Assembly (NCBI RefSeq): GCF_000597865.1
Contig: NZ_CP007452.1
Location: 1,557,183 to 1,621,182, forward strand
DNA: 64,000 bases
From: Peptoclostridium acidaminophilum DSM 3953
GTDB lineage: Bacteria; Bacillota; Clostridia; Peptostreptococcales; Peptostreptococcaceae
Direction of reading: 5' to 3'
The position numbers and the translations under genes were made by a program. The notes under the pieces are model-generated. The model did no database searches, was not told the origin of the DNA, and saw only the letters and a list, made by a program, of their open reading frames with translations. Shown piece by piece: positions 1 to 64,000 of this stretch; position 1 is the first letter of the stretch, and each line of letters starts with the position of its first letter.

Positions 1-1
1 T

Positions 2-721
2 TCAAGACATACCATATTCGATTTTGACGGTCCCGGAGTGATACAAGGTGTTCACAACCTGGACAAGTCTATAGCCAGCTTTGCAAGATCGTGCTTCAAC
101 TACGCACTCGATACAAAGCAGGAGCTTTGGTTCTCTACAAAGGACACAATATCAAAGATATACGACCATAGATTCAAGGACATATTCGACGAGATATTCG
201 AAAACGAGTATAAATCAAAATTCGAAGAGGCCGGCATATCATACTTCTACACGCTAATAGACGATGTGGTTGCACGTATCATAAGATCCGAAGGCGGAGT
301 AATATGGGCTTGCAAGAACTACGACGGAGATGTAATGTCAGACATGGTTGCATCGGCTTTCGGCAGCCTTGCCATGATGACATCGGTGCTCGTGTCGCCA
401 GATGGCAATTTCGAATATGAGGCCGCTCACGGCACTGTTACTAGACATTACTACAAGCACCTCAAGGGCGAAGAAACTTCTACAAACTCCATGGCCACAA
501 TTTTCGCATGGTCAGGCGCCCTTAGAAAACGCGGCGAGCTGGACGGCACAGCCGAGCTTGTAGACTTTGCAAACAAGCTCGAGAAGGCTTCTATACAGAC
601 TATTGAAGAAGGTGTAATGACAAAAGACCTTGCCTCGCTTTCAGAGATCAAGGATATCAAAGTTGTAAACACTGTGGATTTCCTGAAAGAAATTGCAGCA
701 AGACTCGAAAAAATGCTTTAA
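2..721 (+). CDS. icd: NADP-dependent isocitrate dehydrogenase, C-terminal part
   Basis: This is the 3' part of a gene whose 5' end lies before the window; the frame is open from base 2 to the TAA at 719-721 (about 239 residues). The enzyme oxidatively decarboxylates isocitrate to 2-oxoglutarate with NADP+. The metal/substrate region [12 protein letters not shown] and the cofactor segment [13 protein letters not shown], followed by [13 protein letters not shown], match the homodimeric, eukaryote-like IDH type rather than the E. coli type. In a fermenter it probably supplies 2-oxoglutarate for glutamate synthesis (inference). A strong hairpin terminator follows directly. Confidence 0.93.
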
Positions 722-729
722 ATGCTTGC

Positions 730-770
730 AAAAGCCGCATTCCCATGTCAGGGATGCGGCTTTTATTTTT
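730..770 (+). terminator. Intrinsic terminator after icd
   Basis: A GC-rich stem (AAAAGCCGCAT paired with ATGCGGCTTTT, with one bulge) is followed by a run of T, 9 bp after the icd stop codon. Confidence 0.85.
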
Positions 771-804
771 TTATTTGATTTATGTGCTTTTTTTCACAAA
801 ACTA

Positions 805-833
805 TTGACAACAAGACCATTATTTAATATCAT
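805..833 (+). promoter_or_regulatory. Sigma-A promoter of cysK
   Basis: A TTGACA -35 (805-810), a 17-bp spacer and a TATCAT -10 (828-833) lie upstream of cysK. The -10 lies inside the left arm of the 18-bp inverted repeat at 827-869. Confidence 0.65.
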
Positions 834-869
834 ATAAAACATATCAATCATATATGTTTTATATGATAT
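827..869. promoter_or_regulatory. 18-bp perfect inverted repeat over the cysK -10 and leader; probable operator
   Basis: The arm ATATCATATAAAACATAT (827-844) and its exact reverse complement (852-869) are separated by 7 nt. The repeat begins at the -10 and ends 1 nt before the GGAGG of cysK. It is AT-rich and lacks a GC stem or T-run, so it reads as a protein-binding site rather than a terminator. An Rrf2/CymR-type cysteine regulator is the obvious candidate (inference; no regulator gene is in the window). Confidence 0.6.
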
Positions 870-884
870 AGGAGGCGATTAAAT

Positions 885-1817
885 ATGGCTAGAATTTATT
901 CAAGCTTGACTGATCTTATAGGAAACACCCCGCTTTTGGAGCTTGCCAATTATTCCAGGCAGAATAGCTTGGGCGCCAGGATTGTTGCAAAGCTTGAGTA
1001 TTTCAACCCTGCGGGCAGCGTCAAGGATAGAATCGGATATGCTATGATAGCAGATGCTGAATCGAAGGGACTCATCAATCCTGATTCGGTAATTATTGAG
1101 CCGACAAGCGGCAATACAGGCATAGGGCTTGCCTCGGTTGCTGCGGCAAAAGGCTATCGCGTAATACTTACAATGCCCGAAACAATGAGCGTCGAAAGAA
1201 GAAATCTTCTGAAAGCCTACGGCGCTGAGCTTGTACTTACTGACGGCTCGCTGGGCATGAAGGGAGCTATAGACAAGGCCGAGGAGCTCGCCAAGGAAAT
1301 CCCCGGCGCTTTCATCCCCGGACAATTTGTAAATCCTGCAAATCCTGAAGTTCACAGGAAAACAACCGGACCTGAAATTTATGCAGACACAGACGGCCAG
1401 GTGGATATATTTGTATCAGGCATCGGCACGGGAGGCACAATTACAGGAGTAGGCGAATACCTCAAATCTCAGAATCCTTCAATAAAGGTAGTCGCTGTAG
1501 AACCTGCAGATTCGCCGATTCTTTCCCAGGGCAAGGCGGGCCCGCATAAAATCCAGGGTATAGGCGCAGGCTTTGTCCCTGCAACTTTGAACACCGGAGT
1601 TTATGATGAAGTCATAGCTGTCCAAAACGAAGAAGCATTTGCAACAGCAAGAAAGCTTTCCAAGGCAGAAGGTCTTCTTGTTGGCATTTCATCAGGCGCA
1701 GCTGTATTTGCAGCCACACAGCTGGCTTTGCGCCCTGAAAATGCAGGCAAAACAATAGTTGTGCTCCTTCCCGACACTGGCGAGCGTTACCTGTCAACAC
1801 CGTCATTCCTCGAGTAA
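885..1817 (+). CDS. cysK: Cysteine synthase (O-acetylserine sulfhydrylase)
   Basis: A 310-residue, full-length PLP enzyme that makes cysteine from O-acetylserine and sulfide in the cytoplasm. The PLP lysine is in [10 protein letters not shown] (K47). The substrate loop PTSGNTG lies near residue 75, the phosphate-binding GTGGT near 180 and SSGAA near 267. The start is fixed by GGAGG 9 nt upstream of ATG. It stands alone, without cysE, between two terminators, under its own TTGACA promoter, which is overlapped by a long inverted repeat. Regulation by cysteine or sulfur supply is therefore likely. The cystathionine beta-synthase branch cannot be excluded by motif, but the length and sequence match CysK. 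Confidence 0.95.
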
Positions 1818-1841
1818 CAGTATAATAACGATATCAAATGG

Positions 1842-1884
1842 AAAAAGCACCTGACGCGGCATTATTGCTCATCAGGTGCTTTTT
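1842..1884. terminator. Bidirectional terminator between cysK and the copper-amine-oxidase-domain gene
   Basis: The stem AAAAGCACCTGA/TCAGGTGCTTTT has A and T tracts on both sides and serves the converging genes cysK (+) and the 1907-2905 gene (-). Confidence 0.85.
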
Positions 1885-1906
1885 ATTTACTATATGTTAT
1901 GTACTA

Positions 1907-2905
1907 TTATGGTTGAACCTCTACAGCTACAGACTGATCCAGTATATCATCTGCTGAAGCTTCATCAGCTGCAGGCTGCTGTATCTCAGATGGTACGCCT
2001 GTGTCTCCTGAAACAGACTGTTCAGTTTCTGTTGATTCGTCAGTATCAGCGCCATCAGTCTGAGGCTCTTCAACCGCTGCTTCGCCATCCGAAGGAGCTT
2101 GAACTGACTCAGCTTCATCTGCAAGTTCCTCTTCGTCTATTTCAACCGTCTGAGTTTCCTCGTCCCATTCCACGCTCAATCCAAGGCTTTCCGCAATAAA
2201 TCTTAGAGGCACAAAAGTCCTGTTGTTGAAGCTTTCCGCTGTTGCTCCAAGCTCCACTTCAGTACCACTAACTGTTGCAATTCCTTCTCCAAGCTTTATT
2301 ACTATTTCAGTGCCATCCTTTGTTATCGTTACACTTTGCTCTTTCTGATTCCATACAACATTGGCGCCCATTCCTTCTGTCACAGCCCTTACAGGTATGA
2401 GCATACTGCCTTCCTTTATAACCGGCGGCACGTCAAACTTTAGCTTGGCTTTGTTTGATATTATGCTCTCAACTGGCATTGCTTTTACTCCAGGGTACTG
2501 GGCTTCAAGAGCCGTTGCCTTGTCTGTAATCTGCTGCAACTCTTCAGCCGTATATCCGCTTTTAGTGAGAGCCTTCAACTCTTTCTTAAGCTCTTTTACC
2601 TGAGCCATATAGGCCTTTTTTTCAGCCACAAACTGCGGCTGCTTTCCTTTTGCAGCATTTTCAGGCAGGTTGCTGTTCGTTTCCCCCTCAGCAGAAGCTT
2701 CCAGCTTGCCAGCCGAATCACTTTTTTTGCTGCCGGCAGTTTTTTCATTCTCAGCTTTTTCCGCCATCCCTACTTTCTCAGTTTTTACTGATGCCTTGGC
2801 CTTTGGAGTCTTCTTTGAATCAGATGGTCCTTTCGCCATTGCCACTGAAGAAAAAAGCAGCATGAAAACTACAAGCAGTGACATTATCCTTCTCATCCTT
2901 CGCAT
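1907..2905 (-). CDS. Secreted protein with copper-amine-oxidase N-terminal-like domain
   Basis: 332 residues. The start is the ATG at 2905, preceded by AGGAGG; longer readings run into the riboswitch. The N-terminus MRRMRRIMSLLVVFMLLFSS is a signal peptide ending near AMA. A Lys/Glu-rich stretch and a predicted helical segment (about 95-140) follow. Two repeats of the PF07833 type lie at about 155-265 (PVRAVTEGMGANVVWN and PLRFIAESLGLSVEWDE). The tail is very acidic and rich in Ser, Thr and Ala. This domain is usually cell-surface structural, not an oxidase. A c-di-GMP-I riboswitch lies in the leader, so expression probably follows the sessile/motile switch. A TnpB element is inserted just upstream of that riboswitch. 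Confidence 0.82.
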   Translation of the reverse strand: MRRMRRIMSLLVVFMLLFSSVAMAKGPSDSKKTPKAKASVKTEKVGMAEKAENEKTAGSKKSDSAGKLEASAEGETNSNLPENAAKGKQPQFVAEKKAYMAQVKELKKELKALTKSGYTAEELQQITDKATALEAQYPGVKAMPVESIISNKAKLKFDVPPVIKEGSMLIPVRAVTEGMGANVVWNQKEQSVTITKDGTEIVIKLGEGIATVSGTEVELGATAESFNNRTFVPLRFIAESLGLSVEWDEETQTVEIDEEELADEAESVQAPSDGEAAVEEPQTDGADTDESTETEQSVSGDTGVPSEIQQPAADEASADDILDQSVAVEVQP

Positions 2906-2936
2906 TATAACTTCCTCCTTTTTAATTTTAGGCATA

Positions 2937-3059
2937 TAATCTCCAGATGATTTATTCAACCCTTTGGATTCTCTTCGGCAGCCCTGCCACCCTAGCTTGC
3001 GCCTTAGGCCCGTGGCTTTGCGTCCCTCCCTTTCGAGAGCTTTGCCATTTCGGAGATTA
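2937..3059 (-). ncRNA. c-di-GMP-I (GEMM) riboswitch
   Basis: Read on the minus strand, the leader contains GGCAAAGC, a GAAA-capped P2 hairpin (CTCTCGAAAGGGAG), the hallmark GGGACGCAAAGCC (3014-3026), GGCCTAA (3004-3010) and a final P3 hairpin GGTGGCAGGGCTGCC (about 2972-2987). These are the conserved parts of the GEMM-I aptamer. An additional 8-bp complementarity (TAATCTCC at 3052-3059 with GGAGATTA at 2937-2944) could form an outer stem or part of the expression platform. The regulated gene starts at 2905. Confidence 0.88.
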
Positions 3060-3066
3060 GATGTCT

Positions 3067-3086
3067 TGTGGATATATATATCCACA
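3067..3086. repeat. 20-bp perfect palindrome between transposon end and riboswitch
   Basis: TGTGGATATATATATCCACA reads the same on both strands. It lies 10 bp from the transposon right end and just upstream of the c-di-GMP aptamer, where the native promoter -10 is expected. It could be an operator, a hairpin or part of the promoter; nothing in the sequence decides this. Confidence 0.55.
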
Positions 3087-3095
3087 ATTACTATT

Positions 3096-3230
3096 TTGAA
3101 CTACCGCCACCTACACTAACGCTTAGAGGTGGACGGATTCCTAAGAATACCGCTCCAACGAGCAGTTTATTATTAGGCTAACCCCGTAGTTCCTACGGTT
3201 AGAAGCCTTAGGGCTTCGTTTTTAAGATTT
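3096..3230 (-). ncRNA. Probable omega RNA (reRNA) of the IS605-type TnpB
   Basis: TnpB guide RNAs come from the 3' end of tnpB and the transposon right end. Here the last part of tnpB is followed by a hairpin (CCACCT...AGGTGG, about 3107-3135) and then GGTAGTTCAA, after which unrelated flank begins (3095 and lower). The guide would be the roughly 16-20 nt of flank starting AATAGTAATTGTGG on the minus strand. The 5' boundary is a guess. Confidence 0.45.
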
Positions 3231-4294
3231 ATGCTTGCGTTAATATCTCTGTCATGGTTTGCTCCACATTCTAGGCAAGTCCACTCTCTGACAGAGAGAT
3301 TCTTAACGTCTTTATTCTTGTAACCGCAATCAGAGCATAGCTGACTTGAAGCAAAGTTCTTAGCTACGGCGACGACTTGCTTACCGTACCAATTGGCTTT
3401 GTATTCAAGCATTGTTCTGAATTGTGCCCAAGACACCTCGGATATCGCTTTAGCTAGCTTGCCGTTCTTGAGCATGTTGGATACCTGCAAATCCTCAATG
3501 CCGATGATGTCGTGGTTTTTGACTATCTCGGTAGAGATTTTGTGCAGATAATCTGCTCTTGCATTGGCTATATGCTCATGTATTCTGGCAACCTTGACTC
3601 TTTGCTTATGCCAGTTATTTGAGAACTTGGTACGCTTTGATAGTATGCGTTGCTCTCTTGCAAGCTTTGCTTCAAGCGTTCTGAAAAACTTGGGATTCTC
3701 GTATGCTGTGCCATCTGAAAGTATGGCGAAATCTTTCAGGCCTACGTCTATTCCGCATGAAGAATTCGACTTGGGTAGCTCTTGCACTTCGCTTTCAACA
3801 AGCACAGATACAAAATATTTGCCGGATGGATTACGCCTTATAGTGGCACTCAGAATCCTGCCATTTATTTCTTTAGACTTAGCGAACTTGATTAGACCAA
3901 GCTTAGGCAGTTTGATTTTGTTGTCTACTATGGCTATATTGCTATTAGTACATTTTGTAGTATACGATTGCACTTTGTTTCTTTTGGATTTGAAACGTGG
4001 AGCATCATTCTGCTTCTTGAAGAAACGGTCGAAAGCATCACCAAGATTCTTCAGGGAGGATTGCAGCGCTATGCTGTCTACTTCCTTGAGCCACACAAGT
4101 TCTTTCTTGAGTTGGGTCATTTGCGCAGAGCAATAATTATATGTCAAGCCCTTGCCTGTTTGTCTGTATTCGTTATTCCAAGCATTCAGGAAGTGATTGA
4201 ACACAAAGCGGCTACAGCCTATTGTTTTGGCTATCAGTTCTCTTTGCTTGCTATTTGGATATATACGGAACTTGTACGCTTTGCTAATTAGCAT
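3173..4294 (-). CDS. tnpB: TnpB RNA-guided nuclease (IS200/IS605 family OrfB)
   Basis: A 373-residue protein of normal TnpB length. The N-terminal OrfB helix-turn-helix region starts [17 protein letters not shown] split RuvC domain is intact: D183 in [10 protein letters not shown]267 in GIEDLQV and D348/D350 in the HDRDINAS segment. A zinc ribbon uses C320, C323, C340 and C343. All catalytic residues are present, so it is probably an active reRNA-guided nuclease acting at the transposon donor site. AGGAGGTG precedes the start. No TnpA partner is adjacent, so movement would need a transposase in trans. Confidence 0.93.
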
Positions 4295-4510
4295 TGCTTT
4301 TCACCTCCTGGTGTGACATATAAGGCTGATTTCTGCTATTATATGTATACCCCTGGAGCAGACACAAAAAACACAACTTGAAAACATTAGACGATTCATC
4401 CCCCACCTAAGAGGAGGAGGGTATTCTCGCCCTAATATTGATAAATTATTACATTTTATGAATACATTAAATAGTTTGATAGTCCTAAACAAACATTAAA
4501 AAGTATAGTG

Positions 4511-4536
4511 AAGGCCTCCCGATTTCCCGGGAGGCC
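4511..4536 (-). terminator. Hairpin after the molybdenum hydroxylase gene
   Basis: The stem GGCCTCCCG/CGGGAGGCC lies just past the stop codon at 4549. The following T-tract is short and interrupted on this strand. Confidence 0.65.
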
Positions 4537-4548
4537 CTGATTTCTTTC

Positions 4549-6831
4549 CTATTTGTTATTTATGCCAGTAAATATCTTTTCCGCAGTTATCGGAAGTCTT
4601 CTGACATTGATTCCGCATGCATTGTAAACAGCCGCAGCTACTGCCGGCGGAGGTGTGTTTATAACGACCTCTCCTACTGACTTAGCACCGAAAGGACCTG
4701 TAGGCTCGTGGCTTTCCTCAAAATCCACTCTTATGCTCCTTATATCCTCCCTGCAAGGAATCTTGTATTGCATAAAAGAATCCGTTATCATCCTGCCCTT
4801 TGAAGTGTAAACAACATCCTCATACATTGCCATGCCTATGCCCTGCGCTATGCCGCCCTCCACTTGTATCCTTGCCAGATTGGGATTTATGACTGTACCG
4901 CAGTCAACAACTGCCACATAGTCTATAACGTCGAATTTGCCGGTTTCCTTGTCAAGCTCTATTTCCGCAAACCCGGCCACAAAAGGTGGAGGAGAGACGG
5001 GGCTTCCGTACGTTCCGCTGCCTGAAAGCTGCTTTGAAAGAGTACCCACAAGGAGCTCCTCAGCCAGCTTTCGTATCGAAATCGACTTTTCTCCGTTTGA
5101 CGTAAACACCTTTTCTCCGTCAAATTCAAGCTCGTCTTCCAATGCATCAAGCTTCATTGCAGCCAAGTGCTTCATGTTTGCTATAAGCTCTTCAGCCGCC
5201 CGCACTACAGCCATGCCTGTTACATACGTCGTGCTCGAAGCGTATGAACCCGGATCGTATGGCGATATGTCGGTGTCCGAAGCGTTGACTACTATGTTGT
5301 CCATTTGAGTTTTGAGCGCCTCGGCCGCCATCTGGGCAAGTATCGTGTCGCTGCCCGTTCCCATGTCTGTAGCACCTACATACAGCGTGTAGCTGCCATC
5401 GTCGTTGAGCTTTATGTCTGCAGACGCAGTGTCTATATTGGCGATTCCCGAGCCCTGCATTGTCACTGCCATACCTACAGCCCTTACCTTATTTTCGGAT
5501 ATCTGCCTTGATGGGAATTTTTCATCCCAGCCTATCATTTGCTTTCCATTTTGTATGCATGCATCGAGAGTTGAGCTCTCCATTGTCTTGCCGTATGCTA
5601 TAGTGCTTTCGCCCTCTTTTATGAGGTTCTTCAGCCTGAGCTCAGTAGGATCCATTCCAAGCTTATGAGCAAGCTCATTGACTGCGCATTCCTGCGCAAA
5701 TGTGCCCTGCGTGGCTCCATAACCCCTTAGAGCTCCTGCAGGCATCTTGTTGGTATACACTGCGTGGCCGTGATATCTGAGGGCGACCGCCTTGTTGTAA
5801 AGCGGAAGAGTTTTTTGGCCTGCTACAGCAAAAACTGTAGGTGCATGCTCCCCGTAAGCCCCCGTATCCGAAAGGGCTTCCATGTCAACAACCTTTATTG
5901 TTCCGTCATTAGTCGCTCCAAGCCTAACCTTTATCCTCATGGCGTGCCTGCTCGTAGTGCAACTGAAGGTTTCCTGCCTGTCATATACTATCTTTGAAGG
6001 CTTGCCTGTTCTTAGCGTCACAAGCGCATTGAGTATCTCGACTGCCGCAGTCTGTTTTGCTCCAAAGCCCCCGCCAATTCTTGGCTTTATTACCCTTATC
6101 CTGCTTGCAGATATCTCAAGGGCCCTGGCAATATGCCTTCTGACATGGAAGGGTATCTGAGTTGACGATACAACTATTAGCCTTCCAGTATGGTCCAGAT
6201 AGCTAAAAGACCTGAACGTCTCCATCATGGCCTGCGCCTGGGCCTGAGTGTAGTATGTCTGCTCGACAATTACGTCGCACTTTCCAAGCTCCTCTTCTAT
6301 GTCGTTTCCAAACTCCGCCTTGTGGTATGTCGCTATATTCCTATCCTTGTCGAGACCTATGTCAAAGTTGCAATGCAGGTTGTCCTCGGGATGGACTATG
6401 GACTTGTGGCCTATGGCCTCTTCAAAATCAAGCACGGGTTCGAGCACTTCGTACTCCACCTTTATCATGCTTAATGCCTTTTCCGCAGTCTTTTCATCCT
6501 TTGCCGCCACAAGCGCAACCTCGTCCCCGACATATCTTACTATATCCTCAAGTATGAGCCTGTCATAAGGAGATGGCTCAGGATAGGACTGCCCCGCCAA
6601 AGTGAATCTCACATTGGGCACATCCTTATATGTCAATACGCACTCAACGCCGTCTTGAGCTTCGGCCTTTGAAGTATCTATTGTTTTTATTCTTGCAAAA
6701 GCATGAGGGCTCCTTAGCAGCTTTATAACAAGGGCATCCCTCATTGCAAGGTCGTCAGTATATACAGGCTTGCCTGTAGAAATGGCCATTCCATCTATCT
6801 TCGAGTAACCTTTGCCTACGATTTTTTTCAT
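4549..6831 (-). CDS. Xanthine dehydrogenase-family molybdopterin-binding subunit
   Basis: 760 residues from the ATG at 6831, which lies 7 nt after GGAGG; a TTG two codons earlier is too close to it. This is the large Mo-cofactor subunit of the xanthine oxidase family. The aldehyde oxidase a/b hammerhead domain comes first (about 15-125), followed by the Mo-binding domains. The signature GGGFGAKQ lies near residue 250, RGYGATQGTF near 365 and the C-terminal GPFGAKSVGE with the catalytic glutamate near 720. The purine permease lies directly upstream with an 87-bp gap, so a hydroxylated purine is a reasonable substrate. The FAD and 2Fe-2S subunits that normally accompany it are absent here. Confidence 0.88.
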   Translation of the reverse strand: MKKIVGKGYSKIDGMAISTGKPVYTDDLAMRDALVIKLLRSPHAFARIKTIDTSKAEAQDGVECVLTYKDVPNVRFTLAGQSYPEPSPYDRLILEDIVRYVGDEVALVAAKDEKTAEKALSMIKVEYEVLEPVLDFEEAIGHKSIVHPEDNLHCNFDIGLDKDRNIATYHKAEFGNDIEEELGKCDVIVEQTYYTQAQAQAMMETFRSFSYLDHTGRLIVVSSTQIPFHVRRHIARALEISASRIRVIKPRIGGGFGAKQTAAVEILNALVTLRTGKPSKIVYDRQETFSCTTSRHAMRIKVRLGATNDGTIKVVDMEALSDTGAYGEHAPTVFAVAGQKTLPLYNKAVALRYHGHAVYTNKMPAGALRGYGATQGTFAQECAVNELAHKLGMDPTELRLKNLIKEGESTIAYGKTMESSTLDACIQNGKQMIGWDEKFPSRQISENKVRAVGMAVTMQGSGIANIDTASADIKLNDDGSYTLYVGATDMGTGSDTILAQMAAEALKTQMDNIVVNASDTDISPYDPGSYASSTTYVTGMAVVRAAEELIANMKHLAAMKLDALEDELEFDGEKVFTSNGEKSISIRKLAEELLVGTLSKQLSGSGTYGSPVSPPPFVAGFAEIELDKETGKFDVIDYVAVVDCGTVINPNLARIQVEGGIAQGIGMAMYEDVVYTSKGRMITDSFMQYKIPCREDIRSIRVDFEESHEPTGPFGAKSVGEVVINTPPPAVAAAVYNACGINVRRLPITAEKIFTGINNK

Positions 6832-6924
6832 GTCCAAACCTCCGGTACAACGTATTTATAGCGGGAATTCTTATATGAATATTCCAAATGAATTCATCCA
6901 TAGTTATATTATAGCTTTATACGA

Positions 6925-8295
6925 TCAGCTTTGACAAATATTATCTTTGCACTCCTTCTCGGCCTCATGCTTTTTTTTCAGTAATGTATCTGCATCATCC
7001 GGGAGAATGATGTTAAGGAGTATCGCAACAAAAGTTGCTACTGCAACACCAGAGCCTTCAAAAAGCATCTTTAGCATGTGAGGAAAATGCTTGGATGCCT
7101 CCGGAACAAGGCTGAAACCAAGTCCAAGTCCCAGCGACACGGCGAGTATGGTTCCATTTTTTCCTCGCAGAGGCTCTTCAGTAACCTGATTAATGCCGCT
7201 TACAACCATCATGCTGAACATTACAACAGCAGCCCCTCCAAGTACGCTAGGCGGCATTACAGCCACAATTGCACCGAGTTTTGGGAAAAAGCCGGCCAGC
7301 AGCAGGAACATTGCTCCCATGGCGACGGCAAATCTGTTTATAACTCCCGTCATTGTTATTATTCCCACATTCTGGCCATATGATGTATTGGGAAGTACGT
7401 TGAACAGCGCCGCAAACGAAGTTCCCAGTCCGTCTGCTATGACTGCTCCAGACACCTCTCTGTCTGTAGCACATCTTCCTCCAATTCCTCCTGACACGAT
7501 GCCACAAGTATTCCCAACCGTTTCAACTGTAGATATAACATTCATTACAAACATCGAAAGCATAGCGTCCAAATAGAATTCCATGCCAAACTTTAAAGGT
7601 ACAGGCACAGCAAACCAGTGCGCATTTGCAACAGCTTCAAAGTTTATTTTACCCATTGGAATCGCAACAATGTAGCCAACTATAAGCGCTATCAGAACAG
7701 CCGACATGCTCGTCATTCCTTTTGTAAACTGCTTGAAGAATAGGAGCGTTGCTAGCACAACAGTGCCTAGCATTAGATTCTGAACAGATCCGAAATCTTC
7801 TGCACCGACTCCTCCGGCAAAGTATTTCATACCAGTTCCTATAAGCGAAAGACCTATGGCAAGCAGCACAATCCCTGTTACAAGCGGCGGAAAGTATTTT
7901 CTTATGTATTTAATGCCTAATCCTATAAAAAGCTGAAATATGCCTCCTGCAAAAACAGCTCCTAGCACCCCCGGAAGTCCATACTTCATGCCTATAGCAA
8001 TGCATACAGGCAAAAATCCAAAACTTGTCCCCATTATTATCGGCAGCCTTGCTCCCACAGGGCCTATAGGATAGCACTGCACTAGCGAAACTATGCCAGC
8101 TACAAACATGGCGCACTGTATCAGGAATGACTTTTCTGCAACAGAAAGGTTAAGCACGCCTGAAATTATTATTATAGGAGTTATATTTCCAACAAACATT
8201 GCCAGCACATGCTGAAGTCCAAGTGGTATTGCTGTTGTAAGCGGCGGTTTTCCGTCCAGCTGGTAAATGAGATCCTTACTTTTTTCCAATTCCAT
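6925..8295 (-). CDS. NCS2-family xanthine/uracil permease
   Basis: A 456-residue, highly hydrophobic protein with about 12-14 membrane segments, typical of nucleobase:cation symporters. The segment NTSYGQNVGIITMTGV resembles the PbuX/xanthine branch rather than UraA. GGAGG stands one base before the ATG at 8295, so translation may really begin at the TTG two codons later (8289). It is the first gene of a two-gene unit with the molybdenum hydroxylase. A TATAAT (8340-8345) lies upstream, but the -35 is weak. No guanine-type purine riboswitch is visible in the leader. Confidence 0.88.
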   Translation of the reverse strand: MELEKSKDLIYQLDGKPPLTTAIPLGLQHVLAMFVGNITPIIIISGVLNLSVAEKSFLIQCAMFVAGIVSLVQCYPIGPVGARLPIIMGTSFGFLPVCIAIGMKYGLPGVLGAVFAGGIFQLFIGLGIKYIRKYFPPLVTGIVLLAIGLSLIGTGMKYFAGGVGAEDFGSVQNLMLGTVVLATLLFFKQFTKGMTSMSAVLIALIVGYIVAIPMGKINFEAVANAHWFAVPVPLKFGMEFYLDAMLSMFVMNVISTVETVGNTCGIVSGGIGGRCATDREVSGAVIADGLGTSFAALFNVLPNTSYGQNVGIITMTGVINRFAVAMGAMFLLLAGFFPKLGAIVAVMPPSVLGGAAVVMFSMMVVSGINQVTEEPLRGKNGTILAVSLGLGLGFSLVPEASKHFPHMLKMLFEGSGVAVATFVAILLNIILPDDADTLLKKKHEAEKECKDNICQS

Positions 8296-8452
8296 ACCTC
8301 CACTGATAATATCATATGATTTTTTTCAAACCAAATGCTATTATAACATATCTTTATATATAATCGAACATTAATTGTTGTCATTTTACTATAGTCTGCT
8401 ATTTTTCAAATCCCGCATTGCGTTGAAGCCGCATGCATTCAGCCTCAAGTGT

Positions 8453-8493
8453 AATAAGCCGAGCACATTATCGAAAGAATCGATGCCCGGCTT
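8453..8493 (-). terminator. Hairpin after the beta-propeller gene
   Basis: The stem AATAAGCCGGGCA pairs imperfectly with TGCTCGGCTTATT, just past the stop codon at 8502. Confidence 0.65.
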
Positions 8494-8501
8494 ATTCGTA
8501 T

Positions 8502-10718
8502 TTATTTATTCTCGAAACTTATGCTGTCTATAACTGACAAGTCCGCGATGTCGTGTGATTTGATCTGGCTGTTTGAAATTGTATAAACATAATCACCAAT
8601 ATATATTATCCTTCTTATGTTTTTGTCACTTTCATACCAGTAGTCTCCCGCCTTGGCATAATCCTCCTGTGAAAGATGCGTAGCCCTCCCCCTGAGGCTG
8701 AAACCTTTTTGCATGTCAAGTGTATATGCGTACGCTCCCTGGTATGCGAATCTTACAACCCCATCAGATGACTTGCTCATTACCGTTACAGGAAGAGCCA
8801 TGAGTGATTTTTCCTTCGAGAACAAAAGCGCCTTGTGATTGTCAAGCAGCTCCGAATATGTCCCGCTGTCTCCTATTATCACTTTGTATTTTTCTACAGG
8901 ATTTGCAACATCGCTGACATCAATGAGCCCTATCTTCATCCCCTTTGTAACAAGGCCGTTTTTAGTCATTTCCGTCTCCTTGCCAAAGCCTATTATGTGG
9001 TTTTCATCATACGGATGCAGATAGTCGCTAAAGCCCGGTATCTTAAGGTATCCGAGCACCTTTGGACTCTCAGGGCTGGACATATCCACGGCATAGAAGG
9101 GATCTACCTGCCTGAACGTCACCATATAAGCCCTATCTCCCATGAACCTTGCCGAATATATCCTCTCCGTTGGAGCCAGCCCTTCTAGCCTTCCCACAGT
9201 TTTCATTGATGAATCAAGCACATATATGTTGTTTTTTGAGGTATTCTCGTATGTTCTCCAAGCTTCGCCAGATGTCGTGGCAATCCTGAAAAAGCCATTA
9301 TATTCGTCCATCGAGAACTGGTTAAGCACAGTCCCCGGAACTGAGCCTTTAGCCACGTATTCCAGTTTGGCATTCCCAAGTGCGAACTTATACGCTTCTG
9401 TATTCACCTTGTATACAGGATAATAAGTCTCTCTCTCATCAATCTTTGCTTCATAGTCGTAGGTGAATCTTGTAGCGGCTACATAAAGATTTTCCCTGGA
9501 GCAATAAATGTTTTGTCCCGAGCCAAGATACGCCGAGATGTTTGCCTTCTTTGCCATGTCGTCAAGGTCTATGCCCGCTGTGACAAGATAATTGGCATCC
9601 GGACTGTCCGGGAAATACCTTATTTGCTCGTATGGAACTTTCACAGTCCCGCCAGCGGCACTGTCATATGCTGACGGTATCATGTCATCCCTTTCACCCT
9701 TTAGTATTGTATGGATGTTCTTGCTTGCCACGATGTAGAGGCTGCCGCCTGTGACTCTCGATGCCACATAGCTTCCGTCTATTTGTATATCTCTTGCAAG
9801 CTTTGGAGATGTTTTGTCCGAAATGTCGTATAGTTTGATTTTAACAGAGGTTGCAGGGCCAGGCCAAATGCTTGATTTTGCGTCGCCTTCCATTATCCTC
9901 ACATCGGCCGAGCTTCCTATGACTATCAGCTTGTCCTTATATAGGTACAGCTCATTAGAGGCGTATGTATCATCAAGCTTTATCTCCGCCGCAAGCGAAA
10001 GCTTTCCTGCCAAAGCCCTTACTATTGAAACGCTTCCTTTTCTGTACTCATAAATATAGCTTCCATCCGTCTTTACTATGTCAGACTCGTCGACTCCCTC
10101 AACCTGGAGATTTGTCGAGGAATAGTCTGCGCTCTGCGATTTGCTTTCAGCCTCCGCCGCGTTGTCCATGACTCCAGTCGAAGGCATAGCCTCCCTGATA
10201 CCGCCATAGCTTCCAGCATACTTTTCCGAATACTCAAGCAGCGAAACCAGTTTTTCGTAGCTGCCTACTATCGGCAGCTCGTCTGCCTGCGAAACAGGTT
10301 TTTCACCTGTCTTTATATTTACAATGCGCTTTTCATTGTCCCATGTGACATTACTTCCAAAAGCTTCTGAAATGAAGCGTAAAGGTACAAGAGTCCTACT
10401 GCTTACAATTTTTGGCAATATGTCAAGCTCCACGATTCTGCCGTTGACATAGGCATACTTTCCGCCTATCTTTACGGTTGCAGACGAATCCTCACTATAG
10501 GCTGATGCGGTTCTTTGACTCTCGTTCCAGTCAACCTTAAGGCCGAGCTCCTCGAAAAGCTTTCTGAAAGGCACCAAGGTTCTTCCGTTTTCTATCACCG
10601 GCTTGACATCGAACTCCACCTTTTTGTTGTCGATTACAACACTGATTTCCTGCGCACTCACCAGCCCCGAGAACACGAAAACCACAAACATTAAGCTAAG
10701 CAATAAAATCCTCTTCAT
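8502..10718 (-). CDS. Secreted beta-propeller protein with copper-amine-oxidase N-terminal-like domain
   Basis: 738 residues. The ATG at 10718 begins MKRILLLSLMFVVFVFSGL, a clear signal peptide ending near VSA. The next 100 residues are PF07833-type repeats (PFRKLFEELGLKVDWN and PLRFISEAFGSNVTWD), like the 1907-2905 protein. From about residue 190 to the end is the COG4880-type C-terminal beta-propeller (TNLQVEGVDESDIVKTDG is the characteristic entry). It is presumably an extracellular or wall-bound protein; its biochemical role is unknown. The right end of an IS607-like element lies only about 20-40 bp upstream, so its original promoter has probably been displaced. Confidence 0.85.
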   Translation of the reverse strand: MKRILLLSLMFVVFVFSGLVSAQEISVVIDNKKVEFDVKPVIENGRTLVPFRKLFEELGLKVDWNESQRTASAYSEDSSATVKIGGKYAYVNGRIVELDILPKIVSSRTLVPLRFISEAFGSNVTWDNEKRIVNIKTGEKPVSQADELPIVGSYEKLVSLLEYSEKYAGSYGGIREAMPSTGVMDNAAEAESKSQSADYSSTNLQVEGVDESDIVKTDGSYIYEYRKGSVSIVRALAGKLSLAAEIKLDDTYASNELYLYKDKLIVIGSSADVRIMEGDAKSSIWPGPATSVKIKLYDISDKTSPKLARDIQIDGSYVASRVTGGSLYIVASKNIHTILKGERDDMIPSAYDSAAGGTVKVPYEQIRYFPDSPDANYLVTAGIDLDDMAKKANISAYLGSGQNIYCSRENLYVAATRFTYDYEAKIDERETYYPVYKVNTEAYKFALGNAKLEYVAKGSVPGTVLNQFSMDEYNGFFRIATTSGEAWRTYENTSKNNIYVLDSSMKTVGRLEGLAPTERIYSARFMGDRAYMVTFRQVDPFYAVDMSSPESPKVLGYLKIPGFSDYLHPYDENHIIGFGKETEMTKNGLVTKGMKIGLIDVSDVANPVEKYKVIIGDSGTYSELLDNHKALLFSKEKSLMALPVTVMSKSSDGVVRFAYQGAYAYTLDMQKGFSLRGRATHLSQEDYAKAGDYWYESDKNIRRIIYIGDYVYTISNSQIKSHDIADLSVIDSISFENK

Positions 10719-10739
10719 TGACAGCCCTGCTACTCGAAA

Positions 10740-10900
10740 TATGGACAAATATACCCATATCGAGATTTTTACTGCTTCAACGAACCCCGCCTTGACGATT
10801 GCTATTCAATCTGTCTACTACGGTTTGGTATAGCTCTCCACAGTCGTAAATTCCCGAGATAGCCCTCGGTACATATATAAGTGCCTGTTTTAGTTAGGCT
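10740..10900 (-). ncRNA. Probable omega RNA (reRNA) of the IS607-type TnpB
   Basis: The roughly 110-nt structured tract after tnpB contains a hairpin (ACCGAGGGCTATCTCGG) and a conserved-looking end (GGCGGGGTTCGTTGAAGCAG), then a TTTGTC repeat of the transposon end. Such right-end RNAs guide IS607-associated TnpB proteins. The limits are approximate. Confidence 0.4.
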
Positions 10901-12066
10901 ATCTTATATTCTTTCGCATTAGCCAAATTAATTGAAGCATTCAAGTCTCTGTCCATGACGAGTCCGCAGGCACACTTGTATGTCCGCTCGGAAAGCTTCA
11001 AGTCCTTCTTGTGTGCTCCGCACTCGCTGCAAGTCTTTGACGATGGATACCACCTGTCCACGATTCTCATTTCTATGCCGTAGATGCTCGCCTTGGAGAC
11101 CAGCTTAGTCTTGAACTCATGGAACTTCTGCTTTTGCACAGCTTTGGCTAAATGCCTGTTCTTCATCATGCCGCTTACATTAAGGTCTTCGATTGTTATA
11201 AAGCTTGGTTTTTGCTTTACAATCTCATAGACCGTCTTGTTTATGTAATCGGTTCTTATGCTAGCTATTCTTTGATGAAGCTTTTGCACCTTGGTTATCT
11301 GTTTTTGGATATTTCGCCTGGTAGCATCTCCTTTTTCAGATTTTTTTAGTTTTTTCAGACCCTCGTATTTCCTCGAAAGCCTGCGTTGCTCACGCCTTAG
11401 CTTTTTTTCAAGCTTTTTGACCCTTGCGGTCTTGTTGATGTTTTTCTTCACGATCCCATTTGAGTAGACCGCAAAATCCTTCAGCCCCAAATCAACGCCT
11501 ATTCCTTCGGTATATGGTTTTGAACAATTGATGGGTGTATCTTCCTCCACAAGTATCGACACATAGTATCTGTCAGCCTTTTGGGACACTGTGCCACTTG
11601 TGACTATTGATTCTGCCGGTATGTAGCCAAACTCCTTGAGTCTCATCCAGCCCAGCGTAGGAATCTTAACCCTGTGCCTTTCAAGAGTCCAGTCCGTCTT
11701 GTTGTTCTTGGGTAAATAAGCTTTCACCAGCTGCTTGTTTTTCTTCTTGAACTTCGGAAAGCCGGCTTCGCCCTTGAAAAATTTTGTGAAAGCCTTATCG
11801 CCGTTCATAATGGCTTGCTTTACGGCCTTTGACGACACACCTTTAATCCACGCATGGTCTGGATTGCTCGGAATAAACTCGTTGTTGATCCATTTAGAAA
11901 AGTCCATACCCGAGACGAAGCGCTTCTCGGCTTCGTAAACCTGCTTGTTATGTGCGATGTAGAAATTATAGATAAACCTGCATACACCAATGGTCTGATG
12001 GATTTTAACCTTCTGCTCTGCAGTTGGCTTAATTTCTATCTTGTAGGCTCTTTTCAATTTCTTCAT
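10894..12066 (-). CDS. tnpB: TnpB RNA-guided nuclease (IS607-associated)
   Basis: A 390-residue TnpB. The N-terminal OrfB region is KRAYKIEIKPTAEQKV. RuvC residues are D192 in VDLGLKDFAV, E293 in TIEDLNVSGMMKN and D372/D374 in MDRDLNASIN. A zinc ribbon uses C346, C349, C365 and C367. Nothing vital is missing, so the nuclease should be functional even though the partner recombinase is broken. The ATG lies inside the end of the recombinase frame (38-nt overlap) right after AGAGG, the usual coupled arrangement in IS607. It is clearly divergent from the TnpB at 3173-4294, so the two are independent insertions. Confidence 0.93.
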   Translation of the reverse strand: MKKLKRAYKIEIKPTAEQKVKIHQTIGVCRFIYNFYIAHNKQVYEAEKRFVSGMDFSKWINNEFIPSNPDHAWIKGVSSKAVKQAIMNGDKAFTKFFKGEAGFPKFKKKNKQLVKAYLPKNNKTDWTLERHRVKIPTLGWMRLKEFGYIPAESIVTSGTVSQKADRYYVSILVEEDTPINCSKPYTEGIGVDLGLKDFAVYSNGIVKKNINKTARVKKLEKKLRREQRRLSRKYEGLKKLKKSEKGDATRRNIQKQITKVQKLHQRIASIRTDYINKTVYEIVKQKPSFITIEDLNVSGMMKNRHLAKAVQKQKFHEFKTKLVSKASIYGIEMRIVDRWYPSSKTCSECGAHKKDLKLSERTYKCACGLVMDRDLNASINLANAKEYKIA

Positions 12067-12655
12067 CCTCTCTGATTTTTTTCTTGTACTTTCTCAGACC
12101 ATATATTCTAAAGCCAAATACATGCAATATCGAAATTATATCTTGGACTAGCTCTTCTTGCGGGGACAGACTTTCATTATTGACGACGATTAGCTTGACA
12201 TCAAATTTGCTTAAAAACCTTTCAAACCAATCGTATCCAAATCTTACAAACCTGTCTTTATGGGTTATGATGATGGATTCTATTTCGTTTGTCATACATT
12301 CATCAATTAGTTTATTCCATTTTTTGCGATTATAATTCAGCCCACTCCCGTAGTCCTCGATAACTTCATCTAAAATAATGCCGCTTGCATTTGCATAGTC
12401 CCTAAGAAATTGTACTTGATTTTTCAAATCGTCTTTTTGATTGGATGTTGAAACTCGGGCATACAGAACAGTTTTCCTTTCGACATCTGTCGCCTTTAAC
12501 CCTTCGTACAGAAGATATTGCTCATAGGTATAATATCTTCTGTTTGTAGGTGTCCTGGATGCTTTTAGTACACCTTCGTTGTCCCGACTTTATAGTGTCT
12601 TAACCGAGACATTTATTAATTCTGCAAATTCACTTGGTTTATAGTGTTTACTCAT
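12029..12655 (-). pseudogene. tnpA: IS607 TnpA serine recombinase with in-frame stop at codon 22
   Basis: The frame from the ATG at 12655 reads MSKHYKPSEFAELINVSVKTL, then TAA (12590-12592), then continues in the same frame as a normal IS607 transposase. It runs through RRYYTYEQYLLYEGLKATD, the catalytic YARVSTSNQ and the resolvase core to the stop at 12029. A functional relative would have Gln at the stop (CAA to TAA). The nonsense codon falls inside the N-terminal MerR-like DNA-binding helix. Downstream initiation could still yield a catalytic domain without DNA binding. The element is therefore probably immobile unless helped in trans. Confidence 0.85.
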
Positions 12656-12786
12656 ATACCCATCACCTCATAAGTATACATTGACACTTTTGTCGATTTT
12701 TGTCTACATATCCTCGAACTATTGCAATCTCCTATCCTTCAGTTTTATCTTCGAACTGTCCAAGCTGACGCCTTTGGGATGTTGCT

Positions 12787-13608
12787 CTACTTTTTCAATA
12801 TAAGATTGCTCTGCGCCCAGTTCACAACATATTCGATCGCATGCTCGTCATTCGAAGGACACTTGTATTGTGCCATATCCAGCAGCTTTCTATATCCGTT
12901 GGCTACACAAAATCCATAACCCGACCTCGCTATCATTTCATAGTCATTCATGTTGTCGCCCACTGCAATCACATTTTTCATGCTTGCCCCAACCATGCCA
13001 CACAGCTTTTCTAGTCCTGATCCTTTCGATACTCCTTCGGGCAGAATCTCAAGATAGTTTTCGCTGCTCCTTATGAGGTTGCAATCACCAAACATGGCTT
13101 TGAAGGTCCTCTCGATATGGTCTATCTGGAGTTGCTCTCCTATTATTAGTATCTTGGTCCAGTTTCTGTCCCAAGCATGTGCAGGCACCTCATAATATAT
13201 TTTATACCCCTTTTGCTCAAGTCTACCTGTAAATATGCACTTCCTGTATATGAATATCTTCTCGTCACAGTAAACCTCTATTCCAAGCGAGCTCTCATGA
13301 TCAGCAAGCTTTACTATCATGTCCTTTATGCGCTCCTCGAGGAACGTTTCATAGAGAGTTTTCTCATTTGAAAAATCATAAATTTTCGAGCCGTTGTATA
13401 TTACAAACGGCAGCTGCAAAGGAAGAAGGTCAATGTACCTTTTTACAGAATCTACAGTCCTTCCGGTAGCGATAGTAAACATTCCGCCCATTTCTATGAA
13501 CCTGTTTATGGCGCTTATATTTTTAGCTGATATTGTGCCTTTGCTGTCTATTAGCGTTCCATCCATATCTGATACAAGCATGTAACCTTTGAATATTTTT
13601 GTATCCAT
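12787..13608 (-). CDS. HAD-superfamily hydrolase, Cof-type (subfamily IIB)
   Basis: 273 residues, with GGAGG five bases before the ATG. The nucleophile motif is DMDGTLIDS (D14, D16). ATGRT (about 45) is motif II, and the metal motif GDNMNDYEMI lies near 218. A C2B cap fills the middle. Cof-type enzymes dephosphorylate sugar phosphates, flavin or PLP precursors in the cytoplasm; the substrate cannot be read from the sequence. It is a single gene with no obvious partner. The IS607-like element lies about 75 bp beyond its stop codon. Confidence 0.88.
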   Translation of the reverse strand: MDTKIFKGYMLVSDMDGTLIDSKGTISAKNISAINRFIEMGGMFTIATGRTVDSVKRYIDLLPLQLPFVIYNGSKIYDFSNEKTLYETFLEERIKDMIVKLADHESSLGIEVYCDEKIFIYRKCIFTGRLEQKGYKIYYEVPAHAWDRNWTKILIIGEQLQIDHIERTFKAMFGDCNLIRSSENYLEILPEGVSKGSGLEKLCGMVGASMKNVIAVGDNMNDYEMIARSGYGFCVANGYRKLLDMAQYKCPSNDEHAIEYVVNWAQSNLILKK

Positions 13609-13870
13609 AAAAACCTCCAGCTCATTTTTAATTCATATGAATAATTCTAACTCAATTCTAACTCATTGCTTGCGTTTTCCTCAAGCAAATCACAAAAATT
13701 ATAAGTCTCTAGAGTTTTGGACTAAAAATCATATTTCATTGGAATTTTTTATAAATGCCATGTTTCAAAGTTAATTCTTTAGGTATATATATTTTAGATG
13801 TAAAATTATTGAACGTTGTTTAAAACTTAGTTTGAAGCTTCTAAAATATTCTTGAAGGGGGAATTTAAAA

Positions 13871-13972
13871 ATGTCAATCCAGTGGAATGATGCAAAAGAA
13901 AGAACCGATTCAATAATTTGTGCGTGTCTGTCACTTCTTGCAATAGTGGGAATGTATTTCTTGATGCAATAA
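13871..13972 (+). CDS. Small hydrophobic protein, 33 residues
   Basis: A short frame with a strong Shine-Dalgarno (GAAGGGGGA, about 7 nt before ATG) encodes MSIQWNDAKERTDSIICACL and continues to a stop at 13970. The second half is a single predicted membrane segment with two Cys residues (CAC). A clean hairpin terminator follows 22 bp later, so it looks like an independent one-gene unit. It lies in an otherwise empty 550-bp gap, on the strand opposite its neighbours. No family is recognised; a membrane microprotein is the simplest reading. Confidence 0.6.
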   Translation: MSIQWNDAKERTDSIICACLSLLAIVGMYFLMQ

Positions 13973-13993
13973 AACAAAATATAATTTTAAAAA

Positions 13994-14039
13994 TAAAAAA
14001 TCGACTATGCTACTTATAAACAGAGCACAGTCGATTTTT
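13994..14039 (+). terminator. Terminator after the 33-residue gene
   Basis: The stem AAAAATCGACT/AGTCGATTTTT with a loop of about 22 nt is followed by T-rich sequence. Confidence 0.75.
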
Positions 14040-14095
14040 CATTTCTTAATGAAGAAAATATCTCGGCACACGGGCATAATAAAAGCTGTGCCAAA

Positions 14096-14124
14096 ACAAA
14101 AAAAAGGTCATTTGACCTTTTTCT
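14096..14124 (-). terminator. Terminator of ssrA
   Basis: The hairpin AAAAGGTCA/TGACCTTTT with a T-run lies about 40 nt beyond the CCA end of tmRNA. Confidence 0.8.
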
Positions 14125-14160
14125 GTATTTTATGCTTTACAAGGATACAATTTGAGTTAT

Positions 14161-14511
14161 TGGTGGAGATGAGGGGAGTCGAACCCCTGTCCGAAAGCTC
14201 TTTACCTAAAGCTTCTACGAGTGTAGTTGCTGCTTTGAATCTCGCCATCCCTATCTCCCAGCAACAGGATATTGGTCTGGCCAGCCCCAGTTGTTCCGCT
14301 TACCGGTCGAGACATCCCGGTAGGCAGTGCCCCGCTGAGTTGACGCCCTAACTTAGCTCGCGGGAGGCTGAGCAGGACGAGCAGCTACTAGGCTGCTAAA
14401 GCGTAATTATCGTTTGCGATTATATTTATCCCCCGATTTTTTAACATGAACCAGAGTAAACATGACTCGCTACTCTAGACTCCAAACCCCCGTCGAAACC
14501 ATTACATCCCC
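14161..14511 (-). ncRNA. ssrA: tmRNA (tag ANDNYALAA)
   Basis: The 351-nt tmRNA runs from GGGGATGTAATGG (5', 14511) to CATCTCCACCA (3', 14161). The two ends pair into the tRNA-like acceptor, the CCA is encoded, and the T-arm GGTTCGACTCC is present. The resume codon GCA is at 14417-14415; the tag frame reads A-N-D-N-Y-A-L-A-A and stops at TAG (14388-14390). The ALAA end is a typical ClpXP degron. It starts 3 nt after the smpB stop, so RNA and protein partner are adjacent. The 5' end may be processed from an smpB read-through transcript. Confidence 0.97.
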
Positions 14512-14514
14512 GGG

Positions 14515-14976
14515 TTATTTGTGCCTTTCTGAAAGCTCCCTTTGTATCCTTCTTTGCGCATCCTTCTTTGCCAGGTCTTCCCTCTTATCATAGAGCTTCT
14601 TACCTTTTGCCAAACCGATTTCTACCTTGACCTTTCCATTAACAAGATAGACCGACAAAGGTACCAGCGCGTAACCTTTTTCCTTTATAGTCCCTATAAG
14701 CTTTCTGATTTCATATTTGTGGAGCAGCAGCTTTCTGACTCTTACCGGATCCACGTTGAAAATATTGCCCTGCTCGTAAGGACTTATGTGCACCTGCCTG
14801 AGGAAAACCTCTCCTCCTTCTACGGATGCATACCCTTCCTTGAGGTTTATCCTGCCGGCTCTTATCGACTTTACTTCAGTGCCCTTAAGCTCGATTCCGC
14901 ACTCATAGGTTTCCTCGATGAAGTAGTCATGTCTTGCCTTTTTGTTTGTAGCCAATATTTTCTTGCCGCCTGCCAT
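14515..14976 (-). CDS. smpB: SsrA-binding protein SmpB
   Basis: 153 residues from the ATG at 14976, chosen because AGAGGTG lies 7 nt before it; a further upstream ATG would add an uncharacteristic tail. SmpB carries tmRNA to stalled ribosomes. Typical blocks are seen: [33 protein letters not shown] and the end [17 protein letters not shown]. The gene lies upstream of ssrA and in the rnr/smpB neighbourhood usual for Firmicutes. Confidence 0.95.
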
Positions 14977-15128
14977 TGATTTCACCTCTTGCATAGAGAC
15001 ACTGTTGTGACTAGTATTACGAATAATTTCCATATCTATCTTCATCTATGATTATAGCATACCGCCATAAAATAGTCTAATGATTTTTTCAATTTTTTTA
15101 CATAATGGTCGAACATATTTTCGTAAAA

Positions 15129-15174
15129 TAAAGCCCTTGAATTTCACTATTTTACAATTCAAGGGCTTTTTACT
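15129..15174 (-). terminator. Terminator after the rhodanese gene
   Basis: The stem AAAGCCCTTGAATT/AATTCAAGGGCTTT is followed by T-rich sequence on the minus strand. Confidence 0.8.
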
Positions 15175-15198
15175 TAAAGCTTAAATGAGTTTTTAATA

Positions 15199-15528
15199 TT
15201 ATATTTCGTCATCTATTTCATAAGGCCAGTCTGAAATTCCGCATGCAAGATGGTACACCTTTGAGAATCCTATCTTTTCTAGCAGCATGGCTGGTTTTGG
15301 GCTTCTATTCCCTGACAAACAATATAGAAGCACCGGCTTATCGCTCATACTCTTCAGCTCGTCTGCCTTTTGAACCATTTCCGTAATAGGCATGTGTACA
15401 GCTCCTGGTATGTGGCCGCCCAGATATTCGCCTTCAGATCTTACGTCTATAACGAGCAGGTCTTTTTCTGTATCAAGCAGCTTCTTGGCTTCCGCCGAAG
15501 TCACATTTTTTATAGCGCTCATTTTCAT
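15199..15528 (-). CDS. Single-domain rhodanese-like sulfurtransferase
   Basis: A 109-residue single rhodanese domain. The active-site loop CLSGNRS has the persulfide-forming Cys at position 70; the six-residue loop is of the sulfurtransferase type. It moves sulfane sulfur between carriers in the cytoplasm. GGGGGA precedes the ATG at 15528. It is a single gene with its own promoter and an ATACCC/GGGTAT operator-like palindrome at the likely transcription start. That suggests induction by persulfide through a CsoR/CstR-type repressor. No such repressor gene lies in the window. Confidence 0.88.
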   Translation of the reverse strand: MKMSAIKNVTSAEAKKLLDTEKDLLVIDVRSEGEYLGGHIPGAVHMPITEMVQKADELKSMSDKPVLLYCLSGNRSPKPAMLLEKIGFSKVYHLACGISDWPYEIDDEI

Positions 15529-15547
15529 TCCCCCGTTTTAATTTTTC

Positions 15548-15564
15548 ATACCCCTCATGGGTAT
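15548..15564. promoter_or_regulatory. CsoR/CstR-like operator palindrome
   Basis: ATACCC-CTCAT-GGGTAT is a palindrome with 6-bp arms. It resembles the TACCC...GGGTA sites bound by CsoR-family repressors, including the persulfide sensor CstR. It begins about 6 nt downstream of the TATAAT of the rhodanese promoter, where a bound repressor would block initiation. Confidence 0.55.
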
Positions 15565-15570
15565 AATAGG

Positions 15571-15599
15571 ATTATAGCAGGCATTTATCTGTTGCGCAA
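15571..15599 (-). promoter_or_regulatory. Sigma-A promoter of the rhodanese gene
   Basis: On the minus strand a TTGCGC -35 (15594-15599), a 17-bp spacer and a perfect TATAAT -10 (15571-15576) lie upstream of the operator and the ATG at 15528. Confidence 0.65.
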
Positions 15600-15604
15600 C
15601 CTTT

Positions 15605-17740
15605 TTACTTAGCCATTGCAAACTCAATTTCCTTGAAATCCATATTAACGCTTTCCACCCTCACTCTTACCTTTTCCCCAATTCTGAATATCTTCTTGGT
15701 GCGTTCTCCCACAACCATGTATTTTTCACTGTCGAATATATAGTAGTCGTCGTCCATAGAAGAAAGCCTCACTAATCCTTCTACTGTGTTGTCGAGCTGC
15801 ACGAATATTCCAAAGGAAGTGACTCCCGATATGAAGCCCGGATATTCCTCGCCAATCCTGTGGCTCATGTATTCAGCCTTTTTAAGGTCATCTACCTCTC
15901 TTTCAGCCTCGTCAGCCTCCCTTTCTCTTAGCGATGACTGTTCGGATGCTTTTGCCACAATACCCTTTAACTCTTCTATCCTGTTCTGCTTTATTCCACC
16001 GTTTAAGAATTCCTTTATAATCCTGTGTATCTGCAGGTCAGGGTATCTCCTTATAGGGGAAGTAAAGTGCGAATAGTATTTTGCTGCAAGTCCGAAGTGG
16101 CCGCTGCAGGCAGGTGCGTATCTTGCCTGCTTGAGCGATCTTAGCATTATCATGCTCACTGCAAGCTCCTCGTCCTTGCCCCTGATCTCGTGAACCAGCT
16201 CCTGAAGGGCCTTTGGATGCACAGACTCAAGATCTCCCTTTATGTGGTAGCCGTATGCAGCTATGAATCTGTTGAAGTCATGCATCTTTTCCAGGTCCGG
16301 AGTTTCGTGTATCCTATAGACGAATGGTATCGCAAGCCAGAAAAATTCCTCCGCGACAGTCTCGTTGCACACTAGCATGAATTCTTCTATAATTCTGTTT
16401 GAAATCCTTCTGTCGTATTTTTTAACGTCAGAAACCTCACCCTTCTCATCGAATATTATCTTTGCTTCCGGGAAGTCAAAGTCTATCGCTCCCCTTTTTT
16501 CCCTTTTTTTCATTAATATTCTGGCGAGCTGCTCCATCCTTTTGAAATCCTCAAGGAGATGCGAGTACTTCTCTTCAAGCGGCCTGGTGCCTTCTTCGCC
16601 CGGTTTTTCAAGTATGTCAGATATGTCCTCGTATACGAGTCTTGCCTGCGACTTTATTACAGATTCGTATATCTCATGCTTTACTACGCTGCCCTCCTTG
16701 TCTATCTCCATGGACACCGAAAGTGTCAGTCTGTTCACATTCGGATTAAGGCTGCACACGCCGTTTGAAAGCTTTTGCGGCAGCATTGGTATCACTCTAT
16801 CTGCAAAATATACAGACGTTCCCCTCTTTAGAGCTTCCCTGTCAATCTTTGAGTTCTCAACTACATAGTGCGACACGTCCGCGATATGAACTCCAAGCAA
16901 GTGGTTGCCGTTTGGAAGAAGCTCCACGGACACTGCATCGTCAAGGTCCTTTGCATCGGCGCCGTCTATTGTAACTATTGTTTTCCCTCTGAGGTCTACT
17001 CTCTTTGCTATTTCACTCTGAACAACTGCCTCATCAATTGATTCGGCCTCTTTCAGCACTTTTTTCGGGAACTCCTCGGGTACGCCGTGCTGCCTTATTA
17101 TCGAAAGCACCTCAACCTCAGGAATCCCTTTTTTACCGAGTATCTCGACTATCTCACCCTCGGGGCTTCTTCCCCTCTCAGGCCATTTTGTTATCTTGCA
17201 TACGACCTTGTCGCCATTCTTGGCCTTCATCTCGTCGCCCTTTGCCACGTATATGTCCATGTTGAACTTCTTTTCGTCCGGCACGACAAACCCGTACTTT
17301 GCACTGGCCTCGAAGGTGCCCACTATTGTGGAGTAGCCTCTTTCGATGACCTTGATTATCTCGCCTTCAGATCTCTTGCCCTCTGCAGCGCATTTTGTTA
17401 TACGGGCTGTTACCTTGTCACCATGAAGCGCGCCGTTTAGTCCGTTGGCAGGTACAAAAAGATCCTCAAGATTCTCCTCTTCTGATACTATAAATCCAAA
17501 TCCCCTTTGCGTAACTTCGAGTCTTCCCACAAACAGATTCATCTTCTGAGGAAGACCATACTTTTTCTTTTTTGTCCTGTAAAGGTAGCCCTCGTTGACC
17601 ATTTCATCAAGCTTCTCGTAGAACATTGGCCTTTCAGAATCGTGTATGTCGAATATGTCTGCAAGCTCTCTGGCCGACAGCGGGATGTAAGCCTCTTCCT
17701 TTATGAGTCCCAGCAGCTTGTCTTTCAATATTTTTTCCAT
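15605..17740 (-). CDS. rnr: Ribonuclease R
   Basis: A 711-residue 3'-5' exoribonuclease that works with tmRNA on non-stop mRNAs. A winged-helix start (to about 65) is followed by cold-shock/OB domains and the RNB catalytic domain. The metal-binding aspartates lie in TIDGADAKDLDDAVS near residue 265. A C-terminal S1 domain (about 625-705) ends in KEIEFAMAK, without a long lysine tail. GGGAGGACAAAATA precedes the ATG. It lies between hppA and the rhodanese in the secG-rnr-smpB order common in Firmicutes. Confidence 0.95.
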   Translation of the reverse strand: MEKILKDKLLGLIKEEAYIPLSARELADIFDIHDSERPMFYEKLDEMVNEGYLYRTKKKKYGLPQKMNLFVGRLEVTQRGFGFIVSEEENLEDLFVPANGLNGALHGDKVTARITKCAAEGKRSEGEIIKVIERGYSTIVGTFEASAKYGFVVPDEKKFNMDIYVAKGDEMKAKNGDKVVCKITKWPERGRSPEGEIVEILGKKGIPEVEVLSIIRQHGVPEEFPKKVLKEAESIDEAVVQSEIAKRVDLRGKTIVTIDGADAKDLDDAVSVELLPNGNHLLGVHIADVSHYVVENSKIDREALKRGTSVYFADRVIPMLPQKLSNGVCSLNPNVNRLTLSVSMEIDKEGSVVKHEIYESVIKSQARLVYEDISDILEKPGEEGTRPLEEKYSHLLEDFKRMEQLARILMKKREKRGAIDFDFPEAKIIFDEKGEVSDVKKYDRRISNRIIEEFMLVCNETVAEEFFWLAIPFVYRIHETPDLEKMHDFNRFIAAYGYHIKGDLESVHPKALQELVHEIRGKDEELAVSMIMLRSLKQARYAPACSGHFGLAAKYYSHFTSPIRRYPDLQIHRIIKEFLNGGIKQNRIEELKGIVAKASEQSSLREREADEAEREVDDLKKAEYMSHRIGEEYPGFISGVTSFGIFVQLDNTVEGLVRLSSMDDDYYIFDSEKYMVVGERTKKIFRIGEKVRVRVESVNMDFKEIEFAMAK

Positions 17741-17823
17741 TATTTTGTCCTCCCATGAATATCATCGTTCTTTGCTATGCCTATAGCTATATATATTTAT
17801 TCACATAATTGGCTGCCGCAAAA

Positions 17824-17869
17824 CAAGAAAAGAGCTTCTCAATATTGAGAAGCTCTTTGAAATTCTTTT
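17824..17869 (-). terminator. Terminator of hppA
   Basis: The perfect stem AAAGAGCTTCTCAA/TTGAGAAGCTCTTT is followed by T-rich sequence on the minus strand, right after the hppA stop. Confidence 0.85.
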
Positions 17870-19892
17870 ATTGGCCAAGCATTTTAGTAAGAATACCACC
17901 GTACTGAACGAATAGCGGAGCAAATACTAGCGATACTATTGTCATAAGCTTTATTAGTATGTTTATAGATGGTCCTGAAGTATCCTTGAACGGGTCACCT
18001 ACTGTGTCGCCAACTACAGCTGCCTTGTGAGGCTCGCTTCCTTTGCCGCCGTGGTGTCCTGACTCGATGTATTTTTTAGCGTTGTCCCAGGCTCCACCGG
18101 CATTAGCCATCATTATAGCCATAAGCACGCCCGTTACAAGCGCTCCTGCAAGCAGTCCGCCAAGAGCGTCTGGTCCAAGAAGGAGTCCAGTCGCAAGTGG
18201 AGAAAGCACAGCTAGAAGCCCTGGAATCTGCATTTCCCTAAGAGCCGCAGTTGTAGATATGTCAACGCATGTAGCGTAGTCAGGCTTTCCTGTTCCTTCC
18301 ATTATTCCAGGTATTTCCTTGAACTGTCTTCTAACCTCTTCTATCATCTGGAATGCCGCTTTACCAACAGCCTCCATAGTTATTGCAGAGAAAAGGAATG
18401 GAAGCATTCCGCCTATTAGCATACCCGCTATAACAAATGGGTTTGTAAGATCTATTCCGCTAAGCTGAGCAGCTTGCGTGTATGATGCGAATAGAGCAAG
18501 AGCAGTAAGAGCCGCCGAACCTATTGCAAAGCCTTTACCTATAGCTGCAGTAGTGTTTCCAACTGCATCAAGCTTGTCAGTTATTGCTCTTACTTCCTTT
18601 GGAAGACCGCACATTTCTGCGATACCGCCTGCATTGTCTGCTATTGGGCCGTACGCGTCAACTGCTATAACCATACCTGCAGTTGCAAGCATTCCGACTG
18701 CAGCAAGAGCTATGCCGTAAAGTCCCGCAACAATGTATGCGCCCAGTATACCTATTGATATTACTATTATAGGCCAAGCTGTCGAAGTCATACCTACAGC
18801 AAGTCCCGATATTATAGTTGTAGCCGGTCCAGTTTCTGACTGCTGCGCTATCTTTTGAACTGATTTATACTCTCCAGAAGTGTAAACCTCTGTAATCTGA
18901 CCTACTACAGTACCTACTACAAGGCCTATTACTACAGCCCAGAATCCGCTAAGATTTCCAAGCAGCTGATTTGAAAGAAGGAAAGCAGCTACCACAGTAA
19001 TTCCTGATGCTACGTAAGTACCCATCTTAAGTGCCTTGTGCGGGTCTGAATTCTCGTCGCCCTTTACAAAGAATGTTCCTATTATAGAAGCCAGTATTCC
19101 AAGTCCGGCAAGGGCAAGAGGGAATGCAGCTCCGTTTATTCCGTATACTATTATACCAAGTGTTATTGCAGATATTATAGAACCAACATAAGACTCGAAA
19201 AGGTCAGCGCCCATACCTGCAACGTCTCCAACATTGTCACCAACGTTGTCAGCTATAACTGCAGGGTTTCTTGGATCGTCTTCAGGTATTCCTGCCTCTA
19301 CCTTACCAACAAGGTCTGCACCAACGTCTGCAGCCTTAGTGTATATACCACCGCCAACACGGCCAAAAAGCGCAAGTGACGATGCACCAAGTCCGAATCC
19401 TGTAAGAGTTGTAGCGATAACTGATGGTTCCATGCCCATTGCAGAAAACACAACATACAGTCCGCCAAGTCCCAAAATTCCAAGACCAACAACCGCCATA
19501 CCCATTACAGCTCCGCCGGAGAATGCTATGCTAAGAGCCTTGTTCATGCCGCCTTCCATTGCTGCATTGGCTGTTCTTACGTTAGCCTTAGTTGCAACCT
19601 TCATTCCAAAGAAGCCTGCAAGAGTCGAGAAGCTCGCTCCTACAAGAAAACACATAGCCGTAAGCCAGTCTATTCCTACTCCAAGGATGACAAAAAGTGC
19701 AGCTACGAATACTACAAGCGTCCTGTACTCTCTTGTAAGAAACGCCATCGCTCCTTCTGATATGTACGAAGATATCTCCTTCATTCTTTCTGTTCCGACT
19801 TCTACAGCGTTAATTTTGTTTGCAAGCGTAAATGCGAAAAATAATGCTATAAGTCCGATGATTGGTGCCAGTATGAAATAATTCATTTCCAC
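17868..19892 (-). CDS. hppA: Membrane-bound ion-translocating pyrophosphatase
   Basis: A 674-residue protein with about 16 membrane segments that couples PPi hydrolysis to Na+ or H+ export. The substrate motifs DVGADLVGK and the DNVGDNVGD repeats are present. The sequence [10 protein letters not shown] has Ala where K+-independent enzymes have Lys, so it should be of the K+-dependent type. Na+ as the pumped ion is the usual clostridial case but cannot be fixed here. Start GTG at 19892 after GGAGGAGATA; an ATG two codons later is the alternative. Its place between secG and rnr is unusual; PPi recovery suits an energy-limited fermenter. Confidence 0.95.
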
Positions 19893-19956
19893 TATCTCCT
19901 CCTTATTTTATTCTTTATAATTTTTAGATGCATCTAATTATAACCACTGAAAATTT

Positions 19957-20184
19957 CTATTGTATAGCCACTAGAGCCAATGCTATAGCTATGAACAGTA
20001 TTGCGCAAACCGAAGTAATCTTTGAGAATGTAGCATCTAGCCCTCTTGCCTTTGTTCCCATAACCTGCTCTGCACCGCCGGCTATAGAGCCTGAAAGACC
20101 AGCGCTTTTTCCTGACTGCAAAAGTACGCTAGCTATAAGCACAAGACTAACTATAAGCATTATTACCATAAGAAACGTTTTCAT
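19957..20184 (-). CDS. secG: Preprotein translocase subunit SecG
   Basis: A 75-residue protein with two membrane segments (about 2-20 and 55-73). They are joined by the typical Gly/Ala/Ser-rich loop GKSAGLSGSIAGGAEQVMGT. SecG assists SecYE in export. GGAGGTGGGTAT precedes the ATG. It has its own TTGATT/TAAAAT promoter downstream of the eno hairpin. Confidence 0.92.
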   Translation of the reverse strand: MKTFLMVIMLIVSLVLIASVLLQSGKSAGLSGSIAGGAEQVMGTKARGLDATFSKITSVCAILFIAIALALVAIQ

Positions 20185-20216
20185 ATACCCACCTCCTACC
20201 TAAAATCAACAATCCT

Positions 20217-20245
20217 ATTTTAACATGCAGGTTTTAATAAATCAA
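20217..20245 (-). promoter_or_regulatory. Sigma-A promoter of secG
   Basis: A TTGATT -35 (20240-20245), a 17-bp spacer and a TAAAAT -10 (20217-20222) lie about 30 bp before the secG start. Confidence 0.6.
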
Positions 20246-20280
20246 GAGAAACCTATAGTTGCTGAAATTGTTCTAAAATA

Positions 20281-20327
20281 GCGAATTCACGGCCCATGCA
20301 ACGCTCCGCATGGGCCATGAATTTTTC
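20281..20327 (-). terminator. Hairpin after eno
   Basis: The long stem AATTCATGGCCCATGC/GCATGGGCCGTGAATT lies between eno and secG. The T-tract on the minus side is poor, so termination may be partial. Confidence 0.6.
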
Positions 20328-20347
20328 AGTGCAAAACTATTTATATT

Positions 20348-23189
<2,842 letters not shown>

Positions 23190-23203
23190 ATGCGATCACC
23201 CCC

Positions 23204-23950
23204 TTAAAAATTCACTAGTTCCAGAAAGCTTGATGGTTCAAGGCTCGCTCCACCAACAAGCGCTCCGTCTATGTCAGCTTCATTCATTATCTGCTCTACA
23301 TTGTCCGGATTTACACTGCCCCCATACTGTATTCTCACTTTCTCTGAAACCTCACTTGAATACAGGTCTTCTACTATGCTTCTTATGTATTCGATCACCT
23401 CGTTGGCATCCGAGCTGGTTGCCGAGCGGCCCGTACCTATGGCCCATATTGGCTCATATGCTACAACGACATCAGCGGCGCTTTCCCCTGGCACCCCGAC
23501 AAAGGCTTTCTCCACCTGAAGTTTCACCTTGTCCTTTGTGCTTCCGGCCTCTCTTTCCTCGAGCGTTTCTCCCACGCACAGTATCGGCCTTATGCCGTGC
23601 CCTATGGCCTTAAGCAGCTTCCTGTTTACGCTTTCGTCTGTCTCTCCAAAGTACTGCCTTCTTTCAGAGTGGCCAATTATCACATAGTCGATGCCGATCT
23701 CCTTGAGGTGAAGCACCGACACTTCTCCTGTATAGGCGCCCTTTTCCTCAAAATGCATGTTCTGAGCGCCGAGTTTTATATTTGTGCCTTCTGATGCAAG
23801 TTTCATATCCCTAAGGAGAGTAAACGGAGCGCACAGGACAACCTCTACGTCCGTCCCCTTTATCTCACCTTGTATCTCGCTTATGAAAGCCTTTGCTTCG
23901 GCTATTGTCTTATGCATTTTCCAGTTTCCTGCTATTATCGGGTTTCTCAT
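23204..23950 (-). CDS. tpiA: Triosephosphate isomerase
   Basis: 248 residues from the ATG at 23950, directly after GGAGGGAAAAA; a longer reading would run through the Shine-Dalgarno. Catalytic residues are present: the Lys of GNWKMHK, the His of VIIGHSERRQ and the Glu of AYEPIWAIGTGR. The phosphate loop YGGSVNPDN is also present. It starts 10 bp after pgk ends. Confidence 0.97.
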   Translation of the reverse strand: MRNPIIAGNWKMHKTIAEAKAFISEIQGEIKGTDVEVVLCAPFTLLRDMKLASEGTNIKLGAQNMHFEEKGAYTGEVSVLHLKEIGIDYVIIGHSERRQYFGETDESVNRKLLKAIGHGIRPILCVGETLEEREAGSTKDKVKLQVEKAFVGVPGESAADVVVAYEPIWAIGTGRSATSSDANEVIEYIRSIVEDLYSSEVSEKVRIQYGGSVNPDNVEQIMNEADIDGALVGGASLEPSSFLELVNF

Positions 23951-23960
23951 TTTTTCCCTC

Positions 23961-25151
23961 CTATTTTTCGTCAAGCGCTGCTATGCCTGGAAGCTCCTTG
24001 CCTTCAAGGAACTCAAGCGAAGCTCCGCCTCCCGTTGAAATATGAGTCATCTTGTCTCCAAAACCCATTATATTGACAGCTGCCGCGCTGTCTCCTCCGC
24101 CTATTACAGTAACCGCATCTACATCTGCCATTGCTTTGGCAACCCTTAGAGTTCCGTGCGCAAACTCCTCGAATTCAAATACCCCCATCGGTCCATTCCA
24201 TACTATAGTCTTGGATTCTTTTATGGCAGCCTCAAACATTTCTTCTGTTTTAGGTCCAATGTCAAGCGCAATCTTGCCCTCTGGCACATCTCCCTCAAAT
24301 ATCTGGGCCTTCTCGTCCTCTGCAAACTTGTCTGCCACTCTAAAATCCACCGGTACGAGCAGCTTGACGCCTTTATCCTCTGCCTTTTTTATCATTTCCT
24401 TTACATACTCAACCTTGTCCTCTTCAAGCAGAGAATTTCCGATTTCGTGTCCCTGAGCCTTGAGGAATGTGTACGCCATGCCCCCGCCTATTATAAGCGA
24501 ATCCACCTTTTCGAGCAGGTTGCCAATTACGTTGAGCTTGTCGGAAACCTTGGCTCCTCCAAGTATTGCAAGGAATGGTCTTTGCGGCTTTTCAACGGCT
24601 TCGCCGAGGAACTTGAGCTCCTTTTGTATAAGATAGCCGCATACACTCGTCTCCATGAATTTTGTTACGCCAGCAGTCGAGCAGTGCGCCCTATGTACGG
24701 CTCCGAAAGCGTCGTTTACGAAAACCTGTGCAAGCGATGCGAGCTCCTTTGAAAACTCGTCTTCGTTTTTTGTCTCTTCTTTTCTGTATCTTGTGTTTTC
24801 AAGAAGAACCACGTCCCCTTCGAGCATGGCTTCGACAGCTTTTTTTGCATTTTCTCCAACCACGGTATCGTCGGCTGCAAAAGTGACGTCTTTACCAAGC
24901 AGCTCAGAAAGTCTAGCAGCAACAGGCCTTAGGGACAGTTCCTTTTTAGGCTCACCTTTTGGCTTTCCAAGATGCGAGCAAAGAATCACCTTGGCTCCGT
25001 TTTCTATAAGATATTTTATGGTAGGAAGCGCTCCAACCAGCCTGCTCTCGTCAGTTATTTTACCGTCGGAAAGCGGCACGTTAAAGTCACATCTTACAAG
25101 AACCTTCTTGCCTTTGACCTCTACATCTTCCACAGTCTTCTTGTTAAGCAT
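23961..25151 (-). CDS. pgk: Phosphoglycerate kinase
   Basis: 396 residues from the ATG at 25151 (GAGAGGAGAGATAGA before it). This is the ATP-forming glycolytic step from 1,3-bisphosphoglycerate. The signature [14 protein letters not shown] is at the start, CSHLGKPKG near 60 and the nucleotide-binding GGGDSAAAV near 370. It leads the pgk-tpiA-gpmI-eno operon. The usual upstream neighbours cggR and gap are not here; rpoN occupies that place. Confidence 0.97.
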
Positions 25152-25243
25152 TCTATCTCTCCTCTCATTTTTTAAAAATACCCAAATGTGCATCTTTTAT
25201 ATTTGAAATATGACATACGGTATATGCAAATAATATATATATT

Positions 25244-25272
25244 ATTCTATATCAGCTATACAACTTTTTCAA
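25244..25272 (-). promoter_or_regulatory. Sigma-A promoter of the pgk-tpiA-gpmI-eno operon
   Basis: A TTGAAA -35 (25267-25272), a 17-bp spacer and a TAGAAT -10 (25244-25249) lie in the rpoN-pgk gap. The leader is about 90 nt. Confidence 0.6.
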
Positions 25273-25310
25273 TTTGTTTGTATTTTGTACATAATATCAT
25301 CTATATTGCA

Positions 25311-26648
25311 TCACGCCTGCTTTCGTTGCGATGAAGAGAGTATTCCCAGCTCATCTCTGTATTTGGCTACAGTCCTTCTTGATATATCTATACCCTTGTT
25401 TTCAAGCAGCTTGCATATGGCTTGGTCGCTGAGGGGCTTTTTTTTGTCCTCTTTATCTATAATCTCTCTCAGTATGTTTTTAATGCTGTTGGCGGCAATG
25501 TCATCGCAGGAAGGCGATCCGCTGAAAAAGAACCTCAGCTCGAATAATCCATGTGGAGTGAGCATGTACTTGCCATTTACCGCCCTGCTCACAGTCGACT
25601 CATGAAAACCAAGCTCCTGCGCAATATCTTTCATTATCATTGGTTTTAGATGGTTTACGCCCTTTTCAAAAAAAGCGCGCTGCCTTTTGAGTATCTCCAT
25701 TGATATCCCAAGTATAGTTGATTTTCTGCTTTCAATGTTCCTTATAAGGTTTGCGGCAGATCCCAGCTTTTGCTTAATATATTCCTTTGCGGCATCGTCT
25801 CCGGCGCTTTTAAGCAGACTCTTATAATAGTCGTTTATTCTTATCCTGGGTGTGCTGTATTCGTTGAGGTACACCTCGAAATCACCATCCACTTTTTCAA
25901 CTATGACATCAGGTGTTACATAGGTTGCCCTTTCGTTGGAGAATACTCTGCCGGGCATGGGTTCGAGCGTCCTTATTATTTCGATGTAGTATCTTAGCGT
26001 ATCAATGTCAATCTTGTATTTTTTGCATAGCTCCCTGTGCTTTTTCATGGACAGCATCTCAAGGTCGCTGTTTATTATGTTTTCAAGCCTATCATCTATT
26101 ATACCGTTTTCATGAAGCTGCAAAACAAGGCATTCAGAAAGGCTTCTAGCGCCGATTCCGGCGGGATCCAGACTCTGGACTATAACGAGCATGTCCATCA
26201 CTTTTTCCTCAGGAACTCCAAGCCTCGTGGCTATTTCCTCAGTGCTCTCCGGCAGATAGCCTCTTTCATCAAGCGAATTTATTATCTCAAGCGCTATGCC
26301 CATTTCAGCTTCATTCTTAAGCATGCACCCTGCCTGGCCTTTGAGATACTCGTACATGCCTGCCTCGTAGCCCACGAAGTTTTCCATGCTGTATCTGTCC
26401 TCGTCGTTTGAATAGGCCGTATATGTTTCGTCGCTTTTCCCGCTGGAGACATGCTCTATGAATTTTTCCCAGTCAATGTCGTCTCTTTTTTCCTCAACCT
26501 CGAGAACCGGATTTTCAAGACTTTCCTTGAGTATCTCAACCTCAAGCTCCTGAAGCGTCATGTTCAGAATCTGAAGCGACTGCTTGAGTTGCTGGCTTAT
26601 AACAAGCTTCTGTGACTGCTCTATATTTAATTTAAAATTCATGTTCAT
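25311..26648 (-). CDS. rpoN: RNA polymerase sigma-54 factor
   Basis: 445 residues from the ATG at 26648 (AGAGG 9 nt before it). The N-terminal region I is Gln/Leu-rich (QSQKLVISQQLKQSLQIL) for activator contact, followed by an acidic linker. The core-binding domain and the -24-recognising C-terminal domain come next. The RpoN box SRRTVAKYR is near the end. Two sigma-54 activators and two matching -24/-12 promoters lie within 15 kb, so the factor has targets nearby. An extended -10 (TGATATAAT, 26756-26764) is upstream. Confidence 0.95.
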   Translation of the reverse strand: MNMNFKLNIEQSQKLVISQQLKQSLQILNMTLQELEVEILKESLENPVLEVEEKRDDIDWEKFIEHVSSGKSDETYTAYSNDEDRYSMENFVGYEAGMYEYLKGQAGCMLKNEAEMGIALEIINSLDERGYLPESTEEIATRLGVPEEKVMDMLVIVQSLDPAGIGARSLSECLVLQLHENGIIDDRLENIINSDLEMLSMKKHRELCKKYKIDIDTLRYYIEIIRTLEPMPGRVFSNERATYVTPDVIVEKVDGDFEVYLNEYSTPRIRINDYYKSLLKSAGDDAAKEYIKQKLGSAANLIRNIESRKSTILGISMEILKRQRAFFEKGVNHLKPMIMKDIAQELGFHESTVSRAVNGKYMLTPHGLFELRFFFSGSPSCDDIAANSIKNILREIIDKEDKKKPLSDQAICKLLENKGIDISRRTVAKYRDELGILSSSQRKQA

Positions 26649-26755
26649 TTCAATCAGCCTCTTCCAATCATTCATAATAACCAGGTCTAATAACTTCGCA
26701 CCAGTCCCTGTATTTCCCAAGGCATATACTCTGCAAAGCGTTTTCCCTATATCTA

Positions 26756-26764
26756 ATTATATCA
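26756..26764 (-). promoter_or_regulatory. Extended -10 promoter upstream of rpoN
   Basis: TGATATAAT is a perfect extended -10. A convincing -35 is not seen at 17 bp. Confidence 0.45.
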
Positions 26765-26809
26765 GAAAAAGCACTGATTTAGCCTGCTCAGCCCATGAAA
26801 ATAAAATAA

Positions 26810-26843
26810 AATCCCCGCCAACTTTGCCTGTTGGCGGGGATCA
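26810..26843 (-). terminator. Terminator of the methionine gamma-lyase gene
   Basis: The strong stem ATCCCCGCCAAC/GTTGGCGGGGAT is followed by TTTTATTTTATTTT on the minus strand, 15 nt past the stop. Confidence 0.9.
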
Positions 26844-26857
26844 TAAATTACATTTTG

Positions 26858-28060
26858 TTATACAAGCTTGTCAAGCGACTTTTTAAGGTCTGCTATTATG
26901 TCTCCCGGATTCTCAAGGCCAATAGAAAGTCTTACAAGTCCATCTGTTATGCCGGCCTTTAATCTTTCTTCCGGCTCATATGGAGAGTGCGTCATTGAAG
27001 CCGGATGCTGAATCAGTGTCTCGGCATCTCCCAGGCTAACTGCAAGCGTGCAAAGCTCTACGCTGTTCATAAGCGTTCTTCCTTCTTCAACTCCGCCCTT
27101 AAGCTCAAATGCTATCATTGCTCCAGGAAGCTTCATCTGCTTTTCTGCAAGCGCCTTTTGCGGGAAGCTTTCAAGGCCCGGGTAGTAAACCTTGTCTATC
27201 GCAGGATGAGACTCGAGGAATTTTGCAACCTCCATTGCGTTGCTGCAGTGTCTTTCCATTCTTATCTCAAGCGTCTTCATACCTCTTATTACAAGATATG
27301 CATCAAACGGACTTAGCACAGCTCCTGTCATATCCTTTACTCCAAAGAACCTGACCTGGTCTATGAATTCCTGCTTTCCAGCTGCAAATCCGGCTATTAC
27401 ATCTCCGTGTCCGTTGAGGTATTTAGTCGCCGAGTGAAGCACCACGTCGGCGCCAAACTCTATAGGTCTTTGAAGGTATGGTGTGCAGAATGTGTTGTCA
27501 ACCATTACCATGCAGCCTTCAACTTCATGTGCTATTTCTGATATGGCCGCTATGTCCACAATTTTAAGTGTAGGGTTTGCCGGTGTTTCAAGATATACGA
27601 CCTTTGTGTTCTCCTTCATTGCATTCCTTACATTTTCAGGATCTGAAGCATCCACAAATTCAACTTCAACTCCAAATCTTGTCATGCCGTGGCTTAGAAG
27701 GGCATGTGTACATCCGTATAGAGTTTCGTCGGCAACCATATGGTCTCCGGCCTTTAGCGCAGTCCACAGGGCTGCAGATATAGCTCCCATTCCTGAAGCC
27801 GTAGACATTGCTGCTTCAGTTCCCTCCAGCAATGCAAGCTTCTCTTCAAGTTGTGTGTTTGTAGGATTTCCCAGCCTTGAATATATATAGCCGCATTCTT
27901 CAAGAGCAAATCTTCTTCCGCCCTGCTCTGCCGAGTCAAAAGCAAAAGTTGCAGTCTGGTATATAGGTGTCGCGAGCGCTCCTGAAACTATATCCTTATG
28001 ATGTCCGCCATGTATTGCTTTTGTTCCAAAACCCATTTTAGCCATGTCTTCTCTGTTCAT
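26858..28060 (-). CDS. megL: Methionine gamma-lyase
   Basis: A 400-residue PLP enzyme that splits methionine into methanethiol, 2-oxobutyrate and ammonia. The PLP lysine is in [15 protein letters not shown]. The YGCT segment keeps the Cys equivalent to Cys116 of known methionine gamma-lyases, which favours this call over cystathionine gamma-synthase or -lyase. Start ATG at 28060 after CAGGAGG. A consensus sigma-54 promoter lies 100 bp upstream, and a TyrR-like sigma-54 activator is encoded next door, so methionine-induced degradation is likely. Confidence 0.9.
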
Positions 28061-28160
28061 GATGCCCTCCTGATATATTGAATATTTTTTTGTGTATAAT
28101 GTAATGATACTCAAAAAGCAAAATACTAATCATAAAAAAACAATCTTATGATATGTTATT

Positions 28161-28176
28161 AGCAATATGCGTGCCA
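28161..28176 (-). promoter_or_regulatory. Sigma-54 (-24/-12) promoter of megL
   Basis: On the minus strand TGGCACGCATATTGCT fits the sigma-54 consensus TGGCAC-N5-TTGC exactly, with GG and GC 10 bp apart. Transcription should start near 28150, about 90 nt before the ATG. Confidence 0.88.
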
Positions 28177-28234
28177 AATTACGCCCCATTCGCAGTTTTT
28201 TTCTAAAAATTGCAGATCCTTTTCACGCTTGATG

Positions 28235-28248
28235 TGACAACGTTTTCA
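28235..28248. promoter_or_regulatory. Candidate activator-binding palindrome upstream of the megL promoter
   Basis: TGACAACGTTTTCA is a 14-bp near-palindrome centred on AACGTT. It lies about 85-98 bp upstream of the predicted start, the usual distance for a sigma-54 activator site. The adjacent TyrR-like protein is the natural candidate. Confidence 0.45.
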
Positions 28249-28305
28249 TGTATCGAAAAAATACTTTTTTATTTTTAAATCTATGGCTTTATCAAAGCAC
28301 TAAAA

Positions 28306-28331
28306 AAACGGCAACTAAAGTTGCCGTTTCC
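28306..28331 (-). terminator. Terminator of the amidohydrolase-to-activator operon
   Basis: The stem AAACGGCAAC/GTTGCCGTTT is followed by a T-run on the minus strand, about 40 bp past the TyrR-like gene. Confidence 0.8.
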
Positions 28332-28369
28332 ACTCTGGTGTGGCAATAATAATTTACATGCGTAAAAAA

Positions 28370-29617
28370 TTATTGCCAATGTATATTGTATTTTTTAACC
28401 TTGTTCATTATCGTGGTGTGCGAAACACCCAGCTTCTTTGCGGCCTTCCTGATGCTGCCGCTCTTTTTGAGCGCCTCCGCTATCGCCTGTTTTTCGCATA
28501 TCGCGACTATTTCATCAAGCGAAAGATCTTCATCGAGAAGTATTGAGCGTTCCACTCTTGAAATGTCCTTGTTGAAGTCTATTATCAGGTGGTCCGTCTT
28601 TAGCAGCTTCCCTTCGCAAAGATTCATGGCCCTCTCGACAACATTTTCAAGCTCTCTTACATTGCCCGGCCAGTCGTATTCCATGAGTCCGTTTAGAAAG
28701 CCCGCTTCGTAGCCCTCCACCTTTTTTTTCATGCTCTCATTGAGCTTTTCTATGAAGAATCTGACCAGGAGGCTTATGTCCTCTTTCCTCTCCCTGAGTG
28801 GAGGTATGAATATTGGGATTACGTTGAGCCTGTAATACAGATCCTCCCTGAACTGATTGCTCTTTATCATTTCCTCGAGGTTCTTGTTGGTGGCGGCAAT
28901 TATCCTTACATCGACGCTTTCTTCGCTCGTTCCGCCGACTCTTCTGATTTTCCCCTCCTGCAGTACCCTTAAGAGCTTGGCCTGAAGGCTCATGGAGAGC
29001 TCGCCTATTTCATCCAGAAAAATAGTCCCATCGTTTGCCTTTGTAAAAAGGCCGTCCTTACCTGTCTGGAGTGCTCCTGTAAAGCTTCCCTTTTCGTATC
29101 CGAAAAGCTCGCTTTCAAGCAGGCTCTCTGGCAGTGCGGCGCAGTTTATGGCCAAAAATTCGCGGTCTCTCCTCTCGCTTAGCCTGTGTATTCCCCTTGC
29201 AAATATCTCCTTGCCAGTGCCGCTCTCACCGCGCAGGAGTATCGTAGAATTCCCCTTGGCAACAGTGGCTGCTATCTTCTTGACCCTCTCTATGGCTATG
29301 CTGCCTCCCACGACCTCCCAAAAACCGTATTTGTCACCCACAGAAACTGAATCTATTATTTCAAGCAGCTTCTTTTCGTTCTCCTCGTATGAAAGGAGCT
29401 CTATATCGTCTATGCTTATAACGCCTTCCATCGAGAGCAACTCACGCTTTAAGCCTTCCTTGTCGCTGATATTCATCTTCTGCAGCTTTATGCATATCCT
29501 TTTGGGAAATACCTCAAGCGAATGCAGATTAATCCTTTTTTCATAGAGCTTGCTTAGAATCGCAAGTGTCATGCCTATCTTGTCCTGCGTTATAATTTCA
29601 AATCTAACATGCTCCAA
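28370..29617 (-). CDS. TyrR-like sigma-54-dependent activator with ACT domain
   Basis: 415 residues. An N-terminal ACT domain (about 1-75) would bind an amino acid. The AAA+ domain (about 105-340) has Walker A GESGTGKE and Walker [11 protein letters not shown]. The sigma-54 contact loop is GSFTGA, a conservative Ala-to-Ser change. The C-terminal TyrR/Fis-type helix-turn-helix is [20 protein letters not shown]. Start TTG (29617) with GGTGGAG 5 nt before it. It is the last gene of the operon starting at 33355 and faces the megL promoter across a terminator. Methionine or another sulfur amino acid as ligand is inference. Confidence 0.88.
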
Positions 29618-29631
29618 TTCGACTCCACCTT

Positions 29632-30510
29632 CTAGATCATGTCTATAATTTTTTGAAGCTCTTCTCCGCTGAAATTATACTTTGTATTGCAAAAATGGCA
29701 TACCAGCTCGGCAGCCCCATCCTCACGAAGTATTTTTTCAAGTTCCTCTTTGCCTATCGTGATAAGCGCCTTTTCGAATTTTTCCCTGCTGCAGTCGCAT
29801 ACATAGTCCACTTCGTATTTTTCCAGCACTTCCGGTTCGAAACCTTCAAGCACAATATTCATTATGTCCTCGGGAGTCTTGCCTTCTTCTATTAGCGCCG
29901 TAATCGGCTTCATGCCGGAAATGTTCTCTTCAAGCCTTGCTATGCTTTCCTCCGCTGCGTCCGGAAGTGGCTGTACAATGAATCCGCCTGCAGCCTTAAC
30001 CGAGTAATCCTTGTCTATTAGAACTCCGAGCGCAACAGCCGACGGTGTCTGCTCCGAGAATGTAAAATAGTGTGCCAGGTCCTCACCTATTTCTCCGCTT
30101 ACAAGGCCGTACTGGCCGACGTATGGCTCCTTGAGTCCCATGTCTATTATTACATTTATCTTGCCGTCCGTACCTATAGCCGCTCCGACATTGAGTTTTC
30201 CATCCTCTCTGAGCGGAACTTCAACGCCGGGATTCTCGATATAGGCTTTGACTATCCCCTGCGAATTCGACACTACAACTATCGCGCCGGCTGGTCCTCC
30301 TCCCTTCAGCTGCAGAGTGAGCTTGTCGTTTTCACCCTTAATCATAAGCCCCATTATGCTTCCTGCAGTTATGGCTCTGCCTAAGGCTGCAGTTGCAACA
30401 GGTGTCGTGTTATGTATGGTCCTGGCCTTTTCAGCAAGCCCTGTGGTTACCGCGAAAAAACCTCTTATGTTTTTATCTTTTGATGTCACTCTAAGAATGT
30501 AGTTATTCAT
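29632..30510 (-). CDS. hslO: Hsp33 redox-regulated chaperone
   Basis: A 292-residue holdase activated by oxidation. The C-terminal zinc/redox switch is complete: CDC (near 238) and CHFC (near 271) supply the four Cys. It lies in a tight tandem of five genes, 16 bp after the methyltransferase and 14 bp before the sigma-54 activator. Confidence 0.95.
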
Positions 30511-30526
30511 AACCCATTTTCTCCCT

Positions 30527-31270
30527 TCATTTTAAAGCTGTGAAAAATACTCTTTCGGATTTTTCGGCAGCATCACTCATGCCAAAATCCCCGAGCGCTT
30601 TAATCTCCTTAAAGCCGCCAGCGCCAAGCATGCTTTTAATCTTGTCATTCTTGTATGCCTTCTGGACGTGATATTCTTCAAATCTCTTGTATAGTCCGTT
30701 TGTCTTTGCAAAAAAAGTTATTTCCATTTCGACGGTTTCCGCGTCAGGCTCATAGTAGTTCTCCCATATGTAGGCAATATCATCCTCTGTAAGAGTGAAT
30801 GTGTTGTCGCCCAGGATATTCGAGAGCTTGTAATATGAGCTAAGGTCGAATACAAGCACTCCGCCGTATGGAAGCGCGGCATAGATGTCGCCAAACAGCT
30901 TTAGCAGCTCGTCTTCATCTGTTATGTAGTTGAATCCATCGCACGCGCATACCACAATGTCGGGACTTAGCGCTTCAAAGTCAAGATTTCTCATGTCGCT
31001 GCACAAGAGAAGCGCTCTTAGCTTTTCGTCCTCGAGCTTCTTTTGGGCTTCGCACAGCATATCTTCCGATATGTCGACTCCCGTCACCTCGTATCCGAGC
31101 CTTACAAGCCCCGTTGTGACACTTCCGGTGCCGCAGCCCAGCTCAAGTATGCTTTTCCCTTTTGCACCGCTTTGCTTAATTAGATTGTCTATATGATCGG
31201 CCCATGCTGAATAGTCGACATCCTCCATAAGCCTGTCGTAGTAGTGGGCGAATTCTCCGTAAAACTGCAT
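30527..31270 (-). CDS. Class I SAM-dependent methyltransferase
   Basis: 247 residues. The AdoMet motif I is ILELGCGTGSVTTGL (about 40), followed by an acidic residue in GVDISEDM; motif IV is DIVVCACDGFNYI. The start YGEFAHYYDRLM and the length match the YqeM-like group often found in Firmicutes. The substrate is unknown. Its position in the hslO operon does not suggest one. Confidence 0.85.
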   Translation of the reverse strand: MQFYGEFAHYYDRLMEDVDYSAWADHIDNLIKQSGAKGKSILELGCGTGSVTTGLVRLGYEVTGVDISEDMLCEAQKKLEDEKLRALLLCSDMRNLDFEALSPDIVVCACDGFNYITDEDELLKLFGDIYAALPYGGVLVFDLSSYYKLSNILGDNTFTLTEDDIAYIWENYYEPDAETVEMEITFFAKTNGLYKRFEEYHVQKAYKNDKIKSMLGAGGFKEIKALGDFGMSDAAEKSERVFFTALK

Positions 31271-31286
31271 ATTGTCTCCTCCGAAA

Positions 31287-32198
31287 TCACATGAATGTTA
31301 CATTCAAGTATATAAATATTACAACGCAAACAGCTATCGGGGCGTATATGAGCAGTTTCAGGCGGCCACTCTGCGCTGCCTGATCTGCAGCAATTTCCGT
31401 GTCCTGCACGCCGAAATTTTCTCTGAGCTTTTTAAGCTTTTTCTTCAGCCCCTTGGCGCATGCAAGCGATATTACTCCAAGCACGGCAAGCTGCATTCCC
31501 ATGGCAAGCAGCATGTCGACGCCTTCAGGTATAGCCTGAGTTGCTCCATCTCCTTGAAGCATGAAATAGCCCAGCGTCGAGGCTATTGAATTGTTGAGCG
31601 CGTGGCAAAATACTGCCGGCCATATTGAGCCCGTAATCAAAGTTATGTAGCCGAATACAATCCCAAGCACAAGCGGTCCCATGAAATTATATATGTTATA
31701 GTGGAAAAGCGCAAACATGAAGGCCGTGAACAGCACTGCAAATCTCTCGCTTCCCGTGCTGTTCATCCTCAGGAAAAAGCCCCTGAAGAGCACCTCCTCG
31801 CAAAAGCCGGGCAAAATTCCAATAAGCACTATATACAGAATAAACTCGTTCAAATTGGAAGCTATCGGTACTTCAGGCAGCTCCACATTTCCAAACAGGC
31901 TGAGTATGAATATCGCCAGCGAATTCCCAAACACCGCCAGCGGGTATGTGAGAAGCGTTATGGCAAATGCCGATATGAACACCTTGGGACTTACAAGCCT
32001 CAGCCTTAAAAAATCGATAATGCTGCCCGTTTTATATATGCTCGAAAAAATTACAGCCGGAAGCAGTACTATTACAAGCTCGGTCAGCACAATGCCGCTG
32101 TTGAGGTCTGCGTTTTGGAAATACGCTCCCGCCGACAGGAATATGACGGACAGGAACAAAAATACAGCATTAGCCGATGCCAGCCTTTGTAGCTTCAA
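31287..32198 (-). CDS. CPBP-family intramembrane metalloprotease (CAAX/Abi type)
   Basis: A 303-residue protein with about 8 membrane segments. The family motifs are seen in order: CEEVLFRGFF (EExxxR), FALFHYN (FxxxH) and FCHALNN (HxxxN). Bacterial members process or degrade membrane proteins or peptides; the target is unknown. Its ATG overlaps the stop of the upstream amidohydrolase by 4 bp (ATGA), so the two are translationally coupled. Confidence 0.88.
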   Translation of the reverse strand: MKLQRLASANAVFLFLSVIFLSAGAYFQNADLNSGIVLTELVIVLLPAVIFSSIYKTGSIIDFLRLRLVSPKVFISAFAITLLTYPLAVFGNSLAIFILSLFGNVELPEVPIASNLNEFILYIVLIGILPGFCEEVLFRGFFLRMNSTGSERFAVLFTAFMFALFHYNIYNFMGPLVLGIVFGYITLITGSIWPAVFCHALNNSIASTLGYFMLQGDGATQAIPEGVDMLLAMGMQLAVLGVISLACAKGLKKKLKKLRENFGVQDTEIAADQAAQSGRLKLLIYAPIAVCVVIFIYLNVTFM

Positions 32199-33355
32199 GA
32201 AATCACCCCTTTATGCCTCAGGAGCCTGATATAAAATTCAAGTCCGAAAATAAGGGCTTTCTCGTCAAAGTCAAAATCTATATTATGAAGGCTTTTAGTG
32301 AAACCCAAATCCTCATTCCTGCTTCCCAGCATGAAAAACAGTCCCGGAATTCTCCTTTGATAGTAGGCAAAATCCTCTGCAATCATGAGAGGCTCGAGCA
32401 GGCTTATGTTTTCTTCTCCGACGGCCTCCTTGAATTCCTCAAACAGCTTCTCGTCATTGTTGACTGGCGGATAATCATCCTTTATATTGACCTCTATACT
32501 GCAGCCGTAGACAGTTTCAAATCCTCTCGCCACCTCAAAAATTCTTTCCTTTATCTTTTCATATACATTGTCTTTGAAGGCCCTTATTGTACCCTCGAGC
32601 CTTACATTTCCGCTTATTATGTTGCGCCTGCTTCCGCCCTCAATCCTTCCTATTGTAAGCACGCCTTCGTCGAGAGGCCTTATGTTCCTTGAAATGATTG
32701 TCTGAAGCGCGCTAATGAATCCTGCTGCGGCAACTATGGAGTCGTTTGCATCCTGCGGCATAGCCCCATGGCCGCTCTTGCCCGTGATTTCAATGTTGAC
32801 TTCGCCTGCTCCAGAAAGGAAGTAGAGCGGCCTAACTCCAGCCAGCCCCTCGCTCACATCCGGATACATGTGCAGCCCGTATATCTCGTCTATTCCATAC
32901 TTTTCAACAAGTCCAGCGTTTAGAAGCGGCAGCGCCCCTCCCGGAGACTCTTCAGCCGGCTGGAAGATGAATGCCACATTATCCCTTATGAGTTCTTTTC
33001 TGCTGCACAAGTACTCGACCAGGCCCAGGAGTATGCTCATATGCCCGTCATGTCCGCACAGATGGCGCACGGAGCCGTCCCCCGCGTTGAGCCCATCCAT
33101 GTCTGCCCTGAAGGCAACAGTCCTTTTCCCGACGCTGCCTTTTATAACGCCTGTTACAGATGTCTCAAGCAGGGCGTCATGCTGTATGCCAAGACTGTCA
33201 AGGCGGCTTCTTATGTATTCTGCCGTTTTATACTCCTTCAGCCCCAGCTCCGCAATCTCGTGGAGGCTCCTCCTGTGTCCACAAATAATTTCTTTGAATT
33301 CCAATGTCTCCGGGTTTATATCCTCATATTTCATACTATATTCAGCAAAACACAT
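32195..33355 (-). CDS. M20-family amidohydrolase (possible N-acetyldiaminopimelate deacetylase)
   Basis: 386 residues. Metal and catalytic motifs of the M20D group are present: the Cys/His/Asp cluster CGHDGHMS near 100, QPAEESPGGALPLL near 133, GLHMYPD near 160 and the dimerisation-domain segment GKSGHGAMPQDAND near 195. The start is uncertain: the Shine-Dalgarno-like AAGGAG is 15 nt from the ATG at 33355, and a second ATG lies at 33334. It heads the operon running to the TyrR-like activator. It diverges from asd-dapA-dapB-dapH, which needs exactly such a deacetylase. Hippurate- or peptide-type hydrolase remains possible. Confidence 0.85.
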   Translation of the reverse strand: MCFAEYSMKYEDINPETLEFKEIICGHRRSLHEIAELGLKEYKTAEYIRSRLDSLGIQHDALLETSVTGVIKGSVGKRTVAFRADMDGLNAGDGSVRHLCGHDGHMSILLGLVEYLCSRKELIRDNVAFIFQPAEESPGGALPLLNAGLVEKYGIDEIYGLHMYPDVSEGLAGVRPLYFLSGAGEVNIEITGKSGHGAMPQDANDSIVAAAGFISALQTIISRNIRPLDEGVLTIGRIEGGSRRNIISGNVRLEGTIRAFKDNVYEKIKERIFEVARGFETVYGCSIEVNIKDDYPPVNNDEKLFEEFKEAVGEENISLLEPLMIAEDFAYYQRRIPGLFFMLGSRNEDLGFTKSLHNIDFDFDEKALIFGLEFYIRLLRHKGVIS

Positions 33356-33558
33356 AAATGTTCTTGCTTACTCCTTTCTCTATTAATTTAATTACTATAC
33401 AACAGAATAAAATCAATCAATCTCACAACTAAATATAACCACATTACAAGTTTGGATTTAGCCGTAAAAATTTATTTGCATGCTTTAACATGTTGAATAT
33501 ATTCATATTTAGTGTTACTATTGTATAAACTTTATACTAAAAACAGGGGGTAATCAAA

Positions 33559-34557
33559 GTGAAAAAGTACAATGTGGCAATTGTCGGCGCAACCGGAAAA
33601 GTTGGGGAAACTTTCTTAAAGGTACTTGAAGAGAAAAATTTTCCTGTAGATAAATTATACCCTATGGCCTCAAAAAAATCTGCAGGAATTAATATCAAAT
33701 TCCAGGGCAAGGATTGGACCGTAGAGGAACTCAGCGAAAGCTCATTCGACAAGGATATAGACATAGCCCTATTTTCAGCTGGTGGAAGCATAAGCCTCAA
33801 ATATGCCCCAATAGCCAGGGAAAAAGGCGTAATAGTAATAGACAACAGCAGCGCATGGAGAATGGACAAGGATGTCCCTCTTGTAGTTCCAGAGGTCAAT
33901 CCTGAAGATATAAAAAAACACAACGGCATAATAGCAAATCCTAACTGCTCTACAATACAGGCTGTAGTGGCTCTCAAGCCTCTGCATGATAGGTTCAAAA
34001 TAAAAAGAATAGTATATTCTACTTATCAGGCTGTTTCCGGATCAGGTGTTAAGGGAATAAGAGATTTAGAAGAAGGCTTAAAAGGAAACAAAAACGAATT
34101 CTATCCTCACCAGATAGCTTTTAACTGCATACCTCACATCGATGTTTTCCTTGAAAACGGCTATACAAAAGAAGAAATGAAAATGGTGGAAGAGACGAAA
34201 AAGATAATGAATGACGATTCACTAAGAATTACAGCTACTGCAGTTAGAGTTCCTGTTATAAGCGGACACAGCGAGTCTATAAATGTGGAATTCGAAAAGC
34301 CTTATGAGATTTCAGAAGTTTTCAGCATAATGGATTCTGCGGAAGGAATTGTGCTAGTGGACGACGTTGCAAACAACAAATATCCGCTAGCCGTAGACGC
34401 TGCAGACACTGACCCAGTGTACGTGGGTAGACTAAGAAGAGACGAGAGTGTTGAAAGCGGCCTTAACATGTGGGTTGTTGCAGACAACATAAGAAAAGGT
34501 GCAGCTACAAACACTGTTCAGATTGCTGAGCTTCTTGTTAAGTACGATCTAATTTAA
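33559..34557 (+). CDS. asd: Aspartate-semialdehyde dehydrogenase
   Basis: A 332-residue NADPH enzyme that makes aspartate semialdehyde. GATGKVGETFL is the Rossmann loop; the catalytic Cys is in NPNCSTIQ (near 133). The substrate segment SGHSESINVEF has the catalytic His. Start GTG (33559) after GGGGGTAATCAAA. It is the first gene of asd-dapA-dapB-dapH, which makes diaminopimelate for wall and lysine. No lysine riboswitch or T-box is seen in the AT-rich upstream 200 bp. Confidence 0.96.
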   Translation: MKKYNVAIVGATGKVGETFLKVLEEKNFPVDKLYPMASKKSAGINIKFQGKDWTVEELSESSFDKDIDIALFSAGGSISLKYAPIAREKGVIVIDNSSAWRMDKDVPLVVPEVNPEDIKKHNGIIANPNCSTIQAVVALKPLHDRFKIKRIVYSTYQAVSGSGVKGIRDLEEGLKGNKNEFYPHQIAFNCIPHIDVFLENGYTKEEMKMVEETKKIMNDDSLRITATAVRVPVISGHSESINVEFEKPYEISEVFSIMDSAEGIVLVDDVANNKYPLAVDAADTDPVYVGRLRRDESVESGLNMWVVADNIRKGAATNTVQIAELLVKYDLI

Positions 34558-34586
34558 CTTTCAAAAAAAAGAAGGAGTGATTCGCA

Positions 34587-35465
34587 ATGATATTCAAAGG
34601 ATGTGGAGTCGCTATTGTAACACCTTTCAAAGACGGGAAAGTTGATTTTAAGAAGCTTGAAGAGCTCGTCGAATGGCATATAGAGGAAGGCACTGATGCT
34701 ATAATAGTTGCCGGTACAACTGGCGAAGCCTCAACAATGACTGACGAAGAGCAGCTTGCTGCTGTTAAATGCGTGGTTGACAAGGTTGCAAAGAGAGTAC
34801 CTGTAATAGCAGGCGCAGGCTCTAACGACACTCCCCATGCCATCAAGCTATGCCAGGAATCTGAAAAGCTCGGAGCTGACGCTCTGCTTCTAGTGACACC
34901 TTATTACAACAAGGCTACACAGCTGGGGCTTATAAAGCACTATACCATGATAGCCAACAGCGTTAAAATTCCTATAATACTATACAACGTTCCAGGAAGA
35001 ACAAGCGTTAACATCCAGCCCGAGACAGCTGTTGAGCTTGCAAAGGTAGAAAACATAGTTGCAATAAAGGAAGCCAGCGGAGACATATCTCAAATCGCGA
35101 AACTTGCAAGCATAGTACCTGAAGGCTTCGACATATATTCTGGAAATGACGACCAGGTACTTCCTATACTTTCACTTGGCGGAATCGGTGTAATATCTGT
35201 AGTTGCAAACATATGCCCTAAGGATACTCACGACATGGTAGTAAAATACCTGGAGGGAGATCTCAAGACAGCTATGAAACTTCAGCTTGGTATGAAGGCT
35301 CTTATAGATGCACTTTTCATAGAGGTCAATCCTATACCGGTTAAGACCGCAATGAACATAATGGGCTGGGATGTCGGCGACCTGAGAATGCCTCTTTGCG
35401 AGATGAGCCCATCAAATATAGAGGTTCTTAAAAAGGAGCTCGTAAACTACGGACTTCTAAAATAA
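34587..35465 (+). CDS. dapA: 4-hydroxy-tetrahydrodipicolinate synthase
   Basis: A 292-residue TIM-barrel Schiff-base enzyme that joins pyruvate and aspartate semialdehyde. GTTGEASTM binds the carboxylate; Tyr of LYNVPGRTS and Lys of [10 protein letters not shown] (near 161) are catalytic. AAGGAGTGATTCGCA precedes the ATG. It is second in the operon, 29 bp after asd. Confidence 0.97.
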
Positions 35466-35480
35466 TCAAGGAGGACATGC

Positions 35481-36239
35481 ATGCTCAATGTAATAATAAA
35501 TGGAGCTTTAGGTAAAATGGGAAAGGTCCTTATTGACGCTGTCAATTCGGATGAAGAACTGAATCTTGTAGCCGCTGTAGACAAAGGCGCTGGTTTCATG
35601 AGCGAAAAGCCCGAGGGCGTATACGGCTCTATATTCGACGTAAATGTGAAGGCCGACGTAGTTATCGACTTTTCAAGGCCAGAGGCAGCCAATGATCTTA
35701 TCAAATACTGCAAGGCCAACAGGTGCGCTCTTGTGCTGGCTACAACTGGCTTTAGCGACGAAGAGCTGGCATTCATACATGAATCGGCAAAAGAGATTCC
35801 AATATTCAACTCATACAACATGTCGCTTGGAGTAAACCTGATGCTCAGCCTTGTAGCCAAAGCTGCCCAGGCGCTCGAGGGCTTTGACATAGAAATAATT
35901 GAAAAGCACCACAACGAAAAGGTTGATGCTCCTAGCGGCACAGCCATAATGATAGCCAACGAAATAAACGAAGCCTTGGACAACTCAATGCAGATGAACT
36001 ACGGCCGATACGGCAGAGACTGCAAGAGAGCCAAGAATGAAATAGGCATACATGCCGTAAGAGGCGGCACAATAGTAGGCGATCACACAGCCGTATTTGC
36101 TGGCAAGGACGAGATAATTGAAATAAGGCACACTGCAAACTCAAAGCAGATATTTGCCCAGGGGGCACTGAGAGCCGCAAAATTCCTTTCAAGCAAGGAA
36201 CGCGGATTCTACAACATGAAAGACCTATTCAAGTTCTAA
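35481..36239 (+). CDS. dapB: 4-hydroxy-tetrahydrodipicolinate reductase
   Basis: A 252-residue enzyme. The nucleotide-binding start is IINGALGKMGKVLIDA. The substrate segment EIIEKHHNEKVDAPSGTA carries the catalytic His and Lys, and VRGGTIVGDHTAVF is the C-terminal signature. AAGGAGGACATGC precedes the ATG, 15 bp after dapA. Confidence 0.97.
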   Translation: MLNVIINGALGKMGKVLIDAVNSDEELNLVAAVDKGAGFMSEKPEGVYGSIFDVNVKADVVIDFSRPEAANDLIKYCKANRCALVLATTGFSDEELAFIHESAKEIPIFNSYNMSLGVNLMLSLVAKAAQALEGFDIEIIEKHHNEKVDAPSGTAIMIANEINEALDNSMQMNYGRYGRDCKRAKNEIGIHAVRGGTIVGDHTAVFAGKDEIIEIRHTANSKQIFAQGALRAAKFLSSKERGFYNMKDLFKF

Positions 36240-36251
36240 CGGAGGTATTAT

Positions 36252-36971
36252 ATGAAAAAAATGACAGACGCTTATGAAATAGCAAGATATATAAAAGAGG
36301 TTAAGAAAAAGACGCCTGTGACTCTATATGTAAACGGCGATTTTGACGCATATTCATATAAGGAACAGTTCAGCGGTATCAAGGTTTTCGGAAGCTGCAA
36401 CTCTTATATTATAATAGGCGAATATGAGGACATAAAGAATATACTTGCCGACAACAAGGATGCAATAACAGACTACCACATGGAAAATGACAGAAGAAAT
36501 TCAGCAATACCAATGTTCAACAAGCTCAGCACTACTGCCAGAATAGAGCCGGGTGCCGTTATAAGGGATATGGTTTCAATAGCTGACAACGTGGTTGTTA
36601 TGATGGGTGCCGTTATAAATATAGGTGCTGAAATCGAAGAAGGCTCAATGATAGACATGAATGCTGTGCTTGGCGCAAGAGCCATGATAGGCAAGAACGT
36701 TCACGTTGGTGCCGGGGCTGTTGTAGCCGGAGTGCTTGAGCCTCCATCGGCAACGCCTGTAATAGTGGAAGACGGCGTAATGATAGGAGCCAACGCTGTT
36801 ATACTCGAAGGAGTAAGGGTTGGCAAGGATGCTGTAGTTGCTGCAGGCGCAGTAGTTACAACAGACGTTCCTGAAGGAAGCGTGGTTGCAGGCTCTCCTG
36901 CAAAGGTAATCAAGATGAAGGATGAAAAGACTTCAGAAAAAACAAAGCTTATGGACGACCTTAGAGGTTAA
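36252..36971 (+). CDS. dapH: Tetrahydrodipicolinate N-acetyltransferase
   Basis: 239 residues. The N-terminal DapH domain (about 1-85) precedes a left-handed beta-helix of hexapeptide repeats (about 90-215; [18 protein letters not shown] is typical). It acetylates tetrahydrodipicolinate, so this organism uses the acetyl branch of DAP synthesis. That branch also needs an aminotransferase and a deacetylase; the divergent M20 gene may be the deacetylase. GGAGG precedes the ATG, 12 bp after dapB. Confidence 0.95.
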
Positions 36972-36987
36972 ATTTACATTAATAAAT

Positions 36988-37026
36988 CAGGGGTGCCGGA
37001 ATATATCCGGCACCCCTTTCTTTTTA
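36988..37026. terminator. Bidirectional terminator between dapH and hpt
   Basis: The stem AGGGGTGCCGGA/TCCGGCACCCCT is followed by TTTCTTTTT on the plus side and ends 15 bp before the hpt stop on the minus side. Confidence 0.9.
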
Positions 37027-37040
37027 CATTTACACGATCA

Positions 37041-37580
37041 TTATCTGTCTTCATCTGTTACTGCAAACACATAAGGGATGTTCCTGTAGTAACTGCTGTA
37101 GTCGAGGCCGTAGCCCACAACAAACTTATCCTCTATTGTAAAGCCAATATAGTCGGCCTGGTAATCCACTGCTCTCCTGCTTGGCTTGTCAAGGAGCACG
37201 CAGGACTTTACGCTTGCAGGCCTCTTACCTTTAAGGTGCTCAACTACATACTTCATTGTTATACCCGAATCAGTAATATCATCCACAACAAGCACGTCAT
37301 ACCCCTCAATATCCTCCGTTATGTCATTCAAGACGTTGACGCTTCCCTTTGATTCAAATTTATCCTCATAGCTCGAAGTAGTCATAAAGCCTATTTTTAC
37401 AGGTACACTTACACTCCTTGCAATATCCGATGCAAAAATGAAGCTCCCCTTTAGAAGTGATAATATAAAAAGCTTCTTGTTCTCATAGTCCTTTGATATT
37501 TGCAATCCTAGTTCTTCAACTCTTGCAGCTATATCTTCCTTCGAGCACAGAATTTCCCACTTCTTCTTTTCTATATCCAT
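37041..37580 (-). CDS. hpt: Hypoxanthine phosphoribosyltransferase
   Basis: A 179-residue purine-salvage enzyme that makes IMP/GMP from base and PRPP. The PRPP motif is VLVVDDITDSGITMKYV near 100, and the PPi loop LLKGSFIFA is near 45. GGAGGTAAAAA precedes the ATG. It is a single gene between two terminators and could take up purines imported by the permease at 6925-8295 (inference). Confidence 0.95.
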   Translation of the reverse strand: MDIEKKKWEILCSKEDIAARVEELGLQISKDYENKKLFILSLLKGSFIFASDIARSVSVPVKIGFMTTSSYEDKFESKGSVNVLNDITEDIEGYDVLVVDDITDSGITMKYVVEHLKGKRPASVKSCVLLDKPSRRAVDYQADYIGFTIEDKFVVGYGLDYSSYYRNIPYVFAVTDEDR

Positions 37581-37624
37581 TTTTTACCTCCAGTGTGGAT
37601 TTTTTCATCCTTTAGGGCCACATA

Positions 37625-37675
37625 AAAACTCTGCTGAACAGATGATCAACGACCACATTTCAACAGAGTTTTCAT
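37625..37675 (-). terminator. Terminator of the cysteine desulfidase gene
   Basis: The stem AAAACTCTGTTGAA/TTCAGCAGAGTTTT with a loop of about 22 nt lies 40 bp past the stop codon. Confidence 0.7.
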
Positions 37676-37715
37676 GAAACTAATTTTAATTTAAAAAGCC
37701 TCTAATGTCAATAAA

Positions 37716-39035
37716 TTATACCATAATTATGCTGGCCGACTTGTTTTTGTTCATCCTGTCCATTACGTCAACTATTACATCGTCAGTTACTCTCATACCT
37801 CTGTCGCTTACCTCGCCTAGATTTCTTATGCTCTCCTCTACCGTTTCGCCCACTATGCCGTTGAATTTTGGAACTATTGAGCCGTATTTTACATTTATGG
37901 CGCTCTGCATGGCAGCTGCCGCCGCACTCGAGAGCTTGTAAGCACAGCCCGCCTTTGCGCCGTCGCATATCATTCCGCTCAAGTTGGCTATCACGTTGCT
38001 TATAGCACCTTCTATGGCTTCGTAGCCCAGATCCATTAGCCATGCTATTGCAGCTGTCGATCCGACAGATGCCGCGACTCCGCAGCCGCATACAGCCGAA
38101 AGCCTTCCAGTATAGTTTTTCACATACGCTATAACGAGATGGCTTATTGCAAGCGCCTTGGCAAGCTTTTCATCGCTTTGCGGGTATTTGTCGTTGTATG
38201 CGGCAATTGGAAGTATTGCCGTTAGTCCGTGGTTTCCGCTTCCATTCGAGCTCATTACCGACATCTTCACGCCAGACATCCTTGCGTCAGAAGCTGCAGC
38301 TGTTATCATCATGGCCATATTTATAAGGTCTGCTGATATGAACCCGTCTTCTATAGCCAATTTCAGGCTGTAGCCTACACCGGCGCCGAGCCTTTGAGAG
38401 AGCCCCTTATCCGCCATTTTTCTGTTCATCTCTATGCCTTCAAGCAGGAACTCTATGTCCCTTAGCTCCAGCTCTTCAACAAGCTGTATTAGCTCTTTTA
38501 TCGTAAGCTTTACCACAGGGCTCTCGTTCTGGCTTGAAGCCGAGCCCGTTATGTTGCTCATGCAAGTATTCAAAATAACTTGATTGTCTTTTTTTACCAG
38601 CACAAAGTTGTCATGCTTTGTACTTATCACAGCCTCAGCTATACTGTTTTCACCCTTCAAAACAGCTCTTGTAAATATCCTGTCTCCCTCTTTTACAGGC
38701 GATATTTTTATGAACCCTTCATCCACCATCCTTTGGGCTTCATCTATCTGGCTTTCCTCTACACTTTCGAGAACTGCAAGACCAAGCTTGGAGTCTCCTC
38801 CCAAAAGCCCCATGGCTGCCGCTATTTCAAGTCCTATCTTGCCATTGCTTCCCGGGATCCCTACTCCCATTCCGTTTTTATATATATTGGCGCTTACTTC
38901 TATAGTGCACTCCAGGCACTCTTCTCCGAGAACCTCTCTTGCTTTTGCAACGGCAAGCGCCACAGCTACAGGCTCAGTACAGCCCAGGGCAGGCTTAACC
39001 TCTGATTTTAGAAGCTGAATAATTGTATTTTTCAT
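37716..39035 (-). CDS. cdsB: L-cysteine desulfidase (UPF0597/CdsB family)
   Basis: A 439-residue member of the serine dehydratase alpha-like/UPF0597 family. It degrades cysteine to pyruvate, sulfide and ammonia using a 4Fe-4S cluster. Conserved Cys segments are PALGCTEPVA (C19), SAVCGCGVAA and CDGAKAGCAYKL. ATG at 39035 follows AATGGAGG. A sigma-54 promoter starts about 60 bp upstream, and the sigma-54 activator gene lies directly behind. In Clostridioides difficile the same pair (CdsB with its activator CdsR) is known, which supports the call. Other members of the family act on serine-like substrates. Confidence 0.85.
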   Translation of the reverse strand: MKNTIIQLLKSEVKPALGCTEPVAVALAVAKAREVLGEECLECTIEVSANIYKNGMGVGIPGSNGKIGLEIAAAMGLLGGDSKLGLAVLESVEESQIDEAQRMVDEGFIKISPVKEGDRIFTRAVLKGENSIAEAVISTKHDNFVLVKKDNQVILNTCMSNITGSASSQNESPVVKLTIKELIQLVEELELRDIEFLLEGIEMNRKMADKGLSQRLGAGVGYSLKLAIEDGFISADLINMAMMITAAASDARMSGVKMSVMSSNGSGNHGLTAILPIAAYNDKYPQSDEKLAKALAISHLVIAYVKNYTGRLSAVCGCGVAASVGSTAAIAWLMDLGYEAIEGAISNVIANLSGMICDGAKAGCAYKLSSAAAAAMQSAINVKYGSIVPKFNGIVGETVEESIRNLGEVSDRGMRVTDDVIVDVMDRMNKNKSASIIMV

Positions 39036-39092
39036 AATTTTTCCTCCATTCCCAATCTTCATTTTACGACTGTGAGTTATACTTATACTAAT

Positions 39093-39108
39093 AGCATTTT
39101 TTGTGCCA
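39093..39108 (-). promoter_or_regulatory. Sigma-54 (-24/-12) promoter of cdsB
   Basis: On the minus strand TGGCACAAAAAATGCT keeps the -24 TGGCAC and -12 TGC with GG-N10-GC spacing. Only the first T of TTGC differs. Start of transcription near 39082 gives a leader of about 47 nt. Confidence 0.8.
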
Positions 39109-39120
39109 ACATTTCTTCTA

Positions 39121-39312
39121 GTCTCAAAAAAAGCCCACAGCATCTTAATTAATAATACAACCCAGTATTTGCAATGCATTTGCCAATTTATAGTATTTAT
39201 GATTATATTTTTTTAAAACTTCAATTATTCCATCAGACGTTAATTAGTAATCTCGCTCCACTTTTGTCTCAAAACAAAAAAAAATAATCTCATCTTGAGA
39301 CTAAGTCTCAAT
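39121..39312. repeat. Four GTCTCAA motifs between cdsB and its activator
   Basis: GTCTCAA occurs at 39121-39127, 39267-39273 and 39306-39312, and inverted as TTGAGAC at 39296-39302. The last two form a perfect 8-bp-arm palindrome (TTGAGACT-A-AGTCTCAA). They lie upstream of the sigma-54 promoter and may be activator sites. The palindrome is also the core of the activator gene terminator. Confidence 0.5.
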
Positions 39313-39324
39313 TTGAGATTATTC
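39284..39324 (-). terminator. Terminator at the end of the cdsR-like gene
   Basis: A long stem with outer arms AATAATCTCA/TGAGATTATT and inner arms TTGAGACT/AGTCTCAA ends in a run of T on the minus strand. It overlaps the last codons of the activator gene. Confidence 0.8.
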
Positions 39325-41086
39325 CATATTCCTTTATTTTTCTGTACAACGTGGCTCTTGATATGCCCAGTGCCTGAGCTGCCTTTTCCTTGTCCTGCTT
39401 GTAATCCTTAAATGCAAAAAGAGCCTTTTGTATCTCCGCTTTTTCAAGCTCGCCCAGCGACATTATGCCTTGATATTTTGACTGCTCATATCTTCTGGGC
39501 CTGGCCGTTTTGAGCTTTTCCGGAAGGTCTTCGGGAACTATGACGCCTGTTTTAGTCATGTTGATGCAATACTCTATAACATTTTGAAGCTCTCTGACAT
39601 TGCCAGGCCATTCATACGCCATCACTATGTCCATGACCGAATCAGAAAAGCCTTCAACACTTTTTCCAAGATTCTGCGAGCACTCTCTGGCAATACTCAT
39701 CAATAACTCGGGTATGTCCTCCATACGCTCCCGCAGCGGAGGAACTCTGATTGGAATGACATTGAGCCTGTAGTAAAGATCTTCCCTGAATTCACGCTTT
39801 TCGACCATTTCCTCCAGATTTCTGTTAGTCGCTGATAGTATCCTCACATCCACAGGAGTGCTGCTGCTGGAGCCTATCTTGTCTATCTTCTTTTCCTGAA
39901 GCACCCGCAGAAGCTTAGCCTGTAAATGCAGACTCATGTCTCCTATCTCGTCCAGAAAAAGCGTACCCTTGTCAGCCAGCTCGAATTTCCCCAACTTTCC
40001 GCCTTTTTTTGCACCCGTAAATGCCCCTTCCTCATATCCGAAGAGCTCGCTTTCCAAAAGCGCCTCCGGAATAGCCGCACAGTTTATAGCTATAAAAGGG
40101 TGGCTGTTTCTGCTGCTAGCACTGTGAATAGCCCTTGCAAACAATTCCTTGCCGGTTCCGCTCTCGCCCGTTATAAGCACCGAAGACGCTGAGCGCGATG
40201 CCACCTTCGCTTGTTCTATGGCATTGCTTAAAGGCTCACTGCTGCCTATTATGCTTTCAAAGCCTATCCCAGACTCGGAATATGCAATTTCATTGTAGTC
40301 GTTTATGGCCGATTTTGCATCCACAAAATCTAATACAAAGCCTTCCGCTTTGCCGTCTATTATGACTGCATTTATGTTATATATTCCCCTGAAAGAATGG
40401 CTGCCCTTGTTGTATACAAAGCCGGCGCTCCTTTTGCTGCTGACTGCTCCCTCGAGTTCTTCGGGTTTTATAAAATTCAAAATATCAAAAATGCTCTTGC
40501 CTTCGATTTTTTTCGCCTGCCTGAACAAATCCACAAATTTTTGATTCCAGCTGTCTATATGCCCTTTATTGCTAACAGACACAACCGCCTTGTCCATGTT
40601 GTTTATAAGCGTCTGCATTCTGCTTGTTTCAAGCTTGAGCATGCTCGCCTTCTCCTCGGCCCTCAGCTTGCTCGAAATCAGCTCTGACATCTTTCCGAGA
40701 AAATTGAGCAGTTGCGCTTTATTTTCTAGAAGATTGGCCCTTTGCTGCTCGTCGAATGCTATGAGGCCTATGACGCCGCAAATACTCCCTTCAAGCTTTA
40801 TGGGACAGCATACCTCTCCCCACTCTACGCACTCGTATTTCATGCTGCAGCGCCTGCACACATCGTCCAGGCGGGGATTCTCAATTATAAAGCTCCTGCC
40901 TGTATCCATAGAGCTTCCAAAAGCCGACATTCGGCTTACCTTCTCGCCTATCTTGGACACATATGCTCCTGTTCCAGCTATCCTAACAAGGTCTTCGTCC
41001 ACTATTGTCACATCTACCTTCAAAACGCACGAGATGGCTTCAGCAATGTTCTGTATGTCTGTTTCAATGCTTTTGAGTCCAATCAT
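39308..41086 (-). CDS. cdsR: Sigma-54-dependent activator of cysteine desulfidase (CdsR-like)
   Basis: 592 residues. The N-terminal sensor (about 1-135) carries a Cys-rich block C-x2-C-x5-C-x7-CC (DDVCRRCSMKYEC then GEVCCPI, about 75-97), fit for a metal, Fe-S cluster or thiol sensing. A PAS domain (about 155-260) follows. The AAA+ domain has Walker [15 protein letters not shown] and Walker B GTLFLDEIGD. The C-terminal Fis-type helix-turn-helix is KEKAAQALGISRATLYRKI. The ATG at 41086 directly abuts the stop of the 47-residue gene (TAG-ATG). The gene symbol is by context and family. Confidence 0.82.
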   Translation of the reverse strand: MIGLKSIETDIQNIAEAISCVLKVDVTIVDEDLVRIAGTGAYVSKIGEKVSRMSAFGSSMDTGRSFIIENPRLDDVCRRCSMKYECVEWGEVCCPIKLEGSICGVIGLIAFDEQQRANLLENKAQLLNFLGKMSELISSKLRAEEKASMLKLETSRMQTLINNMDKAVVSVSNKGHIDSWNQKFVDLFRQAKKIEGKSIFDILNFIKPEELEGAVSSKRSAGFVYNKGSHSFRGIYNINAVIIDGKAEGFVLDFVDAKSAINDYNEIAYSESGIGFESIIGSSEPLSNAIEQAKVASRSASSVLITGESGTGKELFARAIHSASSRNSHPFIAINCAAIPEALLESELFGYEEGAFTGAKKGGKLGKFELADKGTLFLDEIGDMSLHLQAKLLRVLQEKKIDKIGSSSSTPVDVRILSATNRNLEEMVEKREFREDLYYRLNVIPIRVPPLRERMEDIPELLMSIARECSQNLGKSVEGFSDSVMDIVMAYEWPGNVRELQNVIEYCINMTKTGVIVPEDLPEKLKTARPRRYEQSKYQGIMSLGELEKAEIQKALFAFKDYKQDKEKAAQALGISRATLYRKIKEYGIISN

Positions 41087-41230
41087 CTACATCTTGTCCT
41101 TGACCTTCATAGTCAATATGATGTTTTTGATCTCCTTGAGCTGCACGAGTATATTGTTGAGTGTGAGCTGCAATGTTCCAAGAATTATGAAAAGTATTAT
41201 TATAGCTACAAATTCAAAATGAAATTCCAT
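41087..41230 (-). CDS. 47-residue membrane microprotein coupled to cdsR
   Basis: A small frame starts at the ATG at 41230 after AGGGGTGATAAT. It begins MEFHFEFVAIIILFIILGTL, one clear membrane segment, then continues with an amphipathic helix (LTLNNILVQLKEIKNIILTM) and a basic end, KVKDKM. Its TAG touches the ATG of the sigma-54 activator with no spacer, so activator translation is probably coupled to it. The gene lies behind the methyltransferase terminator. No family is recognised; a membrane partner or anchor of the activator is a guess. Confidence 0.65.
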   Translation of the reverse strand: MEFHFEFVAIIILFIILGTLQLTLNNILVQLKEIKNIILTMKVKDKM

Positions 41231-41257
41231 ATTATCACCCCTGTTGGATTTTGATTT

Positions 41258-41285
41258 AAAAAAAGACTAGCAGGCTAGTCTTTAA
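41258..41285 (-). terminator. Terminator after the 41282-41860 methyltransferase
   Basis: The stem AAAGACTAGC/GCTAGTCTTT, with some overlap at the loop, is followed by T7 on the minus strand. Confidence 0.8.
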
Positions 41286-41860
41286 TTAAGTTTCTTACCT
41301 ACAAATATAAACTTTTTGTTTTCAACGTCATTTATTTCTCCGGAATATCCCAACCCTTTGAATAGCCTGGCCATCTCACCAGGAGCATAATATTTGCACT
41401 TGAATCCCATCAGCTTCATGAAAACAACGCATATTTTCCTGATTATTCCATTCGGGTTGACTTCCTCAATTATTATATCTCCGTGTAATTTTAATACCCT
41501 GTCCACTTCTTTTAACACTTTTTTTTCATCTTCAAAACTGTTGAAATGGTTCAAAAAAACAATCTTGTCAAAGCAGGAATCCTTAAAAGGCATGTATTCA
41601 GGCAATCCGTCAACTATGCTGCAGTTCGAGTTCTTTATTACTGCTGAATTGTTGAAGTTTTCAGCGTGCTCAAATATTGTGACATCTGCTCCCGCTTTTC
41701 TCAGGTACTTGCCGTAATACGAAACATCTCCCATTAGAAGAATTTTTTCTCCAAACGATGGTCGTAAAAAATCCATAAAATTGCTAATGTTTTCCTTTCC
41801 CTTGCAGGGGCATATGCTGTGTTGCGAAGAATCAGCTGCCGGTTTAACCAAAATAATCAC
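41282..41860 (-). CDS. Class I SAM-dependent methyltransferase
   Basis: 192 residues. Motif I is degenerate (ILLMGDVSYYGKYLRKAGADV instead of GxGxG). The segments DGLPEYMPFKDSCFDKIVF and LKEVDRVLKLHGDIIIEEV are typical of the Methyltransf_11 group. A Cys-rich start (CPCKG) is unusual. It lies alone between two terminators. The substrate is unknown and the altered motif I leaves activity open. Confidence 0.7.
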   Translation of the reverse strand: MIILVKPAADSSQHSICPCKGKENISNFMDFLRPSFGEKILLMGDVSYYGKYLRKAGADVTIFEHAENFNNSAVIKNSNCSIVDGLPEYMPFKDSCFDKIVFLNHFNSFEDEKKVLKEVDRVLKLHGDIIIEEVNPNGIIRKICVVFMKLMGFKCKYYAPGEMARLFKGLGYSGEINDVENKKFIFVGKKLN

Positions 41861-42081
41861 CTTCTATGTATACTATGGTGCTGTATGTATATTATAAACC
41901 ATGTATCCCAAATATTCAATATCACAAGCATATTTTTACATTAATGCCGCAGTTTTCCATTAACTTCTTTTTTAATCTAATTATAAACCCGCATTCCAAG
42001 CTTTATATTCCATTGGCCTTTTTTTTTATCTCGAAATGGTTTAATATTATATGAGTACAGATATTTCGGAGGTTGATTGTA

Positions 42082-42609
42082 ATGTTTGAAAATTCATCTA
42101 AAGAGTCAGCAATTCAAAAGCTTCTAATTCTATATATTTTTAAAAGCATTGATTTTGGACTTACAAATTCACAGCTCACCCAGATAATAATGGAAACCGA
42201 GCTTATGAACTATTTTCTGTTCAAGCAGTACATTGCAGAGCTCACTGAAAACGCACTTGTGACAGAGGACAGCAATTCCAATAACCAACGCTATAACATT
42301 ACCACGAAAGGCATGCAAACGCTCAACTATTTCATATCCAGAATTCCGTATGCAACACGCGAAAAAATCGATTTTTACCTTCTTCAGAGCAAGGATCGCC
42401 TTGTTAAGGATACACAGATAAAATCAAATTTCAAAAAGATAAGCGAACACGAGTATGCAGTCGAGCTTAGCGTCATCGAAAACAATGCATCACTTATAGA
42501 CCTAAGCATCAGCCTTCCCTCAAACAAGCAGGCCCGGCTTATATGTGAAAACTGGAAGAAGAATGCAAACAGCCTATATGGCGACATTCTCCAATTGCTT
42601 ATAAAATAA
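42082..42609 (+). CDS. DUF4364-family protein
   Basis: 175 residues; start ATG at 42082 with CGGAGG 9 nt before it. The N-terminal part reads as a winged helix: ESAIQKLLILYIFKSIDFGL, TNSQLTQIIMETELMNYF, QYIAELTENALV and YNITTKGMQTLNYF. The C-terminal half is beta-rich. This family is widespread in Clostridia and is probably a DNA-binding regulator, but no target is known. It is a lone plus-strand gene between minus-strand neighbours. Confidence 0.8.
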   Translation: MFENSSKESAIQKLLILYIFKSIDFGLTNSQLTQIIMETELMNYFLFKQYIAELTENALVTEDSNSNNQRYNITTKGMQTLNYFISRIPYATREKIDFYLLQSKDRLVKDTQIKSNFKKISEHEYAVELSVIENNASLIDLSISLPSNKQARLICENWKKNANSLYGDILQLLIK

Positions 42610-42633
42610 AAACCAAAAGCACAAAAACACTAA

Positions 42634-42681
42634 TAAACAACAAAAGTCAGAGAGATGACTCTCTGACTTTTGTTGTTTATT
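42634..42681. terminator. Bidirectional terminator between the DUF4364 gene and pstA
   Basis: A 19-bp perfect stem (AACAACAAAAGTCAGAGAG and its complement) with a 4-nt loop lies between the converging genes. Confidence 0.9.
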
Positions 42682-42702
42682 TATATATGTTTAATAGCTT
42701 CA

Positions 42703-43605
42703 CTATTTTTCATATTTGTTTCTGAGGAATATTGCGGTCGCGTTTGCAGTAAGCAAAAGCGCTATAAGGACTATTATTCCTGCGGCAGCTATATTTTGGA
42801 ATTCGTCCTGAGGTCTTGAAGTCCAGTTGAATATCTGTATTGGCAGCACTGTAAACGAGTCCATTATGCTCTTTGGCAGGAACGCTATATAGCCTGCAGC
42901 TCCCACTATTATAAGCGGAGCAGCCTCTCCCATCGCACGCGACATGGCGAGTATTGTTCCCGTTAATATTCCAGGCATTGCATACGGAAGTACCACGCCT
43001 GTTATTGTAAGCCATTTTGACACTCCAAGTGCGTAAGAGCCGTGTCTGAGTTCATTCGGGACAGCCTTGAGAGCCTCCTGCGAGGATACTATGATAACAG
43101 GCAAAATCAAAAGCGCAAGCGTCAGGGCTCCTGAAAGTATGCTCCTTTCAAATGCAAGAAGCCTTACAAACACTGCAAGTCCGAGTATGCCGTAAACTAT
43201 TGACGGAACCCCTGCCAGATTGGCAATGTTTATCTGGAGCATCTTATTGAACCATTTCTTCTTATCTGAATATTCCTCAAGGTATATGGCCGTTCCAACC
43301 CCCAGGGGGAATGAAAACAGGAACGTTAGTCCCATAACCCATATACTGCCTATCAGCGCAGAATATATTCCAGCCTTCTTGGGGAATCTTGAAGGCAAGC
43401 TTGTTATGAAATCAAGGCTAAGCCAACCGAGCCCAGCCTTGAGCACATTCGTAAGCAAAAGCACGAGCATTAATATTCCAAAGGCTATCGCCAAGAAAAA
43501 GAAGCCTTCAAAAACCTTGCTCAACAGCTTTCTGCTTTTCAGGTTTGAGCTCGAATTTTTGCTGCCAGATATATTGTTTTCCATTTCTACATACGTTCCT
43601 TTCAT
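42703..43605 (-). CDS. pstA: Phosphate ABC transporter permease PstA
   Basis: A 300-residue, six-span permease. The cytoplasmic EAA loop is EALKAVPNELRHGSYALGVSKW. The ATG at 43605 is one base past the pstC stop (TAG-T-ATG), and GGGAGG lies in the pstC end, so translation is coupled. With PstC it forms the channel for Pi brought by PstS. The ATPase PstB is encoded 10 kb away. Confidence 0.95.
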   Translation of the reverse strand: MKGTYVEMENNISGSKNSSSNLKSRKLLSKVFEGFFFLAIAFGILMLVLLLTNVLKAGLGWLSLDFITSLPSRFPKKAGIYSALIGSIWVMGLTFLFSFPLGVGTAIYLEEYSDKKKWFNKMLQINIANLAGVPSIVYGILGLAVFVRLLAFERSILSGALTLALLILPVIIVSSQEALKAVPNELRHGSYALGVSKWLTITGVVLPYAMPGILTGTILAMSRAMGEAAPLIIVGAAGYIAFLPKSIMDSFTVLPIQIFNWTSRPQDEFQNIAAAGIIVLIALLLTANATAIFLRNKYEK

Positions 43606-43606
43606 A

Positions 43607-44521
43607 CTAGTATTCCTCCCTGTACTTGCTTACTATATGCCTTGCCAGAATATTCATAAGCAGCGTCATAAGGAACAGTAATAATCCGACTGCAAAAACA
43701 GTCTTATATTCTACGGAGCCGTGCTGTATGTCTCCCATACTTATATTGACCATGTAGCCTGTCATAGTCTGAATACTGTGAAGCGGATTGAACGTAAGCG
43801 TGCTGTTTGCGCCTGCCGCTATTGCAACTATCATTGTCTCGCCAATCGCACGCGATATGGCAAGCACGAAAGAAGATATTACATTAGATATGGCAGCCGG
43901 CAAAACAACATTGAGTGCAACTTCAAGCTTTGTAGCTCCCAGCGCATAAGCCCCTTCCCTGAGTGCCTTCGGCACTGCCCTCATGGCGTCCTCACTGAGC
44001 GATGCTACCATTGGCATTGTCATTATCCCGACTGCTATCGCCGCGCTTAAAGCATTAAATACTTCTATTTGCGGAAAAATACCCTTTAAGAACGGGGTTA
44101 TGAAATTGAGTGCAAAAAATCCGTATACTATCGAAGGAATTCCCGCCAGAATTTCCAGTATTGGCTTTACAATTTTTCTGACCCTTACAGGTGCAAATTC
44201 ACTTAGATATATGGCGCTTCCAAGACCCACCGGGATTGAAACTATGCTTGAAAGCAGCGCTATCATCAATGTGCCAACTACAATCGGCAGCACGCCAAAA
44301 TGTTTTGGCGCCAACGTAGGAGTCCATTTGGTTGTAAACAGAAACTCAAATATTGAAACCTCCCTCAGGAATGCAAGGGTCTCCCAAAGAAGAGTTGCCA
44401 CTATACCTATTGTAACAAATATTGAAACTGCCGAAAATGCCTGCAATATTGTTTTCACTAGTTTTTCCTGAAAGTGCATCCTCGTTATGTGTTTGTCGGG
44501 TCCTCTTTTACTTTTTTCCAT
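43607..44521 (-). CDS. pstC: Phosphate ABC transporter permease PstC
   Basis: 304 residues from the ATG at 44521 after GGAGGAGTAATTGC. Six membrane segments; the EAA loop is DAMRAVPKALREGAYALGATKL. It begins a two-gene pstCA unit that has its own Pho-type repeats and TATAAT upstream, separate from those of pstS. Confidence 0.95.
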   Translation of the reverse strand: MEKSKRGPDKHITRMHFQEKLVKTILQAFSAVSIFVTIGIVATLLWETLAFLREVSIFEFLFTTKWTPTLAPKHFGVLPIVVGTLMIALLSSIVSIPVGLGSAIYLSEFAPVRVRKIVKPILEILAGIPSIVYGFFALNFITPFLKGIFPQIEVFNALSAAIAVGIMTMPMVASLSEDAMRAVPKALREGAYALGATKLEVALNVVLPAAISNVISSFVLAISRAIGETMIVAIAAGANSTLTFNPLHSIQTMTGYMVNISMGDIQHGSVEYKTVFAVGLLLFLMTLLMNILARHIVSKYREEY

Positions 44522-44565
44522 GCAATTACTCCTCCATAAGCTGATTTCCACATTTCACATTTCCA

Positions 44566-44630
44566 ATTATAGCACCATGCGTTTAAATACAGCAGTTAAG
44601 TGTCTGTTAATTGTGTTAAGTCCATGTTAA
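44566..44630 (-). promoter_or_regulatory. Pho-box promoter of pstCA
   Basis: Read on the minus strand, four TTAACA-like hexamers start 11, 9 and 11 bp apart (44625-44630, 44614-44619, 44605-44610, 44594-44599). A TATAAT lies 22 nt downstream (44566-44571). This fits PhoP-binding direct repeats of Firmicutes and is nearly identical to the site before pstS. Confidence 0.8.
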
Positions 44631-44649
44631 CATCATTGGCGCTGTGCTA

Positions 44650-44690
44650 AAAAAGCCTTGGATGATGTGAGTTCCAAGACATTTTTTCTA
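44650..44690 (-). terminator. Terminator after the chemoreceptor at 44691-46973
   Basis: The stem CTTGGA/TCCAAG with GCTTTTTT following lies between this gene and the pstC Pho box. Confidence 0.75.
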
Positions 44691-46973
44691 TTAATCAAGT
44701 TTGAATATCCTTATGGAATTTTTCAGATTTTCAGAAAGACCGTTTAAGCTTTCGCTGTTCGACATCAGATCTGCAATAATTTCAAATTGGACTTTAGATT
44801 TTTCATTTGCATCCTCGGTCATGCTGGCTGCATTCTCGGCTATTGAATATATCTGGTTTATGGATTCAACAATCTCTGTTTTCAAACTGTTTATATCTCC
44901 GATATTTTCCCCAACCAGCTTAATATTGCCTACCATGGTGTTCATGCTGGCAAGTATTTTTTCAAAGGCTGTGTTAGTATCTTTTACAGCATTACGCTGA
45001 ATATCTATAGCAGAACTACTCTCGCTTGTAATTCTTACAACCGATTCCGTTCTGGACTTGATACCGCTTATTATCTGTTTGATGACTTCTGACTCACTGT
45101 TTACATTTTCCGCCAGCACTCTTATCTCCTGGGCAACCACTCCAAACCCTCTGCCTGCATCACCAGCTCTCGCAGCTTCAATCGATGCATTCAGCGCAAG
45201 CAGGTTTGTTTTCCTTGATATTGCAGTTATCGACGTGACAACTCTTTGAATTTTTTCAATCTCGTTAGCAAGAATCTCAATTTCACATACAACGTCGTTT
45301 GAATATTCAAAGCCCTGCTCTGATCTTTGCTTCATAGTCTCCATGTAATTGACTCCATCCTTGACTGCTGTCTGGGCATCCTCGGATATTAGTACCATAT
45401 CCTCTATGTGGGAATCCGACCTCTCAATCATCTGATCAAGGTTTTCAAGCCTTGCCTTGGCCTCTTGCAGGTTTGCAGATTGGGTCCTTGCACCTTCCAT
45501 TATTTGAATTACAACTGAATTGACGTTCTCTGTGAACGAATACGCATCACGGGATACTGCATTTATCTCGTTGGACGTGCTTGACATCCCCTCATGAGCA
45601 AGCCTGATGTTATCCATAAGCATTCTAAGCTCTCCCACCATTTTGTTGAATACGTCGTTAAGCGTCTTCATTTCCCTGTTGTTATTGAAACTGGCTTTAA
45701 CACCCAGCCTGCCTCTGGAAACCTCGTGCATCAAACTCACAATTGATTTTATCGGTGCCTCAATATTTTTTGAAAATTTATATCCTGTGACTATGCAGAG
45801 CAATATTATTGCAATCGAAATAAAAAATATGAAATTTCTGATTGCCATTGTTCCCGATTCAAGTTCTTCCTTTTCAATATTTGCAATTACAAGCCAGTTA
45901 GCCAAACCAAGCTTTTCATACGCTGCTGCCATTCTGTTTCCATTCTCCTTGTAGAACGACAGGGCTTCGTCTCTTTGCTGACCCGCCTTGCTTTTAATAG
46001 CCTTTTCAACAAAAGAATAGTCTGAATCCTTTAGGATTAGCTTTGGATCCTTGTGATATATAAATTTGCCTTCGCCGTTAACTAGGTACATACGGCCTGT
46101 CTTCCCTATTGTTGCTTCTGCTAATGGTCTTGTGAAATTCTCAAGGTCAAATATAACTACCATAACACCAAGCTTTCCTGCAACCGTCTTTATTTCTTTC
46201 GCAACCGGTATTACAGGCTTTCCTGAAGCTTTTGAAACAAACGGATTGCCCACTACAAGCTCTGCCGTTTCATCAAGTGATTTGAAAAAATCTTTATTCG
46301 ATATGTCTGTGCCAAGGTATTCCTTTTTGAATTTAGAACCATCTGCTATTATTTTGCCATTCTTATCACAAATATATATGGTTTCGTAAAGCTTGTCAGA
46401 GCTTTTAACTGCATTCTGAAGTGAAAAAGACACCTTGTTTAGCTTTATAGTATCGTCTATTACTGAATCTACATTTAAATCCTCCATCATGATCGCCAAA
46501 TCGGGCTGCGCTTCAATACCATTCATTATGCTTAGTGAATTTTTCAACACTGCATCTAGATTTGATTTTATGCCTTCCGCCTTGGCTGTAAGCATTTGTC
46601 TCTGGGTGTCTTCCAGGTGACTTGATACTTTCAAGTATGTAAAGCTGCTCATTAGGAATATCGGTAGTATAGATATTGCAAAAAGCACTGTAAGCACCTG
46701 AAATCTGAGAGATACCTCTGGCGAATTGAAAATTTTATTAATATTCTTAATGAAAATCAAAGAGCCTTCCTTAACAAGTCTGAGAAAGCCTTTATAATTC
46801 TGTTTTTTTGCCAGATACATTATTTTTAAGGCTAACTCTTTTATGTTTTTATAGATTGATTTCGCACATCCAATGAGCTTTCCCGGAGCTGAGTATTCAT
46901 TTTTGCGCTTGGTTTTTTCTTTAATTTTATTAAACCCATTAATAATATATTCATTCAGGCCTGCTTTTTTCAC
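44691..46973 (-). CDS. Methyl-accepting chemotaxis protein with dCache-type sensor, within the pst cluster
   Basis: 760 residues; GTG start at 46973 chosen for the GGAGGGAAGCCA before it. A 90-residue basic cytoplasmic preamble precedes the first membrane span (about 91-113), which is unusual. The extracellular sensor (about 115-370) is of the Cache type (VGNPFVSKASGKPVIPVAKEI). A second span and a HAMP domain follow. The signalling domain has the conserved hairpin tip QEIRVLAENVNSESE with [20 protein letters not shown]. It lies between pstS and pstC, each with its own Pho box, so sensing of phosphate status is a fair hypothesis. Confidence 0.9.
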   Translation of the reverse strand: MKKAGLNEYIINGFNKIKEKTKRKNEYSAPGKLIGCAKSIYKNIKELALKIMYLAKKQNYKGFLRLVKEGSLIFIKNINKIFNSPEVSLRFQVLTVLFAISILPIFLMSSFTYLKVSSHLEDTQRQMLTAKAEGIKSNLDAVLKNSLSIMNGIEAQPDLAIMMEDLNVDSVIDDTIKLNKVSFSLQNAVKSSDKLYETIYICDKNGKIIADGSKFKKEYLGTDISNKDFFKSLDETAELVVGNPFVSKASGKPVIPVAKEIKTVAGKLGVMVVIFDLENFTRPLAEATIGKTGRMYLVNGEGKFIYHKDPKLILKDSDYSFVEKAIKSKAGQQRDEALSFYKENGNRMAAAYEKLGLANWLVIANIEKEELESGTMAIRNFIFFISIAIILLCIVTGYKFSKNIEAPIKSIVSLMHEVSRGRLGVKASFNNNREMKTLNDVFNKMVGELRMLMDNIRLAHEGMSSTSNEINAVSRDAYSFTENVNSVVIQIMEGARTQSANLQEAKARLENLDQMIERSDSHIEDMVLISEDAQTAVKDGVNYMETMKQRSEQGFEYSNDVVCEIEILANEIEKIQRVVTSITAISRKTNLLALNASIEAARAGDAGRGFGVVAQEIRVLAENVNSESEVIKQIISGIKSRTESVVRITSESSSAIDIQRNAVKDTNTAFEKILASMNTMVGNIKLVGENIGDINSLKTEIVESINQIYSIAENAASMTEDANEKSKVQFEIIADLMSNSESLNGLSENLKNSIRIFKLD

Positions 46974-47002
46974 TGGCTTCCCTCCTGTTGTGTGCTTTTG
47001 TG

Positions 47003-47039
47003 AAAACAAAACGCCTTCTGATTTCGAAGGCGTTTGTTT
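47003..47039 (-). terminator. Terminator of pstS
   Basis: The stem AAAACAAACGCCTTC/GAAGGCGTTTTGTTTT lies between pstS and the chemoreceptor gene, and overlaps the upstream edge of the latter. Confidence 0.85.
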
Positions 47040-47077
47040 TCACTGTTTCTACATATGCTTCTGCAGTTTATAGTGTC

Positions 47078-48016
47078 TTATTTTATAAGTTCAAGTCCAG
47101 CTGTGTAATCTTCATCTGGAAGAGCTACGTATCCAACTTCTGCAGCAAGAGTGCCTGCATTTTCAATATAGAACTGAAGGAAAGACTTAACTTCAGGTCT
47201 TGTTAAAGATTCCTTGTTTACATAGAGGAATAGTGGTCTTGAAAGTGGTGCGTAATCTCCCGACTTTATAGTGTCAAACTTTGGCTCAATAGGGCCGCTT
47301 CCGTTGTCTATCTTTACGACCTTAAGCTTGTCTGCGTTTTCCTCATAGTAAGCAAAACCGAAGAATCCTATGGCATTCTTGTCTCCACTTATTCCCTGAA
47401 CAAGCACGTTGTCATCTTCACTTGGAGTTATGTCGGCTCTCATAGCTCCGCTCTCACCGTTTATTTCTTCAGTAAAGTAGTCGAAAGTACCCGAGTCAGT
47501 TCCTGGAGCATAGAATTTTATAGCCTCGGCTGGCCACTCAGGTCTTACATCCTTCCAAGTCTTCACAGTGCTGTCTGGCGCCCATATTTTCTTAAGCTCG
47601 TCTACAGTAAGCGAATCCACCCAAGTATTCTCTGGGTTAACTACAACCGAAAGACCATCATACGCTACTTTGATTTCTGCATACTCAATCCCATTTTGCT
47701 CTGCAAGTTGCTTTTCCTCATCCTTTATTGGTCTTGAAGCGTCGTTTATATCTATTTCCTTGGCTGTAAACTTCTTAAAGCCGCCGCCAGTTCCCGAAAC
47801 TCCAACCGGAATTTTAACATCTGGATTTTGAGCCAGGAATTCTTCGGCTACAGCCTCAGTTATTGGGAAAACTGTAGATGAGCCGTCAATTTTAATTTCT
47901 CCAGTAAGACCGGCCTGTGCTTCTCCTCCCTCATTTCCTCCTGAACATCCTGCAAAAAGAGCCATTGATGCTATTAGAACCATTGATGCCAATCCTACAA
48001 CTTTTTTCAATTTCAT
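47078..48016 (-). CDS. pstS: Phosphate-binding lipoprotein PstS
   Basis: 312 residues from the ATG at 48016 (AAAGGGGAGAT before it). A lipoprotein signal ends in LFAGC, so the mature protein is anchored outside the membrane. Phosphate contacts are seen in [10 protein letters not shown] near 45, [11 protein letters not shown] and [11 protein letters not shown]. It delivers Pi to PstCA. A Pho-box promoter lies upstream. A hairpin separates it from the chemoreceptor that follows. Confidence 0.95.
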
Positions 48017-48104
48017 AATTTTTATCTCCCCTTTGCTTTTATTGACGGACATTTTCAGCATTGTCGCTCTGATGTCCATTTATTATTTCCCTTCCACATT
48101 TTCA

Positions 48105-48169
48105 ATTATAGCACCAAACGTTGAAATATAGCGGTTAACTGTCTGTTAATTCTGTTAAGTCCATGTAAA
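48105..48169 (-). promoter_or_regulatory. Pho-box promoter of pstS
   Basis: Minus-strand hexamers TTTACA, TTAACA, TTAACA and TTAACC (48164-48169, 48153-48158, 48144-48149, 48133-48138) have 11-9-11 spacing. TATAAT (48105-48110) lies 22 nt downstream. Spacing and geometry equal those before pstC. Confidence 0.8.
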
Positions 48170-48196
48170 TGATATTGCCTTCGGGTTAAGCACCGA

Positions 48197-48237
48197 ATAA
48201 AAAAGGCCCTGGATATAATAATCCAAGACCTTTGCAT
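48197..48237 (-). terminator. Terminator of folC
   Basis: The stem AAAGGTCTTGGAT/ATCCAGGGCCTTT is followed by a T-run on the minus strand. Confidence 0.8.
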
Positions 48238-48284
48238 GAAATCCGATTGTGTATATTAGTCATATGTTTATTTCAGCATAGCTT

Positions 48285-49592
48285 TTAATCATTTCTTTTA
48301 ATTAAACCTCTAACCGCACCTATCATGTAGAGCGAACCCGCAAATATTATGACATCCTCAGGGCCTGATTCCTCTATCGCCTCATGCAGAGCTTTTTTTA
48401 TGCTGTTGTGGCTGGCCAGTATCCTGACCTTGTTGTCTATTAGCTTTATCTTGTGTAGCAGCTCGTCCGCATCCATAGCTCTCGGATTATCGGGAGATGT
48501 AGTGACAAGCCTGCCGGCCTTTGGAAGCAATTCGCGGAGCACCTTGTCTACCTCCTTGTCCTTTAGCATTCCAAGAACCAGTGTCACCTTTTCTTTTTTG
48601 AAGTTGTCTTCTATGAACCTGGCAAGTGCCATGGCTCCATGGTAGTTATGCGCTCCGTCAATGAGTATGAGCGGCTTATTGCTTAACACCTCAAGCCTTC
48701 CCGGCCAGGTAGCCTTTTTAAGGCCTTCGTATATGGCACTTTTATCTATAAAATATCCGTGTTCCTCATTAAGCTGCCATATTGTATTTATAGCAACTAT
48801 GGCGTTGTTTATCTGGTGCTTGCCAAGGAGACTTATGCTTATATCTTCGAACAGGTGCGAATTTATTTGATAGTCGAAAACCTGACCTGTAAGCGTAGAG
48901 CTCTTGATCTTCTTTTTTGAGGTGTCAGCCACGACGAGCTTTGCTTTGCTGTCCGCTGCCGCCTTTCTCATGGGGTCCATGGCTTCCTTTTGCTGAGGAT
49001 GTACTACTACAGGACATCCTTTTTTTATTATGCCCGCCTTTTCTGCGGCTATTTTTCCCAGATTGTCTCCGAGCACATCCATGTGGTCCATGTCTATTGG
49101 CGTTATGACACTTATCAATGGCTTTTCAATTATATTTGTAGCATCGCATCGTCCGCCAAGTCCAACTTCAATCACCACAAAATCAACCTGCTTTTCCCAG
49201 TAATAGTAGAAGGCTATTGCCGTTACTATTTCGAATTCCGTGGGGTGCTCATAGCCCAGTGCAACGAGTTTATCCGCGCTCTTTTTGACTACCGTTGCAG
49301 CCTTTGCAAGCTCGTCCTTTCCTATATCCTTGCCGTCTATTTTTATCCGTTCTGTAAAGCTTTCAAGATAAGGCGATGTGAAAAGCCCTGTCTTGTAGCC
49401 CGACTCTACCAGTATATGGCTTATAAAGGAAGATGTCGAGCCCTTGCCGTTTGTTCCTCCAACATGTATTACCTTTAGAGAATCCTGTGGATTCCCAAGC
49501 AACTCCATGAGCTTTTTTATCCTGTCAAGACCCAGCACGCTTCCAAATTTGAGTGAGCCGTGGATATACTCCATTGCCTCATTATAGTTCAT
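48285..49592 (-). CDS. folC: Folylpolyglutamate synthase / dihydrofolate synthase
   Basis: 435 residues from the ATG at 49592 after AGGAGGAAGAAT. A Mur-ligase-type enzyme that adds glutamates to folates. The P-loop is HVGGTNGKGSTSSF near 45; the omega-loop region VVIEVGLGGRCDATN and the ligase motif LIDGAHNYHGAMAL follow. It lies downstream of valS, as often in Firmicutes. Whether it is mono- or bifunctional cannot be read here. Confidence 0.93.
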   Translation of the reverse strand: MNYNEAMEYIHGSLKFGSVLGLDRIKKLMELLGNPQDSLKVIHVGGTNGKGSTSSFISHILVESGYKTGLFTSPYLESFTERIKIDGKDIGKDELAKAATVVKKSADKLVALGYEHPTEFEIVTAIAFYYYWEKQVDFVVIEVGLGGRCDATNIIEKPLISVITPIDMDHMDVLGDNLGKIAAEKAGIIKKGCPVVVHPQQKEAMDPMRKAAADSKAKLVVADTSKKKIKSSTLTGQVFDYQINSHLFEDISISLLGKHQINNAIVAINTIWQLNEEHGYFIDKSAIYEGLKKATWPGRLEVLSNKPLILIDGAHNYHGAMALARFIEDNFKKEKVTLVLGMLKDKEVDKVLRELLPKAGRLVTTSPDNPRAMDADELLHKIKLIDNKVRILASHNSIKKALHEAIEESGPEDVIIFAGSLYMIGAVRGLIKRND

Positions 49593-49613
49593 ATTCTTCC
49601 TCCTATGCCCTAA

Positions 49614-49640
49614 TGGCCGAAGGCTTAATAAGCCTTCGGC
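49614..49640. repeat. 27-bp near-perfect palindrome between valS and folC
   Basis: GGCCGAAGGCTTA and its complement are separated by one base. No T-run follows on the minus strand, so it is not a standard terminator. It may stabilise the upstream message or reduce read-through into folC. Confidence 0.6.
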
Positions 49641-49648
49641 CACGCAGA

Positions 49649-52315
49649 TTAAGCTCTTTTCTTGTTAAGCATATCAAGTCTTTCTATGACTGCGTTCATC
49701 ATTTCCTGGAACTTGTCCTTTTTTGCAGTCTCTTCATCTATTAGCTTTTGAGGAGCCTTTGCCAGGAATCCCCCATTTGAAAGCTTTCCGGCAACTCTTG
49801 AAAGCTCATCTTCAAGCTTCTTCTTTTCCTTTTCGAGTCTTTCTATCTCCTTGTCAAAATCCACAAGCTCCTCAAGAGGCAGGAATATCTCAACGCCGTC
49901 TATAACAGCCGTCATGGCGTCTTCAGGGACTCCCTGCTTGTCACTTGTTATCTTGACATCCGAGGCGCTCGCCATGCTCATGAAGTACTCGATTCCGCTG
50001 TTCATGGCTTCCATCTTCTCGCCTGTACATACAAGTATCACAGATGCCTTCTTTGAAGGCGGTACGTTCATTTCAGCCCTTATGTTTCTTATGCTTCTTA
50101 CAGCCTCCATTATCATGTCCATTTTGGCCTCATCTTCTGCAAAGCTGTTTTCTGAGCGGGCCTGAGGCCAGCTGGCAACCATTACGCTGCCGCTTGCTGT
50201 AGGAAGATATCCGTATATTTCTTCTGTAATGAATGGCATGAAAGGATGCAGAATCTTAATTATGCCCTCCAGCACATGAGTCAGCGTCCAAAGAGCAGCA
50301 GCCTTGGCCTTTTCATCGTTTCCGTAAAGCCTTGGCTTGACCATCTCTATATACCAGTCGCAATATTCCGACCAAGTAAAATCGTAAGCCTTCTGAAGCG
50401 CTATGCCCAGGTCGAATTTCTCCATGTTGTCTGTGATTTCACCTGAAATGCGGTTGAGCCTTGAAATTATCCACTTGTCTGCCATTGTAAGCTCTTTTTC
50501 TACATTCTCCCGCTTGAGAGCATCCAGCATTTCGTCCTCTATGTTCATAAGCACGAATCTCGATGCGTTCCAGAGCTTGTTTGCAAAGTTTCTGGCAGCT
50601 TCAACCCTCTCCATATAGAATCTCATGTCGTTTCCTGGGCTGTTTCCTGTTATCAGCGTGAATCTTAGTGCGTCTGCACCGTAGTTGTCTATTATCTCGA
50701 GCGGATCTATGCCGTTTCCAAGCGACTTGCTCATCTTTCTTCCCTGCGAATCCCTTACAAGGCCGTGTATTAGCACGTAGTCGAAAGGAATCTTGTCCAT
50801 GCAGTAGAGTCCTGCAAACACCATTCTTATTACCCAGAAGAATATAATGTCATAGCCTGTAACAAGCACGTTTGTAGGGTAGAAGAAGTCAAGCTCCCTG
50901 GTCTTTTCAGGCCATCCAAGAGTCGAGAACGGCCATAGCGCCGAGCTGAACCATGTATCCAGCACGTCCTCGTCCTGCCTTACGCTGCTGCTGCCGCACT
51001 TTTCGCACTTTGTAACGGCAGTCCTTGATACCATCATTTCCCCGCACTCGGAGCAATAGTACGCCGGTATCCTGTGGCCCCACCACAGCTGTCTTGAGAT
51101 GCACCAGTCCCTTATGTTCTCCAGCCAGTTGTAGTATGTCTTGTCGAATCTTTCAGGAACTAGTTTTATATCTCCGTTTTTCACCGCATCTATTGCAGGC
51201 TTTGCAAGCTCGTCCATCTTAACAAACCACTGCTCCGAAACCATAGGTTCGATAACAGTGCTGCACCTGTAGCACTTGCCTACGTTGTGTGTGTGCGGCT
51301 CTGTTTTCACAAGATATCCAGCTTCATCAAGATCCTTTACTATCGCCTTTCTGCATTCGTATCTGTCCATGCCGCTGTATTTGCCGGCTCTTTCGTTCAT
51401 TGTGCCGTCTTCGTTCATAACTACTATTTGCTCTAGATTGTGTCTTAATCCAACCTCGAAGTCGTTAGGGTCGTGCGAAGGAGTAATCTTAACTGCTCCT
51501 GTTCCAAACTCCATCTCAACGTATGAGTCTGCTATTACAGGTATCTCTCTGCCCACACCCGGAAGCACAAGAGTTTTTCCCAGCAGGTGAGCGTATCTTT
51601 CATCCTCAGGATTCACTGCAACTGCCGTGTCCCCAAGTATCGTCTCAGGCCTTGTAGTTGCAATGACGATGTATTCCTCGCTGTCCTTTACCGGATATTT
51701 GAAATGCCAGAAGAAGCCGCTTTGCTCCTCGTGTTCAACCTCGGCATCAGAAAGCGAAGTCTTGCAGTCCGGACACCAGTTGATTATCCTGTTGCCGCGA
51801 TATATATGGCCGTCCTCATAGAGCTTTACGAAAAATTCAGTAACAGCCTTGTTGCAGCCCTCATCCATTGTGAATCTTTCTCTTTCCCAGTCACAGGAAT
51901 CTCCGAGCTTTTTCATCTGGTTTACTATCTTCCTGCCGAATTCGTCTCTCCAGTCCCATGCTCTCTTTAGAAATTCTTCTCTTCCCAGCTCGTACTTAGT
52001 CTTACCTTCCTCATTTTGTATCTTCTCAACAACTTTTACCTCTGTAGCTATGCTGGCATGGTCTGTTCCTGGCTGCCAAAGAACTGCCCTGCCCTGCATT
52101 CTTCTCCATCTTACAAGTATATCCTGAAGAGTATGGTCAAGTGCGTGTCCCATATGCAGCTGCCCTGTTATGTTCGGCGGAGGAAGCGAAATGCAGTACG
52201 ATTCCTTCTTCTCGTCTACTACGCCCTTGAAATACCCGCCTTCTTCCCAGCTTGAATATACCCTATCTTCGAACTCCTTTGGATCGTATGTCTTTGGAAG
52301 ATTCTTAATGCCCAT
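49649..52315 (-). CDS. valS: Valyl-tRNA synthetase
   Basis: 888 residues of normal length. The HIGH-type motif is [17 protein letters not shown] (near 50), followed by the CP1 editing domain ([14 protein letters not shown]). KMSKS appears in [13 protein letters not shown] near 530. The C-terminal coiled coil (about 815-880) is of the bacterial ValS type. A T-box leader precedes it, so uncharged tRNA-Val induces it. Confidence 0.97.
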
Positions 52316-52339
52316 TGTATGCCTCCTGTATTTTAGAAA

Positions 52340-52590
52340 TAAAAAAACCCCGTCCTATTGTATATAAGGACGAGGTCTTGTAATCGCGGTACCACCTTAC
52401 TTCCAAAACGACAGCTGCCGCCTTGGCTCTTAAGAGTTTTTTAACGGGAAATCCCGTCCAATCCTACTGCTAATTCAGATTGGAAGCTCGGAAGCTACCT
52501 TCCGCAACTATCATCTAGAAACCCTTCCAGCCACGGGGCTTCCTCTCTTTAAAGAATCGTTGCGTACTCCTCTTCTTCATCGCCTGGATA
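52340..52590 (-). promoter_or_regulatory. T-box leader of valS
   Basis: The minus strand holds the T-box core AAGGTGGTACCGCG (52385-52398) followed by the terminator hairpin GACCTCGTCCT/AGGACGGGGTT with T7. A long stem I starts near GAAGAGGAGTACGCAACG (about 52558-52575). The Val specifier is probably the GUA in GCAGTAGG or a neighbouring triplet; I could not fix it. Typical for clostridial aminoacyl-tRNA synthetase genes. Confidence 0.93.
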
Positions 52591-52647
52591 TTCAGTCGCT
52601 TGTTTATTAAATTATACAGCAATATATGTTTTTGTCAATAATTCAGG

Positions 52648-53301
52648 CTAATTTATTTCCACTCTTTCACCTTTTACAAGGTATATTATCATCTCGCAAA
52701 CGTTCGTAAGATGGTCTGCCATTCTTTCTATATACCTTCCAACGAAAAGTATCTTTGTACCCTGGCTTATATAGTCGCTATTTTTGTGTATCATTATCAA
52801 AACATCGTTATACAGATCCTTGTACATAGTGTCGACTATATCGTCATATTCCCCGACTTCCAGCGCAAGAGTCACATCTTCAAGTATGAGGCTCGTCTTG
52901 ACCTTGTCTATCATGCTTATTACTATTTCAGCCATTCTGACGATGTCGGCCCATTTTTTAATGTGCTCTTCCTGGCCTATCTTTATGACCTCTTTTGCTA
53001 TGTTTACCCCGAAGTCTCCAACTCTTTCAATGTTTGTTATCATTTTAGTTATGGCAAATATCATGCGCAGATCCTTTGCCATGGGCTGCTGAAGAGCAAT
53101 AAGCTCTATGGCCTTTTCCTCTATTTCGTACATTATCTGGTCAATTTCATTGTCGAGCTTAATTACTCCCTTTGCAAGCTCAACATCCTTTTCAGCAAGC
53201 GCTTTAACAGCAGTCTTTATTGAAAACTCAGTCTTGTCAAGCATGTCTACTACCTCTTGCTTGAGAGCCTTGAGCTCGTTTTCAAATCCCATCCTGACCA
53301 T
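52648..53301 (-). CDS. phoU: Phosphate-signalling protein PhoU
   Basis: 217 residues of two three-helix PhoU repeats; conserved metal-site segments are EKAIELIALQQPMAKDLRMIF and RYIERMADHLTNVCE. It links Pst transport to the PhoR/PhoP signal and restrains Pi uptake. GGAGGTGCGCC precedes the ATG, 27 bp after pstB. Confidence 0.95.
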   Translation of the reverse strand: MVRMGFENELKALKQEVVDMLDKTEFSIKTAVKALAEKDVELAKGVIKLDNEIDQIMYEIEEKAIELIALQQPMAKDLRMIFAITKMITNIERVGDFGVNIAKEVIKIGQEEHIKKWADIVRMAEIVISMIDKVKTSLILEDVTLALEVGEYDDIVDTMYKDLYNDVLIMIHKNSDYISQGTKILFVGRYIERMADHLTNVCEMIIYLVKGERVEIN

Positions 53302-53328
53302 GGCGCACCTCCATTTTATTTGTATTTT

Positions 53329-54084
53329 TTAGCCGAATCTTCCTGTTATATAGTCTTCAGTTCTCCTGTCCTTAGGGTTTGTAAATATCTCCTTGGTGTT
53401 TCCAAACTCTATTAGCTCGCCCATCAGGAAATACGCTGTATTGTCAGATATTCTGGCGGCCTGCTGCATCGAGTGAGTGACTATTACTATTGTGTACTCC
53501 TTCTTGAGCACTTCTATGAGCTCCTCTATCTTTGCGGTAGCTATAGGATCGAGCGCCGAGGTAGGCTCGTCCATTAGTATTACCTCTGGCTGCATTGCTA
53601 TCGCCCTTGCTATACAAAGCCTCTGCTGCTGGCCTCCGGAAAGCTCCCAGGCCGACTTGCCCAGCTGGTCCTTTACCTCTTCCCAGAGCGCTGCGCCCTT
53701 AAGACTTCTTTCAACTATTTCATCGAGCTCCTTTTTGTCCTTTACGCCGTGCCTTTTAGGCCCGAATATGATGTTTTCATATATTGTCTTAGGAAACGGG
53801 TTTGGCTTTTGAAATACCATTCCTACTTTTTTCCTGAGCTCCTCAACCATCAGGTCTTTTGAATATATGTTTTCGCTGTCTAGCAATATTTCTCCGTTGA
53901 CCCTTGTCCCGTCTATTAGATCATTCATCCTGTTTAGAGTTCTTATAAATGTGGACTTGCCGCAGCCTGAAGGTCCTATTAGAGCGGTTACATGATTCTC
54001 TTCAACTTTTATGTTAATATCCTTTAAAGCCTTGAAACTGCCGTAGTAAAAATCAAGACTCTTAGCCTCTATTTTTGTAGACAT
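53329..54084 (-). CDS. pstB: Phosphate ABC transporter ATP-binding protein PstB
   Basis: 251 residues. Walker A is GPSGCGKS, the Q-loop [16 protein letters not shown] is typical of PstB, the signature is [10 protein letters not shown] and Walker B is [12 protein letters not shown]. It energises PstCA. It forms a pstB-phoU pair, separated from pstS/pstCA by valS-folC, with its own TTAACA repeats upstream. Confidence 0.97.
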
Positions 54085-54168
54085 ACATTAGCCCTCCATG
54101 TTTTGCTTTTCATCTTAAGTTCGTCATTATCCTGCAAAAATAAAGATAACATTTTTAACTAAAAACAA

Positions 54169-54196
54169 TGTTAAGCCAATGTTAAATCGGTGTTAT
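54169..54196 (-). promoter_or_regulatory. Pho-type repeats upstream of pstB
   Basis: On the minus strand TTAACA at 54180-54185 and TTAACA at 54169-54174 are 11 bp apart, with a weaker ATAACA at 54191-54196. A GATAAT (54126-54131) may be the -10. It is less regular than the pstS and pstC sites. Confidence 0.6.
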
Positions 54197-54211
54197 TTTT
54201 CTGTAAAACAT

Positions 54212-55993
54212 CTATTCGCAAGCGTCCTGCTGCATCATACGGAGTATGCTCTCGAGCCTGTCAAGCGCCCTTATTATTGACTCCTTCTGCTCCATTTCAA
54301 CGCCCGCGCTCCTGAGCTGATCGAGCGGATACTCCGAGCCTCCGCTTTTCAGGAACTCGATATATTTTCCCCTTGCCTTGGAATCGCCATCGAGTATAAG
54401 GCTGCTCAGCGCAGCTGCCGCCGAGAAGCCTGTTGCATATTTGTAGACATAGAAATTCGAATAGAAATGAGGCACTCTGGCCCACTCCATGGCTATCTCC
54501 TTGTCTATGCTCATGCCTTCGCCGTAATACTTTCTGTTGAGTTCATAGTATACTCCGCAAATATCATCGTTTGTTAGCGACTTGCCTTCTTCCCCTCTGG
54601 CATGTATTATTTTCTCGAACTCTGCAAACATAGTCTGCCTGAAAAGAGTAGTCCGAAACTGCTCCAGGTGGTAATTGAGAAGGTATATCCTCTCATTCTT
54701 GTCCTTTGAGTTTTTAAGCATGTAATCCATCAGCAGCAGCTCATTTAGAGTTGATGCCACCTCGGCCACAAATATCTTGTAGTGCGAATAAATGTACGGC
54801 TGGCTCTTCCTTGAATAGTAGCTGTGTACAGAGTGCCCCAGCTCATGCGCAAGCGTAAAGAGTGAATTGATGTCGTCCTTGTAATTCATGAGTATGAAAG
54901 GCTTGGAATCGAAACTGCCCCAGGAATAAGCGCCTCCTTTTTTGCCTTCGTTTTCATAAACGTCTATCCATCTTTCATCGAACGCTTTTTTTATCACGCC
55001 TAAATATTCTTCTCCAAGCGGCTGCAGCGCACTTATTATTATCTCCTTTGCCTTATCATACGTGATTTTTATGTCTGCCTCCTCAACCAGCGGCGCATAC
55101 AGATCATACATGTGCAGCTCGTCAACTCCAAGGAGCCTTTTCTTGACGTCCATGTATTGGTGCATGTATTCAAGCCTCGAAGACACCGCCTCAATCAAGT
55201 TGTCATATACCTTGAGGCTTATGTTGTCCTGAAAAAGCGATGCCTCTATGGCAGATCCATAGCCTCTTGATTTTGAGTGGAATATCTCCCTTTTTACAGA
55301 GCCGCACAGCATCGCGGCGTATGTGTTTTTATAATCCGAGTAGGTCGAATATATCTTTTCGAATGCATCCTTTCTTATGCTTCTATTTTTATTCTTCATG
55401 AAGCTCATGAAATTAGCATGAGTCAGCCTTACCTGCTCGCCCTCTTCATCCTTTATCATAGGGAACTTGAGGTCGGCGAATGAAAGCATCTCATATGCAT
55501 TTTCCGCAGTATTCGAAATGTCTCCGGCAAGCGCGAGTATCCTCTCCTCGTTTTGAGAAAGCGTATACGGCTTTTTTCTTATTATTTCGTCTATGTATCT
55601 TTCATACAGCTTTATCCGCTCATCCTGCAGATACCTTTTTATCAAAGAACCCTTCATCTGTATTATTTCAGGCACCACAAAAGATGTCACTGTAGAAGTC
55701 CTTGTCGACAGCATTTCGCTTCTTCCCGCAAGTGCCTGGTATTTGGAATCCCTGCTGTCCTCATCCTTTTTCATGTGTGAATATACATAGAGACTTTCAA
55801 CGCCTCGCATTAGCTCCTCATACAGGGCCATGAATTCACAGAATACGTCCTCGCCGCCTGACAATCTGCCCTTGTAGCTTTCCACCTCTGATAGCTTACC
55901 CTCAATTCTTTCAAAATTAGCTTCGAAGCTCTCATCGTTGAAAAAGCTTTCTATATCCCACTTGTATGCTGCCTCTATATTAGTTCTGTCCAA
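54212..55993 (-). CDS. pepF: Oligoendopeptidase F
   Basis: A 593-residue M3-family zinc metallopeptidase that cuts short peptides in the cytoplasm. The zinc motif is HELGHSVHSYY near residue 380, with the second-helix Glu in FVAEVASTLNELLL. The start is TTG (55993) with AGGGG about 10 nt before it; an ATG nearby is out of frame. It stands alone. In an amino-acid fermenter it could feed peptides into catabolism. Confidence 0.93.
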   Translation of the reverse strand: MDRTNIEAAYKWDIESFFNDESFEANFERIEGKLSEVESYKGRLSGGEDVFCEFMALYEELMRGVESLYVYSHMKKDEDSRDSKYQALAGRSEMLSTRTSTVTSFVVPEIIQMKGSLIKRYLQDERIKLYERYIDEIIRKKPYTLSQNEERILALAGDISNTAENAYEMLSFADLKFPMIKDEEGEQVRLTHANFMSFMKNKNRSIRKDAFEKIYSTYSDYKNTYAAMLCGSVKREIFHSKSRGYGSAIEASLFQDNISLKVYDNLIEAVSSRLEYMHQYMDVKKRLLGVDELHMYDLYAPLVEEADIKITYDKAKEIIISALQPLGEEYLGVIKKAFDERWIDVYENEGKKGGAYSWGSFDSKPFILMNYKDDINSLFTLAHELGHSVHSYYSRKSQPYIYSHYKIFVAEVASTLNELLLMDYMLKNSKDKNERIYLLNYHLEQFRTTLFRQTMFAEFEKIIHARGEEGKSLTNDDICGVYYELNRKYYGEGMSIDKEIAMEWARVPHFYSNFYVYKYATGFSAAAALSSLILDGDSKARGKYIEFLKSGGSEYPLDQLRSAGVEMEQKESIIRALDRLESILRMMQQDACE

Positions 55994-56052
55994 TCATTTC
56001 AACCCCTTTCACGTATAAAATAATTTTTAGCATATAATAATTATACCTAAAG

Positions 56053-56098
56053 AGAGGCGGTATTAAAGCTCAAACCGCCCAATACCGCCTCTTTTTTT
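56053..56098 (-). terminator. Hairpin after the chemoreceptor at 56097-58088
   Basis: The stem AGAGGCGGTATT/AATACCGCCTCT abuts the stop codon. T-tracts flank it, stronger on the plus side. Confidence 0.7.
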
Positions 56099-58088
56099 AT
56101 GATCTGAATTTTTCCACTTCTTCCTGAAGGCCTGCAGCCAGCTTCTTGAGCGTTTCCGAATGCGAGCTGAATTCCTCGAGAGCCGCCAAGATCTCCTCCG
56201 TGGAAGCCGATACCTCCTCTGTCCCAGCCGAGTTCTCTTCAGCTGTGGCAGATATGTTTTGCATTGTATCCATTATTTCATCCTTGTTTTTTACCATCTC
56301 GCCATTGAGCATTTGAATTTCATTCACCTTGCCTTCAAGTCCTTCAATGGTCTGTGATATCTCCTTGAATATTATTTCCGTATCACCAACGCGCTTCACC
56401 TGCTCCCTGAGAGCATCCGATGCATCCTGCATTCCAATCACCGCACTTTTTGATTCATGCTGTATCTGGTCCACTATGCTCTTTATCTTTCCTGTAGACT
56501 GCGCAGTCTCCTCGGCCAGCTTCCTTATCTCGTCAGCCACAACCGAAAAGCCCCTTCCCGCCTCTCCGGCCCTTGCAGCCTCGATAGAAGCGTTCAGCGC
56601 CAGCAGATTTGTCTGCTCTGCAATCTGATTTATTGTCTGTATTATTATCCCGATTTCCTGCGAGCTCTTTTCGACCTCATTTATTATGCCGCTTACACGA
56701 TTTTCCGATTCTATTGTATTGCTTGTGGAATCGGCAAGTTTCTTGACGGAATCAAGACCCTTGTCATTGAGTTCGCTTGATTTTTTAAACATCTCCACCA
56801 TCTCGCCTATAGAGGATGATACCTGCTGCACGCTCTTGCCCATATAGGTGGCCTTGTCAACACCAGCCTCAGTCTCCCTGGCCTGCTCGTTCGTCACCTC
56901 TGCGATTTCAGCTATAGCCCTGGCCGCCTCCTGAGTAGCACTGCTTGTCTGGAGTGCCATTTTGTTGAGTGAATACGCCGTCTCAGACACTGTATCCGAC
57001 GATGCCTTGATATTGCTTATAAGGAATACTATATTTTCAAGCATAGTGTTGAAGTTTGTGCCTATTTTTCCAAACTCGTCGCTTGTTTCTATTGATACGC
57101 TCGCTGAAAGATCACCCTTCGAGGCCTTGTTGAAAGCATTATCCAGTTTCTGAAGATTCCTTGTGATCCATGTTGATATCATAAGCGATACTACAACGCC
57201 TATCACAGCCGCGGCCACAAGAAGCAGCATTATGAAAAGCCTCAAGCTCTTTACATCAACATCGAGCTCGTTTTTAGCGAAGTCTCCTGCTATCTTGAAT
57301 CCTGTATTGCCGTTTGTCGCATATGACACGTAACCGTTGTCATACTTTGAAAATCCGCTGTTGCCGGATGAAACATCATTCCACACGCTCTCCTCTGCCA
57401 GACTTTCTCCTACACGTCCCATCTCCTTGTGGGATATTATCACTCCGGATTTATCTGTTATGAACAGATAGCCTGTGTTGCCTATTTTTATATCCTTGAA
57501 GTTTGCGGCAAAATCCTCAAGACTGATGTCAAGCGCTGCAACACCAAGCACACCTGAGCCGGACTCCACAGTCTTGCAAACCGTTATGACCATTTTGCCG
57601 GTTCCTGCATCAACATATGGCTCGGTCCATACCACCTTGCCCCTATTTTCAATCGCCAGCTTGTACCAGCCTCTTGAAGTCGGATCATAGCCTTCAGGCG
57701 TATTGTTGACAGGGTACATGTAAGTCCTCTTGTCCTGCGTTCCCATATAGGCTGACATGATGTTGTCGTTTGCTGCGGCTGTTTGAATGAATATGTCGCT
57801 TGCATAACCGAGCAGAGCCGGAGCTGCAGCGCCGCCATTTGCAGCCGCCAGCTCAACCGCAGCCTTGTTCTTCGATATCGCATCTATGCCGTGCTCAAAC
57901 CCCTTTGCAAATTCGCTTATTGAATTGTCAATTTGAGTCAGCGTTCCTTTTGAATTGTCCTGAAGCTTTTGTTCTAAAGTCGTGTACGTTTTCTGGTAGG
58001 ACAAGAATCCCAGTGTCAAAACAGGTATGATTATTGCTATTATAAGTACTGCCGAAAGCTTTCCCTTAACGCTTGAAAAAATATTCAT
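56097..58088 (-). CDS. Methyl-accepting chemotaxis protein with dCache sensor
   Basis: 663 residues. The first span is at about 8-30. A dCache_1 domain (about 35-275) contains the amine/amino-acid-type segment [13 protein letters not shown]...[18 protein letters not shown], which suggests amino-acid-like ligands. The second span is at about 283-306, then HAMP and the signalling domain with [20 protein letters not shown]. The tip is typical. AGGAGG precedes the ATG. It is a single gene; no che genes are in the window. Confidence 0.93.
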
Positions 58089-58180
58089 ATATTGCCTCCT
58101 GTCATCACTAAATATTGTCGTATGTATTTTATTAAATATTATACTATTTTTTCAGCTAAAAAAGTACAAAATGAGTAAAT

Positions 58181-58213
58181 AAAAACATGCCGCTGATTCT
58201 TACGACGGCATGC
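58181..58213 (-). terminator. Terminator overlapping the end of the Spo0E-like gene
   Basis: The stem CATGCCG/CGGCATG with a 13-15-nt loop is followed by TTTTTATTT on the minus strand. The stop codon lies in the loop. Confidence 0.75.
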
Positions 58214-58367
58214 TTCTTCTCATATATTCGTTTATATACTTGTCAAGCTGCCTGCTCGTTGTCAGAAGCTCCTCCTCGAATATGTCAGGGTATTCAATAT
58301 ATCTGTTTATATGCTCCCTTAACTCCTCGATTTTTTTTTTGATAGCCTTAAGCTCTTTTGTCCTCAA
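58200..58367 (-). CDS. Spo0E-like aspartyl-phosphate phosphatase, 55 residues
   Basis: A short frame with TTG start (58367; GGTGAT 5 nt before it; a GTG three codons earlier is possible). It reads IKKKIEELREHINRYIE, then EEELLTTSRQLDKYINEYMR, the two-helix hairpin with the S-x-x-LD motif (S38, L41, D42) of the Spo0E family. Such proteins remove phosphate from Spo0A or similar response regulators and so hold back sporulation. It is the last of three genes (NusG-II, Gx, Spo0E-like) and ends in a terminator. This is the best hint of sporulation here. Confidence 0.72.
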   Translation of the reverse strand: MRTKELKAIKKKIEELREHINRYIEYPDIFEEELLTTSRQLDKYINEYMRRSMPS

Positions 58368-58390
58368 AAAAATCACCGCTTTGCCAATAA

Positions 58391-58939
58391 TTATTTTCCC
58401 AGAATTCTTCTTCCGTATATCTTTCTAATGTGCATAGTCATAAAATGAGTGCAAATCCCAACCAGCATGCCTGTTGGAACGGCCGCCAGTAGAAGCATGG
58501 GCAGATAGTATATTATCCTTATGTTTTCAATAACTATGGCTGCAGCCAGCAGCTGCCCAATGTTGTGGAAAACAGCGCCTGCAACGCTCAGTCCGGGTAT
58601 GCCTATCTTTTCTTTAAATGCGCTCCTTAATGCATGCATTGCAAACAGGCTCAGTATGCCTCCGCATAAGCTAAAGAGAAATACTGACATACCTCCCCAA
58701 AAAAGCGATGATATGGTTATTCTCATTAACGTAACCAAGACAGCATCGCCAATCCCAAAGAGCAAAAGCGTGGAGAGCCCTATAATGTTTGAGAGTCCCA
58801 GCTTGGCTCCCGGAACTGCAAAGCTGAGCGGTATCAGGGATTCAACCAGATAAAGCACAAGTGACTGCGATACGAGGAGGCCCAGAAAAACGAGCCTTCT
58901 GGCAGTAAATGGCTTCCTACTGAGAAACTGCATCTGCAT
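58391..58939 (-). CDS. Gx transporter-family membrane protein
   Basis: 182 residues from the ATG at 58939, 23 nt inside the preceding gene. About five membrane segments are seen. Segments SFAVPGAKLGLSNIIGL and AVFHNIGQLLAA are typical of the Gx/heptaprenyl-diphosphate-synthase-component-I family. It is an ECF-type S-component-like fold; the substrate is unknown. It always seems to travel with a NusG-II protein and is often linked with ApbE flavin transfer. Confidence 0.85.
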   Translation of the reverse strand: MQMQFLSRKPFTARRLVFLGLLVSQSLVLYLVESLIPLSFAVPGAKLGLSNIIGLSTLLLFGIGDAVLVTLMRITISSLFWGGMSVFLFSLCGGILSLFAMHALRSAFKEKIGIPGLSVAGAVFHNIGQLLAAAIVIENIRIIYYLPMLLLAAVPTGMLVGICTHFMTMHIRKIYGRRILGK

Positions 58940-59297
58940 CACCGCCACCCCCAGATTCAGCCGATATAGTCACAACCAGCTTGTGCGGAAGACATACTAT
59001 AGTCTGCCCGGGTTTTGATATAAATCCGGTCTTCTTGCATATGAGATCCCTGCAGTCCGCATCAATCACCTCGGCCCCTCCGTCATGAATGTATACAATG
59101 TTACTTCCGTATTCCGTTTTAACTTCTATTTTTTTTGAGGTTGCATTTCCAACGGCTATATCCTCATAGATTTTACCGTCAACGCTTATTATTACATGCT
59201 TGCCTTCCTTGTCGTGCTGAATTGCTTTAACGGCATACATTCCTATTGCCGAAAGCAAAAGAACAGCTGCAATTATATAGATATCTGTACGCTTCAT
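58917..59297 (-). CDS. NusG domain II-containing extracytoplasmic protein
   Basis: 126 residues from the ATG at 59297 after GGGGGAAAAT. One N-terminal membrane anchor (about 6-24) precedes a single NusG-II fold with two Cys in DADCRDLICKKTGF and a third in IVCLPHKLVV. It overlaps the Gx gene by 23 nt. In Clostridia this pair is known from neighbourhoods of extracytosolic flavinylation; no apbE is seen here. Confidence 0.85.
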   Translation of the reverse strand: MKRTDIYIIAAVLLLSAIGMYAVKAIQHDKEGKHVIISVDGKIYEDIAVGNATSKKIEVKTEYGSNIVYIHDGGAEVIDADCRDLICKKTGFISKPGQTIVCLPHKLVVTISAESGGGGDADAVSQ

Positions 59298-59399
59298 ATT
59301 TTCCCCCATGCCGGACCTGTTTAGCAGCAGTTACAGGATAATAATATTCCAAGCCTGCTGCTTTGTCAACAAGGCATCTGCATAGGATCAATACTTAGT

Positions 59400-59840
59400 T
59401 TATGGAATTACAAGCACAGGTTTTTTGGAATGATGAACCACATTGTTTGTCACCGAACCCATTAGGTATTTTTTTATACCCGACATACCCCTTGAAGCCA
59501 TGACTATCATATCAACATCTTCTTCCTCGGATACTCTGAGTATCTCATCCACAGGATATCCAACATAACTAAACGTCGAAACCTCTACGCCTTCTAGCAT
59601 CTCTTTGGCATTATCTAGTATCTTTCGCGATATGTCCTTTAAATTCTTCAGATCCTCATCAGTGTATGAATACTGCACATATGAATATTCAACCTGAAGA
59701 GCGCTTGGCATGTTAAGCTCAATTACATGCATGAGAAGAACCTGCGCCGGGAATTTCTTAGCCATCTCGGCTGCAAACTCTATGGCCTTCTTATTTGCTT
59801 CAGAGCCGTCAACTGGAACAAGTATTTTTTTAATCTCCAT
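59400..59840 (-). CDS. Universal stress protein
   Basis: 146 residues from the ATG at 59840 after GGGAGGAATTGAC. UspA fold: KILVPVDGSEANKKAI at the start. The nucleotide motif near the end is GMSGIKKYLMGSVTNNVVHHS (G-x2-G-x9-G-S/T), so it should bind ATP. A single gene 77 bp after pgi. Confidence 0.92.
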   Translation of the reverse strand: MEIKKILVPVDGSEANKKAIEFAAEMAKKFPAQVLLMHVIELNMPSALQVEYSYVQYSYTDEDLKNLKDISRKILDNAKEMLEGVEVSTFSYVGYPVDEILRVSEEEDVDMIVMASRGMSGIKKYLMGSVTNNVVHHSKKPVLVIP

Positions 59841-59917
59841 GTCAATTCCTCCCATAAAAGTTAATCTTCTATATCCATAAGGGTATACTAGCTGAATGTT
59901 TTTCTTTTATTTCTATA

Positions 59918-61264
59918 TTAAAGCCTTCCAAGCATTTTCTGCCTTTGCTCCTCGTGCCCTGGTTTTCCAAGGAGTGCGAACATGTTGCGCTTGTATTCTT
60001 CAACACCGGGCTGGTCAAAGGGATTGACCCCCAGAAGATATGCGCTCATGGCACACGCCTTCTCGAAGAAATAAACCATGTATCCAAAGCTGTACTCATC
60101 GAGCCCGGGAATATCTATTATCATATTGGGCACGCCGCCGTCAATATGGGCCAGCATTGTTCCCTCCATAGCCTTCTTGTTTATGTAGTCTATCTCTACC
60201 CCCTCAAGATAGTCAAGACCGTCAAGGTTCCCCGGATCCGCAACCACGCTTACATCGTGACGCGGCGACTTTACATTCAGCACTGTCTCAAACAGCATCC
60301 TTCTTCCCTGCTGTATGTACTGCCCTAAAGAATGGAGGTCTGTAGAGAAGCTTGCCGATGAAGGATATATGCCTTTTCCGTCCTTGCCCTCACTCTCTCC
60401 AAAGAGCTGTTTCCACCACTCTCCTATGCTTGTAAGATGTGGCTCATAGCTTACAAGCAGTTCTACAAGCATACCCTTGTTGTAGAGTATGTTCCTTATT
60501 GCAGCGTATCTGTAGGCGTCGTTTCTGGAAAGCTCCTTTTCCGAAAGAAGCTCCTGAGCCTTCCTTGCGCCTTCTATAACCTTATCTATGTCTATACCGG
60601 CAACGCACATTGGCAGCAGACCAACAGGAGTCAGCACTGAATACCTGCCGCCCACATCCTCTGGTATGACGAATGTCTTGTATCCGCTTGAGTCTGCCAA
60701 CTTTCTCAGCGATCCCTTCTCACTGTCAGTCGTCGCAATTATGCGGCTTGCAGCCTCTTCCTTTCCGTATTTTTTTTCCAAAAGTCCCTTGAGCACCCTG
60801 AACGCAACAGCTGGCTCCGTAGTCGTGCCGGATTTCGAAATTACATTTATGCAAAAGTCGCTCTCCTCAAGCAACTCTGAAAGCTCCTTCAAGTAAGTGG
60901 AGCTTATGTTGTTGCCTGCAAAAACTACCCTTGGCGATTTACCGGCCCTTTTCGAAGCGAAATTCCCAAAATAGCCTGTAAGCATTTCAATTGCAGCCTT
61001 GGCTCCAAGATAGGATCCACCTATGCCTACGACCACAAGAATATCGCACTTGCCTGATATCTGCCTGGCCGTCTCTTTTATTTCCTCAATCTCGGATGCC
61101 TTAATGGCCCCAGGCAATTCAAGCCATCCAAGAAAGTCGGCGCCAGGTCCGCTTTTTTCGTGAATCATCTCATGAGCCGCGTTAACAAAGGGCTCCATGC
61201 AGCGAACTTCATCTTCCGTTACAAATTTTTCAATCCCCCTGCAGTCAAGCTTGAATCCAATCAT
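59918..61264 (-). CDS. pgi: Glucose-6-phosphate isomerase
   Basis: A 448-residue enzyme of the shorter Firmicutes type. Motifs: [31 protein letters not shown] and the signature [15 protein letters not shown]. Catalytic Glu is in [24 protein letters not shown] precedes the ATG. It lies 27 bp after the glycosylase gene and may be cotranscribed with it. Confidence 0.96.
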
Positions 61265-61291
61265 TTCTTGTCCCCTTCCCTACAGTTCAAA

Positions 61292-61909
61292 CTATTTTTT
61301 CGAAACGAATCTGTTCCCCTTTATGTAGAATCTGTACAAAAAATCCGCAGCTTCCTGCGCATAATCTATGTTTACCCTTTTTGCCTCAATAATATTCTCT
61401 TTTTCGATTTTTTCCCCTTCTGCTATGAACAGTTCCTTGCTCTCAACCAGGTCCTCCCCATAAAAACTCCTGTCGATGTTCATGGCCATGCAGAGCTTGC
61501 CCGGACCGTTTGTAAGGTTCCTGATATTCCGGTGGACAATCTCGTCGCTGACAAATCTGTTCCTGTGCATGCTCTGTATCCCCTCAACCGGCTCTGCCGC
61601 CCTTATAAGCACAGCCCCCGCCGCTCCGCTTTTTCCTGTTACTATGTTGAAGCAGTTGTACATGCCGTATATTAGATATATGTATGCAAGCCCGCCTTGA
61701 CCGTATACAATCCTGGTTCTTTCGGTGACCTTGTTGTCGTTGAAATGCGCGGCCTTGTCGCCCTCACCCATATAGGCTTCGCACTCGACTATTTTGGCCG
61801 CCATCACAATTCCCGAGTCAATTCTCACTATCAGCTTGCCCAACAGCTCTCTTGCCACCTCAACAGGCCCTGCCTCGAAAAAAGCTCTTTCAAGTCTGTT
61901 GTATGCCAT
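61292..61909 (-). CDS. DNA-3-methyladenine glycosylase (AAG/Mpg family)
   Basis: 205 residues. The AAG signature VARELLGKLIVRID is followed by the catalytic region KIVECEAYMGEGDKAAH. YLIYGMYNCFNIVTG and GPGKLCMAMNI are typical blocks. It removes alkylated bases in base-excision repair. AGGTGGTTAT precedes the ATG. Confidence 0.93.
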   Translation of the reverse strand: MAYNRLERAFFEAGPVEVARELLGKLIVRIDSGIVMAAKIVECEAYMGEGDKAAHFNDNKVTERTRIVYGQGGLAYIYLIYGMYNCFNIVTGKSGAAGAVLIRAAEPVEGIQSMHRNRFVSDEIVHRNIRNLTNGPGKLCMAMNIDRSFYGEDLVESKELFIAEGEKIEKENIIEAKRVNIDYAQEAADFLYRFYIKGNRFVSKK

Positions 61910-61956
61910 ATAACCACCTCCCTGCAGCCGTTTATATTACTTCAATATAACAGAAA

Positions 61957-61981
61957 AAGGGCGGAAAATTCCGCCCTTTTA
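61957..61981 (-). terminator. Terminator of the Na/Pi cotransporter gene
   Basis: The stem AAAAGGGCGGAA/TTCCGCCCTTTT with T5 directly follows the stop codon. Confidence 0.9.
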
Positions 61982-63613
61982 TTATGCGCTCTTTGAACCA
62001 ACAGAATCCAATACCGCCTTCGCTATGTTAGACGCATGGTCGGCAATCCTTTCAAGGTTGCTTATCATGTCGAGGAATATTACTCCTGCCTCTGGATTGC
62101 AAAGGCCTTTATTTAGCCTGTATATGTGGTTCATCCTGAATGACCTTTCCATTGCATCTACTTGATCTTCTATGCCTATAACCGTCATAGCAATGTCTCT
62201 GTTGCCGGTTTTCATAGCCTCAAGAGCCGCTTCATAGGCTTGCATAGTCTTATTATATATGGCCTCCAGATCGCCTATCGCTTCATTTGAAAACAGCAGA
62301 TTCTTTCCAAGCACTTCCATTGCAAGCTCTGCTATGTTCTCGGCATGGTCTCCGACCCTTTCTATGTCATTCACCGTGCTGAAAAGGCCGTCAACAATCT
62401 CCCTGTTCTCATCTCCGAGCTCCTTGTTTGAAAGCTTGACCAGGTAGTCGACTAGCGCCTTTTCCAGTTCATTTACTTCCTTCTCAATTGTGAACGTACT
62501 TTTTACTTCATTTGTATTTCTGTTGAAAAATCCCTCCATGGATGCCTTGAATGATCTTTTGGCAACATTGCCCATGTGCAGGCATTCCCTTATTGTGTTT
62601 GCAAGAGCAATACTCGGAGTTTCGAGTATTCTGGAATCTATATACTTTGTAACCTTGAATTCAACTTCTTCGCCTTCTTTTTCCGGTATGACTAAGTTTG
62701 CAATCTTAACCAGCAGCATCGCAAAAGGAAGCTGTATAACTACGTTAGATATGTTAAACAGTGTGTGGGCATTTGCTATCTGCCTTGCAGCATTAGTCGG
62801 GTCGAGCATCGTTACAAAATACGTTATAGGCTTTGTCAATAGGAATATGAAAAGCGTTGTTCCTATTACATTAAAGCTAAGATGCATTATAGCGGCTCTT
62901 TTGGCGTTCTTGCTTGCTCCTATGCTAGAGAGCATTGCTGTAATACAGGTTCCAATGTTTTCACCGTAGAGTATCGGCAATGCGGAGCTAAGCGGAATAA
63001 GCCCTTCAGATGCAAGCGCTAGCAATATACCCATAGAAGCGCTTGAGCTTTGTACTATAACAGTAAGTCCAAATCCTATAAGTATACCCAATATTGGATT
63101 GTGTGAGAATTTGATAATCATGTCGCCGAATCCGGGATAATCCCGAAGAGGCTTTACCGCGTCCTTGAGGAACTCCATACCTATGAACAGTATACCAAAG
63201 CCTATCATTATCTCTGCAATCTGTTTTGTCTTTTCATTGCTAGAAAACAGGTAGAAAATCATACCTATACCAACCGCTATGGGCGCAAAATCGGTAAGGC
63301 TGAATGAAACAAGCTGCGCCGTCACCGTCGTACCTATGTTGGCACCCATTATGACTCCTACTGCCTGTGTAAGGTTCATTATGCCCGCATTAACAAAACC
63401 CACAACCATTACAGTAGTGGCACTCGAGCTTTGGATTATTGCCGTTACAAACAGCCCCACAAGGGCTCCCATATACTTGTTGCTTGTGAGCAGCTCGATT
63501 ATTTTTCTAAGCCTGTCCCCTGCAGCCTTCTGGAGCCCCGCTCCCATTAGGTTCATTCCATAAAGAAAAAGTCCCAAGCCGCCTATTACGCCAAAAATTA
63601 TCTTTAAGGCCAT
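61982..63613 (-). CDS. Na/Pi cotransporter with C-terminal PhoU-like domain
   Basis: 543 residues from the ATG at 63613 after AGGAGGATACAT. Two inverted NptA/PNaS repeats, each with the QSSSA motif (IIQSSSATTVMVVGF and IVQSSSASMGILLAL), span the membrane. The cytosolic C-terminus (about 340-535) is PhoU-like (INDIERVGDHAENIAELAM and NLERIADHASNIAKAVL). Pho-type repeats lie directly upstream, so it joins the Pst system in the Pho response, as a low-energy Pi route or Pi exporter. Confidence 0.92.
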   Translation of the reverse strand: MALKIIFGVIGGLGLFLYGMNLMGAGLQKAAGDRLRKIIELLTSNKYMGALVGLFVTAIIQSSSATTVMVVGFVNAGIMNLTQAVGVIMGANIGTTVTAQLVSFSLTDFAPIAVGIGMIFYLFSSNEKTKQIAEIMIGFGILFIGMEFLKDAVKPLRDYPGFGDMIIKFSHNPILGILIGFGLTVIVQSSSASMGILLALASEGLIPLSSALPILYGENIGTCITAMLSSIGASKNAKRAAIMHLSFNVIGTTLFIFLLTKPITYFVTMLDPTNAARQIANAHTLFNISNVVIQLPFAMLLVKIANLVIPEKEGEEVEFKVTKYIDSRILETPSIALANTIRECLHMGNVAKRSFKASMEGFFNRNTNEVKSTFTIEKEVNELEKALVDYLVKLSNKELGDENREIVDGLFSTVNDIERVGDHAENIAELAMEVLGKNLLFSNEAIGDLEAIYNKTMQAYEAALEAMKTGNRDIAMTVIGIEDQVDAMERSFRMNHIYRLNKGLCNPEAGVIFLDMISNLERIADHASNIAKAVLDSVGSKSA

Positions 63614-63669
63614 ATGTATCCTCCTAAACATCCAATATATTTTTAACACACCCGTAACATTCTATCAAA

Positions 63670-63730
63670 ATTATACCCTACTTATGTTAAGAACATGTTA
63701 AATATATTAAAAACATTAAGGATACGTTAA
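63670..63730 (-). promoter_or_regulatory. Pho-type repeats and -10 of the Na/Pi cotransporter gene
   Basis: Five TTAACA-like hexamers on the minus strand (63725, 63714, 63705, 63696 and 63685 as left ends) have steps of 11, 9, 9 and 11. TATAAT at 63670-63675 follows. The two intact TTAACA copies are those nearest the gene. Confidence 0.65.
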
Positions 63731-63756
63731 CTCCAGGTAATTTTTTTGTTAATTTT

Positions 63757-63999
63757 TTATTCCAGAGAGTACGTATTGATTATTTTTTCTGCCACCCTCA
63801 TACCATCAACGGCGGCCGATACAATCCCACCGGCATAGCCCGCGCCTTCGCCTGCAGGGTATAGCCCTCTTACACTCGACGATTCGAGAGTTTGCTGGTC
63901 CCTGACTATCCTTACTGGCGCCGAAGATCTTGTCTCCACACCGGTAAGCACCGCATCCTCCATGGAAAAGCCCTTTAGTTTTCTGCCCATGGCCTTTAT
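63757..63999 (-). CDS. FAD-dependent dehydrogenase (COG2509 family), C-terminal part
   Basis: The last 81 residues of a gene whose start lies beyond the window. The C-terminal FAD motif GLYPAGEGAGYAGGIVSAAVDG and the preceding ETRSSAPVRIVRD are characteristic of this large uncharacterised flavoprotein family common in Firmicutes. The reaction is unknown. The stop is at 63757, just after the Pho-type repeats on the upstream side of the Na/Pi gene. Confidence 0.88.
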   Translation of the reverse strand: MKAMGRKLKGFSMEDAVLTGVETRSSAPVRIVRDQQTLESSSVRGLYPAGEGAGYAGGIVSAAVDGMRVAEKIINTYSLE

Positions 64000-64000
64000 T

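Follow-up and report, generated by a model that had tools for sequence, protein, structure and literature searches.

A conserved 47-codon membrane microprotein gene that adjoins cdsR in Peptostreptococcaceae

In the genome of Peptoclostridium acidaminophilum DSM 3953, a 47-codon open reading frame runs directly into the gene of a sigma-54 activator, which raises the question of whether this frame encodes a protein at all and, if so, whether that protein serves the activator or stands on its own. We use SMP as a working name for the microprotein frame, whose strand had been left unstated in the initial annotation of the locus. The window (the whole stretch of DNA that was analysed, 64,000 nucleotides) contains the following features at and downstream of SMP:

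41087..41230, minus strand: SMP gene, 47-codon predicted membrane microprotein, ATG at 41230, stop codon TAG at 41089-41087
41238..41242, minus strand: SMP Shine-Dalgarno sequence AGGGG, identified from sequence, 7 nt 5' of the SMP ATG
41096..41101, minus strand: cdsR Shine-Dalgarno sequence AAGGAC, within the final SMP codons
39308..41086, minus strand: cdsR, sigma-54 activator, orthologue of C. difficile CdsR (Sigma54_activat, E 1e-73; HTH_8; synteny)
39171..39186, minus strand: candidate sigma-54 type -24/-12 promoter TTGGCAAATGCATTGC 5' of cdsB, assigned by position and by the C. difficile cdsB promoter form (across the entire window, a loose -24/-12 pattern matches no more often than expected by chance)
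37716..39035, minus strand: cdsB, cysteine desulfidase of the SDH_alpha fold (PF03313, E 7e-57)

The activator and SDH_alpha genes are assigned as cdsR and cdsB on the basis of their synteny with C. difficile, in which CdsR and the cysteine catabolism module CdsR-CdsB have been described (PMC5767170). The positions bear out both the good Shine-Dalgarno sequence claimed for the microprotein and the abutment of its stop codon on the activator, the TAG being followed directly by the cdsR ATG at 41086.

Forty-seven open codons alone are no proof of a gene; it is conservation together with a low dN/dS that lifts SMP (translated product MEFHFEFVAIIILFIILGTLQLTLNNILVQLKEIKNIILTMKVKDKM, 47 residues) above chance. 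The reading frame is kept as a single copy in 70 of 71 Peptostreptococcaceae genomes, including C. difficile, and is found in 162 of the 247 genomes of the order sample by a profile search, for which the profile was built from Peptostreptococcaceae members alone; as some of the searched genomes are incomplete, some absences of SMP or CdsR may represent missed matches or assembly gaps. Its carriers include Clostridioides difficile, Romboutsia, Intestinibacter, Peptostreptococcus, Tepidibacter, Sedimentibacter, Alkaliphilus and Dethiosulfatibacter. Beyond the order, clear matches in the class sample are limited to three genomes of the f57 lineage and one of f42. A wider spread across the phylum was considered and rejected, as the phylum sample yields SMP in 2 of 299 genomes, one of which is the query's own. 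A high ratio of nonsynonymous to synonymous changes, named beforehand as an observation that would speak against the frame, is not what we find: pairwise Nei-Gojobori counts pooled within genus give a dN/dS of 0.035-0.31 in twelve genera, indicating purifying selection. These data confirm the SMP frame as a real, conserved protein-coding gene that is nearly universally retained, in single copy and under strong selection, in a group to which C. difficile belongs.

The suspicion that the gene may be unannotated is justified as far as family databases are concerned, as neither the SMP of the window nor its relatives have a significant match in Pfam or NCBIfam. Comparison with PHROGs gave weak matches to unnamed families (best E 6.5e-4), and membership of a known small-protein family was rejected, since nothing both significant and named emerged from the three collections. 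Searching the C. difficile literature by locus tag, we found no paper naming the SMP gene with the tags tried, and the microprotein goes unmentioned in the relevant passages of the report on CdsR (PMC5767170).

The best 19-residue hydropathy window of SMP reaches 2.33, and the protein has the size and architecture of single-pass membrane microproteins (fewer than 50-60 residues, one hydrophobic helix). An AlphaFold2 model computed with 30 sequences, a type of monomer model that favours helices for any sequence of this kind, predicts one unbroken helix with a mean pLDDT of 92, which maps to the gene as follows:

41093..41218, minus strand: SMP codons 5-46, single continuous helix predicted by AlphaFold2 (pLDDT 92) and hydropathy

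We infer that the membrane span covers approximately residues 5-24 and that the remainder forms a lysine-rich, amphipathic cytosolic part. The N-terminus would lie outside and the C-terminal half inside, because the lysines sit in the latter (positive-inside rule). Of the proposed membrane helix plus amphipathic helix, the span and the amphipathic part are thus retained, while the two separate helices merge into a single predicted one.

The size and the single membrane helix are also what would be expected of the small hydrophobic toxin of a type I toxin-antitoxin pair. Such a role is highly improbable for a gene that is present in essentially one copy per genome and is inherited vertically within conserved gene neighbourhoods, and an Rfam search revealed no antisense RNA gene in the vicinity of SMP.

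Conservation along the helix is unevenly distributed. In the order-wide alignment, the heptad positions L17, I20, L24, I27, L31, I34 and L38 show a mean entropy of 0.66 as compared to 1.50 elsewhere, the lowest value among the seven possible registers. As the lowest-entropy positions form a heptad pattern, the sequence suggests that SMP self-associates via this face; a membrane helix can equally show such spacing where it packs against another protein. Self-association through the heptad-patterned face would leave a conserved polar stripe (S19, Q21, N25, K26) free, which might bind a membrane or cytosolic partner. Among the positions counted, N25 is invariant and Q21 near-invariant, having been replaced once (by H), which makes SMP a good target for mutagenesis.

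The relation of SMP to cdsR was assessed from gene order, spacing and co-occurrence. The gene directly 3' of SMP is cdsR in 37 of 41 family loci, and the stop-to-start gap falls between -8 and +5 nt in 30 of the 39 directly adjacent pairs (between -23 and +5 nt in 33 of them). These 30 pairs lie within -8 to +10 nt, the range taken as predictive of termination-reinitiation (PMC10666635). A Shine-Dalgarno-like motif is present in the SMP tail in 30 of 39 cases when cdsR follows, compared with 8 of 42 otherwise. Since the gaps fall into the termination-reinitiation range and the cdsR Shine-Dalgarno sequence usually resides inside the last SMP codons, translational coupling of SMP and cdsR is likely. 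The suggestion that SMP gates translation of the activator therefore finds the appropriate anatomy, in gap and Shine-Dalgarno overlap, but it applies mostly to Peptostreptococcaceae, to which the adjacency is largely limited. Where the two genes adjoin, mutants of SMP or polar insertions in it would interfere with the translation of cdsR, and the outcome could be mistaken for a cysteine-sensing phenotype. A fusion of SMP and CdsR by stop-codon readthrough was rejected, as the two are in frame in just 4 of 39 adjacent pairs; readthrough is further disfavoured by the SMP stop codon, which varies even within the genus (TAG here, TAA in L031).

The short gap and the overlapping Shine-Dalgarno sequence would also fit a frame that is a mere leader controlling cdsR by translation, with a peptide of irrelevant sequence. 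This leader-only reading is already disfavoured and very unlikely to be correct in view of the low dN/dS, the conservation of the helix core across families and the survival of SMP without cdsR.

Outside the family, SMP and cdsR part company. There the gene following SMP is cdsR in 2 of 40 loci, as opposed to hpt in 11, pfkB in 11, a gene on the opposite strand in 11 and another gene in 5. Several other families lack CdsR, encode it at a different genomic site, or have pfkB between it and SMP. Of the 247 order genomes, 118 carry a match to the CdsR sensory domain and 162 carry SMP. SMP was found without CdsR in five Peptostreptococcus genomes (G038, G040, G041, G044, G045) as well as in G018, G019, G071, G073, G074, G077, G078 and others, while four genomes encode CdsR and give no SMP match (G089, G150, G163, G200). 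In the Peptostreptococcus genome G037, pepF runs directly into cdsR with no SMP in between. The protein core of SMP is unchanged in lineages without an adjoining CdsR. The distribution of SMP does not follow that of CdsR. The adjacency to cdsR that was to be looked for in relatives thus exists in C. difficile and most Peptostreptococcaceae but rarely beyond them. A dedicated CdsR partner would be recognised by co-occurrence and lasting adjacency, and neither holds throughout the genomes compared: because each gene occurs without the other and their adjacency is mostly confined to one family, we do not consider SMP a dedicated partner of CdsR. This corrects a natural misreading, in that the tight adjacency within one family resembled a partnership and the wider comparison separates the two genes. 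As a separate observation, many family genomes encode an additional protein of some 200 residues that stands alone, matches the CdsR sensory region (residues 1-200) at 34-45% identity and lacks the ATPase and DNA-binding parts.

The role originally proposed for SMP, anchoring or regulating the activator, is not supported, as SMP extends well beyond the lineages in which it adjoins cdsR. Restricted to Peptostreptococcaceae, the proposal would have SMP act as a membrane anchor or inhibitor that retains CdsR at the membrane until a cysteine signal arrives, much as in the Prli42-stressosome model. It draws on the very short gap at the 37 adjoining family loci, on the finding that E. coli gene pairs with a spacing of -8 to +10 nt code for subunits of a complex 4.5 times more often than widely spaced ones (PMC10666635), and on a cytosolic lysine-rich helix that could bind a protein. 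Nevertheless, either gene occurs alone even inside Peptostreptococcus (G038, G040, G041, G044 and G045 versus G037), the SMP core stays the same where CdsR is not beside it, and CdsR is predicted to be a soluble DNA-binding activator that needs no anchor, which leaves the proposal unlikely. Comparably unlikely is that SMP has been recruited in Peptostreptococcaceae as a membrane-bound modulator of CdsR. If true, a sigma-54 activator of cysteine breakdown would be under the control of a small membrane protein; in C. difficile, this breakdown lifts the repression that cysteine exerts on toxin synthesis.

The remaining neighbours of SMP in the window are the following:

37041..37580, minus strand: hpt, hypoxanthine phosphoribosyltransferase (TIGR01203, E 8e-59)
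41262..41283, minus strand: terminator-like hairpin AAAGACTAGC-CT-GCTAGTCTTT plus T run, between the methyltransferase gene and SMP
41282..41860, minus strand: SAM methyltransferase upstream of SMP (Methyltransf_11)
42073..42609, plus strand: divergent DUF4364 gene (PF14277, E 6e-53)

Outside the family, hpt is tied with pfkB as the commonest gene directly downstream of SMP (11 of 40 loci each), and in the f57 and f42 lineages (L088, L089, L090, L106) the SMP and hpt genes overlap by 11-23 nt. Several distant lineages have DUF4364 directly next to SMP in divergent orientation, and in the f57 genomes SMP lies between the divergent DUF4364 gene and hpt. It could therefore be argued from this frequent adjacency and overlap that SMP serves Hpt, for instance as a tether that keeps the enzyme at the membrane for purine salvage. 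We regard this as improbable: proximity to hpt is weak evidence because the entire valS-folC-DUF4364-hpt neighbourhood is conserved, and the f8 and f10 lineages place SMP downstream of an ackA/yceD/rpmF cluster (rpmF identified by eye from its C-terminal sequence, ackA and yceD separately).

The small SAM methyltransferase (41282-41860) has no match above an NCBIfam cut-off. The hairpin at 41262-41283 has the form AAGACTAG(G)-loop-(C)CTAGTCTTTT, and its primary sequence is kept in most methyltransferase-bearing family loci, a fixed sequence that a terminator does not need. It also occurs in one other family (L092), varies in loop length, is close to unique within each of the genomes tested and is absent from loci that lack the methyltransferase. 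At L053, a locus without the methyltransferase gene, the hairpin 5' of SMP has the form GATTAGG...CCTAATC; the change is compensated, as though its sequence were no longer constrained. The GACTAG hairpin was rejected as a control element of SMP, as it follows the methyltransferase and not SMP; an Rfam search of the SMP leader and hairpin returned chance-level eukaryotic microRNA and lncRNA models and no known RNA element. A second sequence-conserved hairpin, AAAGGCTACC-loop-GGTAGCCTTT, is found at 13 loci (range L033-L062) between DUF4364 and a polysaccharide deacetylase gene.

Taken together, we consider it reasonably probable (roughly 60%) that SMP is an older, independent and vertically inherited single-pass membrane microprotein of Peptostreptococcales/Tissierellales, which self-associates and is coupled to cdsR at the level of expression. 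In Peptostreptococcaceae, cdsR-cdsB lies between SMP and hpt; an old SMP gene near hpt may thus have had the cdsR-cdsB module lodge behind it later in this family. Insertion of the module, rather than its loss elsewhere, is the simplest account, its direction being read from gene order. After insertion, the SMP 3' end would double as the cdsR ribosome binding site, so that ribosomes finishing SMP could restart on cdsR and provide a steady supply of CdsR tied to SMP translation. Such coupling would act on expression and probably not through the SMP protein acting on the CdsR protein. For the protein itself, we favour a self-associating membrane helix that would modulate a membrane or cytosolic partner.

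Among known small or helical membrane proteins, DUF948 proteins combine a membrane helix at the N-terminus with a coiled-coil-like helix behind it. SMP resembles them in this combination, but DUF948 proteins are far longer, and in the search with PF06103 a single one of 28 SMP members matched, below the gathering score and without significance (E 0.19). Prli42, the membrane miniprotein of the Listeria stressosome (NF033880), is likewise a single-pass membrane microprotein that was overlooked through its size and provides the closest precedent for the anchoring idea; its partner is the stressosome and not a sigma-54 activator, and the two of 28 SMP members that touch the model do so without significance (best E 0.14). 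The C. difficile CdsR-CdsB module has the same cdsR and cdsB downstream of SMP as the window, and the -24/-12 type promoter 5' of cdsB matches the form of its C. difficile counterpart (PMC5767170). With gene pairs undergoing termination-reinitiation (PMC10666635), SMP and cdsR share the very short gap and the location of the downstream Shine-Dalgarno sequence inside the upstream gene; they differ from them in that SMP, the upstream gene here, also exists without a downstream cdsR.
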